From a virus, in the IMG/VR virus record IMGVR_UViG_3300022723_000245, positions 1-44,747 of that record: DNA of 44,747 bases, one strand, 5' to 3'. The stretch's first letter is position 1, and every line of letters starts with the position of its first letter. Below the pieces are notes generated by a model, which searched no databases, was not told the DNA's origin, and saw only the letters and a program-made list of their open reading frames with translations. Shown in pieces: positions 1 through 44,747 of this stretch. Position numbers and translations under genes: made by a program.

Positions 1-78
1 ATTGAGAAGGCTAGACTTACTCCTCCTGAGTGGGACGGGGGCCAGCTAACTTCTCTCTGTGGTTGAGACGAGTTACTT

Positions 79-107
79 GAGCCCCGGCCCTAATAAGGTC
101 GGGGCTC
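79..107 (+). terminator. GC-rich hairpin upstream of tRNA cluster 1
   Basis: An 11-bp stem (one G-U pair) with a 7-nt loop. The arms are 79-89 and 97-107. The sequence after it is AAACTTTGG, not a T-run, so it is a weak intrinsic terminator. It may instead be a processing or stability hairpin. Very similar GC-rich hairpins precede the other two tRNA clusters, at 4873-4902 and 10519-10548. Confidence 0.5.
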
Positions 108-125
108 AAACTTTGGGGATACATT

Positions 126-263
126 ATGGGATTAACAAAGCGACAAAAGAAAGACAAGCAAATTGCTGACCTTTGTCGTACGATCAATCCCAAATCACAA
201 TCAGCTAAACAAATTGAAAGGAAGATCAGACGCGTAGAAATGCGCAAAGGTGAGACCAAATAA
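126..263 (+). CDS. Small basic protein of unknown function (45 aa)
   Basis: This ATG-to-TAA reading frame of 45 codons lies between the 79-107 hairpin and the first tRNA. The product begins MGLTKRQKKDKQIADLC and is rich in Lys, Arg and Gln, with no membrane segment and no recognised domain. The stop codon ends at 263 and the first tRNA begins at 264, so the gene is probably co-transcribed with the tRNAs. There is no strong Shine-Dalgarno sequence, only GGGG 9-12 bases before the ATG. A small nucleic-acid-binding protein is possible from composition alone. It may also be a chance frame, which is why confidence is moderate. Confidence 0.45.
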   Translation: MGLTKRQKKDKQIADLCRTINPKSQSAKQIERKIRRVEMRKGETK

Positions 264-348
264 GCAGGTGTGGCGGAATTGGCAGACGCGCTAGATTTAG
301 GTTCTAGTGTCGAAAGACGTGGAGGTTCGAGTCCTCTCACCTGTACCA
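264..348 (+). tRNA. tRNA-Leu (anticodon TAG)
   Basis: Class II tRNA. The acceptor GCAGGTG pairs with CACCTGT, the anticodon stem is CTAGA/TCTAG with loop TTTAGGT, and there is a long variable arm and a normal T arm. CCA is encoded at 346-348. It decodes CUA and possibly other CUN codons. Confidence 0.93.
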
Positions 349-349
349 T

Positions 350-432
350 GCCTGGGTGGCGGAACGGCAGACGCAGCACCTTGAGGGGGTGCCGAGAGTA
401 ATCTCGTGAGGGTTCGAATCCCTCCCTAGGTA
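350..432 (+). tRNA. tRNA-Leu (anticodon GAG)
   Basis: Class II tRNA one base after the previous CCA. The acceptor GCCTGGG pairs with CCTAGGT through two G-U pairs, the anticodon stem is GCACC/GGTGC with loop TTGAGGG, and the T stem is GAGGG/CCCTC. CCA is not encoded. It decodes CUC and CUU. Confidence 0.92.
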
Positions 433-492
433 TTTAATCTCTTTGACAATTCTACAGCAGTGCATTGTATCAAAATGACAATAAAATAGAAA

Positions 493-579
493 GCCCAGAT
501 GGCGGAATCGGCAGACGCGTAGCTTTCAAAAAGCTATTCCCGCAAGGGAGTGTGGGTTCAAGTCCCACTCTGGGTACCA
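493..579 (+). tRNA. tRNA-Leu (anticodon CAA)
   Basis: Class II tRNA. The acceptor GCCCAGA pairs with TCTGGGT, the anticodon stem is TAGCT/AGCTA with loop TTCAAAA, the variable arm is long and CCA is encoded at 577-579. It decodes UUG. The 60-bp gap before it holds the motif TCTTTGACAAT, which recurs at 581-591. Confidence 0.93.
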
Positions 580-599
580 TTCTTTGACAATTTACTAAC

Positions 600-673
600 G
601 GGCACGTAGCTCAATTGGTAAGAGCGCTCGACTCATAATCGATCGGTTGTAGGTTCAAGTCCTACCGTGCCCA
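600..673 (+). tRNA. tRNA with anticodon CAT (Met or Ile2)
   Basis: Class I tRNA with a perfect acceptor GGGCACG/CGTGCCC, loop CTCATAA and T arm GTAGG/CCTAC. The top pair of the anticodon stem is C/T and unpaired. The anticodon CAT allows elongator Met or, if C34 is changed to lysidine, Ile(AUA). The fully paired G1-C72 end argues against an initiator. CCA is not encoded. Confidence 0.88.
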
Positions 674-680
674 CTTTTAA

Positions 681-756
681 GCCGCCTTAGCTTAATGGAT
701 AAAGCAACTGCCTTCTAAGCAGTCGAGTCCTGGTTCGAATCCAGGAGGCGGTGCCA
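681..756 (+). tRNA. tRNA-Arg (anticodon TCT)
   Basis: The acceptor is GCCGCCT/AGGCGGT, the anticodon stem ACTGC/GCAGT has loop CTTCTAA, and CCA is encoded at 754-756. It decodes AGA and AGG, codons favoured by AT-rich phages and rare in many hosts. Confidence 0.93.
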
Positions 757-757
757 T

Positions 758-1044
758 GCCGGAATGGCGGAATTGGCAGACGCAGGAGACTTATTAACTG
801 AGTGCGCAGACAGAAATGTCTGATGTAGAACTGCTCAAATTCGGGGAAACCTTAACAGGTAATGCTGATGGCAATCCCGAGCCAAGCCTAGAGATAGGAA
901 GGTGTAGAGACTAGACGGGCAGCGCCTAAGTGAAAATATGGCGAAGGGATAGTCCAGACCACAAACTTAACGGCAACGAAAGTTGTAGTGGTAAGAAAAT
1001 CTCCCGACCGCAAGGTCATACGGGTTCGAGTCCCGTTTCCGGTA
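758..1044 (+). tRNA. tRNA-Leu (anticodon TAA) interrupted by a group I intron
   Basis: Exon 1 is 758-792 and exon 2 is 996-1044. Joining them gives an ordinary class II tRNA-Leu with acceptor GCCGGAA/TTCCGGT, anticodon stem GGAGA/TCTCC, loop CTTAAAA and T arm ACGGG/CCCGT. The 203-nt intron falls between T34 and A35 of the anticodon, the site used by the tRNA-Leu(UAA) introns of cyanobacteria and plastids. CCA is not encoded. The tRNA cannot work unless the intron is removed. Confidence 0.9.
793..995 (+). ncRNA. Group I intron in tRNA-Leu(UAA)
   Basis: All four conserved core elements are present in order: P (AATTCGGGGAAACC, about 838-851), Q (AATCCCGAGCC, about 873-883), R (GTGTAGAGACTAGACGGGC, about 902-920) and S (AAGGGATAGTCC, about 944-955). 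The 5' exon end ACTT pairs with GAGT inside the intron, giving the T-G wobble at the 5' splice site. The intron ends in G (995), as group I introns require. It carries no open reading frame. Length and insertion site resemble the IC3-type tRNA-Leu introns. Confidence 0.88.
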
Positions 1045-1051
1045 CTAAAAA

Positions 1052-1105
1052 GTCGTGGGCATTGTGGAAGTAAATAAAGCATGAAACTTCCACAATGCCC
1101 ACGAC
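1052..1105. repeat. 19-bp perfect inverted repeat enclosing the HNH gene start
   Basis: The left arm 1052-1070 and right arm 1087-1105 are perfect complements, separated by a 16-nt loop (1071-1086) that contains the ATG at 1081. It begins 8 nt after tRNA-Leu(UAA). In a transcript read from the tRNA the start codon would sit in the loop of a strong hairpin. A transcript starting inside the loop would be free of it. Confidence 0.9.
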
Positions 1106-1725
1106 ATGAATTATTCGACGATGACGAATTTAAGAAAATAGTGGTAAATTCGTCATCCATTGACAATTTGATGAAAAATCTTGGTTATAAATCAAGATCA
1201 TCATTTGACAATGTTGTCAAATCACGCTGCGACAGACTTGGCTTGGATATACCGAAGTTTGTATTTAAAACACACACTGATGAGGAAGTAATTGAAGTAG
1301 CCAAAAAGTCTAAATCAATTACTGACACAATGCGGAAGTTGGGTTTAAAACCTAATGGTTATGCCCACGCTAGGTTTAAGATAAGACTTCAAAAACTTGG
1401 ATTTGAGTGGAATGATGCCAGTGCGTGGAACAGAGGTATCAAAACTGGCAAAAAGAGACCAATAGAATGTTATTTAGTTATTGATGGCCCTCAGATTTCT
1501 TCATCCCATCTTAGAAAAAGGTTGATTTCAGAAGGTTTAAAAGAAGCAAGATGCGAAATCTGCAACATCACTGAATGGAATGGAGAACCAGCACCGCTTC
1601 AATTGGATCACAAAAATGGCACTAGAAAAGATTGCAGACTTGAAAATCTTAGAATATGTTGTGCTAATTGTCATGCTTTAACACCTACTCATTCTAAAAG
1701 AAAATCTCATGTCTCCGTGGTGTAA
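1081..1725 (+). CDS. HNH homing endonuclease, free-standing
   Basis: A 214-aa protein with a C-terminal HNH nuclease module. A CEIC zinc pair lies near residue 159, followed by LQLDHKNGTRKD with the catalytic His, LENLRICCANCHAL with the second zinc pair and a final basic tail. The N-terminal half has two short helical DNA-binding-like repeats ('DDDEFKKIVVNSSS' and 'TDEEVIEVAKKSKS'). Such proteins cut intron-less or gene-less alleles and spread their own gene. It stands between two tRNA genes, directly after the intron-bearing tRNA-Leu. The start codon lies in the loop of the 1052-1105 hairpin and there is no clear ribosome-binding site. The last five codons overlap the first 15 bases of tRNA-Arg(CCT). 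The true start could be the next in-frame Met (residue 31). Confidence 0.85.
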   Translation: MKLPQCPRHELFDDDEFKKIVVNSSSIDNLMKNLGYKSRSSFDNVVKSRCDRLGLDIPKFVFKTHTDEEVIEVAKKSKSITDTMRKLGLKPNGYAHARFKIRLQKLGFEWNDASAWNRGIKTGKKRPIECYLVIDGPQISSSHLRKRLISEGLKEARCEICNITEWNGEPAPLQLDHKNGTRKDCRLENLRICCANCHALTPTHSKRKSHVSVV

Positions 1726-1785
1726 CGGATAGCACTTCGGCCTCCTAAGCTGAAGATCCAGGTTCGAATCCTGGCGGAGACGCCA
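1711..1785 (+). tRNA. tRNA-Arg (anticodon CCT)
   Basis: The acceptor is GTCTCCG/CGGAGAC, the anticodon stem TCGGC/GCTGA has loop CTCCTAA and CCA is encoded at 1783-1785. It decodes AGG. Its first 15 bases also encode the C-terminus and stop of the HNH endonuclease. Confidence 0.92.
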
Positions 1786-1786
1786 T

Positions 1787-1984
1787 TTATTCTGGCTTTT
1801 CAAATTCAATTAAGATTCTAACGTCACCATTATCAATATCCAAACACTGCCAACCAACCTCTTCTATAAGTGGTTTCAGCTTATAGATGCTTTCATAAAT
1901 GTTTTGAATATGTTCAGCGCCACATTCGCCATACTGGCTCTCCCACATTTTTGCGCTTTTTGCTAAATTGTCTTCATCAGTCAT
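1787..1984 (-). CDS. Small acidic protein of unknown function (65 aa)
   Basis: Short minus-strand gene ending one base from the CCA of tRNA-Arg(CCT), in convergent orientation. The start chosen is the ATG at 1984 (MTDEDNLAKSAKMWESQYGE) because GGGTGGA lies just before it. A TTG at 2005 would add seven residues. The protein is acidic, ending VRILIEFEKPE, with two Cys and no recognised domain. It lies 34 bp downstream of the large serine-rich virion gene on the same strand and is probably the last gene of that transcript. A small chaperone or accessory factor for the fibre would fit the position, but nothing in the sequence proves this. Confidence 0.55.
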   Translation of the reverse strand: MTDEDNLAKSAKMWESQYGECGAEHIQNIYESIYKLKPLIEEVGWQCLDIDNGDVRILIEFEKPE

Positions 1985-2018
1985 GCTTCCACCCGCATTT
2001 AACAATCATGGTCATTAG

Positions 2019-4463
2019 CTACCCAAATGTTACTGTGATATCGTCAGATGAAGCGCCACAGTCATTTGTCCAGGTTACTGTTCCAGTGAGTATTCCACTA
2101 ACGCAGCTAAGAGAAACTGTCAAATCACTTATACCATCTGTACAACCGGATAATGGCGAAGCCGAGAATGTATCAGTAGCGACAGTGTAAGTCACTACCA
2201 TATTACCACAACTGCAATCACCCCAAACCCAATCGCATGTTGACCCATTATCAAAAAATCCTTGATATGGCAGTGGGTCACAGTCTCCACCACCACAATT
2301 ATTAAATCCAGAGACACTTAACGCTGGTTGGGTTCCAGAGCACAAGTCACATACATCACCAGAGGATTGACTGCTATCATCTGATTGAATGCTGGCTGAA
2401 CTAATATCACTGCTGGCCGAGGTCACATCGCTAGATCCGCTGCTGATAGATTGGCTAGAAGCTGATTGTGTGCTAAGACTAGAACCAGAGTCTGAGCTTT
2501 CGCTTTGGCTGCTGATAGATTGGCTAGAAGCTGATTGTGTGCTAAGACTAGAACCAGAGTCTGAGCTTTCGCTTTGGCTAGATGGGCTTACGCTAGAATT
2601 AGACAAACTGGAACCAGATTGACTTGAAGGAGTTGATCCAGATTCTGCGGCACTTTGGGTTGATTCAGATTGGCCACTATTACTAGAGCCTGATAGAGTG
2701 CTCTCACTAGAATCAGAATCGGAGCTATCGCTCTCACTGGATGGGCTCACACTAGAATCGGATTCTGTGCTTAAACTGGAATCAGAATCGGAGCTATCGC
2801 TCTCACTGGATGGGCTCACACTAGAATCGGACTGAGTGCTATCGCTTGAATCAGAATCGGAGCTATCGCTTTGGCTAGATATGCTTACACTAGAATCGGA
2901 CTGAGTGCTATCGCTTGAATCAGAATCGGAGCTATCGCTCTGGCTAGATATGCTTACACTAGAATCGGACTGAGTGCTATCGCTTGAATCAGAATCGGAG
3001 CTATCGCTTTGGCTAGATATGCTTACACTAGAATCGGACTGAGTGCTATCGCTGGAGTATTCAGACTGAGAGGATTGATTTTCTTCACTTATCTCACTTA
3101 TCTCACTTATCTCACTTATCTCACTATCATCACTTTCACTAAGGCTGGAACCATCTGATAAAGATGAGAGTTCTGACTCTGAAGACTCTGAAGACTCAGA
3201 TGTGCCAGAAGATGACGAAGTATCAAATGGCGGGTTTAATTCTTTGGGGTCTACATCGATTAGAGCGTCACACTCGTCTCCAGTATTACCGCAGAACCAA
3301 TATGGTTCTTTGCAATTAGTCAGTTCTGGGAACGGATCACCAAAAATAGTGAAAGGGCTGCTTTCAACCCAAACATTAATTGGTTCTTCTGCTCCATTAG
3401 ACCCAGCTTCAGCATTAATATATCCTAAAGAATACCTTGCCTGATTATAACACCCAGACAATGGTGTATAATTTGGTAAGTTAATGTTGGGAGCAGAGAT
3501 TTTTCTTTCGAATCGATGGTATTCGATTGGTTTTCTTGGAGCAGATGTTACTTGAGCAGCAGCCCAATATTCACCGAATGGTAGATTGGTTTGCGGGGTA
3601 ACATTGATGACATTGTTTAATAATTCATTAACAGATGTCTTCTTAAAAATAAATGCATTGACTGTTGGATTGTATCGAAGCATGCCAACTAATTCAGTGA
3701 ACTGGCCATTTGTAGGTGCTTCGTTTTGATCTACTTGAACATGATTTACGCCATTGGGGCCGTTTTCGCCTTTAGGTCCTCTCTGGCGAATCTTAAATCT
3801 TAGGTTAGGGTTATTAAGCTTGCCTTTAATTCTGACTTGGCCATCAGCTGGATTACCAATCAGCTGAATGTTGGAAACGCCATCATCTGGGTCTTCAACA
3901 TTGCCATTTAAGTTAATCGTTGCTTCAAAAATCTGTTCATCTACATCGAATCCACGTAAGCTGATGGGTTCTTCTGTCAGAGGAGTGCTAACATCTACAT
4001 CAAAGGACCCATCTTGATAGACTGGACGAAATTTTTCAATGGGCGCAGAAACGCCATCACGACCAGATAAACCTTGTGGCCCATTTATCCCCCTGACACT
4101 TTGGCACGGGAATCTGGTTAACCTTCTATTAATTGCACTTTTATTTGCTTCGATCCTAAGGCAGTTATTTTCAATGGCAAATGAAACGAAGTTGTCGCCG
4201 CTAATAAAATGATAGAAATACGTCTTTTCCGGTGTTAGTTTGAGATCTGAAGGGGGATTGTCTTTAAAAGACTCTTCAATTTGTTTTAGTCTTCTAAAGA
4301 GGTAAGGGTATACTAAGCCATCATTGTCTCTAGTAACAGCCGAATAGGCTTGAGCAGATCCTAAATTTTTCCAGGTATCATCTTCTTTGTTATAAAGATA
4401 CTTTCTACCGTTACTGGAAGTACGGTCTAAATCAGAAGGGCTGTTGTTGAACCCATCAGTCAT
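2019..4463 (-). CDS. Collagen-like, serine-rich virion protein (probable fibre/adhesin)
   Basis: An 814-aa protein. Residues 1-120 form a globular start. Two short Gly-X-Y patches follow (GINGPQGLSGRDG near 125 and RGPKGENGPNG near 228), like phage collagen-type fibre segments. About residues 410-680 are an almost pure Ser/Asp/Gln/Glu linker built from a 23-residue repeat. The last ~110 residues form a Cys-rich domain (CDLC, CGGGDCD, CDWVWGDCSCG), likely disulfide-bonded or metal-bound. Extended serine linkers joining sticky domains are typical of phage surface adhesins. The other serine-rich genes at 7420 and 40026 share this style. There is no signal peptide or membrane segment. The start codon follows TAAATATATTAC without a clear Shine-Dalgarno sequence. 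Identification as a fibre is by architecture only. Confidence 0.7.
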   Translation of the reverse strand: MTDGFNNSPSDLDRTSSNGRKYLYNKEDDTWKNLGSAQAYSAVTRDNDGLVYPYLFRRLKQIEESFKDNPPSDLKLTPEKTYFYHFISGDNFVSFAIENNCLRIEANKSAINRRLTRFPCQSVRGINGPQGLSGRDGVSAPIEKFRPVYQDGSFDVDVSTPLTEEPISLRGFDVDEQIFEATINLNGNVEDPDDGVSNIQLIGNPADGQVRIKGKLNNPNLRFKIRQRGPKGENGPNGVNHVQVDQNEAPTNGQFTELVGMLRYNPTVNAFIFKKTSVNELLNNVINVTPQTNLPFGEYWAAAQVTSAPRKPIEYHRFERKISAPNINLPNYTPLSGCYNQARYSLGYINAEAGSNGAEEPINVWVESSPFTIFGDPFPELTNCKEPYWFCGNTGDECDALIDVDPKELNPPFDTSSSSGTSESSESSESELSSLSDGSSLSESDDSEISEISEISEISEENQSSQSEYSSDSTQSDSSVSISSQSDSSDSDSSDSTQSDSSVSISSQSDSSDSDSSDSTQSDSSVSISSQSDSSDSDSSDSTQSDSSVSPSSESDSSDSDSSLSTESDSSVSPSSESDSSDSDSSESTLSGSSNSGQSESTQSAAESGSTPSSQSGSSLSNSSVSPSSQSESSDSGSSLSTQSASSQSISSQSESSDSGSSLSTQSASSQSISSGSSDVTSASSDISSASIQSDDSSQSSGDVCDLCSGTQPALSVSGFNNCGGGDCDPLPYQGFFDNGSTCDWVWGDCSCGNMVVTYTVATDTFSASPLSGCTDGISDLTVSLSCVSGILTGTVTWTNDCGASSDDITVTFG
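2430..3130. repeat. 69-bp tandem repeats encoding 23-residue serine-rich units
   Basis: Near-identical 69-bp units start near 2831, 2900, 2969 and 3038, with more diverged copies before them, and a separate perfect pair begins near 2461 and 2530. A 9-bp repeat (TCACTTATC, giving EIS) lies at about 3087-3125. The reading frame is kept throughout, so unit number can change by recombination or slippage and alter fibre length. Confidence 0.85.
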
Positions 4464-4472
4464 GTAATATAT

Positions 4473-4706
4473 TTACCCGTTGCGTTCTCTTTTATCTTGG
4501 TCCATTTTGAAATAATATCCTATTACTGTACCAACCAAAATTAACCAATGATCTTCAATCTCTCCTTTAGTTAGACTCTGATACGCAGCTACTATTAAGA
4601 TTAAAGTGGTTATCGCCCGCATGAAGTGTTCACGCGTGGCGAACTTATCAATTAGATATCTAACAAATGGTTTATCGCGATCGCTTGGATCCTTGAGGGG
4701 TTCCAT
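4473..4706 (-). CDS. Small membrane protein (holin candidate)
   Basis: A 77-aa protein with a charged N-terminus (MEPLKDPSDRDKPFVRYLIDKF), a first hydrophobic segment ITTLILIVAAYQSL (about residues 32-46), a short acidic turn (EIED) and a second segment HWLILVGTVIGYYF (about 53-66). It ends in a highly charged tail KMDQDKRERNG. Two hairpin-like membrane helices and a charged tail in under 100 residues fit a class II holin, which would open the inner membrane at lysis. No endolysin is visible nearby. The coiled-coil membrane protein at 5442-5918 could be a second lysis component. A general small membrane protein is an equal alternative. Confidence 0.5.
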   Translation of the reverse strand: MEPLKDPSDRDKPFVRYLIDKFATREHFMRAITTLILIVAAYQSLTKGEIEDHWLILVGTVIGYYFKMDQDKRERNG

Positions 4707-4741
4707 AACTTATATTTGGAACGACAACTGCCATAAAATAA

Positions 4742-4770
4742 TTGACGACCTTGTAAAGAAAATATAAAAT
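4742..4770 (+). promoter_or_regulatory. Sigma70-type promoter before tRNA cluster 2
   Basis: TTGACG (4742-4747), a 17-bp spacer, then TAAAAT (4765-4770). Each hexamer matches consensus at five of six bases. It points toward the tRNA-Tyr/Ser cluster. The same TTGACG hexamer is used at 10398. Confidence 0.6.
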
Positions 4771-4872
4771 GAGCAGAGATATGAGACACTACTCGTACAG
4801 TTATTCAAGTTCATCTAGTCGTGCCGGGGGCACAGACTGCTAGAGCTTAAGTAGCTGTTTGCAGATCTTCCA
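4771..4872 (+). ncRNA. Candidate leader RNA between promoter and hairpin
   Basis: About 100 nt lie between the 4742 promoter and the 4873 hairpin with no gene of normal size. It includes a small GTGCC/GGCAC hairpin and a 24-codon frame (ATG 4769 to TAG) with the product MSRDMRHYSYSYSSSSRAGG and onward, which lacks a ribosome-binding site. It could be a small RNA, an attenuator leader or plain 5' sequence. Confidence 0.3.
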
Positions 4873-4902
4873 AGCCCCTGGTCCGTAAAAAGGCCGGGGG
4901 CT
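4873..4902 (+). terminator. Intrinsic terminator or processing hairpin before tRNA-Tyr
   Basis: An 11-bp GC-rich stem with arms 4873-4883 and 4892-4902, closed by an 8-nt loop and followed by TTTTCTTT. It has the form of a rho-independent terminator on the plus strand, yet the tRNA cluster begins only 18 bases later. Partial termination or RNA processing is likely. Confidence 0.65.
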
Positions 4903-4920
4903 TTTTCTTTGAACTTTAAA

Positions 4921-5007
4921 GGGGTGGTAGACCGTATGTTGGAAGCGGGGCTGACTGTAGATCAGCTGTCTTTGACCCAGGGGGTTCGACTCCCTCACAC
5001 CCCACCA
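4921..5007 (+). tRNA. tRNA-Tyr (anticodon GTA)
   Basis: Class II tRNA with anticodon stem GCTGA/TCAGC, loop CTGTAGA, a long variable arm and encoded CCA (5005-5007). The acceptor GGGGTGG/ACACCCC has one G-A mismatch at the seventh pair. Confidence 0.88.
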
Positions 5008-5010
5008 AAT

Positions 5011-5096
5011 GGATAGTCAACTCTGCGGGGCAGGGCTTCGATTGCTAATCGAATGGTACCTTCGGGTATGAGGGTCGGGACCTCGGCTATCCGCCA
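5011..5096 (+). tRNA. tRNA-Ser (anticodon GCT)
   Basis: The acceptor is GGATAGT/GCTATCC, the anticodon stem TTCGA/TCGAA has loop TTGCTAA, the variable arm is long and CCA is encoded. It decodes AGC and AGU, both heavily used in the serine-rich fibre genes of this window. Confidence 0.92.
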
Positions 5097-5097
5097 T

Positions 5098-5185
5098 GGA
5101 GAGTTGGCAGAGCGGCTTAATGCACTTGTCTTGAAAACAAGCATGGGTAAAACCATCCGGGGTTCGAATCCCCGACTCTCCGCCA
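5098..5185 (+). tRNA. tRNA-Ser (anticodon TGA)
   Basis: The acceptor is GGAGAGT/ACTCTCC, the anticodon stem CTTGT/ACAAG has loop CTTGAAA, the variable arm is long and CCA is encoded. It decodes UCA and by wobble other UCN codons. It starts one base after the CCA of the preceding tRNA. Confidence 0.93.
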
Positions 5186-5186
5186 T

Positions 5187-5274
5187 GGAAGCTGAACCGG
5201 GCAGGCGAACCGGGACTGTTTCGAAAACAGATCGCACCGCAAGGTGTGGGGGTCGGTACCTCCAGCTTCCGCCA
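5187..5274 (+). tRNA. tRNA-Ser (anticodon CGA)
   Basis: The acceptor is GGAAGCT/AGCTTCC, the anticodon loop is TTCGAAA on a four-pair CTGT/ACAG stem, the variable arm is long and CCA is encoded. It decodes UCG. Confidence 0.9.
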
Positions 5275-5276
5275 AT

Positions 5277-5300
5277 GTTAGAATCTATATTGATTCTAAC
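5277..5300 (+). other. Small hairpin between two tRNA-Ser genes
   Basis: GTTAGAATC and GATTCTAAC form a perfect 9-bp stem with a 6-nt loop. It lacks a T-run and is more likely a processing site in the tRNA precursor than a terminator. Confidence 0.55.
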
Positions 5301-5303
5301 TAT

Positions 5304-5394
5304 GGAACGTCAACCGGACAAGCGTGCCGGTACCGCTTGGAAAGCGGTTAGTGCCCAATAAGGGCATGGGGTGCAAGTCCTCGGCGTTCCGCCA
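5304..5394 (+). tRNA. tRNA-Ser (anticodon GGA)
   Basis: The acceptor is GGAACGT/GCGTTCC, the anticodon stem ACCGC/GCGGT has loop TTGGAAA, a large variable arm follows and CCA is encoded. It decodes UCC and UCU. With GCT, TGA and CGA it completes a full set for all six serine codons. Confidence 0.92.
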
Positions 5395-5441
5395 GTTGAC
5401 ATGGAATGGAGCTGACCAAATGAGCCGATTAAACATCGATC

Positions 5442-5918
5442 TCACTTTCCTTGAGGGGCTTGCTGCTGTTGCTGTTGGCGACGCCCTTTTTGCTCTATAA
5501 TTGTATTAAGGGCTTTGTCGTCTATTTCTGCTGCTTTTTGTTCGTAGTCTTGAAAACCCACGTCGGAATCTTTTTCAATTAATGTTGGTGGCATTGTTGG
5601 TGCCGCCCATTCTTGCTGGGCTCCGACTAGACTAAGTATTACTTCTCTGGTAGTTCTAACTTCAATGATATCTTTATCTAATCCTCGTAACATATTTTCA
5701 TGAACAATGATCTCGCGCCAAACTGTTCTGTTATCGTTATCAATTCTGCTTTTTAAGTGCTGGATTTCGTCGTCATATTTATTAATAAGTATTTGTTTTT
5801 CATTTTCTAGTTTAGTGATTCTGCTACGGTCGTTCCACCACAAGGTCCAAGCACCGATAACTGCTGCACCTAATAATGTTTGCCAGATACCTGATATCCA
5901 ATGCGTTTTGTTAGCCAT
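5442..5918 (-). CDS. Membrane-anchored coiled-coil protein (i-spanin-like candidate)
   Basis: A 158-aa protein with one N-terminal membrane segment (WISGIWQTLLGAAVIGAWTL, about residues 7-26), then a basic patch and a heptad-rich helix (ITKLENEKQILINKYDDEI, continuing to about residue 70). The second half is hydrophilic and ends in a Gln-rich tail (QQQQQQAPQGK). An N-terminal inner-membrane anchor followed by a periplasmic coiled coil is the layout of phage i-spanins such as Rz, which help disrupt the outer membrane. No overlapping o-spanin lipoprotein was seen. The start codon is embedded in ATATAAAATATG. A structural or scaffold role is equally possible. Confidence 0.5.
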   Translation of the reverse strand: MANKTHWISGIWQTLLGAAVIGAWTLWWNDRSRITKLENEKQILINKYDDEIQHLKSRIDNDNRTVWREIIVHENMLRGLDKDIIEVRTTREVILSLVGAQQEWAAPTMPPTLIEKDSDVGFQDYEQKAAEIDDKALNTIIEQKGRRQQQQQQAPQGK

Positions 5919-5963
5919 ATTTTATATTCGATTTCTATGCAAAAATAATGCGGAGACAGATCA

Positions 5964-6449
5964 ATGACAGTTAGCAGCTTTACTCTCAGAATATCTGGAA
6001 ATGCAGCGTTAGAAGATGGCAATATTGTTAGCTTTTTACAGAATTGGGATTCTAATGTTTTAGGTGAATTGCCGGATAGCAATTTAAGCTTCCGTAATTT
6101 GTATCCTTCTAAGAAGTCTGAGGTAGAAGCCCTCTATCCCTACGTCACTACTGATGGTGGCGCTGTAAGTGTTTCTGATCCTTCCCCTGATGCGGAAGTA
6201 CCAGTTACTTCTTTATCGATGGTTATCTCTGGTAATATTGCATATGCTGATGATACTGTGGAATCAGTTGAGTTTGAAGTACGAGATGATGGCAGTGTTT
6301 TTAACCATTCTGGTGGTGAGAAGTGGGATAAGTTCACCAATGATATTAGAGATAATGGTTTAACTAGTTTAGAAGAAACTGTCGAATCAATATTTACTAC
6401 TTTATATTCTGCAGAAGGTGATTCAATTACAGCATCACTTACTTTTTAA
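5964..6449 (+). CDS. Unknown protein, probably virion-associated (161 aa)
   Basis: The gene begins after GCGGAGAC, a reasonable ribosome-binding site 8 bases before the ATG. The product contains two similar beta-rich segments: 'SSFTLRISGNAALEDGNIVS' near residue 4 and 'SLSMVISGNIAYADDTVESV' near 83, which look like an internal duplication. The rest is acidic, with no Cys-rich or membrane feature. The repeat suggests a two-domain beta protein. It is the first gene of the plus-strand run leading to the tail-collar genes, so a tail or neck function is plausible but unproven. Confidence 0.6.
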   Translation: MTVSSFTLRISGNAALEDGNIVSFLQNWDSNVLGELPDSNLSFRNLYPSKKSEVEALYPYVTTDGGAVSVSDPSPDAEVPVTSLSMVISGNIAYADDTVESVEFEVRDDGSVFNHSGGEKWDKFTNDIRDNGLTSLEETVESIFTTLYSAEGDSITASLTF

Positions 6450-6540
6450 TTTTTAGACCTGGTTACGAGCGAAGATGTCTTATTTCTACGGGCGTCATGA
6501 TAAGATGTTGAAAATTTTTTAATATTCCATTGAGTATATT

Positions 6541-6558
6541 TAAGTTAAAAATAACTTA
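6541..6558 (+). promoter_or_regulatory. Palindrome upstream of the 6566 gene
   Basis: TAAGTTA and TAACTTA form a perfect 7-bp inverted repeat with an AAAA loop, ending 7 bases before the ATG at 6566. It could be an operator or a weak hairpin over the ribosome-binding region. In this AT-rich setting chance is not excluded. Confidence 0.25.
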
Positions 6559-6565
6559 GAGAATC

Positions 6566-7009
6566 ATGAGACTAAAATATTTAAACGAATCAGTTCATAA
6601 CATCGACAGAACAAAACTGTTAATCTTATGGTATGAAGACGAAAATGGTAACAAATATATTCCTAGTCAAGAAGAAACACCAGATGATGTACCAATTGAT
6701 AAGTACCCTTATCAGGTATCGCAATTTCCCACAGAATTAAAAACCACTTATTTGAAGTGTTATGATGGTAGATCAGAAGAAGTAGCTGAAGGCAGTCAAA
6801 CTTGGCCGGAAGACTTAGTTTTAGCTATGGCTAATTCTGGTGATTATTCTCTATCTGAATCTATACTTATTGCTGCATGTAGTTGTGAACGATGCTTGAA
6901 TTCTTTATATCATAAATATGGACTAGACGATGGTTATCCAGAAGGTAGTGAAGAATGGCAAAAATGTGGGACTGTTTGCGATTTCTGTAAAGAACTTTCT
7001 CTTCATTGA
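6566..7009 (+). CDS. Unknown protein with C-terminal cysteine cluster (147 aa)
   Basis: A mostly acidic protein starting MRLKYLNESVHNIDRTKLL. Near the C-terminus are two cysteine clusters, CSCERC (around residue 109) and CGTVCDFC (around 134), which could bind one zinc ion. No family is recognised. It is followed after 8 bp by a convergent minus-strand gene. Its position ahead of the tail-fibre genes suggests a virion or assembly role. AGAGA 5 bases before the ATG is a weak ribosome-binding site. Confidence 0.6.
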   Translation: MRLKYLNESVHNIDRTKLLILWYEDENGNKYIPSQEETPDDVPIDKYPYQVSQFPTELKTTYLKCYDGRSEEVAEGSQTWPEDLVLAMANSGDYSLSESILIAACSCERCLNSLYHKYGLDDGYPEGSEEWQKCGTVCDFCKELSLH

Positions 7010-7017
7010 GATAATAC

Positions 7018-7374
7018 TTATCTGAATAACGTTTGGTTTTTCTTAACTTTTGGATTTTGTTCGTCTTGGACTACACCACCGTTTTGCTTTATATAGTTCT
7101 GCATCATATTTGCAATATCTTGTTCTTTAGCATTTCCTAGAACTTCTGATTGAGGCTGGTTTGTATCATATTCAGGAGCAGACGATTTTGGAGTCAATAT
7201 CTCTGGATTATCCATAGCAACAGCGATAGCATCGACATCCGACTGAGGGGTAGAACAAGAGGTATTACCATCGATTTCCGAACCCATTAGTCTCTGGGCA
7301 TCCTTGGATCCTCTCCATTTACCATCATAATTAGATGATAGTTTTTTATTATTTGTGTTGACTATTCTAATCAT
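7018..7374 (-). CDS. Unknown hydrophilic protein (118 aa)
   Basis: Minus-strand gene between plus-strand genes. The product is low-complexity and polar (MIRIVNTNNKKLSSNYDGKW at the start, VKKNQTLFR at the end), with one Cys, no membrane segment and no recognised motif. Disorder is likely. The start codon is 46 bp from the divergent tail-fibre gene. A short scaffold or regulatory protein is possible, but nothing supports a specific role. Confidence 0.5.
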   Translation of the reverse strand: MIRIVNTNNKKLSSNYDGKWRGSKDAQRLMGSEIDGNTSCSTPQSDVDAIAVAMDNPEILTPKSSAPEYDTNQPQSEVLGNAKEQDIANMMQNYIKQNGGVVQDEQNPKVKKNQTLFR

Positions 7375-7419
7375 ATGTTATTTTTGAGGTAAATATAATG
7401 AGATGGGTCATCATCGTTT

Positions 7420-8499
7420 ATGAAAATTATCTCAATAGAACCTAATGACTTATACGAAACAGGACCTATCATTGTTAATGTGGAGGATCTTAGGTATACG
7501 GATGTGAATTTGTTGATTAATGGTGTTGAGTCTGATATTAAAGTAGTCAATAGTTCGGTTATTAAAGCAACAATACCACAAATTCCTAGGAGTAGGACAT
7601 ATGATTTACGCATACAAGTGCGCGATCGTAGCGGGAAGATAATATTTTCCCAATCAGAATTTATTTTCATCAATAGCATTAATAAAGAGGACTTGCCGTT
7701 TAGATTTCCACCAATTATTGATCCTAACGAATCTAATCTTCAACCGCCTGATGAATCTACTCAATCATCGAGTAGCAGTGAGAGCGCTAGCTTTAGCTCT
7801 TCGTCTAGCTTTAGCAGCACTAGTAGTCGGAGTAGTTCTAGTAGTTCCACATCTAATAGCTCAGTGTCTGATGATTCATCTAGTTCTGATAGTTCTAATA
7901 GTTCTACATCTGATAGTTCTACATCTGACAGCTTATCTAGTGACAGTTCACCTAGTTCTATATCGATTTCATCATCATCCAGTTCTGATAGTACTGATGT
8001 TAGTTCTAGTTCTAGTGGTGAAGCCTCAGCAGAATCAGGTGCTATGATGGCGTTCTTAGATTCTACAGCGCCAAGCGGGTGGTTGTTATGTGACGGCTCA
8101 GCGGTATCTAGAACTACTTATTCGGATTTATTTGCGGTGATTGGGACTGCCTATGGTGCAGGTGATGGATCTACGACTTTTAATTTACCTGACGGACGTG
8201 GCAGGAGCATTTTTGGTGATGACGGTGCCACATTCGTTACTGGTGGTAATGGCGGATCAACCACCCATGATCACGGTGGGTCTTCTAATGGACATGCTTT
8301 AGCAATTAGTGAAATGCCTAGTCATGACCATAATGGCCCTTGGAATGGGACAGTACCAGCAGCAGACGCTGCACATACTTGTGCTGTTGGCAGAAGAAGC
8401 ACAGGCAATAGAGGAAGCAGTGATTCTCACAGCCACTCTCTGGATATGGTTAATATATTGCCGCCTTATCAGACCTGTTATTGGATTATAGCTGAATAA
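7420..8499 (+). CDS. Tail fibre protein: TIG-like domain, serine linker, tail-collar domain
   Basis: A 359-aa protein in three parts. Residues 1-104 are a beta-sandwich-like domain (MKIISIEPNDLYETGPIIVN to FRFPP) resembling IPT/TIG domains, and it is duplicated as a stand-alone gene at 10087-10401. Residues about 112-212 are nearly all Ser with Asp and Thr. Residues about 215-359 are a phage tail-collar domain (PF07484-type), with PSGWLLCDGSAVSRTTYSDL, VIGTAYGAGDGSTTFNLPD and a His-rich end (HDHGG, SHDHNG, HSHSL) that suits metal binding in trimeric fibre tips. Its stop codon overlaps the next start as TAATG. An in-frame ATG is preceded only by CATCGTTT. A 15-codon upstream frame at 7398, with a good GAGGT site, may couple translation. 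Confidence 0.85.
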   Translation: MKIISIEPNDLYETGPIIVNVEDLRYTDVNLLINGVESDIKVVNSSVIKATIPQIPRSRTYDLRIQVRDRSGKIIFSQSEFIFINSINKEDLPFRFPPIIDPNESNLQPPDESTQSSSSSESASFSSSSSFSSTSSRSSSSSSTSNSSVSDDSSSSDSSNSSTSDSSTSDSLSSDSSPSSISISSSSSSDSTDVSSSSSGEASAESGAMMAFLDSTAPSGWLLCDGSAVSRTTYSDLFAVIGTAYGAGDGSTTFNLPDGRGRSIFGDDGATFVTGGNGGSTTHDHGGSSNGHALAISEMPSHDHNGPWNGTVPAADAAHTCAVGRRSTGNRGSSDSHSHSLDMVNILPPYQTCYWIIAE

Positions 8500-8984
8500 T
8501 GGCAGATTTAGCAGCAGGAATGGTAATGTTATGGACAACTGGGTCTGCGCCCACTGGTTGGTTACTTTGTGATGGGTCAGAAGTATCCAGGACTACTTAT
8601 TCAGATTTATTTGCAGTGATTGGCACCACTTATGGTGCAGGCGATGGATCTACTACTTTTAACCTGCCAGATTTTTCTGACTCCGCTCTATTTGGAGTTG
8701 ATGGTACTGCAGACTTTCTAGATTTAACAACTTCTGGTGGGTCATCAACGCATAGTCACTCGGTTGGATCTCACACTTTAACGACATCTGAGATGCCTAG
8801 CCACGATCATAGCAATGTCCACGATGGATCACAGGATCAATCAGACGCTGGTAGTTTTTCAGTTGCCGAACCTAATAGACAAGCACTTGGATCAAGAGGT
8901 GGTGGTGGATCTCACAATCATGGAATTAGTAGTGACGACAACACCCCGCCATCATTAGTGCTTAATTATGTGGTGAAGACATGA
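8499..8984 (+). CDS. Tail-collar domain protein 2
   Basis: A 161-aa protein that is almost entirely a tail-collar domain: GWLLCDGSEVSRTTYSDLFA, then AVIGTTYGAGDGSTTFNLPD, then His clusters (THSHSVGSH, SHDHSNVHDG, SHNHG). It lacks the TIG-like and serine-linker parts of the preceding protein. It begins on the A of the previous stop (TAATG) and ends in ATGA overlap with the next gene, so the three collar genes are translationally coupled. The conserved DNA core is identical over 55 bp to that of the next gene, evidence of recent duplication or gene conversion. It probably forms part of a short tail fibre or a baseplate-associated tip. Confidence 0.85.
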   Translation: MADLAAGMVMLWTTGSAPTGWLLCDGSEVSRTTYSDLFAVIGTTYGAGDGSTTFNLPDFSDSALFGVDGTADFLDLTTSGGSSTHSHSVGSHTLTTSEMPSHDHSNVHDGSQDQSDAGSFSVAEPNRQALGSRGGGGSHNHGISSDDNTPPSLVLNYVVKT

Positions 8985-9454
8985 CAGCTACTGGCGGTAT
9001 TCAACCATTTGGTGGTTCTTCTGTTCCAACTGGCTATTTAGCATGTGATGGATCCGCAGTATCGAGAACGACATATGCAGATCTATTTGCAGTGATTGGC
9101 ACCACTTATGGTGCAGGCGATGGATCTACTACTTTTAATTTGCCTGATATGCAGGGAAAAATGTCTTGTGGTGTTGGTGTTAATTCTTTAGCTGCACAGA
9201 TTGGAAATGCAACACACAGCCATGGTGGGTTAAATTCTCACACCCTAACTACATCTGAACTTCCTAACCATAATCATCCAACTGGCCCATTCGATACAGG
9301 TGATACCTCAGGGTTCTTCACTGGCGAAAATCACCCAGCGGCTAGCCGTAAGAACACAACCAATACCGGAGGCGGCGGGTCTCATTCACATTCTATTCCG
9401 TCTCAAAATAATAGGCCACCATATATAGTATGTCGGTTCATCATCAAGACTTGA
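8981..9454 (+). CDS. Tail-collar domain protein 3
   Basis: A 157-aa third paralogue with the same layout: PTGYLACDGSAVSRTTYADL near the start, AVIGTTYGAGDGSTTFNLPD in the middle and His clusters (THSHGG, NHNHPTGP, SHSHSIPS) in the second half. The variable stretch between the conserved core and the His-rich end differs most from the other copies, as expected for receptor-facing loops. The start overlaps the previous stop by four bases (ATGA). Three tandem collar proteins could form a hetero-oligomeric tip or a reservoir for exchange of binding specificity. Confidence 0.85.
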   Translation: MTATGGIQPFGGSSVPTGYLACDGSAVSRTTYADLFAVIGTTYGAGDGSTTFNLPDMQGKMSCGVGVNSLAAQIGNATHSHGGLNSHTLTTSELPNHNHPTGPFDTGDTSGFFTGENHPAASRKNTTNTGGGGSHSHSIPSQNNRPPYIVCRFIIKT

Positions 9455-9463
9455 GGTAATATA

Positions 9464-10087
9464 ATGACCAGAATTCCGAAGCGTTTGTCAATCATAATGG
9501 AAGATCGCAGGGTCGTCGATGAGGACTTTGAAGATCCCATTTTGTTTGATGATCCGGATTTAAGTCCAGATTATGCAGATTTAAAAGAGGATGGAGTATG
9601 GGCCATTCAGTGGTATGGAGAAGCAGATCAACCGTACGGCGAGATTGAATATGAAGATGATCGCCCTAATGAAATATTCATGGAATTTTCTAGAATAGAA
9701 AGATATGTTGATGCTGTTGATGACACACGATATAGAAGATCTGCTAGAAAAGCTGCTGAACTGGATAGCTATCGGTCCAGCCAGCAATTTGAGGATGATT
9801 TAATCAAAAAATTATATTGGAAAACTGCCATGCATGAAACCAATAATTTAGGTGCTAATCCTACGTCGGCAGCTAGGATTGAAAGAATGGCAATTGATGG
9901 TGATTCAGATGCCATTAGTGCTATTAGCTGGAAAGATGATCTTTGGGATGAATATGAAAATCGTAAGCAACAAATCCAGAATGCTTCAACTCCAGAAGAA
10001 AAAGAAGCAATTGACAATGATTTTAGTGATTTTAAGGATTTGACCGTAAATATAAGAGACGTTCTTAATAGAGGAAGACTTAGTTAG
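9464..10087 (+). CDS. Unknown acidic protein in tail-fibre operon (207 aa)
   Basis: It begins after GAGGT with a 6-base spacer, the clearest ribosome-binding site in this operon. The protein is acidic and helical in its second half (FEDDLIKKLYWKTAMHE; DLWDEYENRKQQIQNAS), with a beta-like segment GVWAIQWYGEADQPYGEIEY near residue 46. A tryptophan-rich 'WAIQWYG' patch ahead of a helical region is seen in small proteins encoded next to phage fibre genes, some acting as fibre-assembly chaperones. The similarity here is too weak to name a family. It ends in a 1-base overlap with the next gene. Confidence 0.6.
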   Translation: MTRIPKRLSIIMEDRRVVDEDFEDPILFDDPDLSPDYADLKEDGVWAIQWYGEADQPYGEIEYEDDRPNEIFMEFSRIERYVDAVDDTRYRRSARKAAELDSYRSSQQFEDDLIKKLYWKTAMHETNNLGANPTSAARIERMAIDGDSDAISAISWKDDLWDEYENRKQQIQNASTPEEKEAIDNDFSDFKDLTVNIRDVLNRGRLS

Positions 10088-10401
10088 TGAAGATTTTATC
10101 GATAGGACCTGATTATTTATATGAGACTGGCCCAATTATAGTTGAGACTGATGGACTAGAGTATACTGATATCAATTTATTGATAGACGGAGTTCAATCA
10201 ACAATAAAATTCATTAGCGGCTCAATAATTAAAGCTACAATCCCGCAAATACCTGAAAGTGATGCTTATGATGTGCTGGTTCAAATTATAGATCGCAATG
10301 GTAGAATAATTTTTTCAGATCCAAAACCAGTATTTATAAACAAAATACGCGAAGAAGATTTACGGTTCAGATTTCCGCCAGCTCTAGATCATCATAATTG
10401 A
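10087..10401 (+). CDS. Stand-alone TIG-like domain, paralogue of tail-fibre N-terminus
   Basis: A 104-aa protein matching residues 1-104 of the 7420-8499 fibre almost position by position: KILSIGPDYLYETGPIIVET against KIISIEPNDLYETGPIIVNV, and FRFPP near the end of both. The serine linker and collar domain are absent. The start is GTG at 10087, overlapping the previous TAG by one base. The N-terminal domain of fibres often docks onto the baseplate, so a free copy may fill vacant docking sites, cap the fibre stack or be the remnant of a duplicated fibre gene. The promoter at 10398 overlaps the stop codon. Confidence 0.75.
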   Translation: MKILSIGPDYLYETGPIIVETDGLEYTDINLLIDGVQSTIKFISGSIIKATIPQIPESDAYDVLVQIIDRNGRIIFSDPKPVFINKIREEDLRFRFPPALDHHN

Positions 10402-10425
10402 CGGCCCATTTCTGATTGTTATAAT
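10398..10425 (+). promoter_or_regulatory. Strong sigma70-type promoter before tRNA cluster 3
   Basis: TTGACG (10398-10403), 16-bp spacer, perfect TATAAT (10420-10425). It overlaps the stop codon of the preceding gene and would produce an RNA from about 10432 into the 10519 hairpin and the Asn/Pro tRNAs. Confidence 0.75.
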
Positions 10426-10431
10426 ATGGTA

Positions 10432-10518
10432 CGATGACTGTTCAGAACCCCAATCCAAATAATCCAGTTAAGGACATATGACCGGCGTCATTTGGATTAG
10501 GAAATAGCATACCCTTCC
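10432..10518 (+). ncRNA. Structured leader RNA candidate
   Basis: The RNA expected from the 10398 promoter holds a 9-bp inverted repeat (AATCCAAAT 10452-10460, ATTTGGATT 10490-10498) enclosing a smaller ATGAC/GTCAT hairpin (10478-10491). The two stems share two bases, so they compete or stack. No protein frame is convincing. It could be a small RNA ended by the 10519 hairpin. Confidence 0.35.
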
Positions 10519-10548
10519 AAGAGCCCCGGTCGCAAGATCGGGGCTCTT
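10519..10548 (+). terminator. 13-bp GC-rich hairpin with GCAA tetraloop
   Basis: The arms 10519-10531 and 10536-10548 pair fully (one G-U) around a GCAA (GNRA) loop. GCTTTATT follows, a poor T-tract. It is a candidate intrinsic terminator or stable processing hairpin. A partial copy of its right side (GCAAGATCGGG) is fused to the broken tRNA at 10580-10631. Confidence 0.6.
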
Positions 10549-10579
10549 GCTTTATTGGCTCTTTGACATCGTTATAAAA

Positions 10580-10631
10580 CTCTGTGTAGCTCAGCTTGGT
10601 AGAGCGCTGCGTTCGCAAGATCGGGCCCTTA
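10580..10631 (+). pseudogene. Truncated tRNA (5' half only)
   Basis: From 10580 the sequence runs as a tRNA through the acceptor strand, TA, D arm (GCTC/GAGC with AGCTTGGTA) and the first half of the anticodon stem (CTGCG), with loop TTCGCAA (anticodon would be CGC). The 3' stem half, variable region, T arm and acceptor are missing. The continuation GATCGGGCCCTT instead resembles the right arm of the 10519 hairpin, so a recombination at CGCAAGATCGGG probably destroyed it. Confidence 0.65.
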
Positions 10632-10651
10632 TTTTATCAGTTCTTTGATGA

Positions 10652-10726
10652 TCCCAGATAACTCAATGGAAGAGTAGCGGACTGTTAATCCGTTAGTTGC
10701 AGGTTCGAGTCCTGCTCTGGGAGCCA
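10652..10726 (+). tRNA. tRNA-Asn (anticodon GTT)
   Basis: The acceptor is TCCCAGA/TCTGGGA, a CGGA/TCCG anticodon stem carries loop CTGTTAA, and the T arm GCAGG/CCTGC and CCA are encoded. TCTTTGATGAT lies just before it, as before several other tRNAs here. Confidence 0.92.
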
Positions 10727-10729
10727 CTA

Positions 10730-10867
10730 CCTCTCGCATTACACTTGGTTCATTTCGGGGTATAGCTCAATCTGGTCAGAGTGCCTGCCTTGGGAGCAGG
10801 AGGTTGTGAGTTCAAATCTCACTACCCCGACCAAAGCTATAATTCGAATCAAGTGTAATGCGAGAGG
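10730..10867. repeat. 18-bp perfect inverted repeat flanking tRNA-Pro
   Basis: The left arm 10730-10747 and right arm 10850-10867 are perfect complements and enclose the tRNA-Pro gene. The left arm begins three bases after the CCA of tRNA-Asn. The right arm ends six bases before an endonuclease-like gene remnant. In RNA the tRNA would sit at the end of a long double-stranded stem, a natural RNase III substrate. Confidence 0.9.
10756..10833 (+). tRNA. tRNA-Pro (anticodon TGG)
   Basis: The acceptor is CGGGGTA/TACCCCG, the anticodon stem CCTGC/GCAGG has loop CTTGGGA and CCA is encoded at 10831-10833. It decodes CCA and other CCN codons. Confidence 0.93.
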
Positions 10868-10873
10868 CTCATT

Positions 10874-11111
10874 ATGAAAAGATGTGCAAATAATAAGGCC
10901 ACAACAGAAATATTGTTCTATAACATGCATGCGGGAGAACAGAACGAGTATTAAGCGCCCCTGCAAGGAGCATTTATTTAGTGATGCGAACGATATGTCT
11001 TTGAGACAGGTCGCTAAGAAATATGGGGTATCCGACAGAACCGTGAGGAAATGGTTGACGTATTATGATATTGATTTACAAAAATCTTTTTCTGGGAAGA
11101 CTATAAAATAA
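10874..11111 (+). pseudogene. Remnant of an HNH-endonuclease-type DNA-binding module (zinc ribbon + HTH)
   Basis: The longer frame opens at ATG 10884 (75 aa). It contains QKYCSITCMRENR, typical of the second half of a small zinc ribbon, then SLRQVAKKYGVSDRTVRKWL, a helix-turn-helix of the kind attached to phage HNH homing endonucleases. The first half of the ribbon is in another frame: ATG 10874 gives MKRCANNKATTE, where a CxxC would be expected but the second Cys is Asn. A one-base frameshift would join the parts. No HNH nuclease motif follows before the stop. This looks like an endonuclease fragment left beside tRNA-Pro, although the 75-aa HTH protein may still be made. GAGAGG lies 8 bases before ATG 10874. 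Confidence 0.55.
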
Positions 11112-11161
11112 TCAAGATTAATGTAAAGGAGGCTGACATGTCATTTTAGGGAGACCTAGAC

Positions 11162-11431
11162 ATGTCACGTTCTTATCGCAAGAAGCCTTATTCTTCTCAT
11201 TATTGCTACCGCTCCGAGAAGCAATGGAAGCGGGATAATAATAGGCGGATGAGGCGCATCGTACATCAGAGGCTTAACCGATGGGGTGAAACCGATGATG
11301 ATTTAGTGCTGCCTATCATGAAGGAAATCTCTAATATTTGGGATTCTCCCAGTGAGGGCAAACACTGGTTCATGGACTGGCTTGACTACATGGGTGAACT
11401 CAGATTTTTCAAAGAGGTGATCCGGAAATGA
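11162..11431 (+). CDS. Unknown basic protein (89 aa)
   Basis: It begins MSRSYRKKPYSSHYCYRSEK after GGGAGACC, a good ribosome-binding site. The first 40 residues are strongly basic and rich in Tyr, Arg and Ser. The rest is amphipathic (LPIMKEISNIWDSPSEGKHW). Small phage proteins with the MSRSYRK start are common, but their function is not known to me. The stop overlaps the next start (ATGA), indicating coupled translation. Nucleic-acid binding is a reasonable guess from charge. Confidence 0.6.
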   Translation: MSRSYRKKPYSSHYCYRSEKQWKRDNNRRMRRIVHQRLNRWGETDDDLVLPIMKEISNIWDSPSEGKHWFMDWLDYMGELRFFKEVIRK

Positions 11432-11592
11432 CTATCTTCAGTTCAATGTCTCTCCAACTAAAGGGAGAGATCATGGTAGGTGGATATTCTAAGTATCACC
11501 CATTTACTTGTGGTAGACCTGGGTGCAGGTGCAAATTAAGAGATCATAAAATCGATCGTGGACCTTTTATTGAAGATTATGATGAAGACTAA
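11428..11592 (+). CDS. Small cysteine-containing protein of unknown function (54 aa)
   Basis: A 54-codon frame that starts in ATGA overlap with the previous gene and overlaps the next by 14 bases. The product has FTCGRPGCRCKLRDHK in its centre, three closely spaced Cys plus His that could bind a metal, and an acidic C-terminus (IEDYDED). The coupled arrangement is the main reason to believe it is expressed. Confidence 0.55.
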   Translation: MTIFSSMSLQLKGEIMVGGYSKYHPFTCGRPGCRCKLRDHKIDRGPFIEDYDED

Positions 11593-11908
11593 TGGCGAAA
11601 TACTAGTAGAATTAGATTATGAATTATTGTTTAGTGAATTTTGCGCAGAGATTTGTGCTAATAAAGCAGAAGCATTTCGTGTAGGATTCTTTAAGCAATG
11701 GCTTAAGAAAAATAGAAAAAGCATATGGAAAGGAATGCTTATAAAAGGGTCTAATTATGGGCAAAAAGCTGCGGAGGAACGATTTGGGGAGTTAGCTGAT
11801 TGTATATTAAAGACTTGGGAATCATTAGGATTACTAGAAATGAGAAATGATTCAAGAAGGTGTCGATATATATTATTTGATAGTGATATCTATGACATCA
11901 TGCAGTAA
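11579..11908 (+). CDS. Unknown helical protein (about 109 aa)
   Basis: The start is chosen at ATG 11579 or 11582 (MMKTNGEILVELDYEL). An upstream GTG at 11558 would give seven more residues but deeper overlap. The protein is rich in predicted helix (CAEICANKAEAFRVGFFKQW; AAEERFGELADCILKTWESL), is basic in the middle and ends SDIYDIMQ. No domain is recognised. It closes a three-gene coupled run (11162-11908), and its last 11 bases overlap the convergent gene at 11898-12665. Confidence 0.6.
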   Translation: MMKTNGEILVELDYELLFSEFCAEICANKAEAFRVGFFKQWLKKNRKSIWKGMLIKGSNYGQKAAEERFGELADCILKTWESLGLLEMRNDSRRCRYILFDSDIYDIMQ

Positions 11909-12665
11909 TAGTTCCTACTCCACCGCATTTGGCACATTTTTCATAGTTGACCCTATTAACGCCCGATCCCCTACATAATGGACAATCAATAGTCTTAGAC
12001 CCTGACAGATGTCCACTACCAGCAGTAGCAGCCCTTGTTAAATTATATTGATCATCGGTTTCTTTAAGTATCTTATCAAGCTCAGAGCCAGATCGCTTAT
12101 CGATTCGGATAATGGTAGTTCCGAAATCGCTTTTCTGAACAATGCCGTCTTCTAATTTCTTGACTCTCTTATTTCCTTCGTGGATAGCTCGTCCTTCTCC
12201 ATCTTCCACTCGACTGTATCCAGGCATGGCTGGTGGGAGTTCGTTATCAGCACTTACTTTAGCACTTACTCCTGTTTTTAAATCACCGTCAACTTCTGTG
12301 AAACCCTTATCAGATTTTCTGGCTTGTATTTCTTTTGGAGCTACTACGGCGGGAACTTGTGCTTCAGGTTCCTCGGGTTGAGTCAATCCCTTTTCTCCTA
12401 ATAAAAGACGCCCCAGATCTTCTTTGGAGATTCCCAAATCTTTTGCTGCCTCAGCTATTCTAGCAACTGCTTCGTTTTTCTTTTGCTCTACTTCCAGTTT
12501 TTCCTTATCTAGTTCTTCTAATTTGTCTTTAATTAGTTGTTTTAGCTTTTTCAAAGGGTGTTCATCTGCTATATCTTCTTTGATCCAGTAAATAACACCA
12601 TCAACAGTCAGATCTGTCAGATCACAATCTGACTCGCCTGTCAAAAAGCAGCATTTTTCATTCAT
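11898..12665 (-). CDS. Coiled-coil protein with DnaJ-type zinc finger (255 aa)
   Basis: Residues about 40-80 form a charged helix (LKKLKQLIKDKLEELDKEKL) suited to a coiled coil. Residues about 95-215 are polar and probably disordered. The C-terminus carries CPLCRGSGV and CAKCGGVGT, two CxxCxGxG motifs as in the zinc-binding domain of DnaJ chaperones, enough for one zinc site. There is no J domain. Such fingers mediate protein or RNA contacts. The start lies next to TATAAAATACTATG. A virion-assembly or host-takeover adaptor is possible. Function is not known. Confidence 0.6.
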   Translation of the reverse strand: MNEKCCFLTGESDCDLTDLTVDGVIYWIKEDIADEHPLKKLKQLIKDKLEELDKEKLEVEQKKNEAVARIAEAAKDLGISKEDLGRLLLGEKGLTQPEEPEAQVPAVVAPKEIQARKSDKGFTEVDGDLKTGVSAKVSADNELPPAMPGYSRVEDGEGRAIHEGNKRVKKLEDGIVQKSDFGTTIIRIDKRSGSELDKILKETDDQYNLTRAATAGSGHLSGSKTIDCPLCRGSGVNRVNYEKCAKCGGVGTITA

Positions 12666-12694
12666 AGTATTTTATATACTGCGGAGGTCTCTTA

Positions 12695-13066
12695 ATGAGT
12701 AATGACAAAATCATCTCAGTTTATAAAGTTGACTTAGGGTATGATCCCGAAAAGGAGATTGAGCGATCTCTCAAGGAAGAAATTAGCGAAGAAGTTCTTG
12801 AAGATGCTAAAGACATTATTGACGCCATATCTGATCGTCCAGAAAATAAAAATGCTATCAAAAAGATTGAAGATGAAAAGAATTTGGAAAAATGTTGTGA
12901 TATTATTATTAAAGAGGGTAAGATATCCAAGGAGCAACTATGCGAGATAACTAATATGAGTATTTATGCAGTAACTAATAGTATGCGTGCCTTTGCCAAG
13001 AAATATTATAGAAAATCGTTTAAAAGGCTATCTAAGAAATCAAATGATTACGGGTTTGAGGAGTAG
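12695..13066 (+). CDS. Unknown acidic protein with C-terminal HTH-like segment (123 aa)
   Basis: A lone plus-strand gene among minus-strand genes, started by a clear GCGGAGGT site. Residues 1-60 are acidic (EKEIERSLKEEISEEVLEDA). Residues about 75-115 (GKISKEQLCEITNMSIYAV, then NSMRAFAKKYYRKSFKR) look like a helix-turn-helix followed by a basic tail. A small regulator is plausible. Its 3' end overlaps the 3' end of the convergent UDG-like gene by 35 bases. Confidence 0.55.
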   Translation: MSNDKIISVYKVDLGYDPEKEIERSLKEEISEEVLEDAKDIIDAISDRPENKNAIKKIEDEKNLEKCCDIIIKEGKISKEQLCEITNMSIYAVTNSMRAFAKKYYRKSFKRLSKKSNDYGFEE

Positions 13067-13727
13067 AAAGAGCTTTGATTATTAACTCTAAGCCATCATT
13101 ATCGTCGCCAACACAAAATAATTTATAATATGCCAGTTTTTGAATCTTCTTTGGAATATACTCTTCTCTGATCGCTTCGGCAGATAATCTATCAAAGCAT
13201 ATGATTAGACTTGGTAAACATTGTTGTAATGCTTGCCATTCTAACTGAAAGTACGGGCATTCATTAGGTTGATCTCCAGCACATTTAATGACCGAAGTTC
13301 TGTAGAAATTGTCTAGTTTGGCCCCGTATTTATTTAATATTTCTTTGGTGTTGTAAAATAGCCCATAAATATCATTTCCATTTGGCTCATATTTTATAAA
13401 CATTATCTTTTTATGCCAAATGGAAGGTTGGAAATGAGGTATTCTAGAATTATTGCCTAATTTGAACATTCGGCAGCCACGCTCGCATAAACTGCATGCC
13501 AATACGCTTCTACCTAATTGTCTAATATATCTTTCAAACCTTTCTGGTTTTGTCTCATTGTCTGTCTGGTCTAAAGTAATATTAAACTTAGGAGGCGGGG
13601 TATAATCATTGGTTTTGAAATCCCAATCTACTGTTGAATCTTGTTTTTCTTGAGAAGATTGTGGGTTCTTTTTATGACGCTGCCGATATCTATCAAGGGA
13701 TCGCATTGAGCATAGCTCCCTATACAT
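13032..13727 (-). CDS. UDG-superfamily-like iron-sulfur protein (divergent family 4)
   Basis: A 231-aa protein. After a basic, low-complexity start, residues from about 77 show LACSLCERGCRMFKLG, then IMFIKYEPNGNDIYGLFYNT, YRTSVIKCAGDQPNEC and ALQQCLPSLIICF. Family 4 uracil-DNA glycosylases show the same order: a C..C pair, a GEAPG-type loop, N-x-V-K-C and C-x-P-x-L, with four Cys for a 4Fe-4S cluster. The catalytic loop is altered (YEPNGND), so glycosylase activity is doubtful. Related phage proteins have been linked to DNA repair or modification. The N-terminal ~33 residues are encoded inside the end of the preceding flavoprotein gene (100-bp overlap), so the true start may be further in. 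Confidence 0.55.
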   Translation of the reverse strand: MYRELCSMRSLDRYRQRHKKNPQSSQEKQDSTVDWDFKTNDYTPPPKFNITLDQTDNETKPERFERYIRQLGRSVLACSLCERGCRMFKLGNNSRIPHFQPSIWHKKIMFIKYEPNGNDIYGLFYNTKEILNKYGAKLDNFYRTSVIKCAGDQPNECPYFQLEWQALQQCLPSLIICFDRLSAEAIREEYIPKKIQKLAYYKLFCVGDDNDGLELIIKALSTPQTRNHLIS

Positions 13728-14566
13728 GTAATATGTTGATCATTTAAATACCCAATATCAATTTTATGGGGGAATACATGGCCATTTTCAATAATGGCAC
13801 CTGACAGTATTTCAAATTCATATCCAATAATTTTACCTAGTTCATCTTGAAAATTATCGTAATAATGACCAATAACCTCAAGTAGATACTTGTTATGAGA
13901 TATCTTAGTGCATTTATGGAAAGGTATTTCTTCATCACATATAAGAGCCTGATTGGCTCCCTCTAAATCAATATTATCATCTTTAATAAAATATTGATAG
14001 GTATGATCCATTCTACCATTAAATAGCATACCTGTCCATTTGCATAAAGCATAGTAAGGAACTGTAGATATAGCCTCTTTGTATTCTAATATTTCTCCAG
14101 AACTTAGAGTTATGGTATGGTCAGCTATTCTATTAATGGTTTTGACATTAGGATGTTCTTCTTGGAACATCTTAATTTCATTGATAAATTCTCTAAGTAA
14201 GGCACTCCATAATTGAAGACAGCTGAATTGGAATACCGTAAAGGTATTCTTGTAGTAATCGATTGTCTGAGGATTTGCATCGATACCAATTCTATCAAAA
14301 TAGCGATCAGCGAAGCTATCATTATAAAGTAATGATCCAGATATTGAATATGGTCTTTTGTAAAATAAAGGGGAAGTATTAAGGCCCCAATTTTTAATTA
14401 TTTCTAACACGGACTGATCATATGTAACAAAATCATCACCTAAAGCTGGGACGCCCCTACTATAAAAGCGACTTGGTGCTAATGGCAGTATTTGCCAGTC
14501 GCTTCCTAATATTTTTCTGCAAATTAGGGCTACTAGTCCACTTCCAATTATTACCTTAGACTTCAT
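13628..14566 (-). CDS. FAD-dependent amine-oxidase-like protein
   Basis: A 312-aa protein with a Rossmann dinucleotide-binding start VIIGSGLVALICRKIL, a shortened GxGxxG motif. EYKEAISTVPYYALCKW near residue 185 matches the 'vISTvP' strand of the amine-oxidase/UDP-galactopyranose-mutase group, and the C-terminal CIGSYAQCDPLIDIGSVIKR resembles the second FAD-contact motif. Substrate cannot be read from the sequence. Flavoenzymes of this group are uncommon in phages. Some act in thymidine hypermodification or in sugar-nucleotide metabolism. It lies in a minus-strand run downstream of zinc-ribbon genes and overlaps the UDG-like gene. A DNA-base or cofactor modification role is inferred from context only. 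Confidence 0.6.
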   Translation of the reverse strand: MKSKVIIGSGLVALICRKILGSDWQILPLAPSRFYSRGVPALGDDFVTYDQSVLEIIKNWGLNTSPLFYKRPYSISGSLLYNDSFADRYFDRIGIDANPQTIDYYKNTFTVFQFSCLQLWSALLREFINEIKMFQEEHPNVKTINRIADHTITLSSGEILEYKEAISTVPYYALCKWTGMLFNGRMDHTYQYFIKDDNIDLEGANQALICDEEIPFHKCTKISHNKYLLEVIGHYYDNFQDELGKIIGYEFEILSGAIIENGHVFPHKIDIGYLNDQHITCIGSYAQCDPLIDIGSVIKRTHNLLKKNKIQQ

Positions 14567-15035
14567 CTAACACAAAGGTTCCCATTTGAATGGGATCTAC
14601 AAATGGACAGTCGGATTTTAGGGTTTGGACGTCACTGGATGTATCTATAGTTATAGATCCCTTGGTCTTAATATTTATTTTAGGAGCGTCTTCCTCTTCT
14701 TCGTTTAAAGATTCTAAGATTTCTTTTTCAATATCACCAATATCTCTTTCAACCGATACTGTATCAATATTAGAATTTAAAGAATAGCTGTCAGGATAGT
14801 CGAAGCTGGATTCTCCAGCACCGCAATTTTCACATTGGGCATTTACGGTGCACCCTGGCTGCCATCCAGTTAGATTTACGATGTTTCCATGGCCGCAAAA
14901 TGGGCATGATGTACTAGCTTTTGTGGGGCAAATTAGATCACCGTTTTCATCTCTGTCGAATTCGTATGGCCTAGCCTGAATGACCTCTCCGCTAAAGTAT
15001 ACCTCAATTAGGTCGAATAGACTTTCGTTTTCCAT
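14556..15035 (-). CDS. Zinc-ribbon protein of unknown function (159 aa)
   Basis: Residues about 43-75 hold CPFCGHG and CENCGAG, separated by about 20 residues, a classic two-knuckle zinc ribbon. The second half is acidic (SLNEEEEDAPKINIKTK). No catalytic motif is present. It overlaps the next gene by 11 bases and the previous by 32, so it belongs to the same minus-strand transcript as the polymerase C-terminal piece. A protein- or nucleic-acid-binding adaptor is plausible. Confidence 0.6.
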   Translation of the reverse strand: MENESLFDLIEVYFSGEVIQARPYEFDRDENGDLICPTKASTSCPFCGHGNIVNLTGWQPGCTVNAQCENCGAGESSFDYPDSYSLNSNIDTVSVERDIGDIEKEILESLNEEEEDAPKINIKTKGSITIDTSSDVQTLKSDCPFVDPIQMGTFVLDEV

Positions 15036-15270
15036 ATTGCGCTCTCTTCTTATTGTTGACTTCTGTTACTTTAAGTACACGTTCACGCATTCTTGAGTGA
15101 CATTCATCGCAGAAATCCATGTCTAAAACATCTTCTATGTCTTTAGGCCGATCCTTATGATCGATTACTCTTTTCATGTTTATACTATAATATTCGATTT
15201 GATCGTCAGTTATTAATACTTCTTTACCGCATAAATCGCAATAAATTCCTTGGCTACTGGGGTGGAACAT
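15004..15270 (-). CDS. Small zinc-finger protein (88 aa)
   Basis: Two CxxC knuckles, CDLCGKE near residue 11 and CDECHSR near 54, should bind one zinc. The C-terminus is basic (NNKKRAQYGKRKSIRPN). Its start overlaps the last base of the polymerase C-terminal gene (TAATG), so translation is coupled to that gene. Function is unknown. Confidence 0.65.
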   Translation of the reverse strand: MFHPSSQGIYCDLCGKEVLITDDQIEYYSINMKRVIDHKDRPKDIEDVLDMDFCDECHSRMRERVLKVTEVNNKKRAQYGKRKSIRPN

Positions 15271-16490
15271 TAGAATGGTTCTTCAATCATAGGTAGTGAT
15301 AAAATGTGAGCGTTTCTAGATAGATTAAAGTTTTGGTACCGGTCACTCCAATCGCATTTAGTGCGGATACCATGCCCTTCTTTGATAATATCTTGATCTT
15401 GATTGTCCCATGAATCACCCCAAATTCTGATGGCTTGGGTTTCGACACCATCGTTAACAAACAAATTAACGAAGGGTGTGCCATTTTTAGTTGTACCCTT
15501 TGTGAATTTTTCAATCACAGCATGAATAGATCCTTGATGATCAGGGTCTTCCCTAATGTTGGAGAATTTAAATGTTGGATTATGTTTAAACAATCTTAAG
15601 GGCGATGTCCAATAAACTCCTAAGTATTCTTTTTCAAATCTTAGGAAGTCTTTATCGCTCCAATCACGGTAGTAATATTGATCTTCTTTATCTACTTTTC
15701 TATTTTCAGCCCATAGATTATTGAAGAATTCAATGAATTCGTCTCTGGTTGGCCTGTCGTGTTTATATCCTATTTTAGGCTTCCAGTTGGAGATTTTAAT
15801 GGGAATCTTTTTCTTTTTTGGGTATCGTTTCTTATACTCCTCAATTTGTCTAGCGCGTTCTTTATTTAGCTTGTCTTCTGGCCAATGCTTTTCCATATAT
15901 GCTTCATCATAAATCTGACGAATGCGTACATTTTCATCGTTTCTAGAAGCATATTTAAATTGATACCAGAACCATATATGCTTGGCTCTGTTTTTATGAA
16001 CATTCTCAAATGCTCCTAATTTAATCAGTCTTTCAATCGGCCCTTTTTTCTTGCCATAACGTTCGACAAAATCGTCAATATTGTCGCATTTTCCACCATC
16101 AACACTAAGAGATTCAGCCACAGATGGACCGATACCTTTAATCATATCTAGACTAGGGTAAACATTAAGATCATCATCTACGATTAACTTGCCATTTAAA
16201 TAACCTGTTCTGATAGGCTCAAAGACTACTCCTTCAGACTTGGCTACGCCAACATACTTGGCCCTCTTATCTTGGTGACAAAATGTAAGGATGCTGGCCC
16301 AAAACTCAGGTGGGAAATGAGCTTTGAGCCATAGTGAGCGATAAGCAATTACTCCATAGGCGTAAGCGTGACTATTAGCATGGATCGGTTGGCCTCGTTC
16401 CGCTATAGTCACATAATTGTGGTGTTTAGACTTCATTCCTAAGTTGTATGTCTGTTTTAATCCTAATGATTTAATTTTTGTTATTTTCAT
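15270..16490 (-). CDS. dnaE: DNA polymerase III alpha, C-terminal piece with N-terminal split-intein half
   Basis: A 406-aa protein. Residues 1-39 are a C-intein: MKITKIKSLGLKQTYNLGMK, then HHNYV (block F) and GQPIHAN (block G) with the terminal Asn. The penultimate residue is Ala, not His, as tolerated in cyanobacterial DnaE inteins (Ser there). Residue 40 is Ser, the +1 nucleophile. SHAYAYGVIAYRSLWLKAHF follows, a highly conserved DnaE segment, then a helix-hairpin-helix region (LDMIKGIGPSVAESL) and an OB-fold (HQGSIHAVIEKF to QAIRIWGDS). Trans-splicing with the N-intein at 17765-18076 would give FNK-SHAYAYG, the normal polymerase sequence. The first bases overlap the endonuclease gene 16471-17808 by 20. 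Confidence 0.92.
   Translation of the reverse strand: MKITKIKSLGLKQTYNLGMKSKHHNYVTIAERGQPIHANSHAYAYGVIAYRSLWLKAHFPPEFWASILTFCHQDKRAKYVGVAKSEGVVFEPIRTGYLNGKLIVDDDLNVYPSLDMIKGIGPSVAESLSVDGGKCDNIDDFVERYGKKKGPIERLIKLGAFENVHKNRAKHIWFWYQFKYASRNDENVRIRQIYDEAYMEKHWPEDKLNKERARQIEEYKKRYPKKKKIPIKISNWKPKIGYKHDRPTRDEFIEFFNNLWAENRKVDKEDQYYYRDWSDKDFLRFEKEYLGVYWTSPLRLFKHNPTFKFSNIREDPDHQGSIHAVIEKFTKGTTKNGTPFVNLFVNDGVETQAIRIWGDSWDNQDQDIIKEGHGIRTKCDWSDRYQNFNLSRNAHILSLPMIEEPF
16374..16490 (-). other. C-terminal half of split DnaE intein (39 aa)
   Basis: The codons from the ATG at 16490 to the Asn at 16374-16376. The next codon, AGT (16371-16373), is Ser +1 of the C-extein. The sequence aligns with the Npu DnaE C-intein along its whole length. 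Partner: 17765-18076. Confidence 0.9.
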
Positions 16491-17808
16491 TTAATATCCT
16501 CACAAATCGGTATTTCTCTTTGCCTTTTATTTTTCTAAAACCATGTTCAAATGCATAAACAGCTTCCTTTTTGCCCATTTTTACGGCCCTATTATAGAGA
16601 GTCTTTTTGTGCATAACATACCCATTTTTATCGATATACCAATAGTCGGGCCTAACAATTCTGTCCAATTTAAAATTGGACGCTCTATAAATGGTTCCGT
16701 TATGTCCGCATGTGCTGTCAGCATACGCTATTAATGCTCTGGCTCTAATTAGCTTAATAGCCTTTTTTATAAACCATGAAGCAAAATTTTTCTTTTGATA
16801 ACATGGATGTATGCAAAATCTTGAGATTTCGAGTACTTCATTATTGTTTAGTGATAATGTTTGGGCTATGTTTTGTCTTATTGGTCTCGACACAACAAAC
16901 AAGGCTACTAAATCATTTTCTAGATACGCACCAATGTATTTTGATCCTCTAGGAACTGTGTGCAAATAATGAAATTTAGATAGAAAACTAACAGCATCCT
17001 TGTAATTGCATTCTTTAGATTCAACTTCATCAAAATCAAATGCAATTTGTTTATGTTCGTTAATTCCCAGAGCAGACTTTAGCAATTCAATGATTTTCTT
17101 TTCAAATAAAAAATCGTATTCCCACAGTACCATGAAATCATAATCTTCTCTATGATATCTATCAATAAATGACTCTTTTGCTCTGTCATTTCTTTTTGAC
17201 TTTTCCAAGGAATGCCAATATTCTCCATGGCATTCTATTAGTAGATCCTTTTCCATATTACCTTGTCTTGGTATCAAACAGTCGAAAACATAAAAACCAA
17301 CCTTTGTTTCTTTTCCTTCTTTGTAGTATTTAATTCCTAGGCTATCGATTATTTGATATAAATGTTCTTGCAATCTTGAAATGCGTGGCATTCTTGCTCT
17401 AGCCAGCGCTTGCTTGTTCCTATATTCTTTGTCTTTGAATTTTTTTTTGATCGCTTCGGATACTTTTCTGTTTCTTTCTTTGGTTATCCCGCTTAGTGAA
17501 TGCTTTGATTTTTCTTCCTCACTAAGCGATTCCCAAAATATCTTAGATGATCTTGAGGCTAATTTTTTTCTTTCATTAGTGCTCCATGCCTTTTTCATGG
17601 ATTCTATATTTTTATTCTTATTTGAGCTTCTATAACATTTAGTGCATAAATATGAGTTGATATTGGCACTTTGCTTTTTGCAATTTCTAATATGCTCTTT
17701 TTTAATTATAGATTTTACGTTAGAACAACAGCTGCATTCTACTTCTACTTTGTTGTTGCTGCTAGATCCGTCTTTTATTATCATCATATTGAATGACGTT
17801 AAGCTCAT
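16471..17808 (-). CDS. Homing endonuclease (Vsr-like EDxHD type) with GNAT-like C-terminus
   Basis: A 445-aa protein. It has an N-terminal zinc finger (VEVECSCC and LCTKC), helical arrays of basic repeats (about 70-135), and a Vsr-like nuclease core YVFDCLIPRQGNMEKDLLIE, CHGEYWHSLEK and RYHREDYDFMVLWEYD. A C-terminal domain then reads EISRFCIHPCYQKKNFASWF and AYADSTCGHNGTIYRASNF, which resembles GNAT-fold acyltransferases, including Mom-like proteins. This nuclease core is the type first found in fractured, split-intein genes. The gene lies exactly between the two intein halves, overlapping the upstream piece by 47 bases and the downstream piece by 20. It probably drove insertion at the polymerase locus. 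Start could also be Met 8 or 9. Confidence 0.85.
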   Translation of the reverse strand: MSLTSFNMMIIKDGSSSNNKVEVECSCCSNVKSIIKKEHIRNCKKQSANINSYLCTKCYRSSNKNKNIESMKKAWSTNERKKLASRSSKIFWESLSEEEKSKHSLSGITKERNRKVSEAIKKKFKDKEYRNKQALARARMPRISRLQEHLYQIIDSLGIKYYKEGKETKVGFYVFDCLIPRQGNMEKDLLIECHGEYWHSLEKSKRNDRAKESFIDRYHREDYDFMVLWEYDFLFEKKIIELLKSALGINEHKQIAFDFDEVESKECNYKDAVSFLSKFHYLHTVPRGSKYIGAYLENDLVALFVVSRPIRQNIAQTLSLNNNEVLEISRFCIHPCYQKKNFASWFIKKAIKLIRARALIAYADSTCGHNGTIYRASNFKLDRIVRPDYWYIDKNGYVMHKKTLYNRAVKMGKKEAVYAFEHGFRKIKGKEKYRFVRILNENNKN

Positions 17809-19300
17809 GATTAATGATTTCCTCTACAGTGTGCATAACATTGTCATCACATAAAAATTTGTGTTTCATTGTTACATGTTGTTTTATTCCGTTATCGAAC
17901 TTAATTTCGAATACTTCTTGTTCGCCAGAGTCTATAAATTCTACAACATCATCAATAAAAAACTCTTGCCCGTCAAATGATATTAATTTGAGGTTTTTGT
18001 CATAGCTAGCCCACTCTTCGACTGTCTGTGTTTCCTTAGTTTCAGCATGTTCTAATAGAGTATCTTTGCTTAAACATTTGTTGAAACAATAGCGCCCAAA
18101 AGTAACCATTTTGTTCCACCACCCTTGGGCAGAGTGCGATTTGGCTCCTTCATATATGCCTTCATCGTTTCTTGGCATAGGGTCATCTAAAAAACCATTT
18201 TTTATCATTCCGCTAACGATTCTTGGGCCTAACTTAAGGACCTCTTCTTTTTTCTTTTTAGCGACTGATTTTCTGGCTTTCTCCGCTTCTGGCACGGTAA
18301 GGCCACCAAAAGTGGTCCAGAACTTAGTTAATTGTTCTTGGTACACGATAATACCATGTGTGTCTCCCAGCATTTTGGCGACACGAGGGTCTTCTTTCTT
18401 TTTCCATAATTGGTCAGGGTCGTCGCGTCTGGCAACATATTCTGGTATCATATCCATAGGGCCAGGGCGGGCCAAAGCAGTATAGGCAACTAGGTCATGG
18501 AAATTGCGCACGCCATTGGATAGCACACCTTTAGCAACATGAGTATCAAATTGGAATACGGCTTCCGTTCTTACTTCATCAGCCATTTGGATTGCTTCAG
18601 GATCATTAAACAATACAGGAACTTTTTCACCATTCGGTAATATTTGGTGACCAGCATAAGGCTCATCGCAGCTAGGGTCACATTCATCCCAATTGATTTT
18701 GATTCCTCGCGATTTCTCAATCAATTCTTCAGTGTACACATTATAAGCCATTGTTTTAAGGCCAAGAATATCGAACTTAACTAGCCCAAATGGGCTTAAC
18801 TGAGTGGCTGCCATTCCTTCAGTCCACTGACTGACATACTTCCCTTTGATATAGCTCATAGGAATAGTGTCTTGAAGGGGGACACTAGAAATAATGATAC
18901 CACCGGCATGTTGGCCTTGGGATTTTATTCGTCCTCTTAAGTCCAGAGCAAGTTCCACGATCTCTTCATTTTCAATGTAGTAATCTCTGAATTCTGAACA
19001 GGCAGAGCAGAGATCTTCTAGATCCATACTGTCATATTCGTCATCATTTAAAACTTTTGTTAGTTTAAGTACTTGTTGCATATCTCCTTCTAATACTCTG
19101 CAAGCGTCATTCAGTGCTTGTTTAAGCTTAAAAGTGTTCCAATTTCCAACTGTGCACACCTTATCAGAGCCATACGACTCAGATGCGTATCTTTTAATTT
19201 CATCACGAATATGCGGTAGGAAGTCTGTATCTATGTCCCAGCTAATCAGGGAAATCTGCTTGATACGGGGCGTTATGAGGTATTGGGTGATCGCCAGCTT
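17762..19300 (-). CDS. dnaE: DNA polymerase III alpha, catalytic middle piece ending in N-intein
   Basis: The open frame runs from just after a TAA (19301-19303). No ATG or TTG exists until GTG at 19159. The codons upstream of that GTG encode SWDIDTDFLPHIRDEIKRYA and ESYGSDK, including the DxDxDF with two catalytic aspartates, so a start at 19159 would give a dead enzyme. The third Asp is in LVKFDILGLKTM. Other DnaE landmarks are SQGQHAGGIIIS, ALARPGPMDMIPEYV and GIIVYQEQLTKF. The polymerase part ends FGRYCFNK and is followed by a 104-residue N-intein. How the first codons are translated is open: non-AUG start, stop readthrough, or ribosome bypass of the 19246-19348 hairpin. Confidence 0.85.
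   Translation of the reverse strand, partial: KLAITQYLITPRIKQISLISWDIDTDFLPHIRDEIKRYASESYGSDKVCTVGNWNTFKLKQALNDACRVLEGDMQQVLKLTKVLNDDEYDSMDLEDLCSACSEFRDYYIENEEIVELALDLRGRIKSQGQHAGGIIISSVPLQDTIPMSYIKGKYVSQWTEGMAATQLSPFGLVKFDILGLKTMAYNVYTEELIEKSRGIKINWDECDPSCDEPYAGHQILPNGEKVPVLFNDPEAIQMADEVRTEAVFQFDTHVAKGVLSNGVRNFHDLVAYTALARPGPMDMIPEYVARRDDPDQLWKKKEDPRVAKMLGDTHGIIVYQEQLTKFWTTFGGLTVPEAEKARKSVAKKKKEEVLKLGPRIVSGMIKNGFLDDPMPRNDEGIYEGAKSHSAQGWWNKMVTFGRYCFNKCLSKDTLLEHAETKETQTVEEWASYDKNLKLISFDGQEFFIDDVVEFIDSGEQEVFEIKFDNGIKQHVTMKHKFLCDDNVMHTVEEIINHELNVIQYDDNKRRI
17765..18076 (-). other. N-terminal half of split DnaE intein (104 aa)
   Basis: It starts with Cys1 (TGT, 18074-18076) as CLSKDTLLEH. DSGEQEVFEIKFDNG follows, then the block B motif VTMKHKF with its His, and it ends INHELNVIQYDDNKRRI. 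The order and wording match the Npu DnaE N-intein. The insertion point (CFNK/SHA) is three residues downstream of the cyanobacterial DnaE site. Confidence 0.92.
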
Positions 19301-19385
19301 TTAGCTGCACCCCCTCATAAGTGGCCTCATCATCAAGGATTTCCCTGACTAAGACCTCCTTTCTTGTTATTGACTTTATCTTCAT
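19242..19385 (-). CDS. Short frame preceding the polymerase catalytic piece (C-intein-like, uncertain)
   Basis: A 47-codon frame from ATG 19385, whose ATGA overlaps the stop of the upstream endonuclease. It begins MKIKSITRKEVLVREILDDE and contains ATYEGVQL, then HPIPHN followed by Ala. The start, the TYE segment and the final HN recall a C-intein, which would be expected at this place, but block F is poor and residue +1 is Ala. The frame differs from the polymerase frame and stops at 19242. It may be a decayed C-intein, or the 5' part of a frame joined to the polymerase by ribosomal bypass. Confidence 0.35.
   Translation of the reverse strand: MKIKSITRKEVLVREILDDEATYEGVQLKAGDHPIPHNAPYQADFPD
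19246..19348 (-). other. Four-tier 103-nt hairpin in the 5' region of the polymerase catalytic piece
   Basis: Read on the minus strand, nested stems pair perfectly: TCAGGGAAATC with GATTTCCCTGA, CTTGAT with ATCAAG, TTATGAGG with CCTCATAA, GGGTG with CACCC, and CAGCT with AGCTG around AAA. TTAG stands on both sides of the structure. A strong AAGGAGG lies just 5' of it. The UAA that closes the polymerase frame (19301-19303) is at the apical loop. It could be a bypass element, an inserted hairpin element or a translation-control structure. Confidence 0.75.
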
Positions 19386-20875
19386 GGTCTAATATTCAGT
19401 TCGTATTTGTAATGTCCACAGTCAAATACTGGGTAAAAGCCGTTTTTTATGCAATTCTGCATCTCAGTTAAGTCTTTGTCAAAATATGTCATATTGGATA
19501 GTTTATGCTTTTGCATGCTCTGACGATTAACAGTCGTGCGTGATTTTATATTATAGTAAAAATAATTCGGCTTTGTTATTTTTAGTAACTTAAACCCTGA
19601 TTTCTCATAGATGTTATTCCTATCGCTAAATCTTCTATCGCAGTAAGTTATTATATTGCTGTTATGATTCTTCAAATGATGTTTCAGCAGTCTACTGAAC
19701 CCGCCAACAACATTATATCCAGTTTTGGTTGCAAATCTGCTAATCTCAAACCAGTTTTGATTTCTGGTGAATGATAACATCATTAGTATCTCGGAATCAC
19801 TGGCTAAGCCATAGTGGGCATACGATGATTTAAATCCATGCATATGGCTACTATTATAGAACTCTTTGGCATCTTTTGATTCTACGCTTACTATTGACAA
19901 ATTTCTAGCGTATTCTTTTTGTGCTCTCATGCATCTTTGCAATAACATCGATTTTATTATCTCTTTTTTGTTTTCCCACTCATGATCCCATATCTGAATA
20001 AGCTTTATGTCGCGATTGTTAGCAACAGATGTCTTAAATTTATGTCTGTTCTTCTGATGGTATGTTGGGTTGTTATGACAGCTGTGCCAATATAATCCAT
20101 TGAACTCTATTCCTATTTTGAAATCTGTTATCAAGATGTCTATTTCTAGTCCGTCTAGTGATCTTCTGTCATTGATCTCAACATTTATACTGTTACTACT
20201 TAAAAAGTCGATAATCTCTTGTTGTCCTCGTGAGACAACTACCGAACATTTTGGACATCCATGACCTTGCATATGGTCATTAGCTATTTGATTAAATGTT
20301 CCATGCTTGGAACATGTAACAAGAATTTTAGATGATGATTTTGTGTATTCAGATTTGGAATAATTATACTTGCCATTATGAACATCACTAGACCTCGATT
20401 TGAAAAAATTATTGTGATATTTGGATTTTGCTATTACTATGGATTTTTGTGATATCTTAGTCTTATATTCATCAGAATTCATTATTGATGTCATTTTCTC
20501 TCTAAAATTGTCTTCAGACCATTTACTTGAGATTGCTGCTGACATCTTATCTCTATATTTCTCAGAACCCTTTACGTTACCTTGTTTTTCTCTGTATTCA
20601 TTAGTTTGCCATAATTTTAATGCGCCGGTTCTTTGTTTATCAATATATGAATTGCCAAATCTCTTAAGCATTTTGCTTTTATTAGACCATTCATTTTTAA
20701 GTCTCTCTGAGACTGCATAACTATCTATTGAACATTTTGCGCATAAATCATTTCCGGTTCTTTTTCTTTTTTTCTTATAACATACAAGCTTAATTGTTCT
20801 TATTGACTTGCACTTGTCACATTCTACTTCGACAGTATCATCGTTTTTAATTCCGGAGATGTCAGTTAGCAACAT
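19382..20875 (-). CDS. Homing endonuclease (Vsr-like) with zinc-finger repeat and C-terminal GNAT-like domain
   Basis: A 497-aa protein. The N-terminal VEVECDKC and LCAKC zinc finger matches that of the 16471 endonuclease. A basic helical region follows, then a DUF723-type finger (VTCSKHGTF, QIANDHMQGHGCPKC near residue 205), the nuclease core GLEIDILITDFKIGIEFNGL with YWHSC and LIQIWDHEW, and a C-terminal domain (WFEISRFATKTGYNVVGGF; SGFKLLKITKPNYFYYN). It is clearly paralogous to the 37210 endonuclease in its last 250 residues. It separates the intein-like fragment 20896-21288 from the polymerase catalytic piece, and so probably marks a second homing site near the DxDxDF codons. Its stop overlaps ATG 19385. 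Confidence 0.82.
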   Translation of the reverse strand: MLLTDISGIKNDDTVEVECDKCKSIRTIKLVCYKKKRKRTGNDLCAKCSIDSYAVSERLKNEWSNKSKMLKRFGNSYIDKQRTGALKLWQTNEYREKQGNVKGSEKYRDKMSAAISSKWSEDNFREKMTSIMNSDEYKTKISQKSIVIAKSKYHNNFFKSRSSDVHNGKYNYSKSEYTKSSSKILVTCSKHGTFNQIANDHMQGHGCPKCSVVVSRGQQEIIDFLSSNSINVEINDRRSLDGLEIDILITDFKIGIEFNGLYWHSCHNNPTYHQKNRHKFKTSVANNRDIKLIQIWDHEWENKKEIIKSMLLQRCMRAQKEYARNLSIVSVESKDAKEFYNSSHMHGFKSSYAHYGLASDSEILMMLSFTRNQNWFEISRFATKTGYNVVGGFSRLLKHHLKNHNSNIITYCDRRFSDRNNIYEKSGFKLLKITKPNYFYYNIKSRTTVNRQSMQKHKLSNMTYFDKDLTEMQNCIKNGFYPVFDCGHYKYELNIRP

Positions 20876-20895
20876 AAACTAATTTTGATTTAAAT

Positions 20896-21288
20896 CTATT
20901 CTATCTCATCATCTTCTAAAAGATCTTTTGCCTTAATATATCCCCTAGCCGTCTTAACCATAGTGTCATCTGATAAGTTTATGACCACTCCATTTTCTAG
21001 AATAATTTCAATTCCATAAATTTTAACTTCATCACCATTAATATACAGTTTTTTATGCCCTACTACAGGGTCTACATCTGTTATACCATATATGAATGGC
21101 AATACTAAGCCGTTATCATTATGGTCAAATTTTTTACCTTCGTTTATAAGTTCCATCCAGTATTCGTTAGCACCTTGTTTAATAATTTCTTTGTGCTCAT
21201 ATTTTAAGCGATCAATATATTCTCGCCCTAATTTAATTGCTCTCTTACAAGAATCTCTAACAATATCAGGCCAATTATCCCAAGTCAT
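20896..21288 (-). CDS. Polymerase-related fragment fused to an N-intein-like segment
   Basis: A 130-aa protein. Residues 1-75 (MTWDNWPDIVRDSCKRAIKL to YGITDVDPV) recall the DnaE stretch before the catalytic motif: RLKYEHKEIIKQG, then NGLVLPFIYGITDVDP, but without the GRGSxxGS loop. Residues about 90-130 (EIILENGVVINLSDDTMVKT, then ARGYIKAKDLLEDDEIE) match intein block B, very like the NrdJ-type split inteins. The block B His is Thr and no Cys1 or Ser1 with a block A is evident. It may be an unusual or inactive split-intein half. It starts 14 bp from the divergent 21303 gene and ends 20 bp before the endonuclease. Confidence 0.55.
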   Translation of the reverse strand: MTWDNWPDIVRDSCKRAIKLGREYIDRLKYEHKEIIKQGANEYWMELINEGKKFDHNDNGLVLPFIYGITDVDPVVGHKKLYINGDEVKIYGIEIILENGVVINLSDDTMVKTARGYIKAKDLLEDDEIE

Positions 21289-21302
21289 AAGTATCTATTT
21301 GT

Positions 21303-21806
21303 ATGAAAGTATATTTAGATGGTCAAGTAGTCGCAGAAATTTGGGACAACATGTCTATAGGCGACACTATCATAAGTGGTGGAGCAGTATATGAAATAAT
21401 TACTAAAACTATTGATTTAGATAATTCAGATTTATATTGCAAAGTTAGAAGATATCTGGAAGATGGTGATCTCGTATGCGATGTATTTCGAAAACTTTAT
21501 CGATCTCCATCATTTATCACTAGCGGGCCTAATACTAACGAAATCGAACATAACCCAAGAATTTTGGTATTGTTTATTGTGGCGTCCGTGGTTATTGATG
21601 GCGAACACCTTAAAAAGATGGCTGATCTATATAAGACTAATGCTATTACTCTTTGGAACCAAAAAGAGATTGATTGGAATGACATTTTTATAGATAACCC
21701 AAGATCTACTAAAAATGTTAAAAGTGCTGCGCCTGTTATTAAACAGTTATTACTGTCTTCTAAGATCCCAGAAAACCTTTGGCCTATCGAATTGCGAAAT
21801 CAGTAA
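21303..21806 (+). CDS. Unknown protein (167 aa)
   Basis: A plus-strand gene divergent from the polymerase fragment. The first 60 residues are beta-rich (MKVYLDGQVVAEIWDNMSIG, GAVYEIITKTID), and the second half is helical with a hydrophobic segment ILVLFIVASVVIDG near 85. No family is recognised. It overlaps the 3' end of the PurZ-like gene by 23 bases in convergent orientation. There is no clear ribosome-binding site. Confidence 0.55.
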   Translation: MKVYLDGQVVAEIWDNMSIGDTIISGGAVYEIITKTIDLDNSDLYCKVRRYLEDGDLVCDVFRKLYRSPSFITSGPNTNEIEHNPRILVLFIVASVVIDGEHLKKMADLYKTNAITLWNQKEIDWNDIFIDNPRSTKNVKSAAPVIKQLLLSSKIPENLWPIELRNQ

Positions 21807-23007
21807 TTGTGTCGTCGCTCAGTGGTCCAGTTCCCACGAATGACAATTTAGTATTTCGCGGCAACTCTGATGTAATATTATCAACTATCCAACTGCGCAA
21901 TTTATTGCTGATTTCTGACATTGGTCCTCTTTTGCCTTTTATGTTATAGTCAATATAATCCGCAAAATTGACACTTATATGAATGTCGTTACCAGTATCG
22001 TTGTGGCGTATTGCGTCTACAAGATTTTTCTTGCTAAATGTAAATGCTCTGCGTGGGAGTTTGGTAACGGAGGTCATCTCGATGATTTTCTCTGGCGATC
22101 CGGACTCTTTTGTAATTGCATCCCAACTTGTTTCTACTTGGTCTTTATATCCAGGCCCAGAATTACCTTCATACACTTCGTGGGGGACATCTTTTTCGAT
22201 ATCATCCCAAGTTAGATGCTCGCCGTTTAGTCCAATATATTTTTTGTTGCTAATACGAATAGGGAAAGTTCTGAAATTAATAATAACTTGACCAGCATAC
22301 TTGGTGGGGACCATGAGGTCGTCAAAGCCAGCTGCGACGGTGCAGTTTCTGCTGGTGCTGTGTGGATAGAATTGGCTAAGGCCATAGCTTAACTGAAACC
22401 CCTGGGCTACTTCTAAAAGTCCTGCTTGGCCTTGGTCTAATCTTCTCATGATCTCAGACGGAACATCACATAAAAATTCTTTTAGTTCTGGGATATCCCT
22501 AGCCAGTTTAGTGTTGGGTCTTCTTAAAATCTTTCTGGCTCTGGCAGCTCCCACACCATGGCATGTGGAACCATGAAGCATGGTTCCTTCGCCGCCATCG
22601 ATTTCATTGCCATCTAAGTCTACTTCACCACGCTCAAACGCTGCATCGATATCCTGTAAGATGGCTACGACTGGGCTTATTCCTATCTTGGATTTATCGA
22701 TATTGCTTTCTTCGATTTCTCGCCAAAATGCTGGTAGTTCAATGATAGACCCTGGTCCAATATATAATTTTTCATAATTGTCTAAGTATGCACAGCTGTT
22801 GAAAGTTTGGTAAAAATATTTTTTGCCATCGTCAGTTTTAACCCAATGGCCTGCTTGTGGTGCGAAAGTATTGCACGCAAATTGCCAATTGTCGGCATTC
22901 TGACATATAAATGATCCAAGCTTGCCTTTACCGCTGCTTCCGGCCCCACCATCCATCACAGTTGTTAGTTTACCGGGATTGAATAGACTATTTGTGCAGA
23001 ATTTCAT
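21784..23007 (-). CDS. Adenylosuccinate synthetase family protein, PurZ-like
   Basis: A 407-aa protein, near the usual length for the family. The P-loop reads DGGAGSSGKGK where PurA has GxQWGDEGKGK, so the catalytic Asp is Ser. The second catalytic His is kept (QAGHWV). EVAQGFQLSYG and FYPHSTSRNC match the EGAQG...YP.VTSSNT block, and VGTGPLSDDTI matches the base-contact TGPDRxET motif. Loss of that Asp is the mark of phage PurZ enzymes, which join aspartate to dGMP on the route to 2-aminoadenine (Z) DNA. No DatZ, MazZ or DpoZ homologue is in the window, and the polymerase here is DnaE-type, so Z-DNA is a hypothesis. It heads a nucleotide-metabolism group with the deaminase and deoxyribosyltransferase. 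Confidence 0.8.
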   Translation of the reverse strand: MKFCTNSLFNPGKLTTVMDGGAGSSGKGKLGSFICQNADNWQFACNTFAPQAGHWVKTDDGKKYFYQTFNSCAYLDNYEKLYIGPGSIIELPAFWREIEESNIDKSKIGISPVVAILQDIDAAFERGEVDLDGNEIDGGEGTMLHGSTCHGVGAARARKILRRPNTKLARDIPELKEFLCDVPSEIMRRLDQGQAGLLEVAQGFQLSYGLSQFYPHSTSRNCTVAAGFDDLMVPTKYAGQVIINFRTFPIRISNKKYIGLNGEHLTWDDIEKDVPHEVYEGNSGPGYKDQVETSWDAITKESGSPEKIIEMTSVTKLPRRAFTFSKKNLVDAIRHNDTGNDIHISVNFADYIDYNIKGKRGPMSEISNKLRSWIVDNITSELPRNTKLSFVGTGPLSDDTITDFAIR

Positions 23008-23041
23008 TGGTCAGCACATCCTTTTCTTAAGATGTAAAATA

Positions 23042-24250
23042 CTAGAGATTGAACTTCCAATTAAATTTATCTAAAGGCAAAACTGTGTTTTTGATTTTGT
23101 GTTTTCGGAATAAATTTCTAGCATAAGTGTTTCGGTAAGGCATTCCAAAAAACACTTCTCTAATGCTGCTCTGACAAATCAATTTGGCGCATTTGGGACA
23201 TGGCATTGTAGTGCAGAATAATACTGTTCCTTCTTTATTATCATTCTTAATTAATGCGTTTTCTTCCGCGTGTACACATCCACATTGACCTGGATATACA
23301 CTATCGCAATGGTTTTGCGCATTTCTTATCTGACCATTGTAACCTATAGATATAATATTTGATCTATCATTGTTGGTTATTATGCAACCAACTTTCGCTC
23401 TCATGCATGTTGACCTTTGAGAGATTGTGAAAGCCATCTTCATCATTGCTTCATCTATGGATGGCCGAGCGTGGGATAAGAATACTTCGTATTTTCTGGG
23501 CATAAACAAACTACGCACAGAATACAAATCATTAAGGATTTTAATGCCATCAATACCAGCTTTGTGAACTGAGTACAGTTTGTTTTTGTTTTTCTTGCGA
23601 TCTGTTATGTCATATATTTTGACTGTGTGGCCTATCGATGAATACATTAGTTTTAATTGATTAGCGAATTCTCTGGAGGCAGTAATCCCCAACGATATAT
23701 TTATGGGACGATTTCTACTGATATATCCATCACCATCAAACACACCACGTAAGAAATCTCTTATGAATTCTTTTGGTATGTCTTTAGAAATTTTTAGATT
23801 AAGACTTTTAGACGGCATAATTCCATATGAAGTAGCAATGTCATAAAGGATCTTACTATATATAGTGATGCGGCAGCAATTATCTTTACCAGTGTAAATT
23901 GGTTTATCTGTCCGGAAGAATTTATTGATATCCTCTAGTACAGATTTGTCTCTTTTATGCAACGAGATGTCAATATACTTCGATTTTCTATTGGTCGACA
24001 CATGTCCATCTGATGATAATAATCCGAGAATGTAGAATTTTTCACTGCAGTCAACATTCAATGAATCTTCATTTATATCATATATTCTAGGTGATCTGCT
24101 CCTACTAGCATTATTGTCTTTTAATATCTTATAGATCGTAGTCTTGCTTAGCCCGGTCTCATCTCGCAGTTCTTTTATCTTAAGGCCCTTGTTATATAAA
24201 TCTATAACCACTCTTGTGGGATCTCCTGCATTGCATTCTTGTCCATCCAT
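23042..24250 (-). CDS. LAGLIDADG homing endonuclease fused to dCMP deaminase
   Basis: A 402-aa single frame. Residues about 15-50 are a helix-turn-helix (LKIKELRDETGLSKTTIYKI). Residues about 65-255 are a two-motif LAGLIDADG nuclease (YILGLLSSDGHV near 73; FLRGVFDGDGYI near 165). Residues about 268-402 are a complete deoxycytidylate deaminase with SQRSTCMRAKVGCII, YNGQ, CGCVHAEENAL (zinc His and proton-shuttle Glu) and MPCPKCAKLI (zinc Cys pair). dCMP deaminase makes dUMP for thymidylate synthesis and is usually a separate gene in T4-like phages. No intein motifs separate the parts and no ribosome-binding site precedes the deaminase, so it appears to be a true fusion. The start overlaps the preceding gene by 49 bases. 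A GTG further in is possible. Confidence 0.85.
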   Translation of the reverse strand: MDGQECNAGDPTRVVIDLYNKGLKIKELRDETGLSKTTIYKILKDNNASRSRSPRIYDINEDSLNVDCSEKFYILGLLSSDGHVSTNRKSKYIDISLHKRDKSVLEDINKFFRTDKPIYTGKDNCCRITIYSKILYDIATSYGIMPSKSLNLKISKDIPKEFIRDFLRGVFDGDGYISRNRPINISLGITASREFANQLKLMYSSIGHTVKIYDITDRKKNKNKLYSVHKAGIDGIKILNDLYSVRSLFMPRKYEVFLSHARPSIDEAMMKMAFTISQRSTCMRAKVGCIITNNDRSNIISIGYNGQIRNAQNHCDSVYPGQCGCVHAEENALIKNDNKEGTVLFCTTMPCPKCAKLICQSSIREVFFGMPYRNTYARNLFRKHKIKNTVLPLDKFNWKFNL

Positions 24251-24540
24251 GTTTTGGTTCCTTTAAAATCAATTCTTACATGTAAGAGATCATTAGACAA
24301 TACTGTACCATAGTCCAAGAACATCTTGTGTTTAGAATCGACACAAATCAGTAGATCGTCGATCTCAAAATCAGGAGAATCAATGCCAGTTGAGACTGGC
24401 CTATCATCTTCCCAAGTTTTAGCAATTAAGTGACCAGGGCCACTAAGGGAATAGATGTATTGGCAATGCTCGCAACATAAAATATAACTATTTTTAAAAG
24501 ACTTTGGCCCTATAATACCTTCACAATATGGGCATTTCAT
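24202..24540 (-). CDS. Zinc-ribbon protein of unknown function (112 aa)
   Basis: CPYCEGI at residue 3 and CCEHCQYI near 27 form a zinc ribbon. The rest is beta-rich and acidic (FEIDDLLICVDSKHKMFLDY). No catalytic motif is visible. It overlaps the endonuclease-deaminase fusion and starts one base after the stop of the 24541 gene, so it is part of the nucleotide-metabolism transcript. Confidence 0.6.
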   Translation of the reverse strand: MKCPYCEGIIGPKSFKNSYILCCEHCQYIYSLSGPGHLIAKTWEDDRPVSTGIDSPDFEIDDLLICVDSKHKMFLDYGTVLSNDLLHVRIDFKGTKTWMDKNAMQEIPQEWL

Positions 24541-25182
24541 TTAGATTAATTCTTGGGCTTCTACTTGGTATCGCAAGTTGGCATCGTCTCGGATGAATCC
24601 GTCAACTGGTTTACCACTGATTTTCATATTGCACTTGTTGATGCCGATGCTTTCTCTAGCATTTTTTACAATGTCGTGAGCTAAGTCAGGATCCAAATCA
24701 TCAGTCAATAAAGAGATCATATCAAAATTGATTTTGGAATCCTTGATAGCCGCCAAACAATTTTTAACATGACTAGACCCATGTTTGGTATTAATGATCC
24801 AACGAATTTGATAAGCTTTACCAGATTGCTGTAGAAATGATATGATTCCTTTAATTTCATTAATTAGTTCAAGCTTACTTCTGCCTGCTGTAAGCCCAAT
24901 ATCAAATCCGTCAGCCTCAATAAGCCCTTGGATTTTATAAATCTTGTTGCCGCCAAATTCTTTGCCTTCGGGGTCAACAATAGCAAGTAGTCGATACTGA
25001 GAATTTCTTTGTAATCTTATCATGTTGACGTCAGCCAAATATCTAGATTCTACAATTAATGCAGGTGCTCTAGTCGAACACATGATTGAATCAAGCATTG
25101 TTAGATCTCTGATCTTAAGATCAGGGCCTTTGAACAAAACTTCTACTTTGTTAGTCTGATCTAGCGGTAGGGCTACTCGCAT
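24541..25182 (-). CDS. Unknown alpha/beta protein (213 aa)
   Basis: The product starts MRVALPLDQTNKVEVLFKGP and has alternating strands and helices (ALIVESRYLADVNMIRLQRN; YRLLAIVDPEGKEFG; IRWIINTKHGSSHVKNCLAA). This suggests a barrel or Rossmann-like enzyme fold, but I recognise no family and no catalytic motif. It overlaps the deoxyribosyltransferase-like gene by 32 bases on the same strand and shares its transcript. Confidence 0.6.
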   Translation of the reverse strand: MRVALPLDQTNKVEVLFKGPDLKIRDLTMLDSIMCSTRAPALIVESRYLADVNMIRLQRNSQYRLLAIVDPEGKEFGGNKIYKIQGLIEADGFDIGLTAGRSKLELINEIKGIISFLQQSGKAYQIRWIINTKHGSSHVKNCLAAIKDSKINFDMISLLTDDLDPDLAHDIVKNARESIGINKCNMKISGKPVDGFIRDDANLRYQVEAQELI

Positions 25183-25747
25183 CTGGCCACCTCCCTGGCA
25201 GGAATATCCATTGTTTATTATCTACTTTTTCAGTGCCAGCATCAATCCTATTTAAATATTCTATGACTTCGTTAATTGAATAACGATGAATAGCTTCATC
25301 AAATTGGACATATCTCCAGCAACTATCTAACCCATCACTGTATAAGAATATAATTGGCTTTCCTTGGTTATTTGCTAGATTCAATTCTTCAAATGTCCCA
25401 ATTGTTGGACCGCCGACGTAGCATATTATAAAATCACAACTCGACACTAATCTTAGGCAGGTGTCTCTGGCCACTGTGCTTCTCATATATGCTTTTACAA
25501 CATCACCGCCATTTGAAATCACCTTTCGGCTTTTCTCTTCAAACAACTTTAAATCTTTGCGTTGCTCTTCTGATGTGAGTTCGCATCCACATTTTTGGAT
25601 AAACCAATTTGGTTTTATGAGTGGGTCCCAAACTGTTATTCCCATATGCCCCAATATTGGACGAATGGCCTTGCGCCAGGTAACATTATCATCTGCACGT
25701 TCAACTGGTCCTGCCAGATAAACTCTCGATCCTTGTAAAAGTCCCAT
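25151..25747 (-). CDS. Nucleoside 2-deoxyribosyltransferase-like protein
   Basis: A 198-aa protein. It begins GSRVYLAGPVERADDNVTWR, the characteristic YLAGP start of the family, continues with CDFIICYVGGPTIGTFEELN, matching the region where the catalytic Glu sits (xGTxxEL), and ends with NKQWIFLPGRWP. These enzymes swap bases on deoxyribose or hydrolyse deoxynucleotides in salvage. Some viral members act on phosphorylated or modified substrates. Its position beside the PurZ-like and dCMP deaminase genes supports a role in supplying or clearing specific deoxynucleotides. The C-terminus overlaps the start of the next gene. Confidence 0.7.
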   Translation of the reverse strand: MGLLQGSRVYLAGPVERADDNVTWRKAIRPILGHMGITVWDPLIKPNWFIQKCGCELTSEEQRKDLKLFEEKSRKVISNGGDVVKAYMRSTVARDTCLRLVSSCDFIICYVGGPTIGTFEELNLANNQGKPIIFLYSDGLDSCWRYVQFDEAIHRYSINEVIEYLNRIDAGTEKVDNKQWIFLPGRWPDASSPTARSD

Positions 25748-25775
25748 ATCTTATGAAATACTTTTAGAAAGCCAT

Positions 25776-26714
25776 TTATGATCTATGAATCTGTTCTAAG
25801 GACAGCAAATACTCAAAACCTTCTTTGTGGCCCATTCTATTGAATTTTTTGGTGAAGTCAAATGGGTTATATGAACTACAAAAATATATTTTTTCGCGTG
25901 TCTGGTCTGGCATTTTAGTGGCCATGATTTTATAATTTTCTGCCTCTATCTTGAATCTTTCTAATCGCTTATTCTTTTCGACATCTGGATTCACACCATA
26001 GTGGTGCATTTTTCCATTGACTTCACACATATCAACCCCGAATATGAATATCTTATCATAATTCATCCATAGAGCAGTTTGAATATTAGCATAAACACTG
26101 CTTCTGCCAATAACGTATCCATCATGTAAGTTTCTAGATATTCCAGTAGTGGCTTTGGCTCGTACGATAATTTGATTGTTTTTGCGACCTTGCACTGCAT
26201 TACTATTAATTAGGGTTCCACCATATTGATTAAAAACATCTTTGTTTCTTTTATATTGACTATTATCACAAAAAGCCCAGTATTTAGGGGGCCATACTGA
26301 TTCCAATGGTTTATTGATGACCATGATATCTATGGGTTCAACATTTTTTAGTGGACTAAAGTCATTTTCAGATACGGATGGGCCACACGCTATCATAACC
26401 AATATACGATCTTTACCGGAATTTCTTAGATTAGCTATCTTACCGTAATTGACATCCCTTTTGGGACCCTTGAGACGAACGATTTTTTTATTGCCATGTT
26501 TTACAGCTTCGACTGTCTTTTTGGTTGTAATTCTGTCTTGTTGTCTTTTAGACATGTCCCTTCTGGGGACTGGCATAACAACCGATTTTGGTTTTTGTTT
26601 TACAATTTGGGTCTTTTTAACCTCAATCTGTTTTGGTTGGACCCTGGCAGATTTAACCCCAGCAATTGACTTAACAATTGCTTTTTTATGAACCTTTATC
26701 TTCTTGGCACCCAC
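25776..26714 (-). CDS. DUF115/MptE-like protein with basic N-terminal extension
   Basis: A 312-aa protein. Residues 1-85 are highly basic and repetitive (KKIKVHKKAIVKSIAGVKSA), probably disordered. The core reads RILVMIACGPSVSENDFSPL, a nucleotide-binding-type strand-loop, then YWAFCDNSQYKR and YVIGRSSVYANIQTALWMNY followed by KIFIFGVDM. This pattern is found in the DUF115 / 6-hydroxymethylpterin-pyrophosphokinase-like group, which also includes glycan-modifying proteins. A second protein with the same final motif lies at 31988-32707. Function in the phage is unknown. Modification of virion or host glycans is one option. Confidence 0.5.
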   Translation of the reverse strand: MGAKKIKVHKKAIVKSIAGVKSARVQPKQIEVKKTQIVKQKPKSVVMPVPRRDMSKRQQDRITTKKTVEAVKHGNKKIVRLKGPKRDVNYGKIANLRNSGKDRILVMIACGPSVSENDFSPLKNVEPIDIMVINKPLESVWPPKYWAFCDNSQYKRNKDVFNQYGGTLINSNAVQGRKNNQIIVRAKATTGISRNLHDGYVIGRSSVYANIQTALWMNYDKIFIFGVDMCEVNGKMHHYGVNPDVEKNKRLERFKIEAENYKIMATKMPDQTREKIYFCSSYNPFDFTKKFNRMGHKEGFEYLLSLEQIHRS

Positions 26715-26749
26715 TTTTTAAATTTGTATAAGAATAGTTTACATGTTTT

Positions 26750-27229
26750 CTAATATTCGTATAAAGGCCTTACCGATGGCAAAAGTTCTGGTGCTTTTTC
26801 TGAGACTTCCTTAACCACATACTTGGCATGACGTTGCTTACTTCTTTTTTGCTTGTTTTTGTAGGTGCACAAAATGCGGCTAACCGTAGTTGTTATCAAG
26901 TTGAAAACAGGGCTGCCACCCTCACAGCGCGGAGTGAATCGCATTCTTCCATCTTTAATCTTGGTCATCAGTACAGCCATTGCTTCATTGGCGAGGTGAT
27001 AAAATTCTTCATCGCTTTTAGGGTGAAACTTTTTAGTAATACCACAACAAATGGAATAGAGCATTTCAGAAATCTTCTCCCAATTTCTGTCATCACCATA
27101 GCTTATGAAATTAATCCTTTTTCTCATTTTGCCATGGTTATCTTCATATTCTTCGATGGTGTATACTGATGTGGCCAACCATCCACCCCACCACTCTTCA
27201 AGCTCAACAGAGTCACAGTAATGTGGCAT
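26750..27229 (-). CDS. Sigma-factor-like protein (T4 gp55-type late sigma candidate)
   Basis: A 159-aa protein. Residues about 55-140 resemble sigma region 2 in the short form of T4 gp55: ISEMLYSICCGITKKFHPKS, then FYHLANEAMAVLMTKIKDG, SPVFNLITTTVSRILCTYKN and a basic KQKRSKQRHAKY. Region 4 is absent, as in gp55, which directs RNA polymerase to late promoters of the TATAAATA type. Two exact TATAAATA sequences occur in this window before virion genes. The ribosome-binding site AAGGGGG is strong. It is divergent (38 bp) from the larger sigma-like gene at 27268. Similarity is by pattern, not high identity. Confidence 0.5.
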   Translation of the reverse strand: MPHYCDSVELEEWWGGWLATSVYTIEEYEDNHGKMRKRINFISYGDDRNWEKISEMLYSICCGITKKFHPKSDEEFYHLANEAMAVLMTKIKDGRMRFTPRCEGGSPVFNLITTTVSRILCTYKNKQKRSKQRHAKYVVKEVSEKAPELLPSVRPLYEY

Positions 27230-27267
27230 AATTCGTCCCCCTTGATATTAAAATACATGGAGTAATC

Positions 27268-28239
27268 ATGTCGACCGTTGGTATGCAAATGCCTAAGCTA
27301 TTCTTAAGGGGTAGTTTTGTTAACGTAACCATCAAGAACTTAACAGAAGAACAGCAAAGGGAAGTTGCTGAATGTGTAGAGTGGCTCAAAGATGATCCTC
27401 TTTTGCAGCCATCTAGATATCAGTTTAAAAATGCTCTTAAATACACTATTAAGGGTGATTACCATGATGAAGAAGCAGCCGATCAAGAATATTGTGTGGC
27501 TTTGTGGAAGGCGGTTGTGGCAGCCAAACATGGCTGGGGTAAAAATGAACCATCTGAAGAAACTATTACCAATTCTGTTCAAAGGAAAAAGTTTTTCCAG
27601 TCTTGGGTTTTTAATTATTTGAGGCAGATCTTAACAGAAAACAAACGATCTTATATTAATAATAAGTCTATAGTAGTAAAACCTACTTTCGACGCTGCAA
27701 AAGTCGAAGTATTAGCTATATTGCCCAAGAAAAGTAAGATTATTGTTGATAATGACCAATATTGTTCGATTCAATCAGACTTATTTTTATTACCATTAAA
27801 AAAGATAAATGAGCTGTTAAAATATAAATCTAAGTATATTACAAGAAACGTTCTCATCGAAATGAGTAACGACCAAATCAGCATTCGAAACAATGGGGCA
27901 GAAGGACACGAGATGGTTGAAGTAAACACACCAACATTAGTCAATGTCGCATCTGCTTCTAGAACAGTGGAGGAAGGCGGTGTGCCCGAACCATCAATTG
28001 ACACAACCGGATTTAATGACCCTGATACTATTGAAGTGATGTACGATAGTCTGTCGGAACAAGCTCAACAAGTAATGAAAGTTATAACCAATCCGCCAGA
28101 CGACTATATTGAAAAGTATGGCGATAAAATAGTAAAAGCATACATCAAAGAATATTTAGAACTATCACCCAAACAAGTTAAAGATATATGGTCTGAGTTG
28201 AAGATGGCTTTTGCGGCCATCGTCGGAAAACCGGACTAG
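27268..28239 (+). CDS. Sigma-factor-like protein with region 2 and region 4 features
   Basis: A 323-aa protein starting after GGAG. An N-terminal region (DEEAADQEYCVALWKAVVAA, then FFQSWVFNYLRQILTENKRSY) resembles sigma region 2 helices. A central part is beta-like. The C-terminal LSEQAQQVMKVITNPPDDYI, then YLELSPKQVKDIWSELKMAF looks like a region 4 helix-turn-helix. The overall layout fits phage-encoded sigma factors or transcription regulators. Together with the divergent gp55-like gene it could set the temporal programme. The match is weak in any single motif. Confidence 0.45.
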   Translation: MSTVGMQMPKLFLRGSFVNVTIKNLTEEQQREVAECVEWLKDDPLLQPSRYQFKNALKYTIKGDYHDEEAADQEYCVALWKAVVAAKHGWGKNEPSEETITNSVQRKKFFQSWVFNYLRQILTENKRSYINNKSIVVKPTFDAAKVEVLAILPKKSKIIVDNDQYCSIQSDLFLLPLKKINELLKYKSKYITRNVLIEMSNDQISIRNNGAEGHEMVEVNTPTLVNVASASRTVEEGGVPEPSIDTTGFNDPDTIEVMYDSLSEQAQQVMKVITNPPDDYIEKYGDKIVKAYIKEYLELSPKQVKDIWSELKMAFAAIVGKPD

Positions 28240-28742
28240 ACTCTTCTTTTGAAGTTTGGTATTGACTTATAAGGCTTTACATAGCTAGTATTAATAATAC
28301 TGCTGTCTTGAAGTTTGTATTGCTCGTATAAATCTTTGAGTTTTTTGGAGCTACCGATTACCTCAACCACCCATTCAATTAGTTCTTTGATAGTTTTAGA
28401 ACCGTTTGGGTCGCTTTTGGATTCGCCAACTGCGCTTTCGATATCACTGACGCTCTTATGATTTGTGTAACCCAAAAATGCCCGCTGATTTCCTAGGACG
28501 AATAAATTCCAACCTACTTTAATAATATTATTTTGCATGTTAATATCTTCTAAATGGTGTTTTACTTCAACAATACCACTTAGAACTTCAATTCTTTCAA
28601 CTATATCCATTAATGATGGGGGATACGGTTTAACTAAAAAGTTGTCGTAGCCCTTGCCCTCAAAGTAGCAGATCAAGTTGCGACGTACAAACTCTTTTTG
28701 TAGAGTCTTGACTAAAGATGATTTTGTCGCGCTATCCATCAT
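28236..28742 (-). CDS. Unknown protein (168 aa)
   Basis: A mixed alpha/beta protein starting MMDSATKSSLVKTLQKEFVR with no recognised domain. A central segment, VKHHLEDINMQNNIIKVGWN, precedes a helical C-terminal half (TIKELIEWVVEVIGSSKKLK). It overlaps the end of the gp46-like gene by 11 bases and is translated from the same minus-strand message, so a link to recombination is possible. Its stop overlaps the convergent sigma-like gene by four bases. Confidence 0.55.
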   Translation of the reverse strand: MMDSATKSSLVKTLQKEFVRRNLICYFEGKGYDNFLVKPYPPSLMDIVERIEVLSGIVEVKHHLEDINMQNNIIKVGWNLFVLGNQRAFLGYTNHKSVSDIESAVGESKSDPNGSKTIKELIEWVVEVIGSSKKLKDLYEQYKLQDSSIINTSYVKPYKSIPNFKRRV

Positions 28743-30960
28743 TGACTATATACGATCTTCCTTGTTTATTTTTTACTTTGATCTTATGTGGCAATCTGTC
28801 TTTCATCTCCTTTCTATGAGATATCATGAATACATTGCTTGGTCCGTTTTGTCTGTTAATTAGATCATCAGATATTAAAGTTACTAACTTGTTCATGGTG
28901 AATGGATCGATTTTGCCGTCTACTTCATCAAGAACCATGAAATTAGACTGGCTTCCAAAATTGGCAGTGTGAAGGTCATTTAATGCAAACATTATACTTA
29001 AATCGATGCGTTTGCATTCACCTCCGCTGTGGGTAATATAGCCCCATCTGTCCATTTTAATGCTAAGGAATTCGTCGAACTCTACTCGGTCATCTACCTC
29101 AAAATAGTCAAGATAATATCTTAAATATCTATTGAACTCTGGTATTAATTCACCTATCCAGAATGCTTTGATCTTTTTCTTATTTCGATAAGACTCTTTA
29201 ATATAGTCAATATGTTCTTTTAAAGCCCTCTTCTTGGACTTCTCAGCAGCGAAATTGGTTTTTTCTTCTTCTAGATCTCGAACTTGTTTATGTTGTTCGT
29301 TGATTAAAGAAGTATAAGGATTATCTTTTGCTTTTACTTTTTTAATTGCTTCATTAGCCTTATCTATTGATTTCTTAAATGACTTTTTGGTTTCTGAAAT
29401 GCGCTTATTTAAGTCTTCAATGGCTTTATCAATATTTATAAGATAGTTGTTAGTGGCCCTTGCTTCTGATTTTGTAATTGATGGGACTTGTGGCTCCAAT
29501 AAATCTCCAACTGATTTTTCTAGGTCATTTAACTTGGATTTAGTATCATTGGTTTCTTTTTCAATTTTATCTCTTTTAGAGATTGACTTTTCTATTTCGT
29601 TATTATGGCTTTTAGCTTCTGCTACTGTCATTATTTTAGGCTGTAATGATTCTTCAAGGGAGAGTATGGCACCATCTACTTTAGAAAGTTTATCATTAGC
29701 TTGATTAATATCTTCATTATATTTCTCGATTTTATTGATACTGTCTTTTATGGCTTCCTTTAGCTCTTCTCCATTAATGGGGTTTCGACATTTAGTACAA
29801 GTTGATCCCAAATTCCCGCTACCATCAATGAACTTCTGCTCTATACCTCTTTTGGTTTCGGCCTCTGTGATTATAGATGACAGTTTTCTTTTTAATTCTT
29901 TAAATTTATGGGTCTTTTCGATAGTGTTTTTTCTTTTAACTATTTGTTTTTCAAGGTCGGATATATCAATATAATCACCAATAATGATGGATTCTAAAGA
30001 ATTTTCATTGATTTTAACTAATGATTTTAAATCAGATATCTTCTCTTTTATGTCTGACTGTTCAGATAACTTATTTTCAAATTCAGATAGATCCTTATTG
30101 TATTGTTCCCATTCGTGTTCTATAGACTCTAAATCATACAGCTCTTGATTGTCTTTCTCTATGTTCTTACGATCTACTTGTTGAGAAAGATCTTGTATTT
30201 TGGATTCTGCATCTTTCTTAGTGAATGATAATTCTGATTTAATTTCGGTGATTTCTGATGAGATCTCATCATCAAAAGAAAGAGATTTAGATTCTAGATT
30301 AGATATATGATTTTGGATTCGGTCTATCTCATTTGTTATTCTGGTAATATCAGCATCAATGATTGAGATTTCTTTATCAATTGCGTCGGATTTATTTTTA
30401 GCCGTTTTGACGATGGGCGATAAATCGCCAACACCCATTAATGATTCCATAACTTTGCGAATCTTGGTGTCACCTAATTCTAAAAATCCACTGCTCTTTT
30501 GGCCAAATATGCTGCTGCGAATAAATGTATGGTAATCAATCTTAAAAGTATCGTTAATAAAACTTTGGACCGTCTTAGACGTAGATTTAGTAGCGTCTTC
30601 TCCATCTTTCATTACAATAGTTTCTGTAAGACCATTGTATTTTCTCATTCTAACTATTTCGTAGCCGTCATTGGTTTTAATGCTAACGCGACAGTTTTTT
30701 CCAGTTTGCCAATGAATAACTTTGTCACCTGGATTTTCAAGATTAGTTAGATTGCCGAATAGTCCCCAAGCTATCGCTTCGATTATTGATGACTTGCCAG
30801 CGCCATTGAGTTTTTCATCGCCTTCATCACGGTCTTCATTACCATCAATTTCACCTTCAATAAGACAAGCGCCTTGTAGATTATCAAAGGAGATAGAATT
30901 TTTATAATCTCCATATCCTAGGAAATTGGTCCATATTACTTCTTTGATATCAATCATCAT
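28732..30960 (-). CDS. Recombination nuclease ATPase subunit (gp46 / SbcC / Rad50 family)
   Basis: A 742-aa SMC-type ATPase. The N-terminal Walker A is GAGKSSIIEAIAWGLFG near residue 52, preceded by an acidic insert (DGNEDRDEGDEKLN). Long coiled coils (about 190-370 and 420-600) flank a zinc hook CTKCRNP near 393. The C-terminal half carries the signature THSGGECKRIDLS, Walker B MVLDEVDGKID and a final SHRKEM switch. With gp47/SbcD it resects DNA ends for recombination-dependent replication and double-strand-break repair. Homing of the many endonuclease genes here would use such repair. It overlaps the gp47-like gene by 11 bases. Confidence 0.93.
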   Translation of the reverse strand: MMIDIKEVIWTNFLGYGDYKNSISFDNLQGACLIEGEIDGNEDRDEGDEKLNGAGKSSIIEAIAWGLFGNLTNLENPGDKVIHWQTGKNCRVSIKTNDGYEIVRMRKYNGLTETIVMKDGEDATKSTSKTVQSFINDTFKIDYHTFIRSSIFGQKSSGFLELGDTKIRKVMESLMGVGDLSPIVKTAKNKSDAIDKEISIIDADITRITNEIDRIQNHISNLESKSLSFDDEISSEITEIKSELSFTKKDAESKIQDLSQQVDRKNIEKDNQELYDLESIEHEWEQYNKDLSEFENKLSEQSDIKEKISDLKSLVKINENSLESIIIGDYIDISDLEKQIVKRKNTIEKTHKFKELKRKLSSIITEAETKRGIEQKFIDGSGNLGSTCTKCRNPINGEELKEAIKDSINKIEKYNEDINQANDKLSKVDGAILSLEESLQPKIMTVAEAKSHNNEIEKSISKRDKIEKETNDTKSKLNDLEKSVGDLLEPQVPSITKSEARATNNYLINIDKAIEDLNKRISETKKSFKKSIDKANEAIKKVKAKDNPYTSLINEQHKQVRDLEEEKTNFAAEKSKKRALKEHIDYIKESYRNKKKIKAFWIGELIPEFNRYLRYYLDYFEVDDRVEFDEFLSIKMDRWGYITHSGGECKRIDLSIMFALNDLHTANFGSQSNFMVLDEVDGKIDPFTMNKLVTLISDDLINRQNGPSNVFMISHRKEMKDRLPHKIKVKNKQGRSYIVNDG

Positions 30961-31987
30961 TATACCTTGACTCAGATCTAATTTCTTCGTCTAGCGATAT
31001 TAGCAGATCTTCGCTAAGGTGTTCTGGCTTATCAAATTTTAGCCATGATTTGAAAATGTTATCTGACCTGGTGAAGCCATCAGGTTTTGGATGATTTAGA
31101 TTCTCTTCCTTTGGCTTAACGAACACTACGTTAGAGATGCCAGCTTCCGCTAGCTGCTCTTTAATTTCATCAGCATTATCATCTATATCCAATTCAATTT
31201 TTATACGATCATTGCTAGATGATTTTATGATTTGGTCGATATCTTTGGCAGTTGCTGTTACGAAATCCGGTGGCCGGATATTTTCCGGTATTAATTTGAA
31301 TAAGTCTATAAACACTTGCTTGTCTGAGATAGTATCATAGATGATAAAACCGTGTTCTACTAAGCCCTCATCAAATCGAAATGGTATCGGACTTCCAGTA
31401 TACCAAGATTTTGACCCTACCTTTTGGTGATTATGAAAATGACCAGCAAATACCTTGTTAAATTTAGTATTTTCAAATGATACTACATTCCAGTTAGGAA
31501 TTAAGAAGCAAGCGTTCATCTTGGCAGATGCTATGCCGATATGTGTAATCAATATGTCGTCTTTGTTTGCTAGCTTATTAACATCTTTTATAACTTTCAT
31601 ATAAAAGGGTTCATGTTCTATGAACGGTACCACCCAAAATCTACGTCCATCAAGCTCAAAATTGGATACCGTATCAACATAGGTGATTTGTTTAGAAAAT
31701 GGCTTAATAGCATTGATCTGCCATTTGTGGCGATAAAACATGTCATGGTTGCCGACTATTCCGATCATGTGTATTCCGGCGCTATTCATCTCATCGAAAA
31801 GTTCTGAGATGGTATTGCTAACATCGTGGGTTAACGACTCGCGATCGTGAGCTAAGTCGCCTGCTAATATGATTACTTTAATTTCGTGTTTAATGCAGAA
31901 TCTTATCATGCATCTAAATGCATTAGCCAAGTCACCTAGTCTGCCAGGATACCCAAAGTGCCAGTCAGCTGTTATAACAACTTTCAT
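30950..31987 (-). CDS. Recombination nuclease subunit (gp47 / SbcD / Mre11 family)
   Basis: A 345-aa metallophosphoesterase. All five motifs are in order: TADWHFG (residue 6), LAGDLAHDR (about 42), IVGNHDMFYRHK (about 76), ITHIGIAS (about 146) and FAGHFHNHQ (about 181). These residues bind two manganese ions for exo- and endonuclease activity. The C-terminal region contains a capping domain. It is directly upstream of and overlapping with the ATPase subunit, the usual order in T4-like phages. It starts immediately after the stop of the 31988 gene. Confidence 0.93.
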   Translation of the reverse strand: MKVVITADWHFGYPGRLGDLANAFRCMIRFCIKHEIKVIILAGDLAHDRESLTHDVSNTISELFDEMNSAGIHMIGIVGNHDMFYRHKWQINAIKPFSKQITYVDTVSNFELDGRRFWVVPFIEHEPFYMKVIKDVNKLANKDDILITHIGIASAKMNACFLIPNWNVVSFENTKFNKVFAGHFHNHQKVGSKSWYTGSPIPFRFDEGLVEHGFIIYDTISDKQVFIDLFKLIPENIRPPDFVTATAKDIDQIIKSSSNDRIKIELDIDDNADEIKEQLAEAGISNVVFVKPKEENLNHPKPDGFTRSDNIFKSWLKFDKPEHLSEDLLISLDEEIRSESRYNDD

Positions 31988-32707
31988 CTAATTTAAAATA
32001 CAAGAGGAGCAAGCTGCTGTAATATCCGCACGTGGAAATATTGACATGTTACCACAGCTAAAAACCTTTATCTTGTGATTAATTAAAAATTTATTGATAT
32101 TTTGGATATGCTGGTAGGCCCTGCTATCAGTTTTCATGTCAGCAGCAATATAGATTTCTCTATATCCTAAGATGATTGCTAATTGTAAAGCGGACATAAC
32201 ATGGCTTTCTTTGGACCCATCATTCCAGATGGTTTCTTCTTGTAAAAAGAAAGCTGGATTAAAAGATGAATGCCTGCGATAATAAAAACAGTTTGGACTG
32301 TGACTTATATATTTCTCGTCTTTTCTTTTTTGTCTTGCCATTTGCAGTGGAAGCAATTTTAAAATTGATTGATTATTCCAATATTTTAGATCGTACCCGC
32401 AGTCGTCTGGAGTCCAGATTTTACAAGGATACTCGGTGATTGCCTCTCCCACAGCCCATACATGAACATTATTTAGGTCAATGCTGGTTTTAAAACTTTT
32501 GTCAGTTATTAATACGGAGGAGCCCCTTGCTGAATCTTCCAGTCTAACATTGTGCCCATCAGCAGTGAACAAGACAGGATTTGATGATCTGCCAATCTGC
32601 CAACCTGCATTGGCCTCTCTGCCCCATTCAACAGTTTGAAAGTCTGCCTTAAGCGTTGACGTTCCAGGCTTAGCGTTATAAAGATTGTGGTCTGGTATTT
32701 TAGTCAT
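31988..32707 (-). CDS. DUF115-like protein (239 aa)
   Basis: The last third has SHVMSALQLAIILGYREIYI followed by AADM, the same strand-helix-strand pattern as the 25776 protein (NIQTALWMNYDKIFIFGVDM). A tryptophan-rich stretch (WGREANAGWQIGRSSNPVLF) near the N-terminus has no assigned role, and two further Cys sit at the very end (ACSSC). Family assignment is tentative. Position at the head of the gp47/gp46 operon, 27 bp from the divergent helicase, may be incidental. An enzyme acting on glycans or nucleotides is possible. Confidence 0.45.
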   Translation of the reverse strand: MTKIPDHNLYNAKPGTSTLKADFQTVEWGREANAGWQIGRSSNPVLFTADGHNVRLEDSARGSSVLITDKSFKTSIDLNNVHVWAVGEAITEYPCKIWTPDDCGYDLKYWNNQSILKLLPLQMARQKRKDEKYISHSPNCFYYRRHSSFNPAFFLQEETIWNDGSKESHVMSALQLAIILGYREIYIAADMKTDSRAYQHIQNINKFLINHKIKVFSCGNMSIFPRADITAACSSCILN

Positions 32708-32734
32708 ATGTTATATACACAACATGGAGTTTAA

Positions 32735-34363
32735 ATGTATAACTGGCAAGAGTGCTTTCCATATCCTGAGTTTAGAAACAATCAGGCCGAAACAATTGAT
32801 AACATATTAAAGCAATCTGGTGACAAGAAATATGTTATCATTGAAGCTCCAACCGGTAGCGGCAAATCAGCAATTGGCTATACTGTTGGAACTTATCTCA
32901 ATGATTATTATTATATTACAGCTCAGAAAATTTTGCAGTCACAGTTATCAGCAGATTTTGGTGAAGATGGTGTATGGGCTGATGAGCCAATGGTAGAATT
33001 AAAGGGCAGAAATGCTTATGAGTGCATATTCTATAAGAAGGCTACAACCCAAGGTGGCTTAGAGACTACCAAAGAAAAGATGGATGAGTACCGTAGGAAA
33101 GCTGAGGAATACATTGATTGTTCAGTAGGGGAATGCAAAAAACACCGGAAATCGAAATTTAAATATTGCGAAAAAGAATGTCCGTATTATATCCAATTTA
33201 ACGCGGCCACCAGAGCACGAGCTGTTTTAATGAATTTTCACAGTTTTTTATTTCAGACTGAGTTTGTTAAGACAAAATGGCCTAAAAAAGAGCTTTTAAT
33301 TATCGATGAGGCTCATAATGCTGAGCAAGTATTAATGGATTTTATCAGTTTTTCTTTCGCTGATTTAAGTTACGATTTCAAGATTCCTAAATTGGACACT
33401 GCTGAAGAATACTATATGTTTTTTGAAGATATTGAATTAAGTGAGATAATTGATAGTAATTTAAGAGAAGTTATTCAAGAAGGTGACACTAAAAAAGAAG
33501 AATATTGGATCCAACAACGAACTAAATATAAGCAATTTGCTCAATCAATTTCATCTCATGAGTGGATCCCCAGATGGGAAGAAAAAGAGATTTCTAAAGG
33601 TGGTAAGAAGTATCGAGTTGTAGAACTAAAACCGCTTTATATTAGTGATTTTGCGTATAGCTTGTTATTTTGCAAGGCAGAAAAAGTGTTATTAATGAGT
33701 GCTACTATTCTTGATGTTAATATTATGTGCCGGTCGTTGGGTATTCCAAGATCCCAAGTGTACGCAAAAAGGTTAGGCAGCGATTTTCCAGTTGAAAATA
33801 GGCCAATTTATTATCAACCATGCGGTAGCATGTCGTTTAAAACCAAAAATGCTACCCTACCCAGAATAATGAAAGAAATCGAGAAGTTGATTGAAAAGCA
33901 TAGTGATGAGCGAGGTATAATTCATACACATAATTTTGAAATAGCAAAATACATTCAAACTAACGGTAGTAGAGATTTAAAACATCGCATATTTATGCAA
34001 ACTGAGTATAGTTCTAAAGATATTATGCTAGAACAACACGCTAAGAGCGATAACGGTATTATTATCGCTCCAGCAATGCATGAAGGATTAGATTTAAAAA
34101 ATGACTTAGCTCGTTTTCAAATCATCTGCAAAGTGCCATATCCAGGCATTGGGGATAATCCTCAATTGAAAATGCGTATGGATATCGATAATAATTACTA
34201 TCAATACTTAACAGCTCTGAAATTAGTTCAGTCTTATGGTAGAGCGATTAGATCCAACAAAGATTGGGCTAAAACCTATATCTTAGATGAAAATTTTAGG
34301 ACCTTTTATGAAAGATCAGCAAGAATGCTTCCTTCTTGGTTTAAGGAAGCAATTATCTGGTAG
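32735..34363 (+). CDS. DinG/XPD-family superfamily 2 DNA helicase
   Basis: A 542-aa helicase. Walker A is IIEAPTGSGKSAIGYTVGTY near residue 35, preceded by a Q-motif-like FRNNQAETID. Four Cys (CIFYKK, CSVGEC, KYCEKECPYY, about 98-152) fit the iron-sulfur cluster of XPD/DinG enzymes. LLIIDEAHNAEQ is the DEAH box, VLLMSATI is motif III, and VQSYGRAIRSNKDWAKTYIL gives motif VI. These 5'-3' helicases clear R-loops and forks. The gene is plus-strand between two minus-strand blocks, starts after GGAG and ends overlapping the convergent 34353 gene by 11 bases. Confidence 0.9.
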   Translation: MYNWQECFPYPEFRNNQAETIDNILKQSGDKKYVIIEAPTGSGKSAIGYTVGTYLNDYYYITAQKILQSQLSADFGEDGVWADEPMVELKGRNAYECIFYKKATTQGGLETTKEKMDEYRRKAEEYIDCSVGECKKHRKSKFKYCEKECPYYIQFNAATRARAVLMNFHSFLFQTEFVKTKWPKKELLIIDEAHNAEQVLMDFISFSFADLSYDFKIPKLDTAEEYYMFFEDIELSEIIDSNLREVIQEGDTKKEEYWIQQRTKYKQFAQSISSHEWIPRWEEKEISKGGKKYRVVELKPLYISDFAYSLLFCKAEKVLLMSATILDVNIMCRSLGIPRSQVYAKRLGSDFPVENRPIYYQPCGSMSFKTKNATLPRIMKEIEKLIEKHSDERGIIHTHNFEIAKYIQTNGSRDLKHRIFMQTEYSSKDIMLEQHAKSDNGIIIAPAMHEGLDLKNDLARFQIICKVPYPGIGDNPQLKMRMDIDNNYYQYLTALKLVQSYGRAIRSNKDWAKTYILDENFRTFYERSARMLPSWFKEAIIW

Positions 34364-35264
34364 AAGGGCGGTCCTGCTCGACGCCGACAGCATCACCATA
34401 TGGGGCTAGACCATCAAGCCAGTGTTTATCTGACTTGCTCAATTTTTTTGGCCCAGAAGCAGTTTTCTTTATAAATTGGACTAAGCATTCTGCAACACGG
34501 TTGCTTATTTCAATATCTGGATTCGTTGCAGACCCGACAAACATGTAATCTTCAAAAATCTTAGTGTTTTTAGGCTTGTTGTTCTCCCCGATTGCACATA
34601 ATATCACTCTCTTGTTGTTGGTCTGAGCGATAGTCATGCCTAGCCTGTTAAAATCCTCTTCTAAATAATATAATGAAGAGTAATCAGGACACATTTTAAT
34701 TTTATTTACAATATCTTCTACGTCATCTTCATTGGCCTCTTCTATTATCCTGCTTTCAGAGGGGCTTTCTGCCAATATGTCAGTATTTCTAAACCATAAG
34801 TGGGCATTTTCGCAAGTGACTGGAGCACCTGGATGACGCCATGTGCTAATGGCGTGCTTGCCACATTTTGGGCATGGGCCAGCATCATAGGGATCTTCAA
34901 TTTTACTTTCTGATAAGACCCTTGGTATTTTTTGTTCTTTTAATACTGGTTCAGAATCTTGTTCATCGTTGTATTCTTCAATTTTGTGTGGCTTTAATGG
35001 CTTAATATAATGCCCGTGTGGATACAATATATCTCTTATTCTAGCTTGATTGTCGTTGTATTCTTGTGATTCCACAATTGTTAGTACTGTATCTTCAACA
35101 GAATCGCACAGTTCGACATTATGAGCTTTACAAGCATCTTCTATGAATTTCTTTTTAGCCCCTTCAATGAAATAATCTTCTGACTTAAGATCGGTCCCGG
35201 CAACCCTATTGATTGCCGGTACAGATTTGCACTTCAATATTTCTTCTAAGACTTTAAGGTCCAT
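34353..35264 (-). CDS. Zinc-ribbon protein of unknown function (303 aa)
   Basis: Residues 1-90 are helical and acidic. A zinc ribbon CPKCGKHA ... CENAHLWF lies near 131-155. The C-terminal third is alpha/beta (RVILCAIGENNKPKNTKIFE; RVAECLVQFIKKTA). No enzyme motif is recognised. It is encoded between the helicase and the RNase H-like gene, in a replication block, suggesting a replication or transcription accessory role. Confidence 0.55.
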   Translation of the reverse strand: MDLKVLEEILKCKSVPAINRVAGTDLKSEDYFIEGAKKKFIEDACKAHNVELCDSVEDTVLTIVESQEYNDNQARIRDILYPHGHYIKPLKPHKIEEYNDEQDSEPVLKEQKIPRVLSESKIEDPYDAGPCPKCGKHAISTWRHPGAPVTCENAHLWFRNTDILAESPSESRIIEEANEDDVEDIVNKIKMCPDYSSLYYLEEDFNRLGMTIAQTNNKRVILCAIGENNKPKNTKIFEDYMFVGSATNPDIEISNRVAECLVQFIKKTASGPKKLSKSDKHWLDGLAPYGDAVGVEQDRPSTR

Positions 35265-35277
35265 GATTTAGATTTGA

Positions 35278-35703
35278 TTATTTTCTTTCATCGACCGGGC
35301 TATCTTTGACAGCTGATTCAACTAAGTTCTTGCAATGATTAGAATTGTCATTGCCTTTACCGTCAACAACTTCTACATCACGGCCTTCCATTAGTGATCT
35401 AATTTCCGTAATTAGTTCCTTATTAGCTTTAGGGTTCATTTTGTAATACCCATCATCATCTTTTGCAAGCATATCACGTGCATATTTACTACGAAGATAT
35501 AGTTTTATTGGGAACTCTTTATAATACTCCGCAATGCTAAGCATTCCAAATTTTATGGATTGTAAGACAGATTGGTTAGCGCTGTATTCACCTATGGAAA
35601 ATGATCGTTCCCATTTATGATTTAGTGATATTAATATCACTGCAAATCCAGATCCCTGGTTGCGGAAAGCAGCACCATCTGCGTAGATTTCTAAATGATT
35701 CAT
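35278..35703 (-). CDS. RNase H-fold protein with degenerate active site
   Basis: A 141-aa protein that follows the RNase HI fold: LEIYADGAAFRNQGSGFAVI (first strand, Asp kept), SANQSVLQSIKFGML (helix where Glu is expected but absent), IKLYLRSKYARDML (strand where 'TDS' is replaced by 'LRS') and VVDGKGNDNSNHCKNLVESA (last helix, where the Asp is Asn). Three of four metal-binding residues are therefore lost. It may bind RNA-DNA hybrids without cutting. It begins 8 bases after the polymerase N-terminal piece, with GTAAATAGTACTATG before the start. Confidence 0.6.
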   Translation of the reverse strand: MNHLEIYADGAAFRNQGSGFAVILISLNHKWERSFSIGEYSANQSVLQSIKFGMLSIAEYYKEFPIKLYLRSKYARDMLAKDDDGYYKMNPKANKELITEIRSLMEGRDVEVVDGKGNDNSNHCKNLVESAVKDSPVDERK

Positions 35704-35711
35704 AGTACTAT

Positions 35712-37220
35712 TTACATCTTCACTTTTAGCATGTAACCACCACGGCTTGGTGACAAAAATCTATCGAATGATAAGCCGAATTTTATTGGGTCCATGCTAG
35801 TAATGCCCAATAGAAAGCAAACTAATGAGCCGCCAGCTGATCCGCGTGCTGGCCCAGTTTGACAATTGAGCTTATGGCTGTGTTGTACTAAATCTTGCAT
35901 AATTAGAAAATATGATGCAAACCCTTTTTCTATAAATCTATTAAGTTCAATAGTGGTTTGTTCCAAGTAAGTGACCATTTTACCATCAACTTCATATTTA
36001 TTTTGGTTAGTGTGCAAGCAATGTCGTTTTAGGGCATTGTAAGTTCTGGCCTTTAAGATTCTGTCAGAATCATCAATTTCCGGCAATTTAGGCGAGGTAT
36101 CAGCGTTGAAAGCATTGCATTTGTTTGCTACTTCTAGTGATCGATCACAAGCTAGTTCGAATTTGTGCTCGTCAAGAGCCCTATCATATAGACAAGTATG
36201 GTAGGTCCCACGCAGTTCGCTCCTGGTTTTAAAGTAAAGTTCTGAACTGTAGTCTTTAATTCTTCTGATGGTTGTGTTTCTGCCAATTGCTATCATTGCG
36301 CGATAAAGTTTTTCATGTTGTCTTTTAATATGACGAACATCATTCGATACTACTGTTTGGAGTTTTATTCCATGCTCTTGTTCATATCTATTAATTAGGG
36401 TGGATTGAGTCATTAAGCGATCTAGGTCTGAACCCCATACGCTATCTTGGCAACGTAGCACCTGTTCAATGTAAAAATCCTCACCGAATTTGTTGTGGAA
36501 CCAATCTAGATAATCATAGGCGCACAAAGCGCCATACTCTGGATTTTCAATGCCACCAACATAGCCAAATTCTATGAACCGATCAAGTAAACTTCCAGTC
36601 ATTATGATGATATTGCCATTAGCATACCGTTCTAAAATTTCTCTAGTCACTTTTGGGACGTAATAATAGCCGTTTTTCCAAGATTCAGCGTTGATATTGA
36701 CTAAATCTTTATATCCTTGCTCGTTTTTGGCTAATATGGTGATTTGTGGAGTCCTAAAAGGTCTGCAGGCTAATAATAGTGCAGGATGATTTTTGGGATC
36801 ATCGTTTTCATTATCGATCATTTTGCGTCTAACTGTTTCGTAGTCGCTAAAATATACAGACATGCCTACGATATACTTTAGGCCAGTTTCTTTAGCGGCT
36901 ATGTAGCAGTCTGGCACACTGGACATATAGCCAGTTTCAGTAATAGCCAATCCAGACATATTATGGTTTATGGCTTCGTGAAATAAGTCTTCAGGATTAT
37001 CAACCCCGTTTAGGATGCTAAATTTACTGTGAACATTGAGATGGAAAAATTCGCCAACTCCAAAGTTCTGATCACATTCTTCTCTAGTTAAAGATAAAGA
37101 CCTTCTAGTGATTTGTCTTCTGTAATATTTAGATAGCGTTTTTTCTTTATAGGCTTGCTTAACGGATTTCTCATCAGATTGAATCCGATAATCACCTATG
37201 TTGTAGTCTTTAAGATTCAT
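35712..37220 (-). CDS. dnaE: DNA polymerase III alpha, N-terminal piece
   Basis: About 502 aa from the ATG at 37220 (MNLKDYNIGDYRI), which overlaps the upstream endonuclease stop. An in-frame ATG at 37265 would overlap it by 56 bases. A PHP domain begins FFHLNVHSKFSILNGV; metal ligands are altered (HLNVH for HLHVH, ITETGY for ITDHGN), so PHP metal activity is unlikely. RFIEKGFASYFLIMQDLV, GPARGSAGGSLVCFLLGITS and MDPIKFGLSFDRFLSPSRGG form the palm start with the GRGSxxGS nucleotide loop. The frame ends GGYMLKVKM, a few residues before the catalytic DxDxDF, which is encoded 16 kb away. No intein is visible at this end. Proofreading comes from the separate exonuclease at 38684. Confidence 0.88.
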   Translation of the reverse strand: MNLKDYNIGDYRIQSDEKSVKQAYKEKTLSKYYRRQITRRSLSLTREECDQNFGVGEFFHLNVHSKFSILNGVDNPEDLFHEAINHNMSGLAITETGYMSSVPDCYIAAKETGLKYIVGMSVYFSDYETVRRKMIDNENDDPKNHPALLLACRPFRTPQITILAKNEQGYKDLVNINAESWKNGYYYVPKVTREILERYANGNIIIMTGSLLDRFIEFGYVGGIENPEYGALCAYDYLDWFHNKFGEDFYIEQVLRCQDSVWGSDLDRLMTQSTLINRYEQEHGIKLQTVVSNDVRHIKRQHEKLYRAMIAIGRNTTIRRIKDYSSELYFKTRSELRGTYHTCLYDRALDEHKFELACDRSLEVANKCNAFNADTSPKLPEIDDSDRILKARTYNALKRHCLHTNQNKYEVDGKMVTYLEQTTIELNRFIEKGFASYFLIMQDLVQHSHKLNCQTGPARGSAGGSLVCFLLGITSMDPIKFGLSFDRFLSPSRGGYMLKVKM

Positions 37221-38655
37221 AAACATATTTGTAATTGCCAGAGTTCCAAAATCTTCTATATCCATTGTTAAACATGTTCTGATATTCAGTCAATTCTGGG
37301 TCAAAATCATCTAACAGATTATGTAGCCGATGCTTTTGACACGACATTCTAGACAAAACCACATTTCTTTTTATATAAAAATAGTTAGGTTTAGTTAATC
37401 CTTTGCATTTAAAGCCTAATTTGCTATATACTTTTCCATTTGATATATCAGCGTCAGCAAATGTCAATACTTTAGCTTTCCCAACAAGTCTTATAAATTC
37501 TTTAAACATTTTTGATGCACCGCCAACAACAGTAACGCCCATAATAGTAGCAAATCGGGCTATTTCGTAATCGTATTCATTTTTGGGTGATTTAACGAAC
37601 CCCATAGAACTAACCAGTTTGTTGTCATGTGTTAAACCTATTCTAATGCTGGCTGATACGCATCCGTGAAGATGGTTTTTATCCATAAATTCTTTATACT
37701 CTTTAAAATTTAGTTGTACGATAGAACATTTTCTGGCATATATTTTATTGTTATGCTTTAAATGATTATTGATAATTCCTAAATAGATTTCTTTTCTTTG
37801 TTTCCAAACATGTTCGTTTATGTGTACTAATCTTATACCTAAGTTTTCACATGTTATAGTCTTGTTCTGGTGTTTGAATATCTGTTTTTTACTTTCTTTG
37901 TGGTTGTAAGAATGCCAAAACCATCCATTGAATTCAATTGCCAATTTTTTAGTTGGAATATAAAAGTCTAATTCGTATGGTGTTATAATATTCCTATCAC
38001 AATAGTTATAGTTTATTCCATGATTGTCGAACAGACCAATCAATTCAGACTCATATTGATTGGAATAACATTTTGGACATCCGGATCCAATAACATGATC
38101 GCCTGCTATCTGTTCGAATTCTCCATGCTCTGGGCATATTATTATTATCTTGTTTTTATATCCAGAATAATTAACCAATGAATAATCATATTTATGATCA
38201 TGTTTTTCATTGCATCTGCTTATAAAATCATTTTGGTCTACTAATAAATAACTGGACCTATTGTCATTATAACATTTTGGACACCCGGCTTTTCTATATA
38301 AATGTTGGTCTATTCTTTGTCTAAATATTTCATGCTTTGGGCATATTATTTCCACTTTTTGTAAAGTGTTTTTTATGTTATCTTTAACGTATCTATACTT
38401 ATTGTTGTGAATCTTATTGGCTTTTGATACGAATTGAACGAAACTCATCCTTTGCTTATTTGACATTTTTTCATAAAAACATTTTCTACATCCCTTTTTG
38501 GAATATATGTGCCCGCCAGCTTTCTGTAAAAACAGACCATGTTTAGGACAAATTACACCAATTTTGCTTTTTAAATCTACATTGCTTGGTAGATTATCAT
38601 ATTTGTAATGACCATGAACAGAATTAGCCTTTTTGATATATTCTTCTCTATCCAT
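37210..38655 (-). CDS. Homing endonuclease with three DUF723-type fingers, Vsr-like core and GNAT-like C-terminus
   Basis: About 481 aa from ATG 38655; a GTG at 38682 gives nine more residues. Three repeated zinc fingers of the form ICPKHGLF...GCRKC, ICPKHEIF...GCPKC and ICPEHGEF...GCPKC lie at about residues 35-190. The nuclease core is ITPYELDFYIPTKKLAIEFN with GWFWHSYNHKE and LVHINEHVW. The C-terminus, EIARFATIMGVTVVGGASKM with KLGFKCKGLTKPNYFYIK, is paralogous to the 19382 endonuclease. The gene lies between the proofreading exonuclease and the polymerase N piece, which suggests these two were once adjacent or fused and that this is another homing site. Confidence 0.83.
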   Translation of the reverse strand: MDREEYIKKANSVHGHYKYDNLPSNVDLKSKIGVICPKHGLFLQKAGGHIYSKKGCRKCFYEKMSNKQRMSFVQFVSKANKIHNNKYRYVKDNIKNTLQKVEIICPKHEIFRQRIDQHLYRKAGCPKCYNDNRSSYLLVDQNDFISRCNEKHDHKYDYSLVNYSGYKNKIIIICPEHGEFEQIAGDHVIGSGCPKCYSNQYESELIGLFDNHGINYNYCDRNIITPYELDFYIPTKKLAIEFNGWFWHSYNHKESKKQIFKHQNKTITCENLGIRLVHINEHVWKQRKEIYLGIINNHLKHNNKIYARKCSIVQLNFKEYKEFMDKNHLHGCVSASIRIGLTHDNKLVSSMGFVKSPKNEYDYEIARFATIMGVTVVGGASKMFKEFIRLVGKAKVLTFADADISNGKVYSKLGFKCKGLTKPNYFYIKRNVVLSRMSCQKHRLHNLLDDFDPELTEYQNMFNNGYRRFWNSGNYKYVYES

Positions 38656-38683
38656 GTCATATCTTTGAATCCATAAGCACACA

Positions 38684-39247
38684 CTACATTTTGAAATATA
38701 GACCCTTCATCATTTTCTCAAAACATTTTGCTCCGGTAGCAGCGTCTGCCAAAGCGGCATGTGCCTTAGGGTTTTCAATTCCTAGGTGCTTGGAGATGAC
38801 TCCTTGGCTATCAGTCAAGTGCGTATAGCCATTCTTTACTTTGTATATGATCCATAAAGATATCAGGTCGATCCAAGTATTAGATGCAAATGGTGTTACT
38901 TGATATCGATCTGCGTTAGAATACCACATGCTCTTATCGAATTCAGCGTTTTGAGCGACTATTGTTGGCTTTTCTGAAGGACACACTTCTTGGAGATATT
39001 TATTGAAATCTAGCAACCCTTCTTCGGCATGGACACCAGTCTTTTCCCACTGGCTTTCACTATAATGGCCTACTTCTAGCGCTTCTTCGTCTGCATTATC
39101 TGGGTTTTGCAACAAAAGCCTTTTATGAAAGGTGCTTTTCAAATCCACGGAATAATCGTCTCTAATATAAACCGCACCTATTTCTGTAATATCGTGCTTA
39201 TATGGATCAAGACCGGATGTCTCTGTGTCTAAGAATATAAATGCCAT
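38684..39247 (-). CDS. DnaQ-like 3'-5' proofreading exonuclease
   Basis: A 187-aa DEDDh exonuclease. ExoI FLDTETSGLDPYKHDITEIG is at residue 4, ExoII VAQNAEFDKS near 98 and ExoIII KAHAALADAATG near 160 with the catalytic His. The length fits the core of the epsilon subunit of DNA polymerase III. It is encoded just upstream of an endonuclease gene and the polymerase N-terminal piece, so it is the likely proofreading partner of the fractured DnaE. The start follows GTATTTAACAAATATG without a clear Shine-Dalgarno sequence. Confidence 0.92.
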   Translation of the reverse strand: MAFIFLDTETSGLDPYKHDITEIGAVYIRDDYSVDLKSTFHKRLLLQNPDNADEEALEVGHYSESQWEKTGVHAEEGLLDFNKYLQEVCPSEKPTIVAQNAEFDKSMWYSNADRYQVTPFASNTWIDLISLWIIYKVKNGYTHLTDSQGVISKHLGIENPKAHAALADAATGAKCFEKMMKGLYFKM

Positions 39248-39259
39248 ATTTGTTAAATA

Positions 39260-39964
39260 CTAGGAGAAATTTCTAGCTGCGGTAGCATAATAATTGGTGC
39301 CGTCATATAAGAATGACCATATGTCAATTGATCCATCTGCATTAGATGCAGCTGGTTGATTGCCTTTAGGAAATAATACATTGGCTGGAAATATAGGTTC
39401 GTGATTTCCACCACTTCCTTGTGTCATAATTAATTGCAAGCTGGAAGGCCCAGGCGGGTCAGAAAATGAAATAGTAGTATCTTCAGTTAATGTTATACTT
39501 TGTTTGTTTCCTTTACACCAGTCAATACTAGCTGTAGATCCATTATTAGTAGCTGGCTTGACGGCATTATAAGAAGCTGATTTTTCGAATATAGCTTTAA
39601 ATGCAGTGGTAATAGTATCATCAGTCCCATCGACTAGACGCCAAAAGATACCGTTAGTAACATCTACCACTGCGTCTTCAATTAACCAAGTAATATATCT
39701 GTTAAAATCCTCTCCTTTGGATACTGTTTCAAGAATAGAAATGAATTTTTCTGATATTAGTAAATCAATATTATTAGACTTGGGGTCATATTTTGTCTCG
39801 AATTCCCACGTTTCATTATCATTAGCAGCAATTCTTGCGAATAAAGCGTGCAAGAACATATCTTTAATTTGGTCGCCAGCTTCAGCTACCACTTCTAGTT
39901 CTTCTGTGTCTAGAAGTTCTAACTTAAATCCTCGTGGTCTTGGTATTTGGAAGTCGTACGGCAT
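39260..39964 (-). CDS. Virion structural protein with C-terminal beta domain
   Basis: A 234-aa protein. Residues 1-140 are helical. Residues 145-234 (SIDWCKGNKQSITLTEDTTI, SFSDPPGPSSLQLIMTQGSG, IWSFLYDGTNYYATAARNF) match a beta domain found at the ends of many phage tail or fibre proteins, with pattern 'G..q.ltLt..tt..f..P.g...l.L...Q...G' and a final 'iw.f.ydG..yy.....nf'. Probably a tail spike, fibre or head-decoration subunit. The start lies four bases after an exact TATAAATA, and it is divergent from the giant adhesin at 40026. Confidence 0.7.
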   Translation of the reverse strand: MPYDFQIPRPRGFKLELLDTEELEVVAEAGDQIKDMFLHALFARIAANDNETWEFETKYDPKSNNIDLLISEKFISILETVSKGEDFNRYITWLIEDAVVDVTNGIFWRLVDGTDDTITTAFKAIFEKSASYNAVKPATNNGSTASIDWCKGNKQSITLTEDTTISFSDPPGPSSLQLIMTQGSGGNHEPIFPANVLFPKGNQPAASNADGSIDIWSFLYDGTNYYATAARNFS

Positions 39965-39968
39965 GTTT

Positions 39969-39976
39969 TATTTATA
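39969..39976 (-). promoter_or_regulatory. TATAAATA motif before 39964 gene
   Basis: An exact match to the T4 late promoter core, on the minus strand, ending four bases before the start codon. If used as in T4, transcription would start at or beyond the ATG, so it may instead be an AT-rich initiation region. Confidence 0.35.
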
Positions 39977-40011
39977 TTTGATGTGCTAAATAAGATGACT
40001 TTTAGGTTAAA

Positions 40012-40019
40012 TATAAATA
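40012..40019 (+). promoter_or_regulatory. TATAAATA motif before giant adhesin gene
   Basis: A second exact TATAAATA, on the plus strand, six bases before the ATG at 40026. T4 late transcripts start about 12 bases from the first T, which would give an almost leaderless message. A gp55-like gene at 26750 would be the matching sigma factor. Confidence 0.4.
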
Positions 40020-40025
40020 GCAAAA

Positions 40026-43000
40026 ATGAAGATTAGATATGTAAATACTTCTAGCCCTCCGGGAGGCACAGGACTTACTAATGATACTAGTGGTGTTAAT
40101 AGGGCATATAATTCATTAAGCGAAGCTGAAGCTGGTGAGCAAACTGACCTAACAATTGATAATGTTCCTCTAATAATTTATTGCAGTGGTGCCCCAGATG
40201 ATACTACTTTAGTCAATTTTAATACCGGTTGGAATACTGGCCCAGACGCGTATATTGAAATCAGGGGAAACCCTGACGATCCTAATGGTGAAAATGTTGG
40301 CGCTTTTGATGCCACCAAGTACAACTTGGCTTTTTCTGGTGGTAGTCGTCCCTTATCAATAGGCGTGCAGTATTTCCGTGTTGAGAAGATTCAAATCACA
40401 CACACTAAAAGTGGTGGAGATGCCGCTAGAGGCTCTATTGAGGTTAGACAGATAAGTGGAGCTGAAAGCGACACGGACATTAGAATATTAAGAAATGTCA
40501 TTAGACAGTCTGGGTCCACTAATGCAACACCACATGGCGTTAGAATAACTGATGGAAGCATTGATGGATCAATTAGGATTGAGAATAACGTAATATATGA
40601 TTATAATACCTCCGTTGATAGTAACGGAATTTTTGTCGATAATACTAATGCCAGTGCTAGTGTTATCGCTATTAATAATACAATTATTAATTGTAGTACT
40701 CCGATAGAAGATGATCCTTCTGTTACTAAGGCCACTAACAATATTGACCAAGACGCCGCCAATTCGTATGACGGAACATTTGTAGCTGGTAGTGGGTTTA
40801 ACCTAACAGATCAGGCCACTGGGCTGCCTGGGGGTAGCAATGTTTATAATTCATCGTTAACTTTCGTTGACGCTGCTGGCGATGACTTCCATTTAACTGA
40901 TTCTGACGCTGATGCTATTGGTGCTGGTGTCGGACCTAATACTGATATTGATGTTCCTGACATTGACATTGACGGTGATGTTAGGTCTGGCGCCAATACA
41001 GATATTGGGTTTGATGAATTTGTTGCAGACTCTAGTTCTTCTACTGATCTTCTGTCAACTTCTTCATCATCAACCCCGCAAGAGTCAAGCTCTTCCACTA
41101 GCACTTCTGACGCCGATAGTTTGAGTAGTTCGTCACTGTTTACTTCTAGCTCTAGTAGTTCAATCAGTTCTCCTTCTTCTAATTCAAGCTCATCTGATTC
41201 TTCAAGTTCTTCCTCTAGCAGCGTTAGCCTATCTTCTAACTCTAGCTCGTCCGATTCGTCTAACTCTAGCTCGTCCGATTCGTCTAACTCTAGCTCGTCC
41301 GATTCGTCTAACTCTAGCTCGTCCGATTCAAACAGCAGCACATCAACTAGTAGTTCACCAACTTCTGGGTCTACTCAAAGTCAAAGTACGTCTTCTGGTG
41401 ATCCCCAATCTCTATCATCATCATCAGGCTCATCTGTAAGCCGCTCATTCTCGTCATCTTCTGTTAGCACGAGATCTACTCAGAGTATTGAAGAAACTTC
41501 TAGTAGTCAGAGTGCTTCTGGATCGAGTTCGTCGTCTCCAGTGGAGACTAGCTCTAGTAGTTCTGTAGACTATCTGTTTCCAGAGAACTGGGGCAAATGC
41601 GCCAGACTGTGTATTAATGTTGACTTGGTTGAAGAGGGTGTGGTTGACTTTCCAGTTATGGTCACCCATAACAATGTTGATATTTCGATGTTAGACTTGG
41701 ATGGCCCTACTCCAGCCAGGACAGACGGTGGAGATATTAGGTTCTCATTGGACGAAATGGGAACTCAAATGTTGGCAGCCGATATTGTCGAGATCAGTCT
41801 GTCATCAGACCCTGATGAATCCAGATTTACAGCTTATGTTAAAATTCCTGAATTAAGTATAACTGAAGACACTTGTTTCTATATCTGGTGGTTTAATCCA
41901 TCTGCAACTCTTCCTAATGACAACAGTGCTATAGGCAGGCATTCTGTTTACTCCAATAATTATCAAGGGTTATGGCAATTAGGTGCTTTTAATGGAACTA
42001 CAGTAGAAGATAGAACAAATTCAAATATTGATATGACTGAAGCTGGGTCCATTTCAATATCAGCTGTAGAAGATGGCTTATTCGCTAAGGCATTGAGATT
42101 TAGCGGTACTGGAAATTATTTAATTGATACTGATGGCGAGTCTATATTAAATGGCTTGGAGGCAATAACTGTTACTGCCATTGTCAAGTCAGATGTTACT
42201 GGAACTGATGCTGGCATATTTGATGGTAATGATCCAAATGGATCTGATACACATGTTCAACTTCGTTATGATGCAGCTGGATTTGCAGGTGGTGGCACCA
42301 ATGTTTTGAAAGGTGGTGTCAATAGTATAAATAACAATGCCTTTGAAACTTCAAATAATTCACAAACCACTGATTGGCAAATGGTATCAATGGTATGGGA
42401 TTCTAACTTCCCAGTAGGAAACAGACAAGCTCAAATATTTATAGATGCTGTTCTTGACACCCCAACGGAAGTTAGTGGCCAAAAAAGCACTCCCATAGCT
42501 GATAATGATGAATGGTCTATAGGCAGGGCTTCTAAGTTTGGAGGCTCTGCCAATGGCTGGGATGGTTTGATCCAAGAAGTTAGTGTCTCATCGATTCGTC
42601 GTACTGCTGGCTGGATTCAGACTGAATATAATAACAGATTTAATAACATTGAATTTTTTAGCTTAATGCCATGTAACTCGTCATCCAGCACTTCTGGCTC
42701 CAGCCTTAGCACTTCTAGTTCCAGCTCAAGCAATACCCCATCTACTTCGACTAGTTCTGATTCTAGCCTGTCTACGGTTAGCACATCTAGCTCCAGCTCA
42801 AGCAATACCCCATCTACTTCAAGTAGTAGCGGTTCTTCCTTAAGCACTTCAAGCTCTGGCAGCAGCAATACCCCATCTTCTAGCTCCAGTGATGACCCAT
42901 CGTCCCCGAGCACGTCAAGCACATCTAGTAGTTCTAACACTATTTCTTCTACTAGTACTTCCTCAATGTCTTCTGTAACAGAGACGTCATCATCAATATC

Positions 43001-44747
43001 TAGTTTTTCTAATTCATTTAGTACTCAGTCTACAGAATCATTAACTATTTCTACATCGTCTGATAGTTCTTCGTCATTCAGTTCAATACCAACTGTTTCT
43101 ACTTCTAGCTCTACTTCTCTTCATGAAGAACGCATCTGTATCGTTGAAGATGATTTTTTCGATGACACTCAACATCAAGATCTGACCCGTATTATCCAGT
43201 GGGGCGGTCATCCTATTGGTGCCACTGGTTTCTTATATAGCGACCATCTAGATCAGCAAGCAGTTCATCCCAATATGTCTGGTGGTGAATATGATATTTC
43301 TGGATTTAATGGATTTTTTGATAATAATCTAAACACTTTTGTATGTTTGGACTGGGAATTCCCAGAAGAAATTCCACATGATACTTCAAGAGTTGAAGTA
43401 ACTTGTGGATTGAGTTGGTCGTCTTTGTCGACTAGTGGCGAAGGAAGAAGAATTGTATTAACATTAATGGAAGATTATCCATCAGGCGGCCCGCAGGTAG
43501 GGGATTTCAATGAGGGGGTTGATGACTTTGATCCAGGTGTGGCCCCATTTGGTAGGCCAGCATATGGTGTAAGAGTTTTAGGGCAGACCATTCCAGATAA
43601 CATTATTATGACTTATGGTGGTGGTGAAGTTGATGTAGGTGAATTTGAACATACTGACTATTCTTGGCTTCCTGGTTTTTATTCTGCTGCTGGTGGTGGC
43701 AATCCTGGTGTAGGGCCAGATTTCCCCAGTAATGGATATGTCACTGGTTTTGCCCCTCTTTCAACCACAAGATGGGTTCAATTGAAATGGGTTATTAGTC
43801 CAGGCAGTCAGCAGATCTTTATTGATAATGTTTTAATAGCTGAAATGCCACTACCTCAAAATAGCGATGAAGCTCCACTTTATCGCTATTTTGAATCATT
43901 CAAGGCTTTGAGGCTGTACTTTAGATCAGCTGATGATACAGAATACGTATCTGGTCTTAAAGTATGTTATACTGATTTGAGGGTCGGTAGCGTAAGCACA
44001 AGCTCTAGCAGTACTTCCTCATCTAGTATATCTTCTGACACTAGCATCTCTTCATTGTCGTCAGAGTCAACCATAACTACAGCCAGCTCTGTGTCGTCTG
44101 CTAGCTCTCAGAGTAGTTTAAGTACCAGCAGTTCTAGTAGTTCTAATACCCCTTCAACAAGCTCTACTTCTACTTCATCAGATAGCAGTATAAGTTCTCA
44201 GAGTACTAGTAGCTCAAGTTCTAGCAATACTCCATCTACAAGTTCTACTTCGTCTTCGCCATCTAGCTTGAGCACTAGTTCTAGCTCAAGTAATACTCCT
44301 TCTACATCTTCTAGCTCTACCTCTAGTGGTTCTTCTCAGAGTAGTCTGAGCACATCCAGTTCTAGCTCAAGCAATACTCCTTCTACATCTTCTAGCTCTA
44401 CTTCTTCTCCTAGCTCGATAAGTTCTCAGAGCACCAGCAGCTCTAGCTCAAGTAATACTCCTTCTACATCTTCTAGCTCTACCTCTAGTGGTTCTTCTCA
44501 GAGTAGTCTGAGCACATCCAGTTCTAGTAGTGATGATACTTCTAGTTCTAGCTCAAGTAATACTCCTTCTACATCATCTACTTCTACTTCAAGTGATTCT
44601 TCACTGAGTAGTCTGAGCACATCTAGTTCTAGCTCAAGTAATACTCCTTCTACATCATCTACTTCTACTTCAAGTGATTCTTCACTGAGTAGTCTGAGCA
44701 CATCTAGTTCTAGCTCAAGTAATACTCCTTCTACATCATCTACTTCT
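40026..44747 (+). CDS. Giant serine-rich adhesin: beta-helix, DUF2341/LamG-like and further lectin-like domain (partial)
   Basis: An uninterrupted frame of 1,574 codons from ATG 40026 that runs off the window. Residues about 1-335 are a right-handed beta-helix: RILRNVIRQSGS, RIENNVIYDYNTS and AINNTIINCS are its coils, and DIDIDGDVRSGANTDIGFDE is the end motif often seen after such helices. A serine-rich linker follows (about 336-515). YLFPENWGKCARLCINVDLV to WQLGAF and then IQEVSVSSIRRTAGWIQTEY fit a DUF2341 plus LamG pair (about 518-880). A second serine linker (about 880-1035) leads to another concanavalin-like domain (EERICIVEDDFFDDTQ to LRLYFRSADDTEY, about 1037-1318). A third serine-rich region with 81-bp tandem repeats continues to the edge. 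It is likely a multi-tip receptor-binding fibre. Confidence 0.85.
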   Translation, partial: MKIRYVNTSSPPGGTGLTNDTSGVNRAYNSLSEAEAGEQTDLTIDNVPLIIYCSGAPDDTTLVNFNTGWNTGPDAYIEIRGNPDDPNGENVGAFDATKYNLAFSGGSRPLSIGVQYFRVEKIQITHTKSGGDAARGSIEVRQISGAESDTDIRILRNVIRQSGSTNATPHGVRITDGSIDGSIRIENNVIYDYNTSVDSNGIFVDNTNASASVIAINNTIINCSTPIEDDPSVTKATNNIDQDAANSYDGTFVAGSGFNLTDQATGLPGGSNVYNSSLTFVDAAGDDFHLTDSDADAIGAGVGPNTDIDVPDIDIDGDVRSGANTDIGFDEFVADSSSSTDLLSTSSSSTPQESSSSTSTSDADSLSSSSLFTSSSSSSISSPSSNSSSSDSSSSSSSSVSLSSNSSSSDSSNSSSSDSSNSSSSDSSNSSSSDSNSSTSTSSSPTSGSTQSQSTSSGDPQSLSSSSGSSVSRSFSSSSVSTRSTQSIEETSSSQSASGSSSSSPVETSSSSSVDYLFPENWGKCARLCINVDLVEEGVVDFPVMVTHNNVDISMLDLDGPTPARTDGGDIRFSLDEMGTQMLAADIVEISLSSDPDESRFTAYVKIPELSITEDTCFYIWWFNPSATLPNDNSAIGRHSVYSNNYQGLWQLGAFNGTTVEDRTNSNIDMTEAGSISISAVEDGLFAKALRFSGTGNYLIDTDGESILNGLEAITVTAIVKSDVTGTDAGIFDGNDPNGSDTHVQLRYDAAGFAGGGTNVLKGGVNSINNNAFETSNNSQTTDWQMVSMVWDSNFPVGNRQAQIFIDAVLDTPTEVSGQKSTPIADNDEWSIGRASKFGGSANGWDGLIQEVSVSSIRRTAGWIQTEYNNRFNNIEFFSLMPCNSSSSTSGSSLSTSSSSSSNTPSTSTSSDSSLSTVSTSSSSSSNTPSTSSSSGSSLSTSSSGSSNTPSSSSSDDPSSPSTSSTSSSSNTISSTSTSSMSSVTETSSSISSFSNSFSTQSTESLTISTSSDSSSSFSSIPTVSTSSSTSLHEERICIVEDDFFDDTQHQDLTRIIQWGGHPIGATGFLYSDHLDQQAVHPNMSGGEYDISGFNGFFDNNLNTFVCLDWEFPEEIPHDTSRVEVTCGLSWSSLSTSGEGRRIVLTLMEDYPSGGPQVGDFNEGVDDFDPGVAPFGRPAYGVRVLGQTIPDNIIMTYGGGEVDVGEFEHTDYSWLPGFYSAAGGGNPGVGPDFPSNGYVTGFAPLSTTRWVQLKWVISPGSQQIFIDNVLIAEMPLPQNSDEAPLYRYFESFKALRLYFRSADDTEYVSGLKVCYTDLRVGSVSTSSSSTSSSSISSDTSISSLSSESTITTASSVSSASSQSSLSTSSSSSSNTPSTSSTSTSSDSSISSQSTSSSSSSNTPSTSSTSSSPSSLSTSSSSSNTPSTSSSSTSSGSSQSSLSTSSSSSSNTPSTSSSSTSSPSSISSQSTSSSSSSNTPSTSSSSTSSGSSQSSLSTSSSSSDDTSSSSSSNTPSTSSTSTSSDSSLSSLSTSSSSSSNTPSTSSTSTSSDSSLSSLSTSSSSSSNTPSTSSTS
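44260..44747. repeat. Serine-rich tandem repeats, 81-bp unit at right edge
   Basis: The segment beginning TCTAGTTCTAGCTCAAGTAA occurs at 44541, 44622 and 44703, an exact 81-bp period (27 residues, including SSSSSSNTPSTSS). Looser copies extend leftward to about 44160. The array continues beyond the window. The period keeps the reading frame. Confidence 0.85.

Follow-up and report, generated by a model that had tools for sequence, protein, structure and literature searches.

A phage DnaE gene broken at two sites, one with a probable split intein and one with a candidate ribosome hop over a stop codon in the catalytic motif

The window analysed here, meaning the whole 44,747-nucleotide stretch of IMG/VR record IMGVR_UViG_3300022723_000245, belongs to a virus of bacteria in which selfish DNA-cutting genes have interrupted the virus's own DNA-copying enzyme gene at two places. 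Both invaded sites, which we call site 1 and site 2, lie in the dnaE-B gene. We consider it likely that site 2 is a functional split intein and that site 1 is a decayed intein at which a hairpin drives the ribosome in a forward hop over a stop codon in the catalytic motif. The broader proposal, that site 1 represents a class of mobile fracture cassettes gained at least three times in phage DnaE, each with a lineage-tuned antisense hairpin driving the ribosome over a stop in the catalytic motif, strikes us as evenly poised. We infer both the hop and the splicing from sequence.

The polymerase is encoded in pieces on the minus strand. Piece A (37265-35712) holds the PHP domain and the start of the palm (Pfam PHP, 9e-28; DNA_pol3_alpha, 7e-26) and ends FDRFLSPSRGGYMLKVKM. 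Far downstream lies the B1 ORF (21288-20896), followed by HE2 (20875-19382), the C-module ORF, the catalytic region, HE3 (17808-16471) and the C-terminal piece (16490-15270). A and B are separate genes also in the unfractured relatives that we read (L002, L007, L008 and others), so this division is ancestral and represents no new damage. B1 itself, the start of gene B (21061-21288), ends ...GITDVDPVV and aligns with the N-terminus of unfractured dnaE-B. The catalytic extein of DnaE-B, from IDTDF... to ...RYCFNK (18077-19234), matches Pfam DNA_pol3_finger (1.5e-30) and is 51% identical to L002, and the C-terminal extein (SHAYAYG..., 15270-16373) matches phrog_405 (1.5e-28) and HHH_6 (4e-8).

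The motifs at site 2 are those of a genuine split intein. The N-intein (CLSKDT...KRRI, 17765-18076) directly follows ...RYCFNK, has Cys1 as its first residue and carries the block-B motif VTMKHKF, whose T and H are invariant in five homologues. The matching C-intein (MKITKIK..., 16374-16490) ends PIHAN|S and leads into SHAYAYG; its Asn and the Ser at +1 are kept in L039 and L067. A profile of the five N-intein homologues matches solved DnaE inteins in the PDB (5e-12) and the Npu DnaE intein (3e-11), and each of the five also hits the N-intein model of NCBIfam, although the one from the window does so weakly. The same FNK|SHA split is found in three other viral contigs (L067, L039 and L103), and contiguous inteins occupy the site in at least seven further loci (L008, also L009 and L010; L065; L088; L098; L106; L107; L108/109). 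Because the profile matches solved DnaE inteins and three other contigs are split alike, the split goes beyond chance; since it is shared by other contigs and contiguous inteins sit there, we regard it as a further case of a known kind.

Between the two halves lies HE3 (16471-17808), which shares 47 nt with the N-intein ORF and 20 nt with the C-terminal piece and joins a candidate Vsr-like nuclease region to a Mom-like C-terminal domain (Mom, 2.2e-26). Its family evidence consists of phrog_3339, homing endonuclease (4e-17), and MTES_1575 at 3.5e-5, which is below the cutoff; the TIGR vsr model scored only 0.03, on HE1. An endonuclease gene between the halves is present in L067 and decayed in L039, and in L002 the HE3 orthologue is free-standing, directly after an intein-less dnaE-B. 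On motif content, relatives and recurrence of the insertion site, a trans-splicing split intein with an endonuclease gene between its halves is well supported: the two chains would trans-splice, with HE3 as a homing gene sitting in the gap.

An earlier sequence-only reading of the window had described this arrangement, and every element that it named is present on the minus strand: the Cys1-started N-intein after CFNK, the C-intein before SHAYAYG, the endonuclease gene exactly between and overlapping both, and a second endonuclease gene (HE2) upstream. It had rightly named Ser as the +1 residue and had put the insertion three residues downstream of the cyanobacterial DnaE site; the distance is four residues (C-F-N-K) from EY|CFNKSH, which we take to be the cyanobacterial site. 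What it did not recognise is that the upstream fracture appears to depend on recoding.

Site 1 falls between GITDVDPV and IPHN...PDIDTDF, and unfractured relatives are continuous across it (L008, NPIERSIPHNIVYQPDYPDIDTDF; L007, DPVEAGIKPNIQYHPDYPDIDSDF). In the window, the DPVV that ends B1 is extended by a 54-aa tail, the N-module (20899-21060; six homologues). HE2 comes next (19382-20875), a homing-endonuclease-like gene (phrog_559, 1.9e-86; phrog_3339 homing endonuclease, 1.5e-79) whose stop overlaps the ATG of the C-module ORF (19242-19385). This ORF has 47 codons, MKIKSIT...HPIPHNAPYQADFPD, closing with ...ADFPD and then TAG, and its five homologues have 46-47 codons. The N-module resembles an intein N-half that lacks block A. 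In all six fractured loci it begins past that block, with no Cys, Ser, Thr or Ala at position 1, and the block-B TxxH is absent. The apparent "HN" at the end of the upstream intein-like fragment is extein in unfractured L008 ("RSIPHNIVYQPDYPDIDTDF"), and the +1 residue would be Ala.

The N-module tail is intein-derived as judged from two comparisons of its L041 homologue, which shares 43% identity across 46 aa with an internal stretch of the contiguous L119 intein, and whose AlphaFold model (pLDDT 86.5) has one part that matches DnaE and another that matches the RecA and Npu inteins (38 residues at 0.9 A for RecA). By sequence, the likeness of the N-module to inteins is modest (hhalign probability 17%), and the Foldseek matches of the model have weak E-values of about 0.03-1, with probabilities up to 0.99; the top Foldseek match of the L041 B1 homologue is M. 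tuberculosis DNA polymerase. The upstream fragment is intein-like, as had been noticed, but by its motifs it is not a second splicing intein; site 1 is probably a decayed split intein from which splicing has been lost. Homing-type genes sit within the site-1 cassette in the window, L035 and L036, and no endonuclease gene is found there in L041, L011 and L030. The database searches made turned up no cultured phage that carries the cassette. A match to Brevibacillus phage Sundance was set aside as an ordinary contiguous polymerase.

The C-module ORF stops inside the catalytic motif of the polymerase. In the window, an in-frame TAG (19242-19244) and a change of frame cut PDIDTDF. The ORF at 17762-19159, previously taken as the catalytic piece, does end in CFNK plus the N-intein; it begins after PDIDTDF, and the cut in that motif had gone unreported in the earlier reading. 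Through an independent part of the protein we fetched 45 loci, including some near-duplicates, of which 5 are fractured in addition to the window, 1 lies near a contig end and 39 are unfractured. A stop and a disruption fall at the same PDI|D codon in all six site-1-fractured loci, the stop coming immediately after the take-off codon each time. All 39 unfractured loci lack both, and their ORF extends upstream for at least 190 aa with no stop.

The inserts measure 1, 2, 2, 2, 6 and 10 nt across the six divergent contigs: GTT T GAC in L030 (+1), ATA TA GAT in L035, L036 and L041 (+2), ATA TGA ATT GAT in L011 (+6, same frame) and GAT TAGCTGG GAC in the window (+10). The putative hop site of the window (19235-19247), at the position disrupted in the five other loci, comprises the take-off GAT (19247-19245), the gap TAGCTGG (19244-19238) and the landing GAC (19237-19235). 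In every fractured locus, PD[I/V]DxD would be restored if the P-site tRNA slipped forward to the codon that immediately precedes the resumed frame. Take-off and landing codons match perfectly in the three related loci (ATA/ATA), are synonymous in the window (GAT/GAC) and match imperfectly in the remaining pairs (ATA/ATT and GTT/TTT). On the tree the fractured state takes four changes, at least three of them forced; L040 is an intact sister of L030, and L055/L065 are intact sisters of L011. By this reconstruction the site-1 fracture was gained independently at least three times. All six fractured loci are uncultured contigs with one assembly each, and a search for a second, closely similar copy of the window found none. 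An alternative code or a TAG suppressor tRNA was considered and rejected: TAG ends 17 of the 37 window genes counted, none of the ten tRNAs is a suppressor, and the TAG is a real stop beyond which the frame would still be unrestored.

All six fractured loci also share a hairpin of 113-117 nt, in which the start of the downstream ORF pairs, antisense, with the codons preceding the stop. In each locus the stop region finds its best antisense partner at +31 to +41 nt of the C-module ORF, and one long hairpin runs from +29 to the stop (z: window -7.2, L011 -9.4, L030 -4.3, L035 -7.3, L036 -5.3, L041 -8.0). In the window the whole hairpin spans 19242-19357 (z -7.15) and includes 15 bp of uninterrupted pairing between a 5' arm (TTAGTCAGGGAAATC, 19338-19352) and a 3' arm formed by the DFPD codons and the TAG (GATTTCCCTGATTAG, 19242-19256). 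Sequence coding for IPH...PD(I) makes up the 3' arm, and the 5' arm is antisense to it, for the most part codon by codon. Across 41 pairs in three sequences that align without gaps, 92.7% pairing is kept and 7 pairs show double changes; 1 of 500 shuffles scored as high, and slid versions were 31-41% paired with 0-2 double changes. Comparison of all six gives 20 double-change columns, with structures that were predicted separately and so lean toward pairing. The window hairpin is the second most stable among about 3,570 116-nt windows of the record; those of similar stability are found outside the dnaE block, in the contig's left arm (0-5.4 kb).

The C-module ORF is also under coding constraint (L035 vs L041, codons 1-31: pS 0.67-0.77, pN 0-0.08). 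The C-module peptide is conserved. No stimulatory structure was found downstream of the stop in the fractured loci (z about -0.2 to +1.9), and Rfam, at gathering thresholds, gave no motifs or introns at the site and only tRNAs in the window. A hairpin on the N-module side is clear solely in the window and L011, so it is no general feature.

We propose that the ribosome would pause while its P-site tRNA occupies the final codon before the stop (GAT in the window). The 5' part of the C-module ORF, being antisense to the codons just read, could then re-pair with them behind the ribosome. This re-pairing would pull the mRNA forward, and the P-site tRNA would slip by +1, +2, +6 or, in the window, +10 nt to land on a matching or near-matching codon, where translation would resume with PDI-D-x-D intact. 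In the window the hop would yield the fusion ...QADFPDIDTDFLP... across the stop. That all slips are forward is as expected from a structure re-forming behind a paused ribosome. The site-1 N- and C-modules probably serve just as an association clamp between the chains; this role seems the most likely one and, in general terms, agrees with other phage enzymes that are split by an endonuclease gene and function once their chains reassemble. A bypass of the whole hairpin was rejected: no matching take-off codon is seen before the hairpin, and the exon codons are conserved.

It is possible, though unlikely, that translation instead terminates and re-initiates, giving a third chain from an AUN codon just before DxD and three non-covalent chains after site 1. 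The stop and restart frames do overlap tightly, the codon preceding DxD is often AUA or AUU, and L030 has a correctly placed ATG; L030 is, however, the only one of the six fractured loci with a canonical start that keeps both catalytic Asp, and because the other five have none we consider re-initiation less likely than a hop. A chain break within the catalytic strand would also be structurally implausible, and re-initiation has no need of an antisense hairpin or of exact restoration. We think it quite improbable that the hairpin acts as a palindrome in DNA, in homing or in protection from an endonuclease, with the frame change mainly a scar of the target site and ordinary inefficient slippage as the rescue. 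The homing-type genes inside three cassettes fit such a role, and the T4 bypass insert is thought to have protected against a nuclease (PMC5009743), but the hairpin is kept in the three endonuclease-free cassettes (L041, L011 and L030), and a target scar does not require a stop after the take-off codon every time.

That the frameshift is an assembly error, or the polymerase a recent pseudogene, would suit a single metagenomic contig in which the polymerase, unless recoded, loses its catalytic motif; we give this very little credence, as the same position is disrupted in six contigs from different datasets, the long downstream ORFs are intact despite deep divergence, and the hairpin covaries. 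Equally hard to credit is an extension of the sequence-only reading in which both breaks are ordinary trans-splicing inteins. Intein-like halves do flank an endonuclease gene at both sites, but site 1 has no Cys1, block-B His or intein-terminal Asn, IPHN is extein in L008, and splicing would leave the stop in place.

To our knowledge, programmed translational bypassing in phage has rested essentially on T4 gene 60, and the literature that we searched, with partial coverage, contained no previous account of recoding in a phage DnaE. By analogy, the site-1 stop, hop site and antisense hairpin together would be an apparently unreported variation on T4-type recoding. If this is true, T4 gene 60 is one instance of a wider recoding strategy and no unique oddity, and the four lineages, with differing hop lengths at one homologous site, would be a natural comparative series. 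The model of a structure re-forming behind the ribosome would become directly testable with covariation-guided mutants. Moreover, the series would show how a replicative polymerase can have its active-site code interrupted by selfish genes that are tolerated all the same. Site 2, in turn, may be a hot-spot split-intein site in DnaE, of use for protein ligation.

Site 2 resembles the fractured split-intein genes reported by Dassa et al. 2009 in that its intein halves belong to separate ORFs and are parted by an endonuclease gene, here a candidate member of the Vsr-like family. It differs in its DnaE position, four residues from the cyanobacterial one, in the Mom-like C-terminal domain of the window nuclease, and in the second, non-splicing fracture of the window gene. 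The Npu and Ssp split DnaE inteins share the host gene and nearly the same site (profile E-values 5e-12 to 3e-11), and the window differs in its Ser+1 (theirs is Cys+1), its endonuclease gene and its phage origin. The bacterial RF2 +1 programmed frameshift occurs at CUU UGA C. L030 is similar, with GUU UGA C restored by +1; unlike RF2, it has no upstream Shine-Dalgarno-like element that we could see and has a hairpin upstream instead. In Aeromonas phage Aeh1, nrdA is split by mobE and the chains still form a working enzyme; the insertion of an endonuclease gene likewise splits an essential gene, with no recoding stop described (PMC2988022).

The closest parallel to site 1 is T4 39-mobA-60, where an endonuclease gene also breaks a gene and a 46-codon downstream ORF ends in a take-off codon and then a stop (PMC5009743, PMC3014915, PMC11194080). 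In T4 gene 60 the ribosome is described as pausing at a codon followed by UAG and then sliding under the guidance of stem-loops that form behind it (PMC11194080). The T4 gene 60 sequence that we read has 46 codons, starts MKFVKI and reaches GGA, then TAG, before a 50-nt gap. Site 1 would share the upstream RNA structure that aids forward sliding, and unfractured relatives are without the gap. When the T4 gp39 tail and gp60 leader were compared with the N- and C-modules, 12.5% of shuffles did as well and there was no HMM match, and the upstream pairing of T4 gene 60 was marginal (22/1000 shuffles). Because the tail and leader similarity is not significant and the T4 pairing is marginal, we regard site 1 as an analogue of T4 39/60 and not a homologue. 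The gene is a different one, the gap is 1-10 nt here and 50 nt in T4, and the site-1 loci have a long hairpin antisense to the coding strand.

Two related viral contigs carry a contiguous intein at the FNK/SHA position of DnaE, and its ORF in each contains a LAGLIDADG endonuclease gene out of frame (L008:7436-8259 and L065:6529-7349). The intein ORF runs without interruption across the whole endonuclease gene in both contigs, and remained open in none of 20,000 synonymous-codon shuffles for either. Identity between L008 and L065 is 53.5% in the endonuclease frame versus 25.9% in the intein frame, and a Shine-Dalgarno-like GGAGG lies upstream of the endonuclease ATG in L008. The arrangement amounts to an overprinted endonuclease within an intein.

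At the upstream dnaE break, the genes between the N- and C-modules of L035 (4907-5830) and L036 (609-1511) are antisense, encode DUF7487 with a TnsA-like nuclease, and belong to a different family from the endonuclease of the window cassette, so the same cassette has held different endonucleases. The separate PHP-domain piece of dnaE (piece A) contains a contiguous mini-intein in L011 (1822-2220), with junctions VTND/CLELD...IISHN/CHYAS.

Elsewhere in the window, which has ten tRNA genes, an inverted repeat (1052-1105), whose 20-bp arms match perfectly on either side of a 14-nt loop, adjoins the start of an HNH-type ORF, and an apparently complete dCMP deaminase is joined in frame at its N-terminus to a LAGLIDADG/HTH endonuclease (23042-24250).

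A third predicted endonuclease of the HE2/HE3 type, HE1 (37210-38682), is flanked by a DnaQ-like exonuclease gene and piece A, whose start it overlaps. HE1 and HE2, the endonuclease-like gene at the upstream break, can be aligned across the C-terminal region of HE3, the counterpart at FNK/SHA (16474-17808), whose C-terminal domain matches phrog_1384 (1e-32) and the Mom DNA-modification family (PF25680, 2.2e-26).
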